A stretch of 40,974 nucleotides of DNA, taken from positions 1 to 40,974 of the forward strand of contig JAGVYP010000068.1 of the NCBI GenBank assembly GCA_018303205.1, given 5' to 3'. Below are positions 1 through 40,974 of the stretch, in pieces. The notes under the pieces were generated by a model. That model ran no database searches and was not told the origin of the DNA. It saw only the letters and a program-made list of their open reading frames with translations. The DNA comes from Candidatus Woesearchaeota archaeon (GTDB taxonomy: Archaea; Nanobdellota; Nanobdellia; Woesearchaeales; JAGWAF01). Within the stretch, counting starts at the first letter, position 1; every line of letters starts with the position of its first letter. A program made the position numbers and the translations under genes.

Positions 1-156
1 ACAATGTAACTACTTCTCATATATAATGATTTGTATACTACAGAATATATAATTTATCAGACGAGAACCAATTACTTATCGACTAAGCTTTCCACATACG
101 GAATACCAGAAGATTAATATATGCCTATTCTTGAAAAAACAAAATGAGGTGAAATC

Positions 157-519
157 ATGGAAGACCAATCCAACTTTATCATATTAACAGTTGTTGGGAT
201 AGTTGCTATTATAGCATTAGTAGTATTGGTCATACCTGGGAAAACTCAAGATTTAACAGGACGCACTACGGTTACATCTGTTGGTAATTTAGATCCACGA
301 TGGGGTCCAGGTTATCCACCTCAGCCAACGCATATTCCACGACTAACCCCATTTAATCCTGATCTTGTGTGTGGTGGACCATGTACACCAAAATTTCAAA
401 CCGGAGGTGCTTGCCCTGAGGAATGCCCAACTTGTGTCATGCCTTATTGGATTTATCCAGATGACGGGTCAGAAAGAAGAAGACCAAATCCTTTCAGACC
501 GGAAGGTAGATGTCAATAA
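157..519 (+). CDS. Small membrane-anchored, cysteine-rich exported protein
   Basis: The 120-residue product has a short polar N-terminus, one transmembrane segment at about residues 7-26, then a proline-rich exterior with six cysteines (spacing C-x3-C, then C-x3-C-x2-C, and one near the C-terminus), which could form disulfides outside the cell. A GAGGTGA ribosome binding site lies four bases before the ATG and decides the start. The N-terminus (SNFIILTVVGIVAI) is nearly the same as that of the dockerin-like protein encoded at 10172-11161, and the leader plus first codons recur at 520-562. I recognise no enzyme family. It is probably a cell-surface protein held by an uncleaved N-terminal anchor; that role is inferred. 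Confidence 0.7.
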   Translation: MEDQSNFIILTVVGIVAIIALVVLVIPGKTQDLTGRTTVTSVGNLDPRWGPGYPPQPTHIPRLTPFNPDLVCGGPCTPKFQTGGACPEECPTCVMPYWIYPDDGSERRRPNPFRPEGRCQ

Positions 520-532
520 CTGAGGTAAAATC

Positions 533-638
533 ATGGAAGAAAAATCAAACTTTATCATAATCAGTGAATATACTTTCTTCAATAGTGATACTTGCGATTG
601 TGGGAATGCTCTTTTTATTTTGGAGAAGTAACAAATAA
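533..638 (+). pseudogene. Frameshifted copy of the small SNFII-anchor protein
   Basis: A GAGGT ribosome binding site and an ATG at 533 start a copy of the preceding gene's N-terminus (MEEKSNFIII). The frame then runs into 21 unrelated residues and stops at 629-631. Shifting by one base near 561 gives a good transmembrane segment (SVNILSSIVILAIVGMLFLF, then WRSNK) ending at 636-638. The simplest reading is a single-base frameshift in a 35-residue one-helix membrane protein. A sequencing error in this AT-rich stretch is also possible. The 5' part matches the gene at 157 at DNA level, including the leader, so a tandem duplication is likely. Confidence 0.5.
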
Positions 639-808
639 TTTTTTATTGAATGTTCCTGGTTCTTTCTTTTTGTTCGTAGGTATAGTCATTTTTTGTTTTT
701 TAAAAAAAAATCCAAAGAAAAATTCAAAAAAGAGAACCAAAGATCCCAATTTTGTAATTACTCATTAGGGACTCCATCTTTATAAAGAAAGAACTTTTTA
801 AGTCCTCT

Positions 809-1810
809 ATGAAACGCACGAGTATTCTCTTAGGCATGCTAGGAACACTTCTCCTTACAGGAATTACAAGCACAAGCTTAGCACAACTACCCTTCTTAAC
901 TGAAATAACTCTGATAAGCATGGGATTAGTGATCATGCTTTTACTCAGCAAAGGAATCCTTCAAAAAAAACAAGAAAGCCTTGCTTGCAGCTTACTTTTT
1001 TTCAGCGTGATGCTTTTGAATACCCTCTTTCTGTATATCCTGAGCAAACAAGAACTTCTTTTTTTCACAACAATGTTTCTCAGCATCTTAGGAATTTTAT
1101 TTACCCTCTACAATATGAAGAATGATACACCCCTTTCTATTCCAGAAAAGAAAGAGCTCAAGAAAGAAGACAAAAAGGAAAAAACAGAAGAAACCATATA
1201 CCCTTTACAAATTGTAGATCTGCCCATTCTTAAATCTGAAGAAACACCACTTGAAAAACCTCTTCAACCCTTGGCAAGAACCTATGTTGTTACCATGCCT
1301 AAAGAAGAGAAAAAAATAAGACAAGCAAAGAAAAAAACGCGAAGAAAAACACAGAAGAAAAAAATAAGAAGAACCAAGAAAAAAGTTAAAAAAATACGCT
1401 ACCCACAATATGGCCTTACCAAAATAGAAGGCATAGCAAAGATACAAGCAGGAAAACTACGCAAAACAAAAGTACGCAATACTGCCCAGTTACTCAAAAA
1501 AGGAGCAACACCCCAAGGAAGAAAAGACCTTGCAAAGAAAAGCAGGATCAGCCCAAAACTGATTCTCAAATGGGTAAACATGTGTGATTTACTCCGCGTC
1601 AAAGGCATTGGAGAAGAATATTCAGAGTTACTCGAAAGGGCAGGAGTAGATACTGTTCCAGAAATAAAACAGAGAAATGCGGAAAAACTTTTGAAAAAAA
1701 TGGAAACCGTAAACAAAAAGAAAAACTTAGTAAGAACCTTGCCTTCTCTGAACAAAGTAAAAAGTTGGGTTAAACAAGCAAAAGGATTACCCAGAATAGT
1801 AATGTACTAA
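809..1810 (+). CDS. Membrane protein with C-terminal DUF4332 helix-hairpin-helix domain
   Basis: The 333-residue protein has three parts. Residues 1-101 hold about four hydrophobic segments (near 6-24, 31-50, 59-78 and 83-101). Residues about 105-198 are a charged linker with a very basic run of Lys and Arg at about 165-196. Residues about 200-333 match the DUF4332 family: GATPQGRKDLAKKSRIS, ILKWVNMCDLLRVKGIGEEY and the TYR-like ending are typical, with a helix-hairpin-helix (KGIGEEYSELLERAGV). DUF4332 is usually a soluble, possibly nucleic-acid-binding domain. Joined to a membrane part by a basic linker it could tether DNA or RNA to the membrane, which is inference. A TATA box (CTTTATAAAG, 778-787) puts transcription start at or near the ATG. 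Confidence 0.75.
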   Translation: MKRTSILLGMLGTLLLTGITSTSLAQLPFLTEITLISMGLVIMLLLSKGILQKKQESLACSLLFFSVMLLNTLFLYILSKQELLFFTTMFLSILGILFTLYNMKNDTPLSIPEKKELKKEDKKEKTEETIYPLQIVDLPILKSEETPLEKPLQPLARTYVVTMPKEEKKIRQAKKKTRRKTQKKKIRRTKKKVKKIRYPQYGLTKIEGIAKIQAGKLRKTKVRNTAQLLKKGATPQGRKDLAKKSRISPKLILKWVNMCDLLRVKGIGEEYSELLERAGVDTVPEIKQRNAEKLLKKMETVNKKKNLVRTLPSLNKVKSWVKQAKGLPRIVMY

Positions 1811-1811
1811 A

Positions 1812-2006
1812 TTACCTTACCTTAATAGCGTATTCGCCTTCTCTTTCAACATTGATCTTTTTTGCGATGCCTGAAAGAGTAGGATCAAGAACATAAATTC
1901 TGCCTTGCCAAGTAGAAGTAAAATCATTTTTGTTGAGATTTTTTTCTTTAATCTGTATCTCAGACATAATCTCCTTCGTATCCTTATGAGCTAATCTTTT
2001 TACCAT
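1812..2006 (-). CDS. spt4: Transcription elongation factor Spt4-like, without zinc-ribbon cysteines
   Basis: The 64-residue product has the C-terminal signature of archaeal Spt4 (RpoE2): STWQGRIYVLDP, IAKK and the ending EGEYAIKVR. Spt4 pairs with Spt5 NGN and helps RNA polymerase elongate. Family members normally carry two CxxC pairs in the N-terminal half; this protein has no cysteine at all, so the zinc site is gone although the length is normal. The frame is open upstream for several codons without another start, and a TATA element lies about 25 bases upstream (TATATA, 2028-2035), so the start looks right and the protein is not just cut short. It converges on the DUF4332 gene with one base between them. 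Confidence 0.75.
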   Translation of the reverse strand: MVKRLAHKDTKEIMSEIQIKEKNLNKNDFTSTWQGRIYVLDPTLSGIAKKINVEREGEYAIKVR

Positions 2007-2096
2007 ACTCAGCAGAGCAAAGACTGAGTATATAAAGCTTGTGCTGGTTTTCGTACTCTGTTCCTAAACTGATAAGGAAGAAGAAAGATATAAAAA

Positions 2097-2242
2097 TGTC
2101 AAAAATTTTCCACTAGTCACAGACTAGTGGCTGGAAGCCGATTGACTATTCATAGTGAAAAATTTTTGAGCATGCTCAAAAACCACTATTGATAATGGCA
2201 TGTCGCAACATGCCACCAATCTGTGATTGGTGGTTTTTGACA
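2097..2242. other. Cluster of perfect hairpins closed by an outer stem; candidate structured RNA
   Basis: Nine bases TGTCAAAAA at 2097-2105 pair exactly with TTTTTGACA at 2234-2242. Inside are: CCACTAGTC (2110-2118) with GACTAGTGG (2122-2130), loop ACA; ATAGTG (2152-2157) with CACTAT (2184-2189), enclosing the 20-base palindrome at 2163-2182; TGGCATGT (2196-2203) with ACATGCCA (2208-2215), loop CGCA; and CCACCAATC (2213-2221) with GATTGGTGG (2225-2233), loop TGT. The first and last hairpins have the same 9-bp/3-base design and complementary loops (ACA, TGT). There is no ORF here. It lies just upstream of the gene at 2277 and could be its leader, a separate RNA, or a set of protein-binding inverted repeats. 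Confidence 0.6.
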
Positions 2243-2276
2243 AGAGAAAAGAAAAAAAACAAGCTTGGTGAAAAAG

Positions 2277-2606
2277 ATGGATATGATTTATGTCAAAGAA
2301 AAAGAAATTACTCAAGAAGAATTTGAAGAATACAAAACTCAACTTGAAGAAGAACAAGAAATTCCTGATTACAATGAAAACATCGTTTTTGGCTATGTAC
2401 TTACCACAGAAGATTTTATTCTCGGAGGAGACGAACTCCCTTGCTGGCCAGTACTCCTCGACTTAGAACAACAAGAGATTTATGAGTTAAAAGGAGACAA
2501 TCCTGTTATGATCACACAAGAAAAACTTGATAGCTTTGAGCTCTATGCGTATGAAGATAGAGAAGAGGACGAAATACGCTGGTATGCAGGAGGAGACATA
2601 TCATAA
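2277..2606 (+). CDS. Small acidic protein of unknown function
   Basis: The product has about 109 residues, is strongly acidic, and has no transmembrane segment or motif I recognise. An N-terminal Glu-rich helix (EKEITQEEFEEYKTQLEEEQ) is followed by a probable alpha/beta part and an acidic end. In-frame TTG and GTG codons occur at 2265 and 2268, but GGTGA at 2267-2271 stands five bases before the ATG at 2277 and is the better ribosome binding site, so I take the ATG. The gene begins 35 bases after the hairpin cluster and ends 35 bases before tRNA-Thr. Confidence 0.6.
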   Translation: MDMIYVKEKEITQEEFEEYKTQLEEEQEIPDYNENIVFGYVLTTEDFILGGDELPCWPVLLDLEQQEIYELKGDNPVMITQEKLDSFELYAYEDREEDEIRWYAGGDIS

Positions 2607-2640
2607 TATTTATAAAGCAACCCCTGCCTTCCTTCTTTAT

Positions 2641-2725
2641 GCCCTCGTGGCTCAGTGGTAGAGCGTGTCCTTGGTATTCATTTACAAAAAGGACAAGGTC
2701 CCGAGTTCAATTCTCGGCGAGGGCT
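2641..2725 (+). tRNA. tRNA-Thr (anticodon GGT) with a 13-base intron
   Basis: The cloverleaf is complete. The acceptor pairs are GCCCTCG/CGAGGGC with T73 at 2725, a discriminator seen in archaeal tRNA-Thr. The D-arm is GCTC/GAGC with loop AGTGGTA, and the T-arm is CCGAG/CTCGG with loop TTCAATT. The anticodon stem TGTCC (2666-2670)/GGACA (2691-2695) encloses 20 bases instead of 7. Taking out 13 bases (2677-2689) after position 37, the usual archaeal site, leaves anticodon GGT at 2673-2675. CCA is not encoded. A TATA box (ATATTTATAAAGC, 2606-2618) lies at the expected distance upstream. Only three bases (GTA with TAC) clearly support the central helix of a bulge-helix-bulge, so the exact intron edges are uncertain. 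Confidence 0.88.
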
Positions 2726-2798
2726 TTGTGAGAAGAAAGTTCTGATTTTTGGATTTTTTATAAAAAAAATAATAAAAATAAAAGAAGAGACTGAAAGA

Positions 2799-3752
2799 TC
2801 ATATTCTTTGTAATGCTTGATCAACAGAAAGAGCAGACCACCCATTTCTTACCAAACTTTGCTTGATCTGTTCTTTGGTCCATCCTTGCGCGAGATATTG
2901 CTTTACATAAGGAAGTAATTGCTGCAGGACATTATTCTCTTGCACTTCCCTCCCTGATTTTGAAAGGAGCTCCTTAAATGTATAAGAAACCAGCTCCATT
3001 CTTTCGAGAGTATCACGATCTACCTGCTGTGCTTTGAGTAACTTGTCAGTAAAAGAAAAAAGAAAAAGAGAAACCAGAGGATGCAAAAAAACAAAGTTCA
3101 GCCAAAGAGTAACAATCAAGGACAATAAAAAAGGAGCATCGCCAAGAAAAGGAACGCTTCTTGCAAAAAAGTTATAGACGATAAAAAAAAGAATCAAGAG
3201 AATACACAAATTTAGAATTTTTAGATGGATAATCTTCTTCATAAGAACATGCTTTGCTTTAAAAAAAAGGATAAAAGCGTCACGCAAACCAACCCCACCA
3301 GGATATTGTACCGCGTACAACAAGAGAGGAAGATCAAGAGAAAGCAAACGAACTAAAAAAACTTGTCGCGCCTTGGTAATTTGTGTCAGAATCTTGAGAA
3401 TCATTTTCCGAGAAGTGAAAAAAGACTGCTTGGTAAAAACTGATTTCCACTTCTGCAAACCCTCATGCACCGGTAAAGAAGACAGCGTTTTTCCTTGCAA
3501 AAAATCTGCAAGAATAACAAGATGAGCACCTTCTAAAAGATAAAAAAAAGATTGATAAATGCCCCTCCAGAGAAAAAAAGAGATGATAAGACCTACCATA
3601 AAAATAAAAAGAGTAATAACGGTATCAGATCTCCTTGTAAACTGAAGAAAAAACCAGAGCACTAATAATAAGAGGAAACAGTACCCTGTGAAAACCATGC
3701 TTTTTAACAATAGGAAAGGCATCGTGTATGAAAAAACTTTCTTAAGCATCAT
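2799..3752 (-). CDS. Polytopic membrane protein of unknown function
   Basis: The 317-residue product has about five or six hydrophobic segments: two near residues 10-60, a cluster near 175-235, and weaker ones between. A soluble C-terminal helical region follows, ending in LAQGWTKEQIKQSLVRNGW and VDQALQRI. This ending resembles the short helical motif (G-W-x3-x-I-x3-L-x-x-x-G-W) found at the ends of many DPANN membrane proteins; that comparison is from memory. Two ATGs are adjacent at the start. A TATA-like ATTATAAAG lies about 20-30 bases upstream (3768-3781 region). No function is proposed. Confidence 0.65.
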   Translation of the reverse strand: MMLKKVFSYTMPFLLLKSMVFTGYCFLLLLVLWFFLQFTRRSDTVITLFIFMVGLIISFFLWRGIYQSFFYLLEGAHLVILADFLQGKTLSSLPVHEGLQKWKSVFTKQSFFTSRKMILKILTQITKARQVFLVRLLSLDLPLLLYAVQYPGGVGLRDAFILFFKAKHVLMKKIIHLKILNLCILLILFFIVYNFFARSVPFLGDAPFLLSLIVTLWLNFVFLHPLVSLFLFSFTDKLLKAQQVDRDTLERMELVSYTFKELLSKSGREVQENNVLQQLLPYVKQYLAQGWTKEQIKQSLVRNGWSALSVDQALQRI

Positions 3753-3897
3753 GTCATTTTTTTGTTCTTATACTTTATAATTCTTTCTTAGAAAGCTATA
3801 GTTAACAGAAAGTGAGGCACGATGAAACTGTTCTATTATTCTGTTATTTTATCTTTTTTATGAAAAAAAAACACAAACAAAAACAAGGTTTTTGAGC

Positions 3898-3930
3898 TTC
3901 GGAAACCTACGGTTTCCGAAACATTTAAAT
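3898..3930. promoter_or_regulatory. 10-bp hairpin/inverted repeat beside the TATA box of the AAA ATPase gene
   Basis: TTCGGAAACC (3898-3907) and GGTTTCCGAA (3911-3920) form a perfect inverted repeat with a 3-base centre, TAC. TTTAAAT (3924-3930) follows at once and lies about 25 bases before the ATG at 3954, the position of a TATA box for a leaderless transcript. Because the repeat is upstream of the TATA box it would not be in the mRNA, so it is more likely an operator or activator site at the BRE side than an RNA hairpin. Confidence 0.5.
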
Positions 3931-3953
3931 CACGAAAAAGAGTTTCCTACCTT

Positions 3954-5171
3954 ATGATCTTTTTTAAAAGAGAAGAAGAGCCTGAATTTAGTGAAGAAGA
4001 CCTCGAATTTCTTGGAAGATTTAATAAGTTTCTTTCCCGAGAAAACATGAAAAGACTTGAAGAGCTCAAATTGTCCCAAACGATCAGTTTTAGGGATGAA
4101 AAAATTGTTATGAAGCTCTTCGGAGTAAAGATTATTCCTCAAATCAAAACCCTAGACAAGGAAATGAAAGGATTTGTTGATGAATGTAATGCTCGTGTGA
4201 AAAGAGAGATTCAAAACATTCTTTTTGAACGTTTCGCAGAAGAAGCACATGAAAAAATACCAGACCTCATAGCACCTCATATTATAGGATACGAAGAGGT
4301 TAAAGGCGCATTAGCACTCCAGCTCTTTGCAAAAGAACCTGTGCACATTCTCTTATTAGGAGATCCCGGTACAGGAAAAACTGACTTGATAAGAGAAGCT
4401 ACTGAACTTGCTCCTCTAAGCACGTTTGGATTAGGCTCAGGAACCACAGGAGTAGGGCTTGTGGGAACCTATAAAGGATTTGAGTTTGTTCCAGGACTTC
4501 TTCCACAAGCTCATAACGGAATTTGTGCTCTTGACGAACTCAATTTACTCAAGGAAGAAAGCAGAGCTGGGCTCTATAATGCTATGGAAAAAGGATTTGT
4601 TACGTATGACAAAGCAGGAGTACATCAGCGCATGGAATCCCATGTCAGCATCGTAGCAACAGCTAATCCAAAAGGAGACAGCTTTGAAAGCAAGGACCTA
4701 AAAGAAATAAAAAAACAAGTTCCCTTTGATCCTGCCTTAATGACCAGGTTCCATGTGGTTTTTCTCATGAATAAACCTTCACAACTTCAATTTGAAAACA
4801 TAACAAAAGCAATAACCAGCAATGAAGGAGATGAAATAACCCCCGGAGATAAACAGTTTATACAACACTATATCACCCTTGCAAAAAAGAAGACAGTACA
4901 CTTTCCAAAAGAATATGAAACAGATGTCGTTACTTATATACAACAGCTCAAACAAAAAGAAAATATGCTGCTCACAGAAATAACTCCGCGCACAGTTGTG
5001 GGATTTATGAACATGGTAAAAGCTTCTGCACGCATGAATTTGCGCAGCAGAGTAGAAAAAGTGGACATTGATCGTGTAAAACTTATCTTTGAGCACGCTT
5101 TGCACATTCCTTTTGAAAATATCAAGTCTGAGAAAACACCTATTCGTAATGTACCAAGAGGATACCAATGA
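3954..5171 (+). CDS. MCM-like AAA+ ATPase without the MCM N-terminal domain
   Basis: The 405-residue product has a helical N-terminal region (1-100) and an AAA+ core of the MCM/MoxR branch. It shows IIGYEEVKGALALQLF before the P-loop, Walker A GDPGTGKT (136-143), GVGLVG, Walker B CALDELN (191-197), SRAGLYNAMEKGFVTYDKAG, sensor-1 ATANP, and an arginine finger in LMTRFHVVF (R265). The lid segment ITPRTVVGFMNMVKASARMNLR resembles the MCM C-terminal ITARQLE region. There is no OB-fold/zinc N-terminal domain as in the replicative MCM, and the length is about two thirds, so it is not the main helicase. Function is unknown beyond ATP-driven remodelling. A MoxR-type chaperone is the main alternative. 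Confidence 0.8.
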   Translation: MIFFKREEEPEFSEEDLEFLGRFNKFLSRENMKRLEELKLSQTISFRDEKIVMKLFGVKIIPQIKTLDKEMKGFVDECNARVKREIQNILFERFAEEAHEKIPDLIAPHIIGYEEVKGALALQLFAKEPVHILLLGDPGTGKTDLIREATELAPLSTFGLGSGTTGVGLVGTYKGFEFVPGLLPQAHNGICALDELNLLKEESRAGLYNAMEKGFVTYDKAGVHQRMESHVSIVATANPKGDSFESKDLKEIKKQVPFDPALMTRFHVVFLMNKPSQLQFENITKAITSNEGDEITPGDKQFIQHYITLAKKKTVHFPKEYETDVVTYIQQLKQKENMLLTEITPRTVVGFMNMVKASARMNLRSRVEKVDIDRVKLIFEHALHIPFENIKSEKTPIRNVPRGYQ

Positions 5172-5172
5172 T

Positions 5173-5237
5173 TATGGTTTTCTAAAAAACCATATGGTTC
5201 TAAAAAAAGCTATATGGTAACCAAAAGATTTATATAG
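5173..5237 (+). promoter_or_regulatory. Repeated palindromes upstream of the wHTH-MNT/HEPN operon
   Basis: TATGGTTTT (5173-5181) and AAAACCATA (5186-5194) form a 9-bp inverted repeat. AACCATATGGTT (5188-5199) is a perfect 12-bp palindrome, and TATATGGTAACC follows at about 5211-5222. The TATA box TTTATATAG (5229-5237) is 22-30 bases before the ATG at 5259, so the transcript is leaderless. Several copies of ATATGGT before a gene encoding a winged-helix protein look like an autoregulatory operator, which is inferred. Confidence 0.5.
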
Positions 5238-5258
5238 TTCTCTATATTACTATTTACT

Positions 5259-5870
5259 ATGGAGCAACAATTGAAAAAGAGAGAAATCCTGAAACTAGAG
5301 AAAGGATACTTGAGAGAGTTAGATGATGCTTATGCACAGGTGTTACACTGGTTTTTTTCTTTTCCCACAAGAGAAATAGGACTCAATGACCTCGCTGCAG
5401 AGACTAAACTTGCTAAAGTAACCGTAAGTGGTATTATCGATGATTTGGAAAAAGAAGGTTTTGTAAAGAAAAGAGTATATGGAAAAGCATGGAGTTTACG
5501 ATGTGATGTTACACACCCTTATAATTTTACATATAAAGTTTCTTTTAACTTACTTATGATTTATACTGCCTATCTCAAAGGATTAGCAAAACTCATTTTT
5601 AAGGAGGTAGGAAACGCAAAAGCTATTATACTTTTTGGAAGCTACAGAAAGGGAGATGACACTGAAGAAAGTGACATAGACTTGGCAGTTGAAGTAGATG
5701 ATCATAAAGACATGAGGATCATTGAATTGGGAGTGATACCGGAATTCGGATTTAGAGAAAATGTAAAAGTAAACTTGCATATCTTTTCTAGAAACAAAAT
5801 TGATTTAAACGTATTTGCTAATATAGCAAATGGTATTGTTTTAGAGGGATTTTTAGAGGTACACCCATGA
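5259..5870 (+). CDS. Winged-helix/MNT-type nucleotidyltransferase fusion (antitoxin-like)
   Basis: The 203-residue product has an N-terminal winged helix (about 20-85, recognition helix AKVTVSGIIDDLEKEGFVKK) and a C-terminal minimal nucleotidyltransferase domain with GS at 127-128, ten residues, then DID (139-141), the GSx10DxD motif of MntA. In known MntA/HepT pairs the nucleotidyltransferase AMPylates and silences the HEPN ribonuclease. The usual third acidic residue appears to be replaced: the strand reads VKVNLHIF with Asn. Its stop overlaps the start of the HEPN gene by four bases (ATGA), so the two are co-translated. The winged helix suggests that it also represses its own promoter. Confidence 0.8.
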   Translation: MEQQLKKREILKLEKGYLRELDDAYAQVLHWFFSFPTREIGLNDLAAETKLAKVTVSGIIDDLEKEGFVKKRVYGKAWSLRCDVTHPYNFTYKVSFNLLMIYTAYLKGLAKLIFKEVGNAKAIILFGSYRKGDDTEESDIDLAVEVDDHKDMRIIELGVIPEFGFRENVKVNLHIFSRNKIDLNVFANIANGIVLEGFLEVHP

Positions 5871-6301
5871 TCCGTCATAAAAGACCTGATCAGAAAAATG
5901 CGTTAAGTATTCTAGAAGCTGCTGAGAGTGAAATGAAGTTCACGTTAACTATAAAACCTAGTGAGCAAGCAGGATCAACGATTATAAGAAACATTTATGA
6001 ATGTTATAGGATGGTTGGCGATGCATTATTAGTTTCTAAAGGAATTGAATCAGACGACCATGTTACCCCTATAAAAGAGATTACTCAACTTAAAGTTCAA
6101 ACAACAAGACCATTACAAGTAATAGACAACCTTAGAAGATTGAGGCATAACATCAATTATTATGGATACAAACCAAAAATTGAGGAAGTAAAAGATACGA
6201 TTTCTATTGCGAAAGCTACCTTTGAACCTATCTTAAAAGAGATCAAGAAGGAAGTAACACAAAAAATTACTCTAGAAAAAGATAAAAATGAAGAAAAATA
6301 A
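5867..6301 (+). CDS. HEPN-domain protein, partner of the MNT protein
   Basis: The 144-residue product is all-helical, with the layout of HEPN proteins: a helix with RNIYECYRMVGDALL, then LRRLRHNINYYGY, and a long final helix. The arginine/histidine centre is RLRHNINYY rather than the canonical R-x4-H-x-Y of HepT toxins, with Tyr residues close to the His. It may be an active ribonuclease variant or a non-catalytic HEPN. It overlaps the upstream MNT gene by four bases and has no promoter of its own. The toxin role is inferred from this pairing. Confidence 0.68.
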   Translation: MIRHKRPDQKNALSILEAAESEMKFTLTIKPSEQAGSTIIRNIYECYRMVGDALLVSKGIESDDHVTPIKEITQLKVQTTRPLQVIDNLRRLRHNINYYGYKPKIEEVKDTISIAKATFEPILKEIKKEVTQKITLEKDKNEEK

Positions 6302-6375
6302 ATAACTCTCTTTTTCCCGCACTTGATTAACATTCTAAAATATGAAAAATAAAAAGTTAAAAAATAAAAAAGATC

Positions 6376-7440
6376 TTACAATGTTTCAATTCCTAGATCG
6401 TCATTTAATCTTACCGTTTGGAAAGAAGTCTTTTTATTGTCCCTCTTACCAAGAATCCAAGGACTATTTACACCTGTGATAATGGTCATAACGGTAAGCT
6501 TATTTTTCATGTCATCAGTAATTCTTGCTCCCCAGATGACATTAGCTTCAGGATCCATTTCTTCAGTAACTAATTCTCCAACCCTATTGATCGCATCCAA
6601 GGTTAAATCTGGTCCACCATGAATATGGATAATAGCACCTGTTGCTCCTTTGTATTCAATATCCAAGAGTGGATTTGCGAGAGCTCCTTTGACAGCTTCT
6701 TCTACTTTGTTATTCGTATCAGAGGCACCAATACCAATAGCAGCTACACCACCATTGGTCATGATAGCTCTAACGTCTGCAAAGTCAAGATTAACTAAGC
6801 TTGGGATTGCAATGGTTTCCACAATACCTTTGATCATGGTTGAAACAAGTTCATTAGCGACAGCAAAAGCTTGTTGTACGGGAAGATTTCCGGCAATTTG
6901 CACAAGCCTATTGTTATCAACGACAATAACGGTATCAGAAACTTCTCTCAATAATTGTAAACCATGTTCTGCTTTGTCTATTCTCGCTCTTTCAATATTA
7001 AAAGGCATTGTTACTGTTCCAATGACAATTGCTCCTGTTTCTTTTGCAGCATGTGCAACAACATGGGCAGCTCCTGTTCCTGTTCCTCCACCCATACCTG
7101 CGCAAATAAAGACCATGTCTGAGTTTTTGAGGGATTGTTTAATCTCATTAATGGATTCTTGTGCAGCTTCAGTTCCTTTGGTTGGAAAACCACCACAGCC
7201 TAAACCGCGAGTAAGGTCTTTTCCGATAAGGAACTTACGATCTGCTTCAGTAAAGTCAAGATGCTGTAAGTCAGTATTACATGCAATAATCTCTGCTCCC
7301 TTGATTCCTTTTTTATAGAGCCAGGAAACCATGTTGTTTCCAGCACCGCCAACACCGACTACTTTGATGTTAGCTTTTCCTACATTAGAAGAATATTCTT
7401 GTTGTGGTTGTTTGACCGCGTTTTGTACAATGAAATCCAT
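6376..7440 (-). CDS. ftsZ: Cell division GTPase FtsZ
   Basis: The 354-residue product is a full-length archaeal FtsZ. It shows KVVGVGGAGNNMV, the tubulin/FtsZ signature GGGTGTGAAH, the T5/T6 loop region (PFNIERARIDKAEHGL), the NLDFADVRAIM catalytic T7 loop, and the C-terminal tail motif DDLGIETL, which may bind a membrane anchor. It polymerises with GTP to form the division ring. The ATG is preceded by a strong ribosome binding site (AGGAGGAAGG, three bases away) and a leader of 100-150 bases with a stem-loop. Whether it is FtsZ1 or FtsZ2 cannot be settled by eye, and no second ftsZ is present here. Confidence 0.97.
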   Translation of the reverse strand: MDFIVQNAVKQPQQEYSSNVGKANIKVVGVGGAGNNMVSWLYKKGIKGAEIIACNTDLQHLDFTEADRKFLIGKDLTRGLGCGGFPTKGTEAAQESINEIKQSLKNSDMVFICAGMGGGTGTGAAHVVAHAAKETGAIVIGTVTMPFNIERARIDKAEHGLQLLREVSDTVIVVDNNRLVQIAGNLPVQQAFAVANELVSTMIKGIVETIAIPSLVNLDFADVRAIMTNGGVAAIGIGASDTNNKVEEAVKGALANPLLDIEYKGATGAIIHIHGGPDLTLDAINRVGELVTEEMDPEANVIWGARITDDMKNKLTVMTIITGVNSPWILGKRDNKKTSFQTVRLNDDLGIETL

Positions 7441-7464
7441 GTTCCTTCCTCCTTGTTGAACGAT

Positions 7465-7535
7465 AAGAAAAAAGGGTCTCCGTTAATTGTGGGGTGGGGG
7501 GTGGTTATAGAATATTAGCTATGGAGACCCTTATA
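7465..7535 (-). promoter_or_regulatory. ftsZ leader stem-loop followed by a T-tract and the ribosome binding site
   Basis: Read on the ftsZ strand, AAGGGTCTCC (7532-7523) pairs perfectly with GGAGACCCTT (7481-7472), enclosing about 41 bases that include a C-run region (CCACCCCCCACCCC). The stem ends in TTTTTTCTT, and then about 20 bases later comes the AGGAGGAAGG ribosome binding site. Stem plus T-tract before the coding region is the layout of an attenuator or riboswitch expression platform. However, TTATAAGG at the stem base (7530-7537) could itself be a TATA box, in which case the repeat would be an operator. Confidence 0.45.
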
Positions 7536-7575
7536 AGCGTGATATGCTCTTTTCCTCTCGATCACCTGCCTTAGT

Positions 7576-7623
7576 GTATACCTTTTGTATACTGGTATTT
7601 TTTTAAGTATACTTATATATAAA
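7576..7623 (-). promoter_or_regulatory. Triple GTATAC sites and TATA box upstream of ftsZ
   Basis: GTATAC occurs at 7576-7581, 7587-7592 and 7607-7612, and the third adjoins a TATA-like TTATATATAA on the ftsZ strand (7613-7622). With this TATA box, transcription would start near 7590, giving a 5' leader of about 150 bases. GTATAC is its own reverse complement, so the three sites could bind a dimeric repressor around the transcription start. Confidence 0.45.
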
Positions 7624-7685
7624 TGTTTCGATTTAGTGTGCTATGTATGGTAATTCACTCTATTTTAAAAGAAAAAACGATAAGA

Positions 7686-7745
7686 TTAGGCACAAGAAAA
7701 AACTAAGCTATGGTTTGTTTACTCTTATCTTTTTTTATGAAAAAT
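7686..7745 (-). repeat. Interspersed CTTGTGCCTAA element, copy A
   Basis: The core CTTGTGCCTAA lies on the minus strand at 7686-7696. On the same strand the partner block ATAAAAAAAGATAAG lies about 27 bases upstream (7724-7739). It sits in the divergent ftsZ/methyltransferase gap. Confidence 0.6.
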
Positions 7746-7864
7746 CTTCAAACAAAATACAAAATAAACAGAAAAATAGACGATAAATTAGAACTTATAA
7801 AAAATATATGAAAAAAATAAAACGACAGAAAAAACAAACAGAAATAAGAGTAAATATCAAAAAA

Positions 7865-7875
7865 TTAGGCACAAG
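7865..7875 (-). repeat. Interspersed CTTGTGCCTAA element, copy B
   Basis: The core is on the minus strand at 7865-7875, flanked by T-rich sequence on that strand (TTTT before, TTTTTT after). It is 180 bases from copy A in the same orientation. The AT-rich partner block is not clearly present. Confidence 0.55.
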
Positions 7876-7938
7876 AAAATGCTAAAAGAAAAATAGGTGA
7901 ATAAATAGGAAAGTTATAAAAAAGAAGGAACTTTTTTC

Positions 7939-8445
7939 ATGAATATGCTTGGAAACCCTATTCCCGAATATACTCAGTATACTGATGCTGATGCTGAAAA
8001 ATTGTACCTTCCTTTAATAGTAGACAATCTCAATGACCAAGGTCTAGGAGCACTTCTGGAGGGTACTATCATTGATCTTGGATGCGGAACTGGAAAAGTA
8101 CTCTCAGAGATCAGAAAAAAACATCCTCGAGCAAGACTTATAGGAGTTGATCTTGCACCCCGACAAGACCATGAAGGAATAGAATATGTGACTGCAAGTG
8201 TAACAGCAACAGGACTCCCTCCGGAAATTGCTGATCTAGTATTTATACTCGGTCTCGCAGGTTCTAGTCCAGGTGCAAGTGTCATACATGTTGTTCAAGA
8301 AATAGATAGGCTCCTCAAACCTGGAGGAGTTGCTGCTATATTAAGCATATCTGAAAAATGGGAATATCAAACTCTTTTTCAAGTGTTTGCGTATACCTCT
8401 TTAGCTACTTGTGATTTTATTCACCAAAAACCAAGACCAGTATAG
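7939..8445 (+). CDS. Class I SAM-dependent methyltransferase
   Basis: The 168-residue product has motif I IIDLGCGTGKVLSEI (about 45-59), an acidic residue after the next strand (IGVDLAP), and the post-motif DRLLKPGGVAAILSIS. It lacks the longer C-terminal strands of full-size members, so the fold may be minimal. The ending FIHQKPRPV is the kind of C-terminus that follows the last strand in small Methyltransf_11 proteins. The substrate is unknown. A TATA box 17-28 bases before the ATG indicates a leaderless transcript. Confidence 0.75.
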   Translation: MNMLGNPIPEYTQYTDADAEKLYLPLIVDNLNDQGLGALLEGTIIDLGCGTGKVLSEIRKKHPRARLIGVDLAPRQDHEGIEYVTASVTATGLPPEIADLVFILGLAGSSPGASVIHVVQEIDRLLKPGGVAAILSISEKWEYQTLFQVFAYTSLATCDFIHQKPRPV

Positions 8446-8503
8446 GAAAACGATATCTTTATATATCTTGAGAGGAAGAAAGCCTGGGGGATGGTAAGAA
8501 AAA

Positions 8504-8905
8504 ATGGTAATACTTTTTGATAGATTCAATTTACCAGAAGATATTTTTGAAATCATCTTTGCAACAGACCAGCAGAAAATTGTTGCAAAAGAACTGATTA
8601 AATACATTTCTGAAAACAAAGGAGAAATAACAAAGACAGAAATGAGCCTCTTTGCAACTCAATTACATGACGGAAAATACGAATGTATCCTGGATATCCC
8701 TCCTTACAAAGGGAAACATGTAAAGCTAAGCTATAACAAAAGACAATTTTATGATAGGATCTTAACACCTATGAAAAGCATGGGCCTCATTGACTATGAC
8801 ATGTACAAGAAAACGTATAAGATCTCAGTAAAATTCCAACAAGACGTCATGAGAATAGGCATGATGTGGAAAAGAGAGTTAAAGAAGTTTGGATTTGAAT
8901 TTTAA
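8504..8905 (+). CDS. Conserved-looking small protein, possible winged helix; function unknown
   Basis: The 133-residue product is soluble and basic at its C-terminus. The segment KRQFYDRILTPMKSMGLIDY followed by YKISVKFQQDVMRIG resembles a helix-turn-helix plus wing, as in winged-helix proteins, but without a family match that I can name. A strong GGGGGATGG stretch lies about 11 bases before the ATG, and a TATA-like TTTATATATC lies about 45 bases upstream. It converges on map, with a four-base overlap of the two stop regions. Confidence 0.6.
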   Translation: MVILFDRFNLPEDIFEIIFATDQQKIVAKELIKYISENKGEITKTEMSLFATQLHDGKYECILDIPPYKGKHVKLSYNKRQFYDRILTPMKSMGLIDYDMYKKTYKISVKFQQDVMRIGMMWKRELKKFGFEF

Positions 8906-9798
8906 TCCTCGCCAGGATCTGAAGTTAACACTTCAACCTTATCGTCAATAAGAAATGTATTCTCCGCTTGAGAAACCAGGCCTTTAGCATCTTCCACAAG
9001 AGGAAGATAACAGGTAATGACTTTTGCTTGCATCAGTTCTCGTAAACCCAAATTAACTTTCATTGCAGGCAAGTGCTTAAGCAAATTCCTCGTCGTAAAA
9101 ACAAGACCGTTATGCTCTTTTACCAAGTTAAGGATTTCACGTGCACTCTGGCTGCGCACCGGATGTTTTCCTGTTACCGAGAACAGATTTCCTTTTTCTA
9201 TCTCGTGAATCATACCCTTTCCATTCGTTGCAAAAGGCTCAATAGCAATGATTTGTCCTTTTTTTAAAGTGATTTTGCTTCCATTATTAAAATTAGGAAT
9301 AGAAGGAGGAGCATGGATCATAAAACGTTCAATGCCATGACCACATAAATTTTTTACAGGTCTATATCCATAACTTTCAATGGTTTCCTGAATCGTTTTT
9401 CCAATTTCACCTAATGTTGTACCTATCTGAAGAATTTTTGTTGCATTTTCAAGCGCTTCTTTACTAGCCTTCACAAGATCAGTATATTTTCCACTTAAGT
9501 CTACACTTAAAGCATTATCACCAATAGCGCCATTGACACTCACGCCGACATCAACACAAAACAATTGATCTTGCAAAATTATTTTATCATCAGGCTCTGC
9601 ACAATAATGCGCTGCAATCTCATTTGCGTTGATTTGTGAAGGCCAAGCCGGAAAACCACCTAAATCAAGAATCTTCTGATCCACTTTTTCACTTACTTCT
9701 AACAAAGATACACCTGGTTTGATCAAACTTTCAGCATATCTTAAACATTTCTTTGCAAGCAAGCCTGCCTTACGCCAATCATCAAAGTTATCTTCCAT
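8902..9798 (-). CDS. map: Methionine aminopeptidase, type II
   Basis: The 298-residue product removes N-terminal methionine from new proteins. The pita-bread fold and metal ligands are visible: the Asp pair in CVDVGVSVNGAIGDNALSVDL, His in LCGHGIERFMIHAPPSIPN, Glu in IIAIEPFAT, and the last Glu in SQAENTFLI. The helical insert between the His and the last Glu (about residues 200-265) marks it as the archaeal/eukaryotic type II. The length is normal for archaea. A TTTAAATAG box about 20-28 bases upstream (9818-9826) points to a leaderless transcript. Confidence 0.96.
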   Translation of the reverse strand: MEDNFDDWRKAGLLAKKCLRYAESLIKPGVSLLEVSEKVDQKILDLGGFPAWPSQINANEIAAHYCAEPDDKIILQDQLFCVDVGVSVNGAIGDNALSVDLSGKYTDLVKASKEALENATKILQIGTTLGEIGKTIQETIESYGYRPVKNLCGHGIERFMIHAPPSIPNFNNGSKITLKKGQIIAIEPFATNGKGMIHEIEKGNLFSVTGKHPVRSQSAREILNLVKEHNGLVFTTRNLLKHLPAMKVNLGLRELMQAKVITCYLPLVEDAKGLVSQAENTFLIDDKVEVLTSDPGED

Positions 9799-9913
9799 GC
9801 TTTTAAAGAAAGAATGAACCTATTTAAAAGTGTTTATTTTTTTTGATGGGAAGCATGTAACTTGAAAAGAAAGGATAAGAAATAAAGAAAAGATCAAAAA
9901 AGAATAGGAAAAA

Positions 9914-10111
9914 CTAAAGAAGTTCATAATTATCATAATAAGCGACACATTGAGGATCTGCCGGATAATCTATAAACGTATCTCCATCATTATCACCATT
10001 ATCATTACACTCAAATTCATATTCAAGATCATCACCTAGGCTTGTGCAACCAAAATCTGCAGGATGATTTATTCTCGTATCCATGTCGTTCTCCATCACT
10101 CCATTCGTCAA
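9914..10111 (-). pseudogene. Remnant of an Asp-rich repeat surface protein
   Basis: The open stretch encodes one and a half copies of the repeat seen in the neighbouring gene at 10172: a degenerate one (NDMDTRINHPADFGC) and a clear one (DNDGDTFIDYPADPQC). There is no anchor, no ribosome binding site and no ATG at the 5' end; the frame opens after a TAG with TTG as the first possible start. It looks like the C-terminal tail left by a duplication of the gene just upstream on the same strand. Confidence 0.5.
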
Positions 10112-10171
10112 TATCTAAAGGAGAAGTTTCGCTCAGAGCGGTATTTAGGTTAAGAAATTAAGAAGAAACAA

Positions 10172-11161
10172 TTAAATAGATTCATCGTTATCAATATAAT
10201 GCCAACATTGAGGATCTGCAGGATAATCAATAAAGGTATCACCATCATTATCTATTTGGTCATCACATTGTGTTTGTCCTGCCTCATCAGTATCATAATA
10301 ACTCCCACATCCAGGGTCATTTGGATAGTCAATAAATGTGTCAGCATCATTATCCAATCCATCCACACATTCAGGTCTATATGCTCCGGGAGTAGCCAAC
10401 TCACTATCATCTTGTAGACTAGTACACTCGGGGTCTGCAGGATAATCTGTATATGTGTCTCCATCATTATCCACACCGTCATTACATTCTCCAGTAGCTA
10501 TTGGAGGAGGGAGCGTACAAGAACCAGGGCAATGAAGACGAGGAATGAATCCTACAATAAATGAAGCAATGTATGCAGAGTCATAAACGACATGAACTTG
10601 ACCATTCCCATCTGCATCTCCGGCACAAGTATTTCCATAAACAGGAAGGCTCCAAGCTGATTTTACAGCAATTAACCACGCATCCCTATACTCTAAAATA
10701 CCATTTCCATCAACGTCTCCACATTCTAAACTTGGCAAATACATGGGAGGGCAATTACAAGGAGCTGGACAACGAGGAATAGGAGGAGTAGCTGTTATAG
10801 GAAATGCGTATGTACTCCATCTTGAGGCGTCATTAACATCTTGGAAATTAACTAGACCATCCCTATTAGAATCAGCTACACAAGTATTTCCAGTAAACAA
10901 TAAACGCCTCATCGCTACTTGCTCAATAAGTTTTACATCTGCTGTATTAACTCTATGATTACCATCAACATCCAAACAATCTGTACTTGTAATAGGGTAT
11001 GTTGGAATTATTCTCCTACTCCATGAAGCTTCCCCCACAACATCTTCAGACAACCCAATACTATTTGTTCTTGTTGAAGTTTCTGTAATAGATATGATTA
11101 TAGCGAAAATAGCTACAATTCCTACTACCGATAAAATAATAAAGTTTGATTTTTCTTGCAT
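10172..11161 (-). CDS. Membrane-anchored surface protein with dockerin-like EF-hand and Asp-rich repeats
   Basis: The 329-residue product begins with the shared anchor (SNFIILSVVGIVAIFAIIIS, about 5-24), followed by GLSEDVVGEASW. Residues about 60-115 and 145-205 are two dockerin-type pairs with calcium-loop motifs (DVDGNHRVNTADV, DSNRDGLVNFQDV, DVDGNGILEYRDA, DADGNGQV). Three repeats follow with the pattern C-x-D-x2-D-N-D-x-D-T-x2-D-Y-P-x-D-P-x-C. It is probably an external calcium-binding protein; a binding partner is unknown. One such repeat is also present in the S-layer protein encoded upstream on the same strand, which suggests surface association. The ATG has a TATA-like TTTATAAT about 25-30 bases upstream. 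Confidence 0.8.
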   Translation of the reverse strand: MQEKSNFIILSVVGIVAIFAIIISITETSTRTNSIGLSEDVVGEASWSRRIIPTYPITSTDCLDVDGNHRVNTADVKLIEQVAMRRLLFTGNTCVADSNRDGLVNFQDVNDASRWSTYAFPITATPPIPRCPAPCNCPPMYLPSLECGDVDGNGILEYRDAWLIAVKSAWSLPVYGNTCAGDADGNGQVHVVYDSAYIASFIVGFIPRLHCPGSCTLPPPIATGECNDGVDNDGDTYTDYPADPECTSLQDDSELATPGAYRPECVDGLDNDADTFIDYPNDPGCGSYYDTDEAGQTQCDDQIDNDGDTFIDYPADPQCWHYIDNDESI

Positions 11162-11304
11162 TTTGTAACATTTACAAATGTGTAATTATAAACTTGTCGT
11201 TTTAGAAAATAGATTCTCAAGATAGAGGTCTCAATAATCCTCTCAAAATTTGACCAATACTTGTGTTCATTTTATGTTAAAAAAAAACTATCAAAAGAAT
11301 AGTG

Positions 11305-14300
11305 TTAAGAACAATACAATTCTTGAGTAACACCTTGATATGTGCACTGCCATGCACCTTCATAAGCACAAAGAAGCACTCGCAAGGATTCCTCTGGAGC
11401 GTCATCAGGCAAAACAAAACTTGCTCCTGTCTCTTGATGCACACAGGTAATCACATGCTCCTGCAAATACGCTTGCCCTGTAGTATCACTTGCTAATCCC
11501 ACACTTGTTTCTCCGGGAAGGGAAACAGTAATAATCATCGCAAGACCTATGAGACTTACACCTATCAAAAGCGCAATGAGAGCAATATCTTTTGTATTTT
11601 TCTTTTGTTGTTTCCACCATGCAAGATAATTTGCATACCATTCAGGATAATGCTCCTTATAATATGCTAATGTTTGTTTCCATTGTTCTTTCGTATACCC
11701 TTCAGGTGCAGGCATGTCTTCTTCAGCTTTGTGCTTGCGCATGACCCACCAGGAAGCTCCACCCGCTCCACCTATAAGAATGATTCCTACAAGAATCCAA
11801 ATCCACCCCTTACTTTTTTCTTCTTGCACAACTTCAGGATTAATCTCTTGTTGAGGAGGAGACACAGGAGGAACTACGACATCTGTTTCATCACCATCTT
11901 GTGCACTACTACAACCGGGATCAAGAGGATAATCTATTCTCCCATCACCATCATTATCTGTTCCATCACTACAAAGAGTCTGAACAAGAGGAGGAACATC
12001 ATCTTGTCCATCATCGCCATCTCCTTCTCCTAAGTCAGCAAGAAACTGAGATTCCCAAGTAGCAATAGACAGTGGTGCTGTAATAGGTTGAGCTTCTGTT
12101 CCTGTTACTGCAAGAAGAGTACCTTGCATAGGTTGGAACAAAGTGAGTACCTTTGCTGCCTTAGCAATATCCTCATCGGTTTTTCCTGCAACAAGAATTT
12201 GATAATTTGCACCTGTATTGAAAAGGCGTATAATTCCTGTGCCCTCTCTAAAACCCGCATCACATTTTGATGGCTCATTTAAAAGTTTTGCAGCAATACG
12301 ATTAGTACAAGGATTACCCATCACAATAAAGTTATCGCCTGTAGCAGAAAAGATGGACGTATCAATTGCAGTAGGTTGTTGTAGAAATGCAGTAAGATCC
12401 ACAGATGATGAACTACTGCTCTGCTGTTCTTGAGTTGTTTTGATAATACTGACAGTTTCCCTAACCTGCGTTTCAGGAACTTCAAGAACTAACTCTCCTG
12501 CTTCTCCTGACTCATCAGTATACGTGTATAAAACACCATAAGGACTCATACCTTTATTCACATCAGGTTCTTCTCCTGACTGAAGCTTAAGATGACTCTG
12601 ATCTTGAATAAGAAGATCAACTTTATTACTACTCTTTCGTATAAAACTAAAAGTAACAGATTCATCTCCTCCAAAATCAAAAGGACCAGATTCGTCAAAT
12701 AATTCTTCTTCTATAGAAAGATTAACCGTAAATCCCTGGTCTATACTTGGGAGAGGAGTGTTTGTACTTCCCAAATCAATGAGCAAACCTCCTTGAGTAA
12801 CAATAACTGCTTTGTCCAGACTCTCTATATTGCCATCTTTATTCTGATCAACAGCAAGCGTTCCATTTGCTCCTATGGAAAAACGAAAGTCTTGCCCGCC
12901 GAGAGTAATGTCACCACTAGCGTTTCCCAATGAGCCCGTATAACTTTCCTCAAAGGTTTGATCTGTACAAAGATTTTTGAAAGTAACCTTCTTACTGGTA
13001 TCTGAATAACTTTTATACTCGAGAACTGTAGTAAGACCTGTATGATCACGGTCATCAGTTAAGAAGAGATAAGACTCTCGTTCAATACAGCTTGTTCCTG
13101 TTGCACATTCCACAAAATACAACTTGTTATCATCATCGCCTAGAGTAAATCCTAAGCCGCTATCATTAGAATTATCAAGCAAAGGAACTTCACAGGTATC
13201 TCCATCTGTATTGAGAAATTTTAAGGTATACAATTCATCATTGCTTGGCTCAAAGTGTACTTCAGAAGTTTCTCTTTCCTCACTTTCTTCAAAAACAATA
13301 TCCCACATTGTACTAAGCATACTTTCAGGTTCTTCTAAATGTTCTCGTACTCCTTCTCCTTCTTTTGCATACAGATCATTTCCTTCTGCAGGATCTATTT
13401 TAAGATGATATAAGATCTTGTCAAGCCTGAACTCATTTCCTTCTTTGTTTCCTATCATTTTAACACTTGCATCATCAAGAGTATTCCCATTGATTTTAGC
13501 GGTGTTAGAAAAAATATTATCGGTATAAGTATCTTTAAACTCAAGAAGTATTTTTCCCATTTGCACTTTTGCAACATCTTCTCCCCTTAATGTTGTGCTT
13601 TGTGCAAGATACGCACGTATTTGGGATTCACTCATACTCTGGAATTGGGAAGTGTCAAAAGAACTCGTTGTTGCAGTATCCCTGCTGCCTTCCTGAGCTT
13701 CATTGAGAAGTATTTCTGCAACCGCAATATAAAGATCACCTATTTTATCTCTTTCTCCCACACCAAGAGTATCACTTGTTTCACCATCAATTGCAAGAAT
13801 CACTTCAGAGCTTCCATCTAGGATACTTTGTGCAGTAATCGTATAGCTTTCTCCATCTATTACAATATTTTGAGGATGCCCCTCTAATAAGTACAGTTCT
13901 TGTTCTTTACTGAGCAAGGAGAGCTCAAGATCATTTCCTGTTACTTTTGCTTGGGTAATCACCATGTCTGTTCCTAAAACATTAAATTCTTCATCAAGGA
14001 TATCTTCCAAGATCGTATTTTCAATATCTGAAGCAAGATAACGATCAAAGTCGATCTCCCATTCAAAGAGGATCTCATCTTTTTCACCCAAGAGGTAAAG
14101 ACCCTGCTGTTCATCATACACATCATAGACAAATCTGACTCCCTTGACAAGACCATCAGCAGTTTCAAAACGAAGGTATTGTTCATAATCCGTATCCCCT
14201 TTTGAATTAGAAATAGTTCCTGAAGAAAGAAGTTCTGGAAAATCACTTTCAGTAACCGTTTCTTGCTCATCTCCAATATACTCTTCCAATTCAAGGTCTT

Positions 14301-14562
14301 CTATAGAAAAACTCTGGATTTCTTCATCATCAACATCGGTATCTGTTGAAATTGCTCCTTGTGAAAAGCGAGTACGTAAACTGTCTACAAGCGCATAGGC
14401 TGCTCCTGTTACTCTGCCACTTGCTTGTTCACCATAAACGATAGTAACATCTAGCGCATTGTTTTTAACAAAGAGTTGAGGATACTCTTCAAGCCCTTCT
14501 TGTGCTCCCGCAGTCAGAAGAAGGAGAACTGTCAGAGTAACAACTATCCAAATACGCCTCAT
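11305..14562 (-). CDS. S-layer family protein, DPANN type, with two C-terminal membrane segments
   Basis: The 1085-residue product has a signal peptide (residues 1-20) and an S-layer-like start (EYPQLFVKNNALDVTIVYGE, then TGAAYALVDSL). A long acidic beta-rich body follows, and near residues 770-860 the typical S-layer segment FIVMGNPCTNRIAAKLL, GTGIIRLF, YQILVAGKTDEDIAKAAKVL. One Asp-rich repeat (CSDGTDNDGDGRIDYPLDPGC without its last residue, about 880-900) precedes TM1 (919-940). A Trp/Tyr-rich loop of about 50 residues follows, then TM2 (992-1013), then GLASDTTGQAYL and a tail with four cysteines. The tail looks like the small anchored proteins of this window fused to the S-layer protein, giving an external C-terminus. 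It probably forms the cell-surface lattice. Confidence 0.85.
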   Translation of the reverse strand: MRRIWIVVTLTVLLLLTAGAQEGLEEYPQLFVKNNALDVTIVYGEQASGRVTGAAYALVDSLRTRFSQGAISTDTDVDDEEIQSFSIEDLELEEYIGDEQETVTESDFPELLSSGTISNSKGDTDYEQYLRFETADGLVKGVRFVYDVYDEQQGLYLLGEKDEILFEWEIDFDRYLASDIENTILEDILDEEFNVLGTDMVITQAKVTGNDLELSLLSKEQELYLLEGHPQNIVIDGESYTITAQSILDGSSEVILAIDGETSDTLGVGERDKIGDLYIAVAEILLNEAQEGSRDTATTSSFDTSQFQSMSESQIRAYLAQSTTLRGEDVAKVQMGKILLEFKDTYTDNIFSNTAKINGNTLDDASVKMIGNKEGNEFRLDKILYHLKIDPAEGNDLYAKEGEGVREHLEEPESMLSTMWDIVFEESEERETSEVHFEPSNDELYTLKFLNTDGDTCEVPLLDNSNDSGLGFTLGDDDNKLYFVECATGTSCIERESYLFLTDDRDHTGLTTVLEYKSYSDTSKKVTFKNLCTDQTFEESYTGSLGNASGDITLGGQDFRFSIGANGTLAVDQNKDGNIESLDKAVIVTQGGLLIDLGSTNTPLPSIDQGFTVNLSIEEELFDESGPFDFGGDESVTFSFIRKSSNKVDLLIQDQSHLKLQSGEEPDVNKGMSPYGVLYTYTDESGEAGELVLEVPETQVRETVSIIKTTQEQQSSSSSSVDLTAFLQQPTAIDTSIFSATGDNFIVMGNPCTNRIAAKLLNEPSKCDAGFREGTGIIRLFNTGANYQILVAGKTDEDIAKAAKVLTLFQPMQGTLLAVTGTEAQPITAPLSIATWESQFLADLGEGDGDDGQDDVPPLVQTLCSDGTDNDGDGRIDYPLDPGCSSAQDGDETDVVVPPVSPPQQEINPEVVQEEKSKGWIWILVGIILIGGAGGASWWVMRKHKAEEDMPAPEGYTKEQWKQTLAYYKEHYPEWYANYLAWWKQQKKNTKDIALIALLIGVSLIGLAMIITVSLPGETSVGLASDTTGQAYLQEHVITCVHQETGASFVLPDDAPEESLRVLLCAYEGAWQCTYQGVTQELYCS

Positions 14563-14749
14563 GGCTTTAAAAACCGAATATTTATTTAAAATACTTCATA
14601 GACACTCCACAGGAGTAACGAGAAAGCATTCCCTCTTTTTTTCTCTTTTTCCGCTCTTCTATTATATGTTAAAAAAAAGTTGAGACTAGAATTAAAAAAT
14701 CCAAAACAAAAATCAAAACCTTTTTATAACAGAGAAACAAAAAAGAGCT

Positions 14750-15094
14750 ATGGCTGATTTCGATTATACCCTCTTAAGTATGGTTTGCATTATTGCTATC
14801 GTAGCATTAGTGGTTATCATTTCTCATGACTCATTTACGTTTTCCTTTTCTGATGATATGGCCGGAGAAGCTGTACGTTGGAAACCCGGAGCAGAACAGC
14901 ATTGGTGCTTATGCAAAGCGGGAATAAGAAACTCATTAGATGTTTGGCATGATGATCAGGACAATCCAGAACCCCAGTTGTATGGCGAAGCTTGCGGAAG
15001 TTCATTTATCATTGGATTATGCCAATTTGATGCGGAATGGTATGGATTTCCCAATCCCCAACAAGCAATAACGGTAGAAGTATCCCGTGAATAA
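14750..15094 (+). CDS. Small membrane-anchored exported protein with DxxGEA motif
   Basis: The 114-residue product has one N-terminal transmembrane segment (about 6-25, YTLLSMVCIIAIVALVVIIS), then FSDDMAGEAVRW, the same post-anchor motif as in the proteins at 10172 and 11305. A 65-residue exterior follows with five cysteines or so and several Trp residues. It lies divergent to the S-layer gene, with a TATA-like TTTTTATAAC about 30 bases before the ATG (14719-14728). No family is recognised; a surface role is inferred from the shared anchor. Confidence 0.65.
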   Translation: MADFDYTLLSMVCIIAIVALVVIISHDSFTFSFSDDMAGEAVRWKPGAEQHWCLCKAGIRNSLDVWHDDQDNPEPQLYGEACGSSFIIGLCQFDAEWYGFPNPQQAITVEVSRE

Positions 15095-15153
15095 ATGATT
15101 CTTTCTTAGCTTTTATTATTTTTGAAAAAAAATATGAAAAAAGAAAAGATAAA

Positions 15154-16515
15154 TTATCCTTTAATAGTTCCATAACCAATTAAGCGCCATCGATTACCTA
15201 CTCTCCTAGACAGGGTCATACGAGAACCTGCTGCTGCGCACACCGGTAATTTTAATTTGAGTTCAGCAATATTTTTTTGCAGTTTAACAATGAAACCAAC
15301 CGTTGCTGCACTATTTACATTTAACATGAGAATCTCATTCATACGCAGAGGATCAATAACCAAAGCGTCTTTTAAGCCAACCATTCTTTCAAGAAGATGC
15401 ACTTCCAATTTGATTTCATACCAGACAGGCGGAAGTTTTCCCGGTTTTCCCACTAATGCTCCCGTAAGCCTATCTGATTTGACAATAGAAGGATCTAACC
15501 CTGTCAAAAGAGCAACACTTCCGCCAGGAACAATAACTTTTACTTTTTCTCCTCCTGTCATTAAACTAATAATCTTTGTTTTGAGAGGCTTGTGCACCTT
15601 TTGATTTTTTTCTTCAACAGAATATCCTGGAAGGATTTCAATTTCATCACCTTCCTGAAGCGTACCTTGCTGAAGTGAACCTCCTAAGACTCCCCCAACA
15701 AAATTATCAATGGGAGACCCTGGTTTATTGATATCAAAGCTTCTTGCAACAAAAAGAACAGGATCTTTTGTGGCATCCCTCTGAGGAGTAGGCATAACAC
15801 GCTGTATGGCTTCAATGAGATAAGTAACATTAATGCCATGCTGGGCACTCATAGGTATAATAGGAGCATCTTTATATTCTGTGCTTTCAAGGAATGCTTT
15901 GATTTCCTGATAATGTTGTTTTGCTTTTTCCTCAGTCACCAAGTCAATCTTATTTTGTACAATGACCACATTTTTGATACCGATAATTTGCAATGCCTGC
16001 ACGTGTTCTTTGGTTTGTGGTTGCGGACAAGACTCTATCGCACTGATCATAAGAATAGCGCCATCCATAATCGTCGCACCTGACAACATCGTTGCCATCA
16101 GACTTTCATGACCAGGAGCATCAACAAAACTTACTTTTCTCAGCGGAGTTGCATGACCCATGCAGGTTATACATTTTGAAGCAACACTATACTCATCACA
16201 TTTTTCACAATGATAAAAAATAGCATCAGCATAACCTAAACGGATCGTAATACCCCTTTTCATTTCTTCAGAATGCGTATCTGTCCACTTTCCGGAGAGT
16301 GCTTTTACTAATGTTGTTTTTCCATGATCAACATGACCAACTAAGCCAATATTAATCTCTGGCTGCCCCAGTGTGTCTTTTTTTTCTGTTTTTTTTGATT
16401 TTTCTTCTTTTTTTTCAGATTTTTTAGCTTCTTTTGTTTTTTTCTTTTTAGTATGCTCTTCAGATAGTGCTTCTTCAGACACTTTTTCTTCAACTTCCTT
16501 CTTTTTTCTTGGCAT
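15154..16515 (-). CDS. eif2g: Translation initiation factor aIF2 subunit gamma
   Basis: The 453-residue GTPase delivers initiator Met-tRNA to the small ribosomal subunit. It shows G1 GLVGHVDHGKTTL (about 57-69), switch 1 KRGITIRLGYAD, the aIF2-gamma zinc knuckle HCEKCDEYSVASKCITC, G3 DAPGHE, G4 NKID, then the two beta-barrel domains ending in RRVGNRWRLIGYG. An added N-terminal stretch of about 46 residues is almost all Lys and Glu and is not part of the usual archaeal protein; it may be a flexible tail. The TATA box CTTTATAAACCCC (16536-16548) is 21-33 bases upstream, and GGGGA precedes the ATG. Confidence 0.97.
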   Translation of the reverse strand: MPRKKKEVEEKVSEEALSEEHTKKKKTKEAKKSEKKEEKSKKTEKKDTLGQPEINIGLVGHVDHGKTTLVKALSGKWTDTHSEEMKRGITIRLGYADAIFYHCEKCDEYSVASKCITCMGHATPLRKVSFVDAPGHESLMATMLSGATIMDGAILMISAIESCPQPQTKEHVQALQIIGIKNVVIVQNKIDLVTEEKAKQHYQEIKAFLESTEYKDAPIIPMSAQHGINVTYLIEAIQRVMPTPQRDATKDPVLFVARSFDINKPGSPIDNFVGGVLGGSLQQGTLQEGDEIEILPGYSVEEKNQKVHKPLKTKIISLMTGGEKVKVIVPGGSVALLTGLDPSIVKSDRLTGALVGKPGKLPPVWYEIKLEVHLLERMVGLKDALVIDPLRMNEILMLNVNSAATVGFIVKLQKNIAELKLKLPVCAAAGSRMTLSRRVGNRWRLIGYGTIKG

Positions 16516-16570
16516 TCCCCAAAGAAACCGAGAGGGGTTTATAAAGGTAACGAAGGAAGAAAGCGTTCGT

Positions 16571-16699
16571 TTAATTCAAGATGAGAACATACAAATTTGG
16601 AATGCTTTCAAAACTTTTGTCAAGAGTAACTAAGGTCATATTGTTATTCAAAGTAATTGAAGCGATAAGGAGGTCAAAAGCAGAAAGCGTGGTTCCCAT
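16571..16699 (-). pseudogene. Remnant of a VapC-type PIN-domain toxin gene
   Basis: A 42-codon frame encodes the C-terminal third of a PIN domain: LSAFDLLIASITLNNNMTLV followed by TLDKSFESIPNLYVLIL. The Asp of the D-x-L-I-A motif and the T-x-D motif are the third and fourth acidic sites of VapC nucleases; the first two are absent. A TAA stop stands immediately upstream of the ATG, so the N-terminal two thirds are gone, and no VapB-like gene is next to it. It is a decayed toxin gene between aIF2-gamma and the glutamine amidotransferase gene. Confidence 0.6.
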
Positions 16700-16741
16700 T
16701 TTTTAAGGATAATAAAACCCGTTTTTGGGGATAAAGTATTC

Positions 16742-17653
16742 TCATGCTGCCTTTCTAGTCGTTTTTGCAGTTTTGCTTCTCCTTTTTCCAGATTTATTTT
16801 TTTGTTTATTTCGAGCTTTTACTTGCTTCATTACTGCTTTTTCTAAATCTTTCATGTAATACTCTTGTATGATGCCTGTTGCTTGATCAATAATGTACAT
16901 AGTATTATTTCTTGTTCTTATTCTTTTTTTTGAGTTTCTCACAATTTTTTCTAAATCACGTTCAGAAGAAACATATGTTTTTTCATCATCTTGTGCAATA
17001 ACCATTGATACATAACTTGCTAATTTAACTGTTCGTGCCTCATTTGGTTCGTAAGAACAAACAACAATAACTTTTCCTTGTTTTTTTGCATAGAGCATCA
17101 AATTCAATAGCATATAGCGAGATGAAGGTCTTACAATTTTGTCAATAATTGTTCTTTCAATGTCTCTTGGGTTCAAGGAACTATCACGCGCTATATAACT
17201 ATTCATAACACGCATAACTGTTTGTGAATCGCTTTTATCTCCCTCTGCAATACCTTCGACTGTTCCATTGTGTGTTCCTACAACATAATCTAAATTAAAT
17301 GGTTGATTATTTTGCACATTTTTACTTCCTGAAGACGTCATTCTAGCATGTACAAAACTAACCTTAGACCTCGTTGGACTCACTTCTGCTATTTTTGATG
17401 CATCTTGCTCGTATAGTGGTTCTATACTTTTAGTTATTACTTCTCTCTCCCCATAGGCATAGAATCCATAACCATCTTTGTGCAATCGGGGTGCACGCAA
17501 ATTTTTTGTAGGGTCAGTAGTAAAATCTCCTACAACATAAGGAATATCGTTTCTACTAGTAGCCATGTCTTGCACGTGCATTATTTGACTTTGTATACTG
17601 CTTCGTGTAAGATAATTACTTCCTGTGGCTACTAAGATGGACATCCTACACAT
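16742..17653 (-). CDS. Class II glutamine amidotransferase (GATase type 4-like)
   Basis: The 303-residue product begins MCRM, which puts the nucleophilic Cys at position 2 as in Ntn-type amidotransferases and fixes the start. Typical glutaminase motifs follow: VSFVHARMTSSG (Arg that holds glutamine) and VVGTHNGTVEG (the oxyanion Asn-Gly). The last 30 residues are very basic (Lys/Arg/Thr), perhaps for RNA or membrane contact. It lies 28 bases after the GCS2-like gene, so the two are probably one operon. In known pairs such as EgtA/EgtC a ligase and a class II amidotransferase act in one pathway, but there the enzyme cleaves gamma-glutamyl bonds; the substrate here is not known. Confidence 0.75.
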   Translation of the reverse strand: MCRMSILVATGSNYLTRSSIQSQIMHVQDMATSRNDIPYVVGDFTTDPTKNLRAPRLHKDGYGFYAYGEREVITKSIEPLYEQDASKIAEVSPTRSKVSFVHARMTSSGSKNVQNNQPFNLDYVVGTHNGTVEGIAEGDKSDSQTVMRVMNSYIARDSSLNPRDIERTIIDKIVRPSSRYMLLNLMLYAKKQGKVIVVCSYEPNEARTVKLASYVSMVIAQDDEKTYVSSERDLEKIVRNSKKRIRTRNNTMYIIDQATGIIQEYYMKDLEKAVMKQVKARNKQKNKSGKRRSKTAKTTRKAA

Positions 17654-17681
17654 TTTTTCTACCTCTATACTTTTTCATTTT

Positions 17682-18966
17682 TTATCTCACCTCATATATA
17701 GTCTTATTTTCTCTCAAACATGTTGCAAGGGTTGCGATGATATCTTTGCCTCCTTTTACCATTGCTCTTATCTCTTTTGCAGGAGGATTTTCAAAACGCT
17801 GTATCAAAAGATCCGCATATCTGCCATCTGCTCCATCTAAAAGAACACTTGCTATCTGTTTTGCATACTCAGGTAATAGCATACGTTGAGTACCGATCAT
17901 AACATTTCCTCGATCTCCATACCAAGTTGCTTCTCTTACATTTGCTCTTAACTGCGATCCATTAAGAGAAAGCAATTCATCTAACTCAGTACCTGCTGTT
18001 GCAACTCTTTCTCCAAGATAAGATAACGCTGCAGTAGCTTTTATGCACTCTTGTGCATCTATACATCTTGTTTCAAGAAAGGTACCATCTCTTCCGCCTA
18101 AATTAAAACGAATCACTTGATCAGTTCCTAATTTAAGAAAGCCCCAATCTGATCCGCGATATCGAGCAACGACTTCTCGTGGGTTCATTCCTTCTTGGCA
18201 AAAGAAAGTAGGGTTTTGATCTGCTAATGCACCTTCTATCTGACGGGCAGTTTCTTCTAAACAAAGAAGATATTGTTGCATACTCGCTAAGGGAAATGAT
18301 TCGGGATAAACAATTCCAGATCGTATTCCTTTAGAATTAATAATCTGCTGTCGTCTATTCCAAGTCGTGGTTAATACACCATTCAACGTTGGAGATGTTG
18401 AAAAGGCATAAATCAAAGCAGGTGCTAATCCCGTCATTCTATTATATAATTTTATTAATGCACTTTCAGAACCCTTTGCACTGAGGTCTAACTGATCTGC
18501 GCTTGTCCAACGAGTGCTAGCATCGGCTGGAAAAACTAAGTTAAACTCAGACCAAAAAACATTTGGGCCTAACGTATCTTGTTTTTGTCCAAGATCTAAT
18601 GGGGGTTCATCTTTTCCTTGATAAGTTCCAGAACTAAAAATAATCGCGTCAGGAATCGTCGCTTGTAATAATCCTACTTTTTCTTGTAAGGATATTTCAG
18701 CACCAGATGGTCCTTGTTCTTCTTCTCCATTACGCGTTCTTAATTCAAATTGATTTTGCGCATATTCAAAATCTCCATCTAATTGAAATAAAAGTTTGCA
18801 AAATTCAGGTTTGTCACGAATAGATTCAGCTCTATAACCATCGGGTGTTTTTTTAACAACCCATAATTCTTTTTCAATGCCTCTACGTAAGTCATTACCA
18901 ATGAATACCTTGTGCAGTTTTGCTCCTTGTTGATGTACCTTGCCTTTCTTTTGTGTTTTGTTTCAT
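17682..18966 (-). CDS. GCS2-like glutamate-cysteine (carboxylate-amine) ligase, frameshifted near its start
   Basis: The frame is open from 18962 to 17682 with no ATG, GTG or TTG before the Met at 18437, yet the upstream 170 codons read as protein: FIGNDLRRGIEKELWVVKK, FQLDGDFEYAQNQFELRT and so on. These match the GCS2 pattern (G-x-E-x-E-L, then Q-x-E-x-R-T), and FLETRCIDAQECIKATAALS matches its later V-E-x-R-x-x-D block. A well-placed GGAGTGA and ATG (18966) start one frame away, and a TGA overlaps that ATG. A one-base shift within the first 23 codons would give a protein of about 428 residues, normal for the family. It is either an inactivated gene or a base error. It lies downstream of tRNA-His and upstream of a class II amidotransferase. 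Confidence 0.6.
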
Positions 18967-19012
18967 TTTTTCTTCACTCCGCGTTTAAAGTCCGCTCGAC
19001 TTTACTTTAAAG

Positions 19013-19084
19013 GGCGATAGTCGGGAATTGAACCCGATCCTGAAGCACCACAAGCTTCAATGCTTCTATTACACTACTATCACC
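19013..19084 (-). tRNA. tRNA-His (anticodon GTG) with unusual D-loop
   Basis: The extra G at position -1 pairs with C73, as in most tRNA-His, and the acceptor pairs are GTGATAG/CTATCGC. T8 and A9 follow. The anticodon arm is GAAGC-TTGTGGT-GCTTC with anticodon GTG, and the T-arm is TCGGG-TTCAATT-CCCGA. The D-arm GTGT/GCAT encloses AATAGAA, which lacks the invariant G18-G19 pair that normally docks with the T-loop. CCA is not encoded. The gene ends 47 bases before the GCS2-like gene on the same strand. Confidence 0.85.
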
Positions 19085-19387
19085 ATATGATTTTATTTTT
19101 TCTAACTTCCTTTCCTTTTTGGAAACTTTTGTTATGTTCAAAAGAAAAAATAATTTTTTAATTTTTGAATAAAGGTTGGTCTATGCAAGAATTAACTATT
19201 GATGATGCATATTACCGAGAATTATTGAATTCATCAAACAAATATCAAATAATCCATAATAGAATTTTAGAATATCATTTAATTTAACAATGAATGTAAT
19301 CACCGACGTTAATCGGGGTTTCCTCAATTTTTATTTTTTGATTCATACTACCATATGAGTGAGGGTTATATTTAAAGGTTCGCTTTT
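19085..19387. other. 303-base gap between tRNA-His and the PAP2 gene
   Basis: The stretch is AT-rich. A possible plus-strand micro-ORF of about 34 codons begins near 19184 (MQELTIDDAYYRELL...), with no clear ribosome binding site or family. No repeat of the CTTGTGCCTAA type is present, and I see nothing else that I can support. Confidence 0.4.
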
Positions 19388-19864
19388 TCAAAGAAAAAAC
19401 GAGGCAAGAACTCCTCCAAGAATAACGCCAAGAACAGCTCCTGCAAAGACATCACTCCAATAATGTTTTTTCAGATAAATACGAGTATAAGCAATGCATA
19501 CCGCAAACAAGAAAAGAATGATAGTCATCATATAATCAGTATAGGGATGAGTAAGTAACGTTACTAATACAAAAATTCTTGCAGTATGCACACTCGGAAA
19601 TGAGTTTGCTTCTATTTTTTCTAACCACGTCGTATAGGACAAAGCTTCTGGTCTTTTTTTGAAATACACTGAGCGAACAGCAATGACAATGATATGAATA
19701 AGTATAATACCCAGCAAGATACTATTTGCAAGAGCGCTATACCCCACAAGATAAAAAAGAACAACAAGCAACATGCTAAAAAAAATACTTCCTAATGTAG
19801 TTGCATCTCTCATGCCTTCATCAAGCCATTTTTGAAAAATATTTTTTGGCATCACACTTCTCAT
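19388..19864 (-). CDS. PAP2-family membrane phosphatase
   Basis: The 158-residue product has about five membrane segments and the three phosphatase motifs: K-x6-R-P (around YFKKRPEALSYT), SFPSVHTA (P-S-x-H) and TRIYLKKHYWSDV (S/T-R-x5-H-x3-D). Such enzymes dephosphorylate lipid or isoprenoid (di)phosphates on the outer face of the membrane; the substrate cannot be told. It is short for the family but keeps all the catalytic residues. TATA-like GTTATAAAG lies about 25-35 bases upstream of the ATG, so the transcript is leaderless. Confidence 0.85.
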   Translation of the reverse strand: MRSVMPKNIFQKWLDEGMRDATTLGSIFFSMLLVVLFYLVGYSALANSILLGIILIHIIVIAVRSVYFKKRPEALSYTTWLEKIEANSFPSVHTARIFVLVTLLTHPYTDYMMTIILFLFAVCIAYTRIYLKKHYWSDVFAGAVLGVILGGVLASFFL

Positions 19865-19945
19865 ATGCTTATGAATTCTTTCCCTCTTTATAACTTTTTG
19901 TTTTTTTGCACCTTAACCCTGTTTTGGAATGTCTTTTCTTTTTTC

Positions 19946-19971
19946 CTTGTGCCTAACTTTTTCAAATATTT
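19946..19971 (+). repeat. Interspersed CTTGTGCCTAA element, copy C
   Basis: The core is at 19946-19956. With its flanks the identity to copy I at the right end of the window extends over about 28 bases (TTTCC before and CTTTTTCAAATATT after). Confidence 0.6.
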
Positions 19972-20057
19972 TTTATGTATTTTTTTCTATTTTCTTATGT
20001 TTTCCTGTATATTTCATAATGATTATTTTATCGTCTTTTTTAGAATTTTTGTTTGTG

Positions 20058-20126
20058 TTTTTATAAAAAAAAGATAAGAAATAACGAACAAAAAAAATAA
20101 CGACATTTTCCTTGTGCCTAACTTTT
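20058..20126 (+). repeat. Interspersed CTTGTGCCTAA element, copy D, full composite
   Basis: The AT-rich partner block (TTTTTATAAAAAAAAGATAA then GAAATAACGAAC) is at 20058-20090, and the core at 20111-20121, followed by a short T-run. Together with copies E and H it defines the full element. Confidence 0.6.
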
Positions 20127-20208
20127 AAGAAAAGACTTCGGAAAATAAAGACGAAAACAGATACACAATGTTTATAAACAAAACACTCTTATGGGAAAGT
20201 GATGATAA

Positions 20209-20682
20209 ATGAATAAGAAAATAGCCTGGTTTGTGGTACTCCTTGCTTTTCTTGGAATATTGCTCACGTTTTACCTTACTTGGCTTCACTATAATCCTCC
20301 TGCTCCTGATGAAGAAATCCTCGGCTGCCTGACAGGATCAGGATGCAGCGCAGTAACCACGAGCGAGTACAGTTATTTTCTTGGAATACCTGTTGCAGTG
20401 CTTGGTTTAGTTACGTATATCATTATTTTTTTACTAAGCATCCTTTTTTTATTTTTGAAGAGCGAAGAAAAAAGAAAAGAACAGGTAAGTATGATTATTC
20501 TCTTGTTGAGTTTTATAGGAACACTCTTCCAAGCATACTTAACCTATCTTTCAGCTACGATTATCCGCGCATATTGCTCACTCTGCATAACGTCTGAAGT
20601 ATTTATCACACTTATTTTTGTCTTATCTTGTATTCTTAACAAAGAAAAATTAAAAATGATTTGGGAACGTTATGTTGAATAA
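20209..20682 (+). CDS. Vitamin K epoxide reductase (VKOR) family protein
   Basis: The 157-residue membrane protein has four or five transmembrane segments. It has the two redox cysteine pairs of VKOR homologues: C40 and C46 in GCLTGSGCSAVTTSEYS, and C123-x2-C126 in AYCSLCITSE. Prokaryotic members reoxidise a thioredoxin-like partner using quinone and so drive disulfide formation outside the cell. No thioredoxin domain is fused here, so a separate partner is needed. The cysteine-rich exported proteins in this window are plausible clients. The ribosome binding site GTGATG is four to five bases before the ATG. Confidence 0.85.
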   Translation: MNKKIAWFVVLLAFLGILLTFYLTWLHYNPPAPDEEILGCLTGSGCSAVTTSEYSYFLGIPVAVLGLVTYIIIFLLSILFLFLKSEEKRKEQVSMIILLLSFIGTLFQAYLTYLSATIIRAYCSLCITSEVFITLIFVLSCILNKEKLKMIWERYVE

Positions 20683-20683
20683 C

Positions 20684-21058
20684 CTAGTGAGAGAACATTT
20701 CTAAAACTGTATCTAAATCAGAATCAACTTCAGAATCAGGCAGAGCATAGCGTAATACCAATTCAACGAATAACAAAGAAGAACTCATGTCTTTTTGTGA
20801 CTGCCTCACAGGAATTTCCCCTTCTCCTTCATCCCGGGGAACTTTCTCCCAAACCGTTACAGGATGAAAGACACCTTCTCTATATTCTATACCTATTCTT
20901 TGTCCACGTTCAACAAGACCTATCTCAGCAGAAGTAATTTGTCCTCCCTCAGGAAGATACGTCTCAATAGAAAGAACAGGACCCTCAACAGAAGAGCAAG
21001 TGAGCTGAACTGTGTTTCCTCTCCTTTGTTTGGTAAGGGTGTATAAAGATGCACTCAT
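20684..21058 (-). CDS. Acidic protein of unknown function, promoter shared with the Ser/Thr kinase gene
   Basis: The 124-residue product is soluble and probably beta-rich in its first 70 residues (TVQLTCSSVEGPVLSIETYL, IGIEYREGVFHPVTVW), then has an acidic C-terminal helix (DSEVDSDLDTVLEMF). I know of no family. The gene converges on VKOR with one base between stops. Its promoter block matches that of the kinase gene at 30539-31378 nearly base for base, so the two may be regulated together. Confidence 0.55.
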   Translation of the reverse strand: MSASLYTLTKQRRGNTVQLTCSSVEGPVLSIETYLPEGGQITSAEIGLVERGQRIGIEYREGVFHPVTVWEKVPRDEGEGEIPVRQSQKDMSSSLLFVELVLRYALPDSEVDSDLDTVLEMFSH

Positions 21059-21062
21059 CCGA

Positions 21063-21091
21063 AGAATAGAATGACGGAAATATATAAAGAT
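21063..21091 (-). promoter_or_regulatory. Promoter block shared with the Ser/Thr kinase gene
   Basis: On the minus strand: ATCTTTATA (21091-21083), six bases, CGTCATT (21076-21070), one base, TATTCT (21068-21063). The same three words with the same gaps stand before the kinase gene (31421-31393). The TATA box is 25-33 bases before the ATG, so the CGTCATT/TATTCT part lies between TATA box and start, where a repressor could act. Confidence 0.5.
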
Positions 21092-21094
21092 TTG

Positions 21095-21694
21095 CTAACT
21101 CCTGATCATCCTTGCAGCGACACGCTCTGCTTTGTCTAAACGCTCTCGCAATTCCTGCTTTTCCTGCTCATACTGCGCAATCTTATTCATCACTTTTGTA
21201 AACTCAAAATCTTCCTGGCTAATATGGGAAACAATCTTTTTGAGCTCTGCTATCTGGATATTTAAGGAAGCAAGATGGGTTACTGATTCATTAATCTGTG
21301 ATTTAATATGCTGATAATTACCAACATCAATTTTTAATTCTTCCTTGTGCTTGAGCAACTGATTTTGCAATTCAGTGTCAAATTTTTCTAAAATCTGACT
21401 TTGCATTTGACTTTTGAGCATTTTAAAATTGTATAATTCCTGTTTCAGATCATCTACGTGCTCTGCGAGAGTAAGCTTATCCTTTTGAAATTCACTAATA
21501 ATCCTTTTTTGTTCATTGATAATCTGCTTTTGCTTGTCTATAAAATCTTCTACTCCATGCTGCATCTCAGCAATTTTTACACTTAACTCATCAACGCTCT
21601 GCGACTGAATGTCCAGCTTTTCCTTTACCTTATCGAGTTCTTCTTTAACTTGTATAACCGCTTTTATTTTATCGAACATACTTTTTGAGAACAT
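21095..21694 (-). CDS. Coiled-coil protein of unknown function
   Basis: The product from the ATG at 21694 has about 199 residues and is almost wholly heptad-patterned coiled coil (VKEELDKVKEKLDIQ through YEQEKQELRERLDKAERV). An open frame extends upstream to 21781, but that part lies inside the 3' end of the next gene, and MFSKSMFDKIKAVIQ is a better start; the ATG at 21679 is also possible. No catalytic domain is visible. It may form filaments or scaffolds, with no further guess. Confidence 0.55.
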   Translation of the reverse strand: MFSKSMFDKIKAVIQVKEELDKVKEKLDIQSQSVDELSVKIAEMQHGVEDFIDKQKQIINEQKRIISEFQKDKLTLAEHVDDLKQELYNFKMLKSQMQSQILEKFDTELQNQLLKHKEELKIDVGNYQHIKSQINESVTHLASLNIQIAELKKIVSHISQEDFEFTKVMNKIAQYEQEKQELRERLDKAERVAARMIRS

Positions 21695-21719
21695 GACAGA
21701 GTTTAAAAGGGTTTTGGAA

Positions 21720-23093
21720 TTAATCTCCGCCGAAGAGATTATCAACGGTATCTTCAGCTGAAGCAGAAAAAGCTGCATCAAGCCCTATATCATCAACTGT
21801 TCCTGTAGGTTTATTTACTTCTCTAGTTTCTCTTGCTGTTAAGATTCCATGGATAACATACAGCTCTTCAGGAGAATAATTCTTTGACAAGCCTTTTCTC
21901 TGATCACCGTTAAATATCTCTGTGATGACAGCAAAATTTTCTAAACTAACATGTTGTTCAGGATACTGTCTTGCTACCTCTACAATTTCAAATAAAAGTT
22001 TTCTTCCTTCTTGAGCTTTTTCTTCCAATAAAGGATCTAAGTCAGGAACAGGGCGTGGTAATCTGCTTAATTGGATAACCTCACTGAGGTATTGCCACTC
22101 TTTAGTTGGTTTTCTCACCTGTGTTAATTCAGCCATCACTCTTTCTGCTAAAGCACTTCCCACCTCTTTAGGATTTTGTACTGCTAACATGAAAAGTAAA
22201 TGATATACTCTTTCTGGAACTTCTTGCGTAATAATTTCTGCTAATCCATGGGGAGTTACCTTATGGAGCACACTTTTTACACCTTGCTCTGAAAGACCAG
22301 ATTTATATGTTGCAACAAAAGATCTTAAGTTTTCTTGTACTCTCAAGATAGCAACATCCATATTTCTCCTATGAGCCTCAGAGAGAAGTATTCCCATACC
22401 ATCTAATTCCTTGAGTGTATTTGCTAAAACGCTATACCCACTTAATACTGCTTTAGGATAATAACGGTCTTGCTCACTTGGAAATGCAATGTCTACCAAT
22501 TTTTCTAAGCGCGTAATGTCTCTCAAGACGTCTTGAGGATGATACGCAAATTCATATCTTCCTTCATGTTCAAGAATAGTGTACATAAGACTGAAGCGGT
22601 GCATTCTTCGCGAGAAATCCACTTTTGCATCAAGAATATCACTTGGTTTAGGTCTCAAGATATGATGAGCAACAGTAGTATCCCCTGTTATCATTTTTGC
22701 TAATTCTGCATATACTTCGACGGTTTCTCTCCTATCCTGCCCTTCTGGAGTAAGAGCAACAGTAAGTCTTGTCGTAAGATTATCATCGACTAATGCTGTC
22801 TTCATTGCTCCGTCATGTTGTGGGAGCTCATGAGCTAACCAGGTAAGAACATCCCGTCTTAAGGTGTATTGGGATACAAGCTGAGAAAGAGGGATTTTCC
22901 TTCCTTGAAAGGGAAAAGTTGTATTTCCTTGAACTGCTAATGAACGAAAATAATCAAGATCGGATGAAAGTTGCGTAATGCCTTCTTGAACTGTAGAAAA
23001 TTGTCCTCTTCCTAAAGCTTGAGCTGTCGCTACATAAAGATTATACATACTCTTGTATCGCTGAACAGCTTCAGGATTGGGTCTATGGATCAT
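21720..23093 (-). CDS. Large helical protein of unknown function
   Basis: The 457-residue product is mostly helical, with no signal peptide or membrane segment. Near the C-terminus it has KNYSPEELYVIHGILTARET, which faintly resembles VDYSPAEMMVFYIFYLEGKT in the unknown protein at 37429-38010; the end is acidic (AEDTVDNLFGGD). It shares its promoter and leader block with the next gene upstream (23156-24766), and the two probably act together. I do not recognise a family. Confidence 0.6.
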   Translation of the reverse strand: MIHRPNPEAVQRYKSMYNLYVATAQALGRGQFSTVQEGITQLSSDLDYFRSLAVQGNTTFPFQGRKIPLSQLVSQYTLRRDVLTWLAHELPQHDGAMKTALVDDNLTTRLTVALTPEGQDRRETVEVYAELAKMITGDTTVAHHILRPKPSDILDAKVDFSRRMHRFSLMYTILEHEGRYEFAYHPQDVLRDITRLEKLVDIAFPSEQDRYYPKAVLSGYSVLANTLKELDGMGILLSEAHRRNMDVAILRVQENLRSFVATYKSGLSEQGVKSVLHKVTPHGLAEIITQEVPERVYHLLFMLAVQNPKEVGSALAERVMAELTQVRKPTKEWQYLSEVIQLSRLPRPVPDLDPLLEEKAQEGRKLLFEIVEVARQYPEQHVSLENFAVITEIFNGDQRKGLSKNYSPEELYVIHGILTARETREVNKPTGTVDDIGLDAAFSASAEDTVDNLFGGD

Positions 23094-23107
23094 AGTTTTG
23101 CCTAGTC

Positions 23108-23153
23108 TCCCCAGAAATCATAAGCTAAAGAAAGAACATCATTTATATAGGTT
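23108..23153 (-). promoter_or_regulatory. Promoter/leader block shared by the two large unknown genes
   Basis: On the minus strand, AACCTATATAAA (23153-23142) is followed after 22 bases by GATTTCTGGGGA (23119-23108), 14 bases before the ATG at 23093. Both 12-base words recur before the neighbouring gene with a 23-base gap. GGGGA may also serve as ribosome binding site. Confidence 0.5.
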
Positions 23154-23155
23154 AG

Positions 23156-24766
23156 CTAGTCCAAATCATCTTCAGGAACATCGTCATTGCCTACAACTAA
23201 AGCAGAAACAGCTTGTCTTTCACCTACATCTGACTTGTGTGAAGCATTTTCTGGTTGATCCACATGTTCATCAAAACTATCTAAGCCAACTGGAACTTGA
23301 TCTCCTGATAAAGTCTCTTCTGCAGAAACATCTATAGGAACATAAGGAATAAGAGCCGTGAGCACATGACGTATATCTGCTGCATTACTTTCTAATGCTA
23401 TATGTTGTTTTTTAAGTTCCCTTTCAAAAAAGATACTTTGACCATCAAGGATTCCAAGAATACTCCTAATCATTCTTTGAGTATCATTACCATAATTAGT
23501 ATGCATATATCGAAAAGTTCTTACAACTTCTTCTGGATTATCAAGACTTTCTAATGCTTTGAGAATATTGTAGACTTTGGCACCATTTCTTTTTGGATCA
23601 GTACGAACTGATTCTGGAAGAAGAGCGTCTTTAAATGCTGTAGCGCTGTCTTGATTTAGTAAATCTTCAATTGTTGCGCCTTTGAGAACATTACCTTCTT
23701 TTATATGTCTTGATTCTGCTCTCCTAAAATCACCTAAGAAATCAGTGAGAGAATATTCATTTCGAAATGATTCTAAACCATAAGATGGTGATGTGGATCT
23801 CCAATCAGAGCTTGTATCCTCTAATTCTATACCACCAGAACTTACAGGAATTGATGGACTAACAACTGAAAGTGGTACTGGAGCAGAACTTGCATAAGAA
23901 CTCATAAATCTTCCAGCAATATCATCGTAAACACGCTCAACCTCAGCTGTGTAATCATTTTCATATCCAATTAATCTTTTATTTTTTGCAAGACCTTTTT
24001 GTACGACACTTTCTACAATATCATCTCTAAGATTTGCGACAACCTTTTCTACAGTAAACTTCTTACGTTGATTGTGTTCTGCATTTTTTCTAATTAAGGA
24101 AAGAATTCGTGTTCTTCGATGGTAGTCACCAACTACACTTTGCACTGTTGCTCTTGAATCACTTAATCCTTCATTAAAGTCAACACCATACGCGTTTTTG
24201 AAAACTCTTTGCATTTCTCCAACTTGTTGTTTTAAAGCTGCAGATTCTATATCAAAGGTAGTATAATCTCGACCATGAATTGCTTCTTCTAAACGAGTAT
24301 ATCCCTCTTGTACTTGTTCATGCATAAGATGAAAAAGATCGTCTGCTTGTTCAAGATCTTGGTCTATTTCTGTTTTGCTAAACGCTTTTTTTCTTGTAAG
24401 AACCTGAAACTCACCTTCAGTAACTTCTCCATTACCATGTTTGATTCTAAATTCTCTTGATTCAATATGAGAAGGCCCATATGCTTTGGCAACACGATTT
24501 TCTAGATAACCCCTTTGTAATGCTTTAATATCCTCCTTTTTTTGACTTCGAAAATTACTAGTATCAAAATAATGAAGAAGCGTCCCCGCTCCTAAAACAG
24601 CAGCACCACCGACAAACCACCCTGCTGGACCTGAAAAGAAGCTGATAGCAGCAATAGTTCCTAAAATAGTAGTATAGACCTTGTTTTTTAGCCCAAACAA
24701 AGGTGCAGTTGCCTCCGGATTTATTGTTGCGTATACTGATTTATAGACCATCTTTAGTTTCTCCAC
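23156..24766 (-). CDS. Membrane-associated helical protein of unknown function
   Basis: The product has about 536 residues from the GTG at 24766, or 531 from the ATG at 24751, which has GGAG nine bases before it and is at least as likely. Residues about 25-65 hold two hydrophobic segments (VYTTILGTIAAISFFSG and GWFVGGAAVLGAGTLLHYF) forming a hairpin. The remainder is soluble and helical, with a Ser/Pro-rich linker near 300-330 and an acidic C-terminus (VPEDDLD). No family is recognised. Its promoter block is shared with the following gene, so they are probably one functional unit with separate transcripts. Confidence 0.6.
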   Translation of the reverse strand: MEKLKMVYKSVYATINPEATAPLFGLKNKVYTTILGTIAAISFFSGPAGWFVGGAAVLGAGTLLHYFDTSNFRSQKKEDIKALQRGYLENRVAKAYGPSHIESREFRIKHGNGEVTEGEFQVLTRKKAFSKTEIDQDLEQADDLFHLMHEQVQEGYTRLEEAIHGRDYTTFDIESAALKQQVGEMQRVFKNAYGVDFNEGLSDSRATVQSVVGDYHRRTRILSLIRKNAEHNQRKKFTVEKVVANLRDDIVESVVQKGLAKNKRLIGYENDYTAEVERVYDDIAGRFMSSYASSAPVPLSVVSPSIPVSSGGIELEDTSSDWRSTSPSYGLESFRNEYSLTDFLGDFRRAESRHIKEGNVLKGATIEDLLNQDSATAFKDALLPESVRTDPKRNGAKVYNILKALESLDNPEEVVRTFRYMHTNYGNDTQRMIRSILGILDGQSIFFERELKKQHIALESNAADIRHVLTALIPYVPIDVSAEETLSGDQVPVGLDSFDEHVDQPENASHKSDVGERQAVSALVVGNDDVPEDDLD

Positions 24767-24769
24767 TCG

Positions 24770-24816
24770 TCCCCAGAAATCCTGTACTCTTGAGAGGATA
24801 GAAGTTTATATAGGTT
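24770..24816 (-). promoter_or_regulatory. Promoter/leader block, second copy
   Basis: On the minus strand, AACCTATATAAA (24816-24805) and GATTTCTGGGGA (24781-24770) are separated by 23 bases, against 22 in the block at 23108-23153. The sequence between the two words is not conserved. Confidence 0.5.
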
Positions 24817-24907
24817 TGCATGGGATTTCCGAAAATTATTTGTTTGCTATATTGTAATAATATTTTGTTATACTTTTTTTCATTTTTGATATTTAAAAAA
24901 AAAATAC

Positions 24908-25132
24908 TTGGTAGAATTTCAAAAACAAAAAATACATATACTAGAAAAACAAAACAAGATTATGCAAACCAGCTTGATTGCTATTCTCAGCATCATTGGA
25001 CTCTTTGCATTATACTGGGTACTTTTTGGTCAAGCAAAATACAACAAAATGATAAGACAAACAGATGACCTGGTTTCTAACTTAGGAAAAGAACCGGGAA
25101 GGATAGAAGAGAAAAAAGAATTAAAAAGATAA
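24908..25132 (+). CDS. Small single-pass membrane protein
   Basis: The frame encodes 74 residues from TTG at 24908: a short amphipathic helix (VEFQKQKIHILEKQNK), a transmembrane segment (about 22-41, SLIAILSIIGLFALYWVLF) and a basic tail. The ATG at 24962 would give 57 residues beginning just before the membrane segment. Neither start has a ribosome binding site, and a TATTTAAA at about 24890 does not settle it. No family is recognised. Confidence 0.45.
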   Translation: MVEFQKQKIHILEKQNKIMQTSLIAILSIIGLFALYWVLFGQAKYNKMIRQTDDLVSNLGKEPGRIEEKKELKR

Positions 25133-25193
25133 AGAAAACTCTTGGTGATTTTTCCACAAGTTATAAAAAGGACTATCCTACTTTATCCTACCT

Positions 25194-26504
25194 ATGAGCG
25201 CATTCAAAGCATATGATATTCGAGGAATCTTTGGAACAGAGATAACTGAAGATCTTGCTTACAAACTCGGAAGAGCTTTTGTACAACTTCTCCAATGCAA
25301 AGAGGTTGTAATAGGGCATGACATGAGAACATCCTCCAAAATACTAGCAACAGCTCTGATCAAAGGCATTACAGAACAAGGAGCAAACGTAATCATGATC
25401 GGACTTACCGATACTCCTTTGTTTTATTTTGCATGCAAAAACACTCCCGGAATTATGATAACAGCATCCCATAATCCTGCAGAATATAACGGATTCAAAC
25501 TTGTTAACAGTGAAGGAATGCCACTGTACGAAGACAATGGGATGAAAACACTACAAACACTTGTAGAAAAAAATAATTTTCCCAAAACAGAAAAAAAAGG
25601 AGAAATAACAAAAAGATCCTATGTTCAAGACTGCCTTTCCTTTTTTCTCAAACAAGCAAAAAATATCAAACCCTTAAGAATAATATTTGACGGTGGCAAT
25701 GGCATGGGAGGCTTAACGCATGCTGTATTTTACCGCGAGATAGGATGCAAAGTGATTTCCCTCTTTCCAGAACCAGACGGCACCTTTCCCCATCACGAAC
25801 CTAACCCCATGAAAGAAGAAAACAGAAAACATGCACGAGAAGCAGTGCTCTTACATCATGCAGATCTTGCAATATTAACAGATGGTGATGCTGATAGAAT
25901 CATGTTTTTAGACGAAAAAGGAAACTACGTGCACCCCGATCACCTCATTGCACTTCTTGCAGAATATTTCTTAGAAAAAAAACCAGGAGCATCCTTTGTC
26001 TATGACCTGAGATGCTCAAGAATAGTCCCAGAAACCATTCAACAAAAAAAAGGAAAAGCCTATCCCTGCAGAGTAGGAAATCCTTTTTTGAAAAAAATGA
26101 TGAAAGAAAACAATGCGATCTTCGGAGGAGAAGTCTCTGCACACTTCCTGTTTAAAGAAACAAATGATCACGAATCACCACTCCTTACCGCTCTTACAGT
26201 TTTAAAGATCATGTCTGAAAAAAATAAAAAACTCTCAGAACTCATCCTCCCTTTTCAAAAATATGCAAAAATAGAAGAGGAAAACTTTTCTGTAAAAGAC
26301 AAAGAAAAAGTGATCAAAACACTTACAGAAAAATACAAGCAAGGAAACCTTTCTCTAGAAGATGGCATTAAGGTTGATTTTGAAGATTGGTGGTTTAGCG
26401 TAAGAGCATCAAATACTGAACCTCTTCTGCGTTTGAACATGGAAGCAAAAAATAAAACTATTCTGGAAGAAAAGAAAAAAGAAGTGCTCCGCTTTTTTGA
26501 GTAG
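25194..26504 (+). CDS. Phosphomannomutase/phosphoglucomutase family enzyme
   Basis: The 436-residue product is an alpha-D-phosphohexomutase. It shows FKAYDIRGIFG at the start, the phosphoserine loop ITASHNPAEYNG (about 92-100), the metal loop DGDADRIMF (about 229-237), the sugar-binding GGEVSAHFLF, and the phosphate-binding RASNTEPLLRLNMEA at the end. It interconverts hexose 6- and 1-phosphates for glycosylation precursors; mannose versus glucose cannot be decided, although GGEVSAHFLF is usual for ManB. The TATA box GTTATAAAAAGG is 24-35 bases before the ATG, so the transcript is leaderless. Confidence 0.94.
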   Translation: MSAFKAYDIRGIFGTEITEDLAYKLGRAFVQLLQCKEVVIGHDMRTSSKILATALIKGITEQGANVIMIGLTDTPLFYFACKNTPGIMITASHNPAEYNGFKLVNSEGMPLYEDNGMKTLQTLVEKNNFPKTEKKGEITKRSYVQDCLSFFLKQAKNIKPLRIIFDGGNGMGGLTHAVFYREIGCKVISLFPEPDGTFPHHEPNPMKEENRKHAREAVLLHHADLAILTDGDADRIMFLDEKGNYVHPDHLIALLAEYFLEKKPGASFVYDLRCSRIVPETIQQKKGKAYPCRVGNPFLKKMMKENNAIFGGEVSAHFLFKETNDHESPLLTALTVLKIMSEKNKKLSELILPFQKYAKIEEENFSVKDKEKVIKTLTEKYKQGNLSLEDGIKVDFEDWWFSVRASNTEPLLRLNMEAKNKTILEEKKKEVLRFFE

Positions 26505-26594
26505 TCTATAGAAACTTTTAAAAAAAATAAAAAAGTTTTACTTCCCAAAAAGTATTTAAACAGTGCTCATATCCTTTTTTTACGGTGATAACGC

Positions 26595-26813
26595 ATGCAA
26601 GTCTGCTATGACAAAGAAGGAGATATTCTTGAAATAAGAACAGGAACAAACAGCAAAGGAAAATACAAAGATCTGGGAGAAGGCATCTTTCAAAAGATTG
26701 ATGAGAAAGGAGACACCAAAGGCATAGCAATATTTACATTCAAGAAACGCCTAGAATCAGGAATGCCCATAGATATCCCTGTAACGCTTAAGATAAAAAT
26801 AGATCGTTCTTGA
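26595..26813 (+). CDS. DUF2283-like small protein
   Basis: The 72-residue product starts with VCYDKEGDILEIRTG, the pattern of DUF2283 (Y-D-x2-x-D-x-L-x-I), and goes on with short beta strands. DUF2283 proteins are often the second gene of toxin-antitoxin-like pairs, but no DUF4258 partner is beside this one; the pair at 34537-34972 has both. The GGTGAT ribosome binding site is four to five bases before the ATG, and TATA-like GTATTTAAA lies further up (26549-26557). It meets the next gene tail to tail with no gap. Confidence 0.65.
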   Translation: MQVCYDKEGDILEIRTGTNSKGKYKDLGEGIFQKIDEKGDTKGIAIFTFKKRLESGMPIDIPVTLKIKIDRS

Positions 26814-27104
26814 TTATTTTTTATACAACTTTTTTATCCAATATTTTTTTATGACTCCTAGAGAGAGTGTTGACAAGAAATAGCCTCCTGTAGGGATTAA
26901 TGCCTGCAACCAAGGATGACCCAGGTTCAAGGAATACATAAACCAAACAGCAATAAGATACGTCATGATACCAATAATGAGCCTTCTCGTATAACTTGTT
27001 TCCCAAGCCTTGTCTACCTCAACTCTTTTATTTCGTTCTTTAATTCCTTCAATTTCAGTCTCCATCTCTTTCTTCAGAGGGTAAAGACTATAAAAGCTTT
27101 TCAT
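26814..27104 (-). CDS. Small 2-TM protein, archaeal type
   Basis: The 96-residue product has a charged N-terminal helix, the motif VEVDKAWETSYTRR, and two membrane segments (about 43-60 and 67-84) joined by GHPWLQALIPTGGYF. The order D-K-A-W-E-T-S-x-T-R-R, then two helices, is common in short archaeal and bacterial membrane proteins, whose function is unknown. GGGAGG lies 15-20 bases before the ATG, and a TATATAAAG between them. Confidence 0.7.
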   Translation of the reverse strand: MKSFYSLYPLKKEMETEIEGIKERNKRVEVDKAWETSYTRRLIIGIMTYLIAVWFMYSLNLGHPWLQALIPTGGYFLSTLSLGVIKKYWIKKLYKK

Positions 27105-27287
27105 AATCTTTATATACCTCCCTTCTTCTCTTTTGGTTATGTTTCATAAAAAAACAAAAGAAGTAAGTCCTGTAATTGCTAGTTCTCTTATTATTTAGTG
27201 CATCCAGCTTCAATACAGAAGTTGGAAAAAGAAATGAGCTAGAATGAAGGACGAAATGTTTTTATAACAGTGGAGAAATAAAACACC

Positions 27288-30200
27288 ATGCCAGAAAAAT
27301 ATGAAGAACAAGCAGTAGAAAAGGAAATCTTGCAGTTTTGGGAAAAAAACAAGATTTATCCTAAACTCAAAAAGAAAAATAAAGGAAAAAAACATTTTTA
27401 CTTCTTAGAAGGACCACCGTATACTTCTGGAAAAGTACATCTGGGTACTGCATTGAATCTTGCATTGAAGGATTCTATCATTCGATACAAACGTATGCAA
27501 GGCTTTGATGTCTTTGACAGATGGGGATACGACGTGCATGGATTACCTACAGAACACGCTACCGAAAAAAAGCTCGGCATCTCAGGAAAAAAAGCAATTC
27601 AAGAATTTGGAGTTAACAAATTTATTGACGAATGCAGAACACTTGCCTTAGAAAATGCTGCAGAGATGAACAAAGACTTCTGGCGTTTAGGAGGATGGTT
27701 TGATTACGAAAACGCTTACATGGCTCTCACCAAAGAATATATCGAAGGAGAATGGTGGCTTGTAAAACAAGCGCATGAAAAAGGAAGGCTCTACGAAGGA
27801 GAACGTTCCATGTCCTGGTGCGCTTCCTGCGGAACAGCATGTGCAAAACACGAGTTAGAATATAAAAAAGTAAAAGACAATTCAATATATGTCAAATTAA
27901 AATTAAAAAACAAAAAAGATGAATATCTGATCATTTGGACAACAACACCCTGGACCATACCTTTCAATCTAGCAGTGATGGCTCATCCTGATCATGAATA
28001 TGTCAGAGCAAAAGTTGGAAATGAAACTTGGATTCTTGCAAAAGCATTGGCAGATGATGTTATTGTCCATAAAGCAGAAACAAGCTACACTATACTCGAA
28101 ACATTTCCAGGAAAAAAACTAGAAGGAACCTCTTACGAAGGAGTTTTTGAAAACGAAATTCCCCAAATCAACACCTGGAAAAGAGAATGCCCCAAGACAT
28201 ATACCGTAGTTCTTTCTTCTGAGTATGTGGATGTTGTTTCAGGAACAGGATTAGTACACTGCTCACCCGGATGCGGACCTGAAGATTATGAAGTAGGACA
28301 TAAAAATAAGATCAAACCCTTTAATACACTGAATGATCAAGGCATTGTTCAAGACATTCCCTTTTTTGAAGGCATGCGTGCGAAAACAGATGACAAACAT
28401 TTTATTGAAAAAATAAAAGACAAAAATGCACTCATTGCACAAGCCTTTATTGATCACGATTATGCACATTGCCAGCGTTGCCATAAGCCCATTATCTATA
28501 AAACAACGAAACAATGGTTTTTCAAAGTAGAAGATATGAAAGAAAAGCTGATCAAAGAAAATGATAAGATACACTGGACACCCAAAAGTGCTTATAACGC
28601 TTTTGATTCTTGGTTACAAAACTTAAGAGATAACTCTATTACCAAACAACGCTATTGGGGAACACCCGTTCCTATCTGGAGAAATGTAAATAATCCTGCG
28701 GATTATCTTGTGATCGGTTCTGCAAAGGAATTAGAAGAATTGAGCGGAAAAAAACTGAAAGATCTTCATAAGCCAAGTGTGGATCCTGTTGAAATAAAAA
28801 AAGACGGAAAAACCTACAAGAGGATTCCTGACATCTTAGACGTATGGGTAGATGCAGGCTGTGCTTCTTGGAATGCATTAGACTTTCCTGCAAAAAAAGA
28901 AGCATTTGAAAAACTATTTCCCGCAGACCTTATCATGGAAGGTATAGACCAAATCAGGGGATGGTTTAACCTCTTACATGTTGCTTCAATGATTAGTCAT
29001 GAAAAACCCTCTTTCAAAGCAGTGTACATGCATGGATTTATCAATGATAGCCTAGGAAGAAAAATGTCAAAATCATTAGGGAATTACATTCTCCCCCAAG
29101 AGGTGATTGACAAACAAGGAGTAGATACCTTGCGTTACTACATGATCGGAGGAGCAAACCCTGGTTTAGATTTGAATTATAATTTTGATGATCTCAAATT
29201 AAAATACCGTAACCTCATGCTCTTGTGGAACTTGCAGAATTACCTCCTTGATTTTGCAGAACAATTAACTATCAATCCTAAAAAATTGAAATATGAAAAA
29301 CAAAAAAAGTATTTTGACATTCCTGAACAATATCTTCTTTCTAAGGTGCATTCTACCATAAAAAAGATAACAGAACTATATGATCAGTATCATCTCAACG
29401 AAACTCCCTTAGCAGTAGAAGAATTATTCTTAGAATTATCAAGAACCTATATCCAACTTGTAAGAGAAAAAACAACGACAGGAAAAAAAGAAGAAAAAGA
29501 AGCAGTACTCTATGTGGTGTACGAATCTTTTTTGACCATTCTCAAACTCTTTGCCCCTACCTGCCCATTTATCTGCGAAAAAATCTATCAAAATGTAAAG
29601 AAAGCATGGAAGTTGAAAGAAGAGAGCATTCATCATTACTCCTGGCCAACAGAAGATTCTTCCTTAATCAATGAAGAACTTGAGAAACACATGCAAAACA
29701 CGCAAGAGATCATCGCTGCTGTTCTGTATGCTCGAGAAAAAGCCAAGTTAGGAATACGATGGCCCCTGAAAAAACTCATTGTTGTGACAACGACAAAACA
29801 AAGCAAGGAAGCAGTAAAAAATCTTTGTGCTTTAATGCAAACCCAGACCAATGTGAAGGAAATAGAAGTAGTTTCGCAATTTTCGCAATGCAAAATAATT
29901 GTTGAACCTCAGAAAGGAGCGTTAGGAAAAAGCTTTGGAGAAGATACTCCTCAGGTACTAAAGGCATTAGCAAAAACAAAACAAGAAGAAATATTAAAGT
30001 CATTAGAAGAAAAAGGATCCTATGATCTTATTTCTGGAAAAGAACCTTTTGTTTTGAAAAAAGAACATGTGGTTATAACCAAAAGTGTTCCTGAACCCTT
30101 TGTGTTAGCAGAATTCAAAGAGGGGGTAGTTATCCTTGACACGTCGAGGAATGATGAGCTCGAAGGAGAGGGATTTGCAAGAGAATTAGCAAGAAGAATT

Positions 30201-30437
30201 CAAGACTTGCGAAAAAAAGCAGGATTAGTAAAATCTGATGGGATTACGTTACAAATACAAGTCAGTGAACGTCTTGCAGCGTTACTTGAAGGCTGGCATG
30301 AACATATTAAAGAAAAAGTAGGAGCAAAGGAAATGCAGGTTAATTCCAAGCATGTTTTTGAGTATCAACATACTTCTACAGAAAAAATAAAAGAAGAAGA
30401 GCTCAATATTGCATTGGAAAAAAGAGAAAGTATGTGA
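27288..30437 (+). CDS. ileS: Isoleucyl-tRNA synthetase
   Basis: The 1049-residue class Ia synthetase has a HIGH-type motif as HLGT (51-54) in PPYTSGKVHLGTALN, a CP1 editing domain (about 190-400, with TTTPWTIPFNLAV and GTGLVHCSPGCGPEDY), KMSKS near 591-595 (GRKMSKSLGN), an anticodon-binding helical domain and a C-terminal domain of the archaeal/eukaryotic type. WCASCGTACAKHELEY and CQRCHKPIIYKTTKQWF are the zinc-knuckle regions. It charges tRNA-Ile and clears valine. The TATA box GTTTTTATAAC is 21-31 bases before the ATG, and GGAG is close to it. Confidence 0.97.
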   Translation: MPEKYEEQAVEKEILQFWEKNKIYPKLKKKNKGKKHFYFLEGPPYTSGKVHLGTALNLALKDSIIRYKRMQGFDVFDRWGYDVHGLPTEHATEKKLGISGKKAIQEFGVNKFIDECRTLALENAAEMNKDFWRLGGWFDYENAYMALTKEYIEGEWWLVKQAHEKGRLYEGERSMSWCASCGTACAKHELEYKKVKDNSIYVKLKLKNKKDEYLIIWTTTPWTIPFNLAVMAHPDHEYVRAKVGNETWILAKALADDVIVHKAETSYTILETFPGKKLEGTSYEGVFENEIPQINTWKRECPKTYTVVLSSEYVDVVSGTGLVHCSPGCGPEDYEVGHKNKIKPFNTLNDQGIVQDIPFFEGMRAKTDDKHFIEKIKDKNALIAQAFIDHDYAHCQRCHKPIIYKTTKQWFFKVEDMKEKLIKENDKIHWTPKSAYNAFDSWLQNLRDNSITKQRYWGTPVPIWRNVNNPADYLVIGSAKELEELSGKKLKDLHKPSVDPVEIKKDGKTYKRIPDILDVWVDAGCASWNALDFPAKKEAFEKLFPADLIMEGIDQIRGWFNLLHVASMISHEKPSFKAVYMHGFINDSLGRKMSKSLGNYILPQEVIDKQGVDTLRYYMIGGANPGLDLNYNFDDLKLKYRNLMLLWNLQNYLLDFAEQLTINPKKLKYEKQKKYFDIPEQYLLSKVHSTIKKITELYDQYHLNETPLAVEELFLELSRTYIQLVREKTTTGKKEEKEAVLYVVYESFLTILKLFAPTCPFICEKIYQNVKKAWKLKEESIHHYSWPTEDSSLINEELEKHMQNTQEIIAAVLYAREKAKLGIRWPLKKLIVVTTTKQSKEAVKNLCALMQTQTNVKEIEVVSQFSQCKIIVEPQKGALGKSFGEDTPQVLKALAKTKQEEILKSLEEKGSYDLISGKEPFVLKKEHVVITKSVPEPFVLAEFKEGVVILDTSRNDELEGEGFARELARRIQDLRKKAGLVKSDGITLQIQVSERLAALLEGWHEHIKEKVGAKEMQVNSKHVFEYQHTSTEKIKEEELNIALEKRESM

Positions 30438-30538
30438 ATTTTTTATGGTTTTTTTATTTTTGAATACTAGTTTTATCGTCTATTAATAGTTTATTTTGTA
30501 TTTTTTTTTTGAATTTTATAAAAAGAAAATAAAGCTTT

Positions 30539-31378
30539 TTACGCTGCTCTTGGCATTACTCTTAGCATTGCTTCAGCATCAGGAAAACGCGCTCTTGGAT
30601 CTTTTTGTGTTGCTCTTCTTACCAGGTCCCTTATCCATCGCGGTATTTTTGGATTTAAGAAAAAAACAGGAGGCATTTCATCTCTTACCTGAGCTTTTAA
30701 GACCTGCATTGTTGAAACCGAATTGAAAGGCACAGCTCCTGTTGCCATTTCATAGAGAGTTATGCCTAAAGAGTAAATATCTGTTGCTGGTGTGAGTGGT
30801 CTTTGACAGGCACAGACTTCTGGCGCTGCATACTCAGGTGTTCCAAGAAATTCATAACCATTTTTGCCTCTTTCTCTTAAGAGATCCTCTCTTTGATACA
30901 TTGTACCTAAATCAATAACCCATGCTCTTTCTCCACCGAGTTCTACCAAAATATTTGCAGGCTTCACATCCCTATGAACAATACCATAGCCATGAAGCTC
31001 AGCTAAGCCTTCAAGAGCATCTCGCAAAATAGGAACAATATCTGATTCACCTAACTCTCTACGGGGAGATGTCGCAATTGCTGCTTCTAATGTTTCACTT
31101 GTAATATAAGGAAAGAGTATTCTTGCAGCATCCTCAGTTTGTATGACTTGAGCTCCTGTGACAACATGAGTACTCCCTCTTAGTATTGCCATAGCTGCTT
31201 TTTCATGATAGAATTCATCTTTTTCCCAAGGATCTGTAAGATCGTATCTTTTCCTAACCCATCGTTTTCCTGTTGCTATTTCAATTACTTCTTGAGTTCG
31301 TGCTATGCCATCCTTGCCTATTCTTCCTCCTAACATGGCACCTGTTCTATATCCAGGAAAGATTTCAGTTTCAGACAT
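30539..31378 (-). CDS. Hanks-type serine/threonine protein kinase
   Basis: The 279-residue product is a kinase domain only, without membrane or sensor parts. It has a degenerate glycine loop (LGGRIGKDG), a probable beta-3 Lys near 43, the catalytic loop HRDVKPANIL (135-144), DLG in place of DFG (156-158), the activation segment with GTPEYAAPE, DIYSLGITLYEMATG, and the final conserved Arg (RARFPDAEAML). It closely follows the bacterial Pkn pattern and may have been gained by transfer. The promoter block is nearly the same as that of the unknown gene at 20684-21058, a candidate co-regulated partner. Confidence 0.88.
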   Translation of the reverse strand: MSETEIFPGYRTGAMLGGRIGKDGIARTQEVIEIATGKRWVRKRYDLTDPWEKDEFYHEKAAMAILRGSTHVVTGAQVIQTEDAARILFPYITSETLEAAIATSPRRELGESDIVPILRDALEGLAELHGYGIVHRDVKPANILVELGGERAWVIDLGTMYQREDLLRERGKNGYEFLGTPEYAAPEVCACQRPLTPATDIYSLGITLYEMATGAVPFNSVSTMQVLKAQVRDEMPPVFFLNPKIPRWIRDLVRRATQKDPRARFPDAEAMLRVMPRAA

Positions 31379-31392
31379 CTCAACTCACCTCG

Positions 31393-31421
31393 AGAATAAA
31401 ATGACGAGTACGTATAAAGAT
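31393..31421 (-). promoter_or_regulatory. Promoter block of the kinase gene, second copy
   Basis: On the minus strand: ATCTTTATA (31421-31413), six bases, CGTCATT (31406-31400), one base, TATTCT (31398-31393). Spacing equals that before the gene at 20684-21058. Here the ATG is 15 bases further on and GAGGTGAG gives a ribosome binding site that the other copy lacks. Confidence 0.5.
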
Positions 31422-31485
31422 GGGTATATGCTTTTTTTGTAAAAAGGGGATATAAAGAGTAGGGATTACCATTCCTATCACCGCG

Positions 31486-31509
31486 TTAGTATATATTAAG
31501 GTATACTAA
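31486..31509. promoter_or_regulatory. Inverted repeat TTAGTATA/TATACTAA
   Basis: TTAGTATA (31486-31493) and TATACTAA (31502-31509) are perfect inverted arms with an 8-base centre. The block resembles the GTATAC cluster before ftsZ (there TTAGTGTATACC and GTATACTGG). It is too far from either flanking TATA box to be a simple promoter part. Confidence 0.4.
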
Positions 31510-31566
31510 TATATAAATATACACTATATACTAGCTCTGATAGACCCTCTTTTTGATTTGTTTGTA

Positions 31567-31630
31567 TTTTTATAAAAAAAATAAGGAATAACGAATAAAA
31601 AAAAACGATATTGCCTTGTGCCTAACTTTC
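31567..31630 (+). repeat. Interspersed CTTGTGCCTAA element, copy E, full composite
   Basis: The partner block (TTTTTATAAAAAAAATAAGG, AATAACGAAT) is at 31567-31597 and the core at 31615-31625, followed by CTTTC. The composite spacing is about the same as in copy D. Confidence 0.6.
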
Positions 31631-31732
31631 TTACGACAGATGACATAAAAAACGAAAAAGTAATGTCTAGAGAAGATTAAAGTAAATCTCAAGAAAACAA
31701 CCTTTATAAACCCATCCCAAAAAAAGAAGGAT

Positions 31733-32743
31733 ATGGGTATCAAGGCAGCAGACGAGTGTGTCTATGTAATCTGGAAGCGAATACGGGGTCTGCGCTATGT
31801 AAATCCGATCAATCAAGATCAAGAAAAGAAGAAATTCTTTGCTTCACCTTCTTATAATCCTCACTTTCAGTACCCTCCTCTTAAATTTGATGCAGACTAC
31901 TACAAAAAAAAATTAAGAGAATGCAAAAAACATTTAGATCAAAGTGGCATAGCTCATCTTATCAATGCAAAGATTGACAAGCTTATTCTTTGGATTGAGC
32001 TCTTGGAAAATAGAGGCAAGGAACCTTACACCAAATGCGGTATTGCCTACTATGGCAAGCCCTCTCCAGAACTGGTGGAAACCGCAAAAAAAATTCTCGC
32101 TAAAAAAATAAAAGACAATGAGCAATACACCTTATCTGCTAAAGAGGTTGCTGAGTTTCTCAGACGACAAGCAAAGCGATGGAACATTCCTTGGAGTATA
32201 GAAATAAAGAAACATCTTGGAGCGCGAGCAGATAATGTAACTTCTGAAAAGACTATTTACTTGAAACACGGAGAGCAGTTCTCTGTAGAAGATGCAAAAC
32301 GATTAGCAATTCATGAACTGGGAGTTCATGCGCGAAGAGCATTGATGGGAGAACAGCAATCTTATAAAATATTTCTTATCGGAACAGCAGAATACGAAGC
32401 TACAGAAGAAGGTTTGGCAGCAGCGGTAGAAGAAATAAAGCAAGTGTCTACTCCCAAAGTCCTCAAAAGCTATGCAGGAAGGGTTTTAGCAGTGCACTTA
32501 AGCTTAAAGCATTCCTTCAGAGCAGTGTACTCTCATCTCGTAGAATACTTTGCTCCTCAGGAAGCATACCAGCTTACGATGAGGGCAAAAAGAGGAATGC
32601 TAGACACTTCCCAGCCAGGAGCTTTTACCAAAGATTATATCTACCTTAAGGGTATGGAAGAAGTAAAGAAAATAAAAGACATCAAAAAACTCTTTTCAGG
32701 AAGAATTGGCATAGAAGACATGCCTAAGGAGTATTTCGATTAA
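31733..32743 (+). CDS. DUF1704/MATCAP-like zinc metallopeptidase
   Basis: The 336-residue product has IHELGVHARRALMG near residues 193-206, the H-E-x3-H metal motif of the DUF1704 (MATCAP) family, and ATEEGLAAAVEE about 30 residues later, which supplies the third ligand. Eukaryotic MATCAP enzymes remove the C-terminal tyrosine of tubulin; prokaryotic members are mostly uncharacterised. No signal peptide is present, so it should act inside the cell. FtsZ, a tubulin relative, is encoded in this window with the C-terminus IETL, but a link is only speculation. The ATG has a TATA box 21-33 bases upstream. Confidence 0.75.
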   Translation: MGIKAADECVYVIWKRIRGLRYVNPINQDQEKKKFFASPSYNPHFQYPPLKFDADYYKKKLRECKKHLDQSGIAHLINAKIDKLILWIELLENRGKEPYTKCGIAYYGKPSPELVETAKKILAKKIKDNEQYTLSAKEVAEFLRRQAKRWNIPWSIEIKKHLGARADNVTSEKTIYLKHGEQFSVEDAKRLAIHELGVHARRALMGEQQSYKIFLIGTAEYEATEEGLAAAVEEIKQVSTPKVLKSYAGRVLAVHLSLKHSFRAVYSHLVEYFAPQEAYQLTMRAKRGMLDTSQPGAFTKDYIYLKGMEEVKKIKDIKKLFSGRIGIEDMPKEYFD

Positions 32744-32963
32744 AAAAAAAGTTATCTTATCAAAAAGTTAGGCACAAGAAATACTCCTCTTTTTTCTCAA
32801 AAAGCGTATCTGCCTCTACTTGAAGAGTAGATCCTATTTTGCGCTCCCCTAGATGATGAGTTTGAAGAGCCCCCCCCTTCTTTTAAAACCAAATAGAAAT
32901 CTTTTTATAGGCTAGGGATTAAAACAAGGTATTCCCGCATATTGTGGAAAAGAGGATGATAGC
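32744..32963. other. 220-base gap with repeat copy F and a small hairpin
   Basis: After copy F, TCTACT (32815-32820) pairs with AGTAGA (32826-32831), loop TGAAG, inside an outer AGCG/CGCT pair (32803-32806 with 32842-32845). A T-rich TTTTTATAGG (32900-32912) may be a TATA box for the gene at 32964, leaving a leader of about 35 bases. Confidence 0.35.
32768..32778 (-). repeat. Interspersed CTTGTGCCTAA element, copy F
   Basis: The core is on the minus strand at 32768-32778 with CTTTTTG after it on that strand. It begins 25 bases after the stop of the DUF1704 gene, and the partner block is not visible. Confidence 0.55.
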
Positions 32964-33185
32964 ATGGCAAAAACAAAAAGTTCAGATATGGCTTCAGGGA
33001 CATGCCCTACTAGCGGATGTCCAAAGCAGTGTAAAATGTTCTGTGGTGCAGTTTTACTTCTTGTGGGTATACTCTATCTGCTCCAAGAAAATGGAAGCAT
33101 TAGCTGGTGGACCTATAATTGGTGGACAGTAGTATTCATTTTATTCGGTTTGAAAAAAATTGTATGTTCTATGAAGTGCGGATAA
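32964..33185 (+). CDS. Small membrane protein with N-terminal cysteines
   Basis: The 73-residue product starts with about 28 polar residues holding several cysteines (GTCPTSGCPKQCKMFCGA), followed by two hydrophobic stretches (AVLLLVGILYLL and TVVFILFGLKKIV) around WWTYNWW. The order L-L-x2-G-x-L-x-L-L-x-N, then WWTxWP-like, then ILFGL is that of the LiaF/DUF5668-type transmembrane pair. The role is unknown. GAGGATGA is about five bases upstream of the ATG. Confidence 0.65.
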   Translation: MAKTKSSDMASGTCPTSGCPKQCKMFCGAVLLLVGILYLLQENGSISWWTYNWWTVVFILFGLKKIVCSMKCG

Positions 33186-33369
33186 GCACATTTTTTATTT
33201 TTTCTTGTTTTATCCTTCTATATCCTATTGTTTATTTTTGAAATTTTTATTGATTTTTGTTTTTAAAATTTGATAAAAAAGAAGACAAAAACTAAAAAAA
33301 ACAAGGCTTAATTTTTTAATGTTCACATTGCCTCATCTTTAAAAATACTGAGGAATGACCCTCCTGTAG

Positions 33370-33897
33370 ATGGTTACACTACGACTCATGATTTTGTTAG
33401 GAAGCATCTTTTTCCTAGGAGGACTACTAGGTATGCTACTCAGTGAAAGTTTTCCTGTAACACCCCAATTTCAGAGCGCTGCTGTTTTGGATACACCACA
33501 AAAATCTTCTTTCTCTCAACCCTCACCTAAAGTTATGCCAAAAGATAGAATAAGCGAACAAGAGATTAAAGTGTATCCTGATAGTGTCGTGATAGAAGCA
33601 CCCCATGCCGTTTGGGCTACCTTTGCAGACACTGGCAGCATGGAACCATTGCTATTTCAGGGAGCAAACGCATTACAAATGAAACCAAGCAAACAAGACG
33701 ATATTCAAGTAGGAGACATCATTTCCTATAAACCTTTCTTTCTTAATGACACCATTCTTATTCATCGCGTTGTTGCAATAGAAGGAACAGGAGAAAATTG
33801 GAGAGCATACGCACAAGGAGATGCAAATCCCTTCCAAGATCCAGAACCTATTACCTTTGATCAAATTGAAAGAGTCACATTTGCAGTGGTGTACTAA
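33370..33897 (+). CDS. Type I signal peptidase, archaeal Ser/His type
   Basis: The 175-residue product has one N-terminal membrane segment (about 6-24) and the S26 peptidase motifs: TGSMEPLL with Ser90, VGDIISY, ILIHRVVAIEG with His132 where bacterial enzymes have Lys, and AQGDANPFQDPEPI with the conserved GDxN-x4-D. It cleaves signal peptides on the outer face of the membrane, and clients here include the S-layer protein. The stop codon is immediately followed by the ATG of the next gene. A TTTAAAAATAC box lies about 20-30 bases before the start. Confidence 0.87.
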   Translation: MVTLRLMILLGSIFFLGGLLGMLLSESFPVTPQFQSAAVLDTPQKSSFSQPSPKVMPKDRISEQEIKVYPDSVVIEAPHAVWATFADTGSMEPLLFQGANALQMKPSKQDDIQVGDIISYKPFFLNDTILIHRVVAIEGTGENWRAYAQGDANPFQDPEPITFDQIERVTFAVVY

Positions 33898-34395
33898 ATG
33901 AGGAGCTTATTAGAAAGTTACTTAGAAGCAGGATTGATTACCTGTTTTCCCAGACGATATGATAAAACGAGCATAGGGAATTTTTTGAGAGGTTTAGATA
34001 CTTTCAAGACAGAACTTGTTGTTGAAGGATTATGCGCGAAATTAGCAAATCCTAACTTGATTCAGGTTGGCAATGACAGGGTAGCATTAACCAGCCAGCG
34101 CGGTGATGCACTTATTCTGCAGCCAACAGATCTTAAAATTAGCACCTACACAAAATCAGGAAGAGATATTTGGTTTGCATTGATCACCGATCAAGGAGAA
34201 ACATGCACAACCCAGCCTCCTGAAGAAGAAAGAATGATTACAAGCTCTGACGGAGCTGGATATGTACAACAATACATACGCGGTTATCTCGAGCCTTGGT
34301 TTTTATACAGTAGAGAAAATCCTATGTCCCAAGACGTAACACAAAAAGTTTTAAGGATGTTATTTGCATTATGGAACCCTCAACAAGCCAGATGA
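33898..34395 (+). CDS. Unknown protein co-transcribed with the signal peptidase
   Basis: The 165-residue product is soluble, with mixed helices and strands and no motif that I recognise (RRYDKTSIGNFLRGLDTFKT, VALTSQRGDALILQPTDL, then a C-terminal helical part VLRMLFALWNPQQ). The start codon directly follows the signal peptidase stop, which indicates one operon and probably coupled translation. Confidence 0.6.
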   Translation: MRSLLESYLEAGLITCFPRRYDKTSIGNFLRGLDTFKTELVVEGLCAKLANPNLIQVGNDRVALTSQRGDALILQPTDLKISTYTKSGRDIWFALITDQGETCTTQPPEEERMITSSDGAGYVQQYIRGYLEPWFLYSRENPMSQDVTQKVLRMLFALWNPQQAR

Positions 34396-34399
34396 CATT

Positions 34400-34410
34400 C
34401 TTGTGCCTAA
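34400..34410 (+). repeat. Interspersed CTTGTGCCTAA element, copy G
   Basis: The core begins five bases after the stop codon of the preceding gene and is followed by CTATTTC; the partner block is absent. It lies between two plus-strand genes. Confidence 0.55.
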
Positions 34411-34536
34411 CTATTTCTATTTTTTGAAAAGTTTTCAGAAAAAGAGTATAGGTTCGAAATATTTTTAGAAAAAAAGAGAATATTTTCGGAAAAAGAGAAG
34501 ATAACCATATGAACATCCTGTTTAATTCTTTCTTCT

Positions 34537-34788
34537 ATGAAAATAGCTTACACCCCCTATGCTCTAACAACTCTTGCAGAGAGAAAGATAAACAAAAAAA
34601 GTATAGAAGAAGCACTCTTATTTCCTGACGAGCCAATAAATGGAAAGAAAGGAAGAAAAATAGCTCATAAAAGAGAATATCCTAAACTTTTGAGAGTCAT
34701 CTATGAAGAGGAAGAGAATGTTTATATAGTTATAACTGCGTATTATACTGAACCAAAGAGGTATATGAACCATGAACGTCAGTTATGA
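34537..34788 (+). CDS. DUF4258 protein, possible toxin of a two-gene module
   Basis: The 83-residue product has the DUF4258 pattern: YTPYALTTLAERKINKKSIEEAL, then a turn and paired strands KLLRVIYEEEENVYIVITAY, ending YYTEPKRYM. DUF4258 is related to RelE/HigB-like folds and is often encoded next to DUF2283. The next gene begins 17 bases before this one ends, so both are one transcript. The toxin role is inferred from the family and pairing. Confidence 0.78.
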   Translation: MKIAYTPYALTTLAERKINKKSIEEALLFPDEPINGKKGRKIAHKREYPKLLRVIYEEEENVYIVITAYYTEPKRYMNHERQL

Positions 34789-34972
34789 CAAGAAAAGGGA
34801 TATCATGCGCATCAAGTTTCAAGAAGGGGAGTATGATATCAGCAAAGAAACAGATGAAGGTCTTATTATTGATATGACCAAAGACCATAAGATTATCGCA
34901 ATAGAAATTCTCGACGCATCTGAAAAGATCCCCAGAAAAAGTCTGAATGAAGTAAATATTATTGCAAGCTAA
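34772..34972 (+). CDS. DUF2283 protein, possible antitoxin partner
   Basis: The 66-residue product has the DUF2283 layout: VSYDKKRDIMRIKFQE, EGLIIDMTKDHKIIAIEILDAS, then a short end (PRKSLNEVNII). It overlaps the DUF4258 gene by 17 bases in another frame. The arrangement DUF4258-DUF2283 is common in bacteria and archaea. A second DUF2283-like protein without a partner is at 26595-26813. Confidence 0.8.
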   Translation: MNVSYDKKRDIMRIKFQEGEYDISKETDEGLIIDMTKDHKIIAIEILDASEKIPRKSLNEVNIIAS

Positions 34973-35033
34973 AGCATACCCTAGTTCTTTTTTCATGTAT
35001 TTTTTGTTTTAAATTTTTTTATCTTGTTTGATT

Positions 35034-35095
35034 TTTTTTATAAAAAAAGATAAGAATAAACGAAAATACCTTTTTTCCTTGTGCCTAACTTTTTT
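35034..35095 (+). repeat. Interspersed CTTGTGCCTAA element, copy H, full composite
   Basis: The partner block (TTTTATAAAAAAAGATAAGA, ATAAACGAA) is at 35034-35064 and the core at 35078-35088 with long T-runs on both sides. A second partner block without a core follows at about 35140-35168. The element lies between convergent genes (DUF2283 and rlmN). Confidence 0.6.
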
Positions 35096-35204
35096 TTATT
35101 TGTTTTTTTTATATTTTTTAATTTTAGTTAATATTTTTTTTATAAAAAGTAAAATAATAAACGAAAAAAAGAACAAAGAGAAGGTGACATAAAAAAGAAC
35201 AAGA

Positions 35205-36035
35205 TTAAGAGAGAATATGCAACTGTGAAGTTCCTACCAACATACCACAGGCAGCAGAAATATCCTCTCCTCGAGGTTCCCTCAAGAAAGTTTTAAAACC
35301 CGCACGAAGAAGATACTCTTTGCAAAACTGCGCTCGTTCACTCCGCAGAAAATGAGCAAAAGCATGAGGATTATAAGGAATAAAATTAATGACGTAAGGA
35401 AAAGGATGTTTACGCAATACGTGAATCAATTGGTCCATATGCTCTTCTTGATCATTAACCCCTTTGATGAGCACGTACTCAATCATCAAAGGCTTATGCT
35501 TTCTAAAAGAAAAGACAGAACATGCTTGGAAGAGTTCATCAATCGTACTCTGTTGTGCAAGAGGTATTAGTTTTCTTCTCAAATCATCCGTAGGAGCATG
35601 CAATGAAAGAGCAAGATTTACTCCTGTTTTACTCGCTGCTTCAAAAGCATGAAGAATGCCAACCGTGCTTAAAGTCATTTTCTTTTTTGCTAAACCCTTC
35701 TTATGAAAATAAGTGATAGCCTTACTTACCTCTTGCATATTTAAAAGAGGTTCGCCCATGCCCATAAAAACAATATTCGGAAGTTCTTTGAGCCCTTGAT
35801 CTTGCACAATCAGATCATATTGCAAAATGATTTCTTCATGCGTAAGATTTCTTTTAAACCCCAGAGCTCCTGTTGCACAAAAAGAACACTTCAATGCACA
35901 CCCTACCTGGGATGATAAGCAAATAACCTGGGTTCTTTTTTGAGGGATAAAAACAGCTTCTATCCTAGACTTGTCAGAAGTAAAAAAGAGGTATTTTACA
36001 GTCTGATCAGCTGCAATTTGCTTTGTATATTCCAT
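35205..36035 (-). CDS. rlmN: RlmN-like radical SAM rRNA/tRNA methyltransferase, short form
   Basis: The product, 276 residues from the ATG at 36035, has the radical SAM cluster motif CALKCSFC in SSQVGCALKCSFCATG, then NIVFMGMGEPLLN, STVGI, LSLHAP, and the second catalytic Cys in AACGMLVG. RlmN methylates C2 of adenosine (A2503 in 23S rRNA, A37 in some tRNAs) through a Cys-linked intermediate; both Cys sites are present. The usual N-terminal HhH domain of about 90 residues is missing. The upstream TTG (36053) is in frame, but the TATA box at 36074-36083 puts transcription start close to 36050, so I prefer the ATG. RlmN is uncommon in archaea. Confidence 0.88.
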   Translation of the reverse strand: MEYTKQIAADQTVKYLFFTSDKSRIEAVFIPQKRTQVICLSSQVGCALKCSFCATGALGFKRNLTHEEIILQYDLIVQDQGLKELPNIVFMGMGEPLLNMQEVSKAITYFHKKGLAKKKMTLSTVGILHAFEAASKTGVNLALSLHAPTDDLRRKLIPLAQQSTIDELFQACSVFSFRKHKPLMIEYVLIKGVNDQEEHMDQLIHVLRKHPFPYVINFIPYNPHAFAHFLRSERAQFCKEYLLRAGFKTFLREPRGEDISAACGMLVGTSQLHILS

Positions 36036-36100
36036 GATTTTCCAAAAAGACAACCATAAAAAAGTTCAGCTCCTTTATAAAGCAGGCTTTTTTCTTTTCC

Positions 36101-36144
36101 TTAGAGAGCGTAAGATATATAAAGAGGACGTTCTTAGAGAGCGT
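36101..36144 (+). promoter_or_regulatory. 11-base direct repeats around a TATA box
   Basis: TTAGAGAGCGT occurs at 36101-36111 and 36134-36144. Between them is AGATATATAAAGAGG, a TATA box about 30-40 bases before the ATG at 36156. The repeats are three helical turns apart (33 bases) and could hold a regulator on both sides of TBP. Confidence 0.5.
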
Positions 36145-36155
36145 GTTGGGGGAAC

Positions 36156-36287
36156 ATGAGGGTAGGTGCTAATTTTAGCAAAACAAAAAAGGAAAAAATC
36201 TTAGCATTACTTGAAGTTTCCAAACAAGAACCCTTGCTTTGGCAAGAAGAGCCAAGAAAAGCTGGGGTAAGCATAAGTAGTAGGTGA
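36156..36287 (+). CDS. Possible 43-residue protein upstream of the zinc-ribbon gene
   Basis: The frame has 43 codons (NFSKTKKEKILALLEVSKQE in the first half, then a basic end). TGGGGGAAC before the ATG can serve as ribosome binding site, and the stop overlaps the start region of the zinc-ribbon gene (TGATG). No family is recognised; it may be a leader peptide or a real small protein. Confidence 0.4.
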   Translation: MRVGANFSKTKKEKILALLEVSKQEPLLWQEEPRKAGVSISSR

Positions 36288-36292
36288 TGGCA

Positions 36293-36448
36293 ATGGTAAA
36301 GGGTCGTTGTATGAAATGTCAAAAAGAAGTCGAAATTCAGAATGGCAAAGAAGTAGTAACAAAGAATAAAATGCGCATGATGAAAGGAACATGCGGAAAA
36401 TGTGGAACCATTGTTTGTAGAATGATGGGAAAAGCTGGAAAAAAATAA
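36293..36448 (+). CDS. DUF5679-type zinc-ribbon protein
   Basis: The 51-residue product has the pattern C-x2-C-x3-V-E-I-x-N (GRCMKCQKEVEIQNGKEVV), then MMKGTCGKCGTIVCRMMGK, that is two CxxC pairs as in DUF5679. It should bind one zinc ion and probably RNA or protein. An ATG at 36287 is in frame, but GGTGA at 36283-36287 has its best spacing (five bases) to the ATG at 36293. Confidence 0.75.
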   Translation: MVKGRCMKCQKEVEIQNGKEVVTKNKMRMMKGTCGKCGTIVCRMMGKAGKK

Positions 36449-36492
36449 ACAGCTTTTTTAATTTTTTTTCTTTTCATAAAGGGGGTGGAAGC

Positions 36493-36609
36493 ATGAGACA
36501 TCAACAAATCCAGCTTATGCAGGACATTAAGTTCAGACTCATGGTGTCTGGCATTGAGAATGAACATCTTGCAGAACAAATAGCACGCGAGTGGGTAACA
36601 AAAAGATAA
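36493..36609 (+). CDS. 38-residue helical protein
   Basis: A very strong ribosome binding site (GGGGGTGG, four bases before the ATG) precedes a 38-codon frame: RHQQIQLMQDIKFRLMVSG, then ENEHLAEQIAREWVTKR. The product is one or two amphipathic helices without hydrophobic segment. It follows the zinc-ribbon gene by 44 bases and probably shares its transcript. The family is unknown. Confidence 0.5.
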   Translation: MRHQQIQLMQDIKFRLMVSGIENEHLAEQIAREWVTKR

Positions 36610-36648
36610 TTACTTTTTATAGTTCTTTTCTGTGTATAATTTAATCCC

Positions 36649-37416
36649 TCACCTTAAAGCCGATTGAAAAATTTCTAAATAGTTTTCCATTCCATGATGC
36701 AGCATTACGTGTTGTATTGTTCCAGCATCAGTGTCACATACCAAATGGTCTATCTGCACCAAATCAGGCTTGCCCTCGTTCTCGATATCAATTTTTTCCC
36801 ATCGTGCAGCATCCCTATGGAACCTTGTCATAGCACCATGGTACATTTTTCTATCCCCTCTTGAATTCATTCTTTCTCTAGCTGTTCCCTCAGAGCAAAC
36901 ACATTCCATAACGATCACGCCATTTTTTGTTTGAGCAGCGATTTTGTATAATTCCTGTCGCTCTTTTTTTGTTGCATGAATATCATCCACAATAACACTC
37001 TTGCTAAAACGTAAATATAACTCTGTTCTTTCCAACAGACTTTTTCCACTAAAAAGTTCGTGAAGAGGCATACTTTCTTGATTCTGATCAATGCCCCTGC
37101 TATGGATCCAATACTGCTCAGGAAGGCCTCTTTGAAGTGCCTTTGCAATTGTAGTTTTTCCTGTCGCAGGAAGACCCGCCATGATTATTAATGGCCAGTA
37201 CAAAGTAGTTGCAATAAGTTGGTATATTCTTTCATACTTTTCAGGCATGTATGTTGAACGTTCTGATTCAATTTTTTTAAGAAGTTCTTGCTGATATCCC
37301 TGTCGTTTTTTATAAGCTTCCTCTCGATATACTTCTTCTAATAATCTAAGCAGTTCACCTCTATTGCTAGACGTTTCTCTTTGTTCTTCTTCTCTTTCTT
37401 GAAATGTAAAGCTCAT
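36649..37416 (-). CDS. P-loop kinase of the AAA_33/zeta-toxin-like group
   Basis: The 255-residue product has a helical N-terminal part (1-75), then a P-loop IIMAGLPATGKTTIAKAL (about 77-94), SKSVIVDDIHATKKER (Walker B like, about 137-153), and a lid with arginines (TARERMNSRGDRKMYHGAM). The strand order fits small-molecule or polynucleotide kinases of the AAA_33 group. The substrate is unknown. It follows the gene at 37429-38010 by 12 bases, so the two form an operon. Confidence 0.75.
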   Translation of the reverse strand: MSFTFQEREEEQRETSSNRGELLRLLEEVYREEAYKKRQGYQQELLKKIESERSTYMPEKYERIYQLIATTLYWPLIIMAGLPATGKTTIAKALQRGLPEQYWIHSRGIDQNQESMPLHELFSGKSLLERTELYLRFSKSVIVDDIHATKKERQELYKIAAQTKNGVIVMECVCSEGTARERMNSRGDRKMYHGAMTRFHRDAARWEKIDIENEGKPDLVQIDHLVCDTDAGTIQHVMLHHGMENYLEIFQSALR

Positions 37417-37428
37417 AATTCCAACCTT

Positions 37429-38010
37429 TTAGTCAATGGCACCCTTACTTTTAGCTTTGTCCGATACTGGATAATCTCTCATTGAAAAAGAGGTTTTCCC
37501 CTCCAGATAAAAAATATAGAATACCATCATTTCAGCAGGAGAATAGTCTACTTTCATATGTTCCAAATTTTTGCTAGGAAAAACTTGTGCATCTCGTCTT
37601 ACTTGGTCATCATCAGGTTGAGGTACGCCTATACTCAAAAGCCATGCTCTTTCTTCTTTTTGTAATCCACTATCATCATATTTTTCAGTAAGATACGCAA
37701 CATGTTCCCCTAGATCCCTAAATTTTTTTAATAACCCTAAGAATCTTTGCGAGCTGACAGTATCATTATACCAAGATGACCAAGTGGTTGTTATACTTTG
37801 ATAATCTAACAATTTTCTTCCTATGTTTTGATATATTTGTTGTTTTGAAAGACGTGCTTCAAGACCATCTTCCATTGTGCCATCATAGATAAGTCTAAGA
37901 TCTCCTTCAAGCATTTCTCTTTCATCATGGAGTTGTCTTCCCCATTCTCGAGGATCAAGATAGATATTGCCTTGTGGTCTTCTCGGTTCTTCGTTTGATC
38001 GTCTTATCAT
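37429..38010 (-). CDS. Unknown protein, first gene of the P-loop kinase operon
   Basis: The 193-residue product is soluble and mostly helical. It starts MIRRSNEEPRRPQGN and has YSPAEMMVFYIFYLEGKT near its C-terminus. No family is recognised. The leader is about 20 bases after a TATATATA box (38051-38059 region), with GGAG ahead of the ATG. It is divergent from the AbrB-PhoU gene. Confidence 0.6.
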   Translation of the reverse strand: MIRRSNEEPRRPQGNIYLDPREWGRQLHDEREMLEGDLRLIYDGTMEDGLEARLSKQQIYQNIGRKLLDYQSITTTWSSWYNDTVSSQRFLGLLKKFRDLGEHVAYLTEKYDDSGLQKEERAWLLSIGVPQPDDDQVRRDAQVFPSKNLEHMKVDYSPAEMMVFYIFYLEGKTSFSMRDYPVSDKAKSKGAID

Positions 38011-38050
38011 GGTTTCAACTCCTTTGGCTTTTATTTGTTGAACAGAGAAA

Positions 38051-38121
38051 ATATATATACTTTAGTCAATTATAATTATTATTTGTAATTACATAATTAC
38101 TTTACGAAAAGTATTTATACA
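38051..38121. promoter_or_regulatory. Divergent promoter region with four AATTA sites
   Basis: AATTA occurs at 38068, 38074, 38087 and 38095; GTAATTAC (38085-38092) is a palindrome. On the left is the TATA box of the minus-strand operon, and on the right AGTATTTATAC (38109-38119) for the AbrB-PhoU gene. The sites may bind the AbrB-type regulator encoded beside them, which is inferred. Confidence 0.4.
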
Positions 38122-38141
38122 AGCTCTACTTATACCTTGCT

Positions 38142-39128
38142 ATGAAGCGAAAAGTCAATCGGGTAGGAACCCATACGTTAACTGTCAGTTTGCCTAGTAA
38201 ATGGGCAAAACAGCAAGGAATCAAACAGGGGGATGAGATTGAGGTTAATGAAGAAAATGCAAATTTAGTGATCACCCCCCATCAGAATAAAAAAGCAGCA
38301 AAAAATTTCAAAATTGCTATTAAAGATTTGTTCCAGTTAGATCCAAATTTCCATGCCAAAAAACATATGTTCAAGATGGATCCTAGTTACATCGATGCTT
38401 ATCTTGACGGAGTATACATTTATGGATTTGATAGCTTAGAAATAGACTTACCTAACATAGAAGCACTCAGCTATGTCCAATCATATGTAAAAGACCATTT
38501 TTTAGGGTATGATCTCACAAAGATTGAAAATCTTAAATGCAAAATTGAAAATATTTCAGAGATAGGAGATGAAAAATTTGATATTATGCTCAGACAACTC
38601 TTTCTCATGACTAAAAAACTCTTAGAGGACTTCTCTCTTGATATGCATAATAAAAGCCTATCAAATTTGAAATTTCATGAAGCGCAAATGAACCATGTGC
38701 ATCACTATTCAAATTATTGCCTTCGTATTATTGCAAACCAGATGCAAGGTCCTTCTTCTTATGCACTTTGGTCTTTTATCATAAGATTACTTCAACTCTA
38801 TAGAAATTTTTCATCATGTTATATAGGTATAAAAAAATTTAAACCAGATCTTAAATTTTCAAAAGAAGTATTAAAAGTTTTAGATTACACGATAGAGATG
38901 TTTAATCTCATTTACTTAAATTTTTATAATTATAAGATTGAGCATATAGAAAAAATTCATCACATCTTTTATGATCTTCAAAAACCCTTATTCCATGATC
39001 TGCTTGGGAATACCCAAGGCGGAGAAACTTACCTATGGTATATGCTAGGAAAAGCAAAGATCATGCTCATTTATCTTACTCAGTTTACCATTTATATGAA
39101 TTTAGCCGAAGAACTAAAAGATGCATAA
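38142..39128 (+). CDS. AbrB-PhoU phosphate uptake regulator, archaeal type
   Basis: The 328-residue product has a SpoVT/AbrB DNA-binding domain (1-46: RKVNRVGTHTLTVSLPSKWA, then QGDEIEVNEENANLVITP) and a PhoU-like helical bundle (about 100-328). Archaeal proteins of this build regulate phosphate transport genes. No pst genes are near, so its targets lie elsewhere or it regulates itself. The TATA box is 23-33 bases before the ATG, so the transcript is leaderless. Confidence 0.87.
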   Translation: MKRKVNRVGTHTLTVSLPSKWAKQQGIKQGDEIEVNEENANLVITPHQNKKAAKNFKIAIKDLFQLDPNFHAKKHMFKMDPSYIDAYLDGVYIYGFDSLEIDLPNIEALSYVQSYVKDHFLGYDLTKIENLKCKIENISEIGDEKFDIMLRQLFLMTKKLLEDFSLDMHNKSLSNLKFHEAQMNHVHHYSNYCLRIIANQMQGPSSYALWSFIIRLLQLYRNFSSCYIGIKKFKPDLKFSKEVLKVLDYTIEMFNLIYLNFYNYKIEHIEKIHHIFYDLQKPLFHDLLGNTQGGETYLWYMLGKAKIMLIYLTQFTIYMNLAEELKDA

Positions 39129-39331
39129 ACTTTCTTTTACCACTTCTTCGCCGTATGGTGTGTTAGGAGTGATTCTCCAATAAAGACTGATGTCTCATTT
39201 TTGAGAAACCTTAGGATCATGTTTTTCATAAAAAGATTTGGCTGTTATCGCATGTTTTTTTCATATTTTTAATTTGAGTTGTATTTTTTATAAAGAATAA
39301 TGAAAATCAAAGATAAAAAATAATATAAAAT

Positions 39332-39895
39332 CTAGGAATCTACAAATAAGTTATGCTTTTCCTCACCAATGATTTCTTGGAGAATTCTTTTTGCAACAGC
39401 TTTTTCTGGATCAGGCATGAGTTTTACTCTTGTTTTGATGTCCTGATAACTTACAAAAGGCTTGTCACGTCTTGTTTCAATAATCTCCCACATGTGCTTT
39501 TTTCCTAATCCTGGTAAAAGTTCTAATTGGTGCATTCGCATTGTTAAGGGTTGTGCAGTGTTAAAAAAAGCAACAAAGCGCTGCTCATTTTTTTTCACAT
39601 ACTCAGCTACCACAAACTCGATCTCAGACTTTGCAGTCATCGTAAGCTTGCCTACTTCAAGTTTGCCCAGAATATGATGGACCTTATCTCTTTTCCCTTC
39701 TCCTAGGTAGACTTCTTCATACGGTTGTAAGAAAACACCTTCTTTAGGTGCTAATTCAAGAAGAGTAAAATGCTCTTTACCTAAAGCCTGGATAATAGGA
39801 GTCTTTCTGTGGCTTGGTCGTTTATCAAAGGGATAGCCGTTTGGCAAAAAGTCAAGTACAATAGCATAATCCTCACGTACCGGCTTTTTTTCCAT
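39332..39895 (-). CDS. DUF655 family RNA/DNA-binding protein
   Basis: The product, 187 residues from the ATG at 39895, shows the DUF655 start DYAIVLDFLPNGYPFD, an OB-like part (TLLELAPKEGVFLQPYEEVY) and a C-terminal helix-hairpin-helix (LELLPGLGKKHMWEII). An in-frame upstream extension of 23 residues is not family-like; the TATA box CTATTTATAC (about 39932-39941) lies beyond the true start at the distance expected for transcription start near 39911. DUF655 is commonly encoded with L21e and Rpb4 in archaea and is thought to act in RNA processing or translation. Confidence 0.88.
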   Translation of the reverse strand: MEKKPVREDYAIVLDFLPNGYPFDKRPSHRKTPIIQALGKEHFTLLELAPKEGVFLQPYEEVYLGEGKRDKVHHILGKLEVGKLTMTAKSEIEFVVAEYVKKNEQRFVAFFNTAQPLTMRMHQLELLPGLGKKHMWEIIETRRDKPFVSYQDIKTRVKLMPDPEKAVAKRILQEIIGEEKHNLFVDS

Positions 39896-40014
39896 AGTAA
39901 TCCACTCATGTTTACTTTCCTTAAAGGAAGCTAGTATAAATAGCTTTGTGTTTAAAAACTTCAAAGATGAGTCTTATTTCTCTTTTTCAATAAAAAAAAA
40001 ATTAGAGAAAATGC

Positions 40015-40266
40015 TCACTGCGAAAAAGGATGATGCTCTGGAGATTCTTCTTTTCTTTGAGAAGGATATTTCAAAGGGTCAGAATCATCTCGCGAGGTAT
40101 ACCAAGCTCCTACAACCATGCCAATACCTCCTGCTAAAAAATCAAGGGTATATTGGGAAGTGACATCTAGTTTAGCATAACGTCCTATAAGCTCTGCGAC
40201 AAGAACACCAAGACAAAAACCAAGAACAGGAATTCCCACATCATGAAGAAGACCTTTATCAGACAT
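40015..40266 (-). CDS. Small membrane protein inserted in the L21e-Rpb4-DUF655 cluster
   Basis: The 83-residue product has two hydrophobic segments (about 11-28, GIPVLGFCLGVLVAELIG, and 40-57, LDFLAGGIGMVVGAWY) and a polar, proline-rich C-terminus (SDPLKYPSQRKEESPEHHP). No family is recognised. It follows Rpb4 by 22 bases on the same strand and is likely in that operon. The usual archaeal order has DUF655 straight after Rpb4. Confidence 0.6.
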   Translation of the reverse strand: MSDKGLLHDVGIPVLGFCLGVLVAELIGRYAKLDVTSQYTLDFLAGGIGMVVGAWYTSRDDSDPLKYPSQRKEESPEHHPFSQ

Positions 40267-40288
40267 GCCACTTGGGAAAATAAAAGAA

Positions 40289-40543
40289 CTATAAAAAATG
40301 ATAGGAATTAAACGTGTTGAGCAACAACATCATATCTTTCAATCTTGGAATTTGCAAGTCTTCCAATGCCTTATACAAATCCTTGGCCTTTTTAGGAGAA
40401 ATTTTAACAATGGTATTTAGATAATCTTCTGTTTTATTTGCTCTAAAGTTAAGTTCTCCATCCCTCTTCTTAATTTTTGCAAGTTCGTCTTTCACTTCAA
40501 CCAAACTGATGGCATGCTCTTGTATGATTTGGGGTTTGTTCAT
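40289..40543 (-). CDS. rpoF: RNA polymerase subunit Rpb4 (RpoF), short C-terminus
   Basis: The 84-residue product has the Rpb4 features: HAISLVEVKDELAKI, DGELNFRANKTEDYL, and VKISPKKAKDLYKALEDL, followed by IPRLKD. With Rpb7 it forms the polymerase stalk. Archaeal members usually go on for another 25-30 residues (an I-x-K-I-x-x-x-x-P helix); here the sequence leaves the family pattern after RLKD and stops. A one-base shift does not restore a long ending. The start overlaps the L21e stop by four bases. Confidence 0.82.
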   Translation of the reverse strand: MNKPQIIQEHAISLVEVKDELAKIKKRDGELNFRANKTEDYLNTIVKISPKKAKDLYKALEDLQIPRLKDMMLLLNTFNSYHFL

Positions 40544-40833
40544 AGTTTCCTCATATGCACAGGGTGCACAATTAGTGTTTTTTCTTTTTTTCCATCTTTA
40601 ATAAGAACATGATAACAGCTTCCTTTTTTCGTGCTTATCACACCCATTTTACCATGAAAACGAGGAAAATACAAGCCCTCATGAACTCTGCTCGGTTCGC
40701 CCTTTAAGACCACACGATCCCCCTCTTGGTAGTGTAAAAGATACTTGGTTAAACTTAACTTTCCCTTTTTTCTTTTCGGATTCGTAAAAAGGTATCGTGT
40801 TTTTCTTCTGCTACTTCCAATACGCTTAACCAT
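40540..40833 (-). CDS. rpl21e: Ribosomal protein L21e
   Basis: The product, 97 residues from the ATG at 40833, has the L21e pattern: MVKRIGSSRRKTRYLF at the start, YQEGDRVVLKGEPSRVHEGL, FPRFHGKMGVI and the ending KTLIVHPVHMRKL. An in-frame upstream extension to 40914 is not ribosomal-protein-like; TTTTTAAATCC at about 40856-40865 is a TATA box, which puts the transcription start at the ATG. It is the first gene of the Rpb4 cluster. Confidence 0.93.
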   Translation of the reverse strand: MVKRIGSSRRKTRYLFTNPKRKKGKLSLTKYLLHYQEGDRVVLKGEPSRVHEGLYFPRFHGKMGVISTKKGSCYHVLIKDGKKEKTLIVHPVHMRKL

Positions 40834-40949
40834 ACCAAGCTGGAAAAAGAAGGGATTTAAAAAGCTATCGGAAGAGAGACGTGCTTTCTGGAGCTGTGCA
40901 GGAATCTTTTTCATGAAAAAATGAGTTAAAAAAAAGGTTTTTTAGTTTC

Positions 40950-40974
40950 CTTGTGCCTAACTTTTTCAAATATT
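40950..40974 (+). repeat. Interspersed CTTGTGCCTAA element, copy I (reaches the window end)
   Basis: The core is at 40950-40960. CTTTTTCAAATATT follows exactly as in copy C; the element is cut by the window edge. Confidence 0.6.

Follow-up and report, generated by a model that had tools for sequence, protein, structure and literature searches.

The window, meaning the whole 40,974-nt stretch analysed here, is a contig of a Candidatus Woesearchaeota archaeon and contains a 146-bp structured element close to its start (Table 1). On one side of the element lies an ORF (157-519) that has no Pfam match and encodes a membrane-like segment at its N-terminus and a tail rich in Cys and Pro; on the other lie an acidic ORF, also with no Pfam match (2265-2606), and a tRNA gene. 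An earlier interpretation made without database searches (the sequence-only reading) had named this gene tRNA-Thr; ARAGORN corrects it to tRNA-Pro(TGG) (2641-2725, predicted 85 nt), which may hold a short intron after the anticodon. That reading had also seen no ORF in the element. A minus-strand ORF of 77 aa (2124-2357) does overlap it but is purely mechanical. A scan of the window against Rfam 15, a check that had been proposed earlier, returned two tRNAs as the sole matches above the curated gathering score and no family on the element.

All the hairpins are present as first described, and so is the exact 9-bp outer stem. Their structure is far beyond chance, as had been claimed: the plus strand folds at -56.1 kcal/mol versus -30.6 +/- 3.7 kcal/mol for shuffled sequences (z -6.95), and the minus strand reaches z -7.58, with 0/200 shuffles as good. 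Two larger stem units enclose the hairpins, with TGTCAAAAATTTT.../...AAAATTTTTGAGCA around P2 on the left and TGCTCAAAAACC.../...GGTTTTTGACA around P5 on the right. The suggested interaction between the loops ACA and TGT does not carry over to related copies, since these loops are peculiar to the window copy; most other copies have TCT on the left and T-N-T on the right, and kissing is not conserved.

Table 1. Features of the window copy (window positions), own-genome elements with inserts (G000; contig and positions) and empty sites in other genomes
Feature	Position or genome	Strand	Basis
Complete 146-bp mobile repeat, type A copy, ends TGTC...GACA	2097..2242	+	About 23 own-genome copies with common boundaries; ends fixed by empty sites of relatives
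Host-side left flank AAAA, outside the element; putative target/cleavage tetranucleotide	2093..2096	+	Conserved A/T-rich flank on the left side only; kept in empty sites
9-bp outer stem / terminal inverted repeat TGTCAAAAA/TTTTTGACA	2097-2105 / 2234-2242		
Outer stem P1, 5' arm TGTCAAAAATTTT	2097..2109	+	Pairs with 2159-2172; covariation
Guide-like tetranucleotide TTTT, 5' foot of left hairpin	2106..2109	+	Covaries with host flank: TTTT with AA at -2/-1, TATA with ATA
Left subterminal hairpin P2, CCACTAGTC-ACA-GACTAGTGG, 9 bp	2110..2130	+	Covariation; left-end model R2 built on P2 matches TnpA clade
Outer stem P1, 3' arm AAAATTTTTGAGCA, single bulged G at 2170	2159..2172	+	Covariation
10-bp central palindrome TTTTTGAGCA/TGCTCAAAAA	2163-2182		
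Outer stem P3, 5' arm TGCTCAAAAA, single bulged C at 2175	2173..2182	+	Covariation; forms the central palindrome with 2163-2172
Small hairpin P4, TGGCATGT-CGCA-ACATGCCA, 8 bp	2196..2215	+	Sequence of the P4 part not conserved outside the family
Right subterminal hairpin P5, CCACCAATC-TGT-GATTGGTGG, 9 bp	2213..2233	+	Strong covariation across genomes; same design 3' of clade TnpA genes
P3 3' arm and right terminus TTTTTGACA; GACA 2239-2242 the putative right cleavage site	2234..2242	+	Nearly invariant; TTGACA/TTTACA at many clade TnpA loci
Own-genome elements with the 56-bp unit	C21 22017-22229; C74 19434-19651; C36 12452-12660		
Own-genome elements with other double-hairpin inserts in the P5/P2 loop	C55 25079-25290; C36 21490-21698		
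Empty sites, two copies in L155	G259 filled, G054 empty		
Empty site, L156, type B	G054 filled, G259 empty		
Empty site, L161	G196 filled, G180 empty		
Empty site, L063	G187; empty on another contig of the same assembly		

A search of the element's own genome (1.42 Mb in 74 contigs, 85% complete) recovers about 23 dispersed copies, 10 of which match the window copy at 87-92% identity along practically its full length; pairwise identity among full-length copies is 84-97%. The copies are mostly intergenic, lie beside unrelated genes and point in every orientation relative to them. These varied contexts rule out a tie to one particular neighbour gene, and with it falls the earlier suggestion of a cis-regulatory leader belonging to that gene. 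Some copies have another kind of left half (type B), some have short internal deletions and some hold an extra 53-56-bp double hairpin, and halves are exchanged between copies in a modular fashion. The family is found by blastn in 14 of 99 genomes, own genome counted, and every named contig with the exact right-end pattern is Candidatus Woesearchaeota; the viral contigs searched with this pattern gave no match. The covariance model search in DPANN genomes that had been proposed was run with a model of the right half; of 353 genomes of the order, 123 carry the repeat, often in at least 10 copies.

The joined flanks of 12 copies were searched in congeneric and other genomes, which yielded five clean, uninterrupted empty sites; a sixth locus, L035, is consistent but lies in low-complexity sequence. 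At the junctions, such as TAATAAAA joined to GAAGC and GTTTATA joined to AATCC, there is neither duplication nor loss, and all five clean sites show exact insertion with no deletion and no target-site duplication. Insertion occurs 3' of an A/T-rich tetranucleotide, with a conserved left flank (TWAAAA or TTNATA) and an unconserved right flank. The junctions thus define the type A ends as TGTC...GACA and assign the A/T-rich left flank to the host, and the unit is mobile with these ends whether an empty site is the pre-insertion state or a precise loss. A second dispersed repeat (AAATCACAAGCGGATTACTTTAATCAC...) lies in the right flank of L161 (query 1003-1067) and recurs in many genomes of the same genus beside one insertion.

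The sequence-only reading had raised the question whether the stems covary at homologous loci, and they do. Across 33 full-length copies, the 37 proposed pairs are formed in 96.6% of cells, with 87 double-change cells versus 28 +/- 6 when the 3' letters are shuffled, and sliding the partner columns by 1-3 abolishes the signal. The right half alone, in 40 copies, gives 34 double-change cells versus 8 +/- 2 shuffled. P2 and P5, the subterminal hairpins at the two ends, covary across genomes; P5 appears as CCAATC/GATTGG, CCCATC/GATGGG, CCAGTC/GACTGG and CCATTC/GAATGG, and P3 as AAAAA/TTTTT and AAGAA/TTCTT.

Most copies read TTTT in the four bases immediately 5' of P2, a second subtype reads TATA, and these bases vary together with the host flank. 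Copies with TTTT have A at -2 and -1 in 42/42 cases and T at -2 in none (0/42), and the TATA-type matches in the order have T at -2 in 41/44 cases, with the consensus flank TT-N-ATA. Both subtypes coexist in G052, G054, G073, G187 and G259; host background is thus no explanation for their difference, and shared descent of two subfamilies may be an alternative source of the covariation. The target of IS608 pairs with a guide tetranucleotide that lies 5' of the hairpin foot, and insertion is redirected when this guide is altered (PMC5934647). The covariation seen here resembles this guide/target pairing of IS200/IS605 elements. The tetranucleotide is termed guide-like because the pairing offset that fits differs from that reported for IS608, because a simple guide does not explain the type-B ends, which have AATT ahead of the hairpin and TTTAAA as flank, and because the guide was seen in no more than two states. 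On the right side the tetranucleotides are CATG/CATT.

The transposase family Y1_Tnp (PF01797) was not found in the own, 85%-complete genome and is present in 125/353 genomes of the order. It is enriched with the element, occurring in 58/123 element-bearing genomes versus 67/230 others (p 0.001, phylogeny not corrected), and several high-copy genomes, G002, G054, G110 and G118 among them, are without it. In G292, a Y1 gene encoding the motifs HUH NHVH and Y...Q is followed after 7 bp by a hairpin, CCGCCGGTC-TCT-GACCGGCGG, that is recognised by the right-end model, and the left end of this TnpA locus (ATCAGAATTCCACC...) resembles the left ends of type-B elements. Searching the order with the G292 TnpA delimits a clade in 19 genomes, counted as those matches that stand out from the general Y1 background by identity or length; the G292 locus itself was chosen through its right-end match and the remaining members through protein similarity. 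At most clade loci a P5-like hairpin lies 3' of the stop codon, and the sequence after it is commonly TTGACA or TTTACA. When 15 clade loci and 40 other Y1 loci were searched together, the 16 best matches of the left-end model and the 11 best matches of the right-end model were all in clade loci; matching end hairpins are essentially lacking at the other 40. The element is present in 11 of the 19 clade genomes, including the high-copy genomes G052, G094, G204, G305 and G342 (p 0.045, phylogeny not corrected), and clade and element coincide only loosely. The IS copies of G292 lie at contig ends, which shows that such genes can vanish from drafts and makes the absence from the own genome weak evidence.

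No autonomous copy with ends 1-3 kb apart was seen in the own genome, where every right end found has a left end within about 230 bp, and the searches found no autonomous element with exactly TGTC...GACA ends. Two further candidates for the partner enzyme were set aside: the single Y1 gene of G259, which looks like an ordinary IS200-like element and at which the right-end model finds nothing, and the other Y1 clades, whose right ends differ (e.g. ...GGAGGAGGTCATT). A 685-bp IS in G204, present in two copies (L201/L202; G204:C30, C29) and encoding a Y1 transposase of about 200 aa, has right ends (GGTTCTTGACGA / ATGCCCCCGAATTTATTCGGGGGTTCTTGACGA) close to that of the element and is a possible second, weaker alternative partner.

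The results on insertion, flank and hairpins, together with related TnpA loci that carry the element's ends, lead to an assignment to the IS200/IS605 type, and the element is most probably derived from such a transposon. Positions 2097-2242 are likely a copy of a non-autonomous, PATE- or REPIN-like member of this type that would be mobilised as single-stranded DNA by the Y1 TnpA clade, with TnpA as the putative binding partner of the hairpins and the tetranucleotide as the candidate guide. In the proposed mechanism, the top strand, single-stranded on the lagging-strand template, would fold into the two stem units with their left and right subterminal hairpins. A Y1 HUH transposase acting in trans would bind these hairpins and cut at two points, 3' of the A/T-rich left flank and 3' of the terminal GACA. 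The cut ends would be joined into a circle, which would then insert exactly 3' of a matching tetranucleotide with no target duplication. For IS608, the lagging-strand template is established as the single-stranded substrate (PMC5934647). The evidence for the present element covers its dispersal, its exact insertion and ends, the covariation of stems and of guide and flank, and the matching ends on a related Y1 TnpA clade.

Movement by some other non-duplicating enzyme, such as another HUH enzyme, a recombinase or a host-encoded mechanism, is an unlikely explanation that draws on the several near-complete, many-copy genomes without Y1_Tnp and on the nested 53-56-bp double-hairpin inserts in loops and junctions. 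A host-encoded mechanism would have its parallel in mitochondrial double-hairpin elements (cited, for example, in PMC2800124 and PMC2670323), which the present element may resemble in being mobile, intergenic and sometimes nested; they differ in residing in organelle DNA and are not known to have a transposase. Against another enzyme stand the specific match of the end models to the Y1 TnpA clade, the one-sided flank rule with its guide/flank covariation, and the contig-end position of the G292 IS copies, by which absence of the gene from drafts loses weight.

A structured non-coding or cis-acting RNA (a leader or 3' element) copied around the genome, with the RNA fold under selection, would also account for the strong covariation. 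Imperfect pairs on the plus strand favour G.T over A.C by 35 to 14 (p 0.004), which suggests that the plus strand is the folded one, as RNA or equally as single-stranded DNA, and a sequence constraint on the 3' arm could produce the same bias. Copies in all orientations to neighbouring genes, exact empty sites, modular exchange of halves with nested inserts, and the lack of an Rfam match make this RNA explanation quite improbable. The new structured RNA of the sequence-only reading survives as a new structured DPANN element with covarying stems, but one that moves as DNA, as its empty sites show, and not as a unique RNA. An additional RNA function may exist, though nothing requires it, and the structure is best explained as the single-stranded substrate of an IS200/IS605-type transposase. 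Covarying stems in DPANN genomes can thus be transposon ends rather than RNAs, which is a warning for their interpretation.

A classical MITE moved by a DDE transposase would fit the small size and the 9-bp terminal inverted repeat, but the defining target-site duplication is missing from all five clean empty sites and such a transposase would not require the internal covariation of the subterminal hairpins, so this origin is very improbable. The palindromes alone would suit a chance or locally evolved cruciform or protein-binding site, an earlier suggestion that is refuted by the many copies which the own genome and the order as a whole contain and now has next to no credibility.

The likeness of the element to IS200/IS605 transposons (IS608, Y1 HUH TnpA) extends to insertion with no duplication and 3' of a short target that stays behind as left flank, a subterminal hairpin at either end, a guide-like tetranucleotide at the hairpin foot that covaries with the target, and Y1 TnpA genes with matching ends in related genomes; it differs in having no gene, in an offset unlike that of IS608, and in the 9-bp TGTCAAAAA/TTTTTGACA, since IS200/IS605 elements have no terminal inverted repeats, with the single-stranded intermediate here putative (PMC5934647, PMC6006769). 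This repeat and the additional outer stems P1/P3 count against the assignment. PATEs, the palindrome-associated transposable elements of Haloquadratum walsbyi, are IS605-derived (PMC3119063). By description, and in a different lineage, they share archaeal hosts, a length too short for a transposase, dispersal, absence of target duplication, near-terminal palindromes as in IS605-type elements, and small inserts that attack the palindromes (PMC3119063). PATEs have no terminal inverted repeat (PMC3119063), whereas the 146-bp element has one of 9 bp and two-tier ends with a hairpin inside an outer stem; under the strict definition it has the palindromes and departs from the no-repeat rule, and is therefore called PATE-like here. 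Like REPINs, it is small and non-coding and consists of two hairpins placed in inverted order, with a Y1 transposase in trans as the presumed mover of the whole unit; unlike them, REP sequences being described from bacteria, it does not show the guides GTAG/CGTC or a single domesticated RAYT (PMC3116915, PMC6006769). In place of a GTAG/GGAG-type guide with a RAYT gene, it has the tetranucleotides TTTT/TATA (left) and CATG/CATT (right), and no Y1 gene was found in the own genome.

The element is unusual in its two-tier ends, in having a short terminal inverted repeat and in the double hairpins of 53-56 bp that nest in it. A literature search found no paper on such elements in Woesearchaeota. 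A puzzling structured region becomes a defined mobile-element family of this little-studied group. The flank covariation adds natural evidence consistent with an IS200/IS605-type target being reset by a few base changes, as shown earlier by engineering IS608.

The best-defined insert is a 56-bp unit, TGTCAAAAATGC-ATT-GCATTTTTGAGCA plus CATTCAAAAATC...GATTTTTGATG with minor variants, in copies C21b, C74 and C36c. It is placed exactly at TCAAA^AACCAC of otherwise normal elements and forms a clean filled/empty pair with other copies. Further inserts occupy P5 or P2 loops or the central junction, one type in either orientation, and loop inserts also occur in other genomes (L083, L089, L098, L112, L116, L118, L126), stacked in several layers in L118. 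Inserts with a clear empty paralogue show no duplication. Some share a TGTC...GAGCA stem with the host element, which suggests that insert and host use common machinery.

In Haloquadratum, the SMR-A repeats (about 110 bp) insert with no duplication into palindromes near the ends of PATEs and of IS605-type elements; how they are mobilised is described as enigmatic, and the SMR repeats reportedly have no relation to known transposons (PMC3119063). The nested inserts are likewise short, bear inverted repeats and lie inside terminal palindromes with no duplication, but they are half the size of SMR-A, and some share the host-element stem where SMR repeats are said to be unrelated to known transposons (PMC3119063). 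Nested hairpin repeats, of the kind whose movement counts as enigmatic in Haloquadratum, are here linked to elements with related ends. A tentative and rather doubtful extension is an order-wide system in which natural IS200/IS605-type elements have switched both DNA guide (TTTT/TATA) and target, and in which the same TnpA mobilises the SMR-like 53-56-bp inserts that share the TGTC...GAGCA stem. If true, it would account for the movement of the "enigmatic" small mobile repeats of archaea.

G052 has a further family of hairpins (L111, L123, L129), CGCTCCGCC...GGCGGGGTG, which terminates in the same TTTTTGACA. One element copy (L157, G238:C63) lies between two long inverted segments, TGTGCATAG...GCGCTCGTC, apparently inside a larger palindrome.
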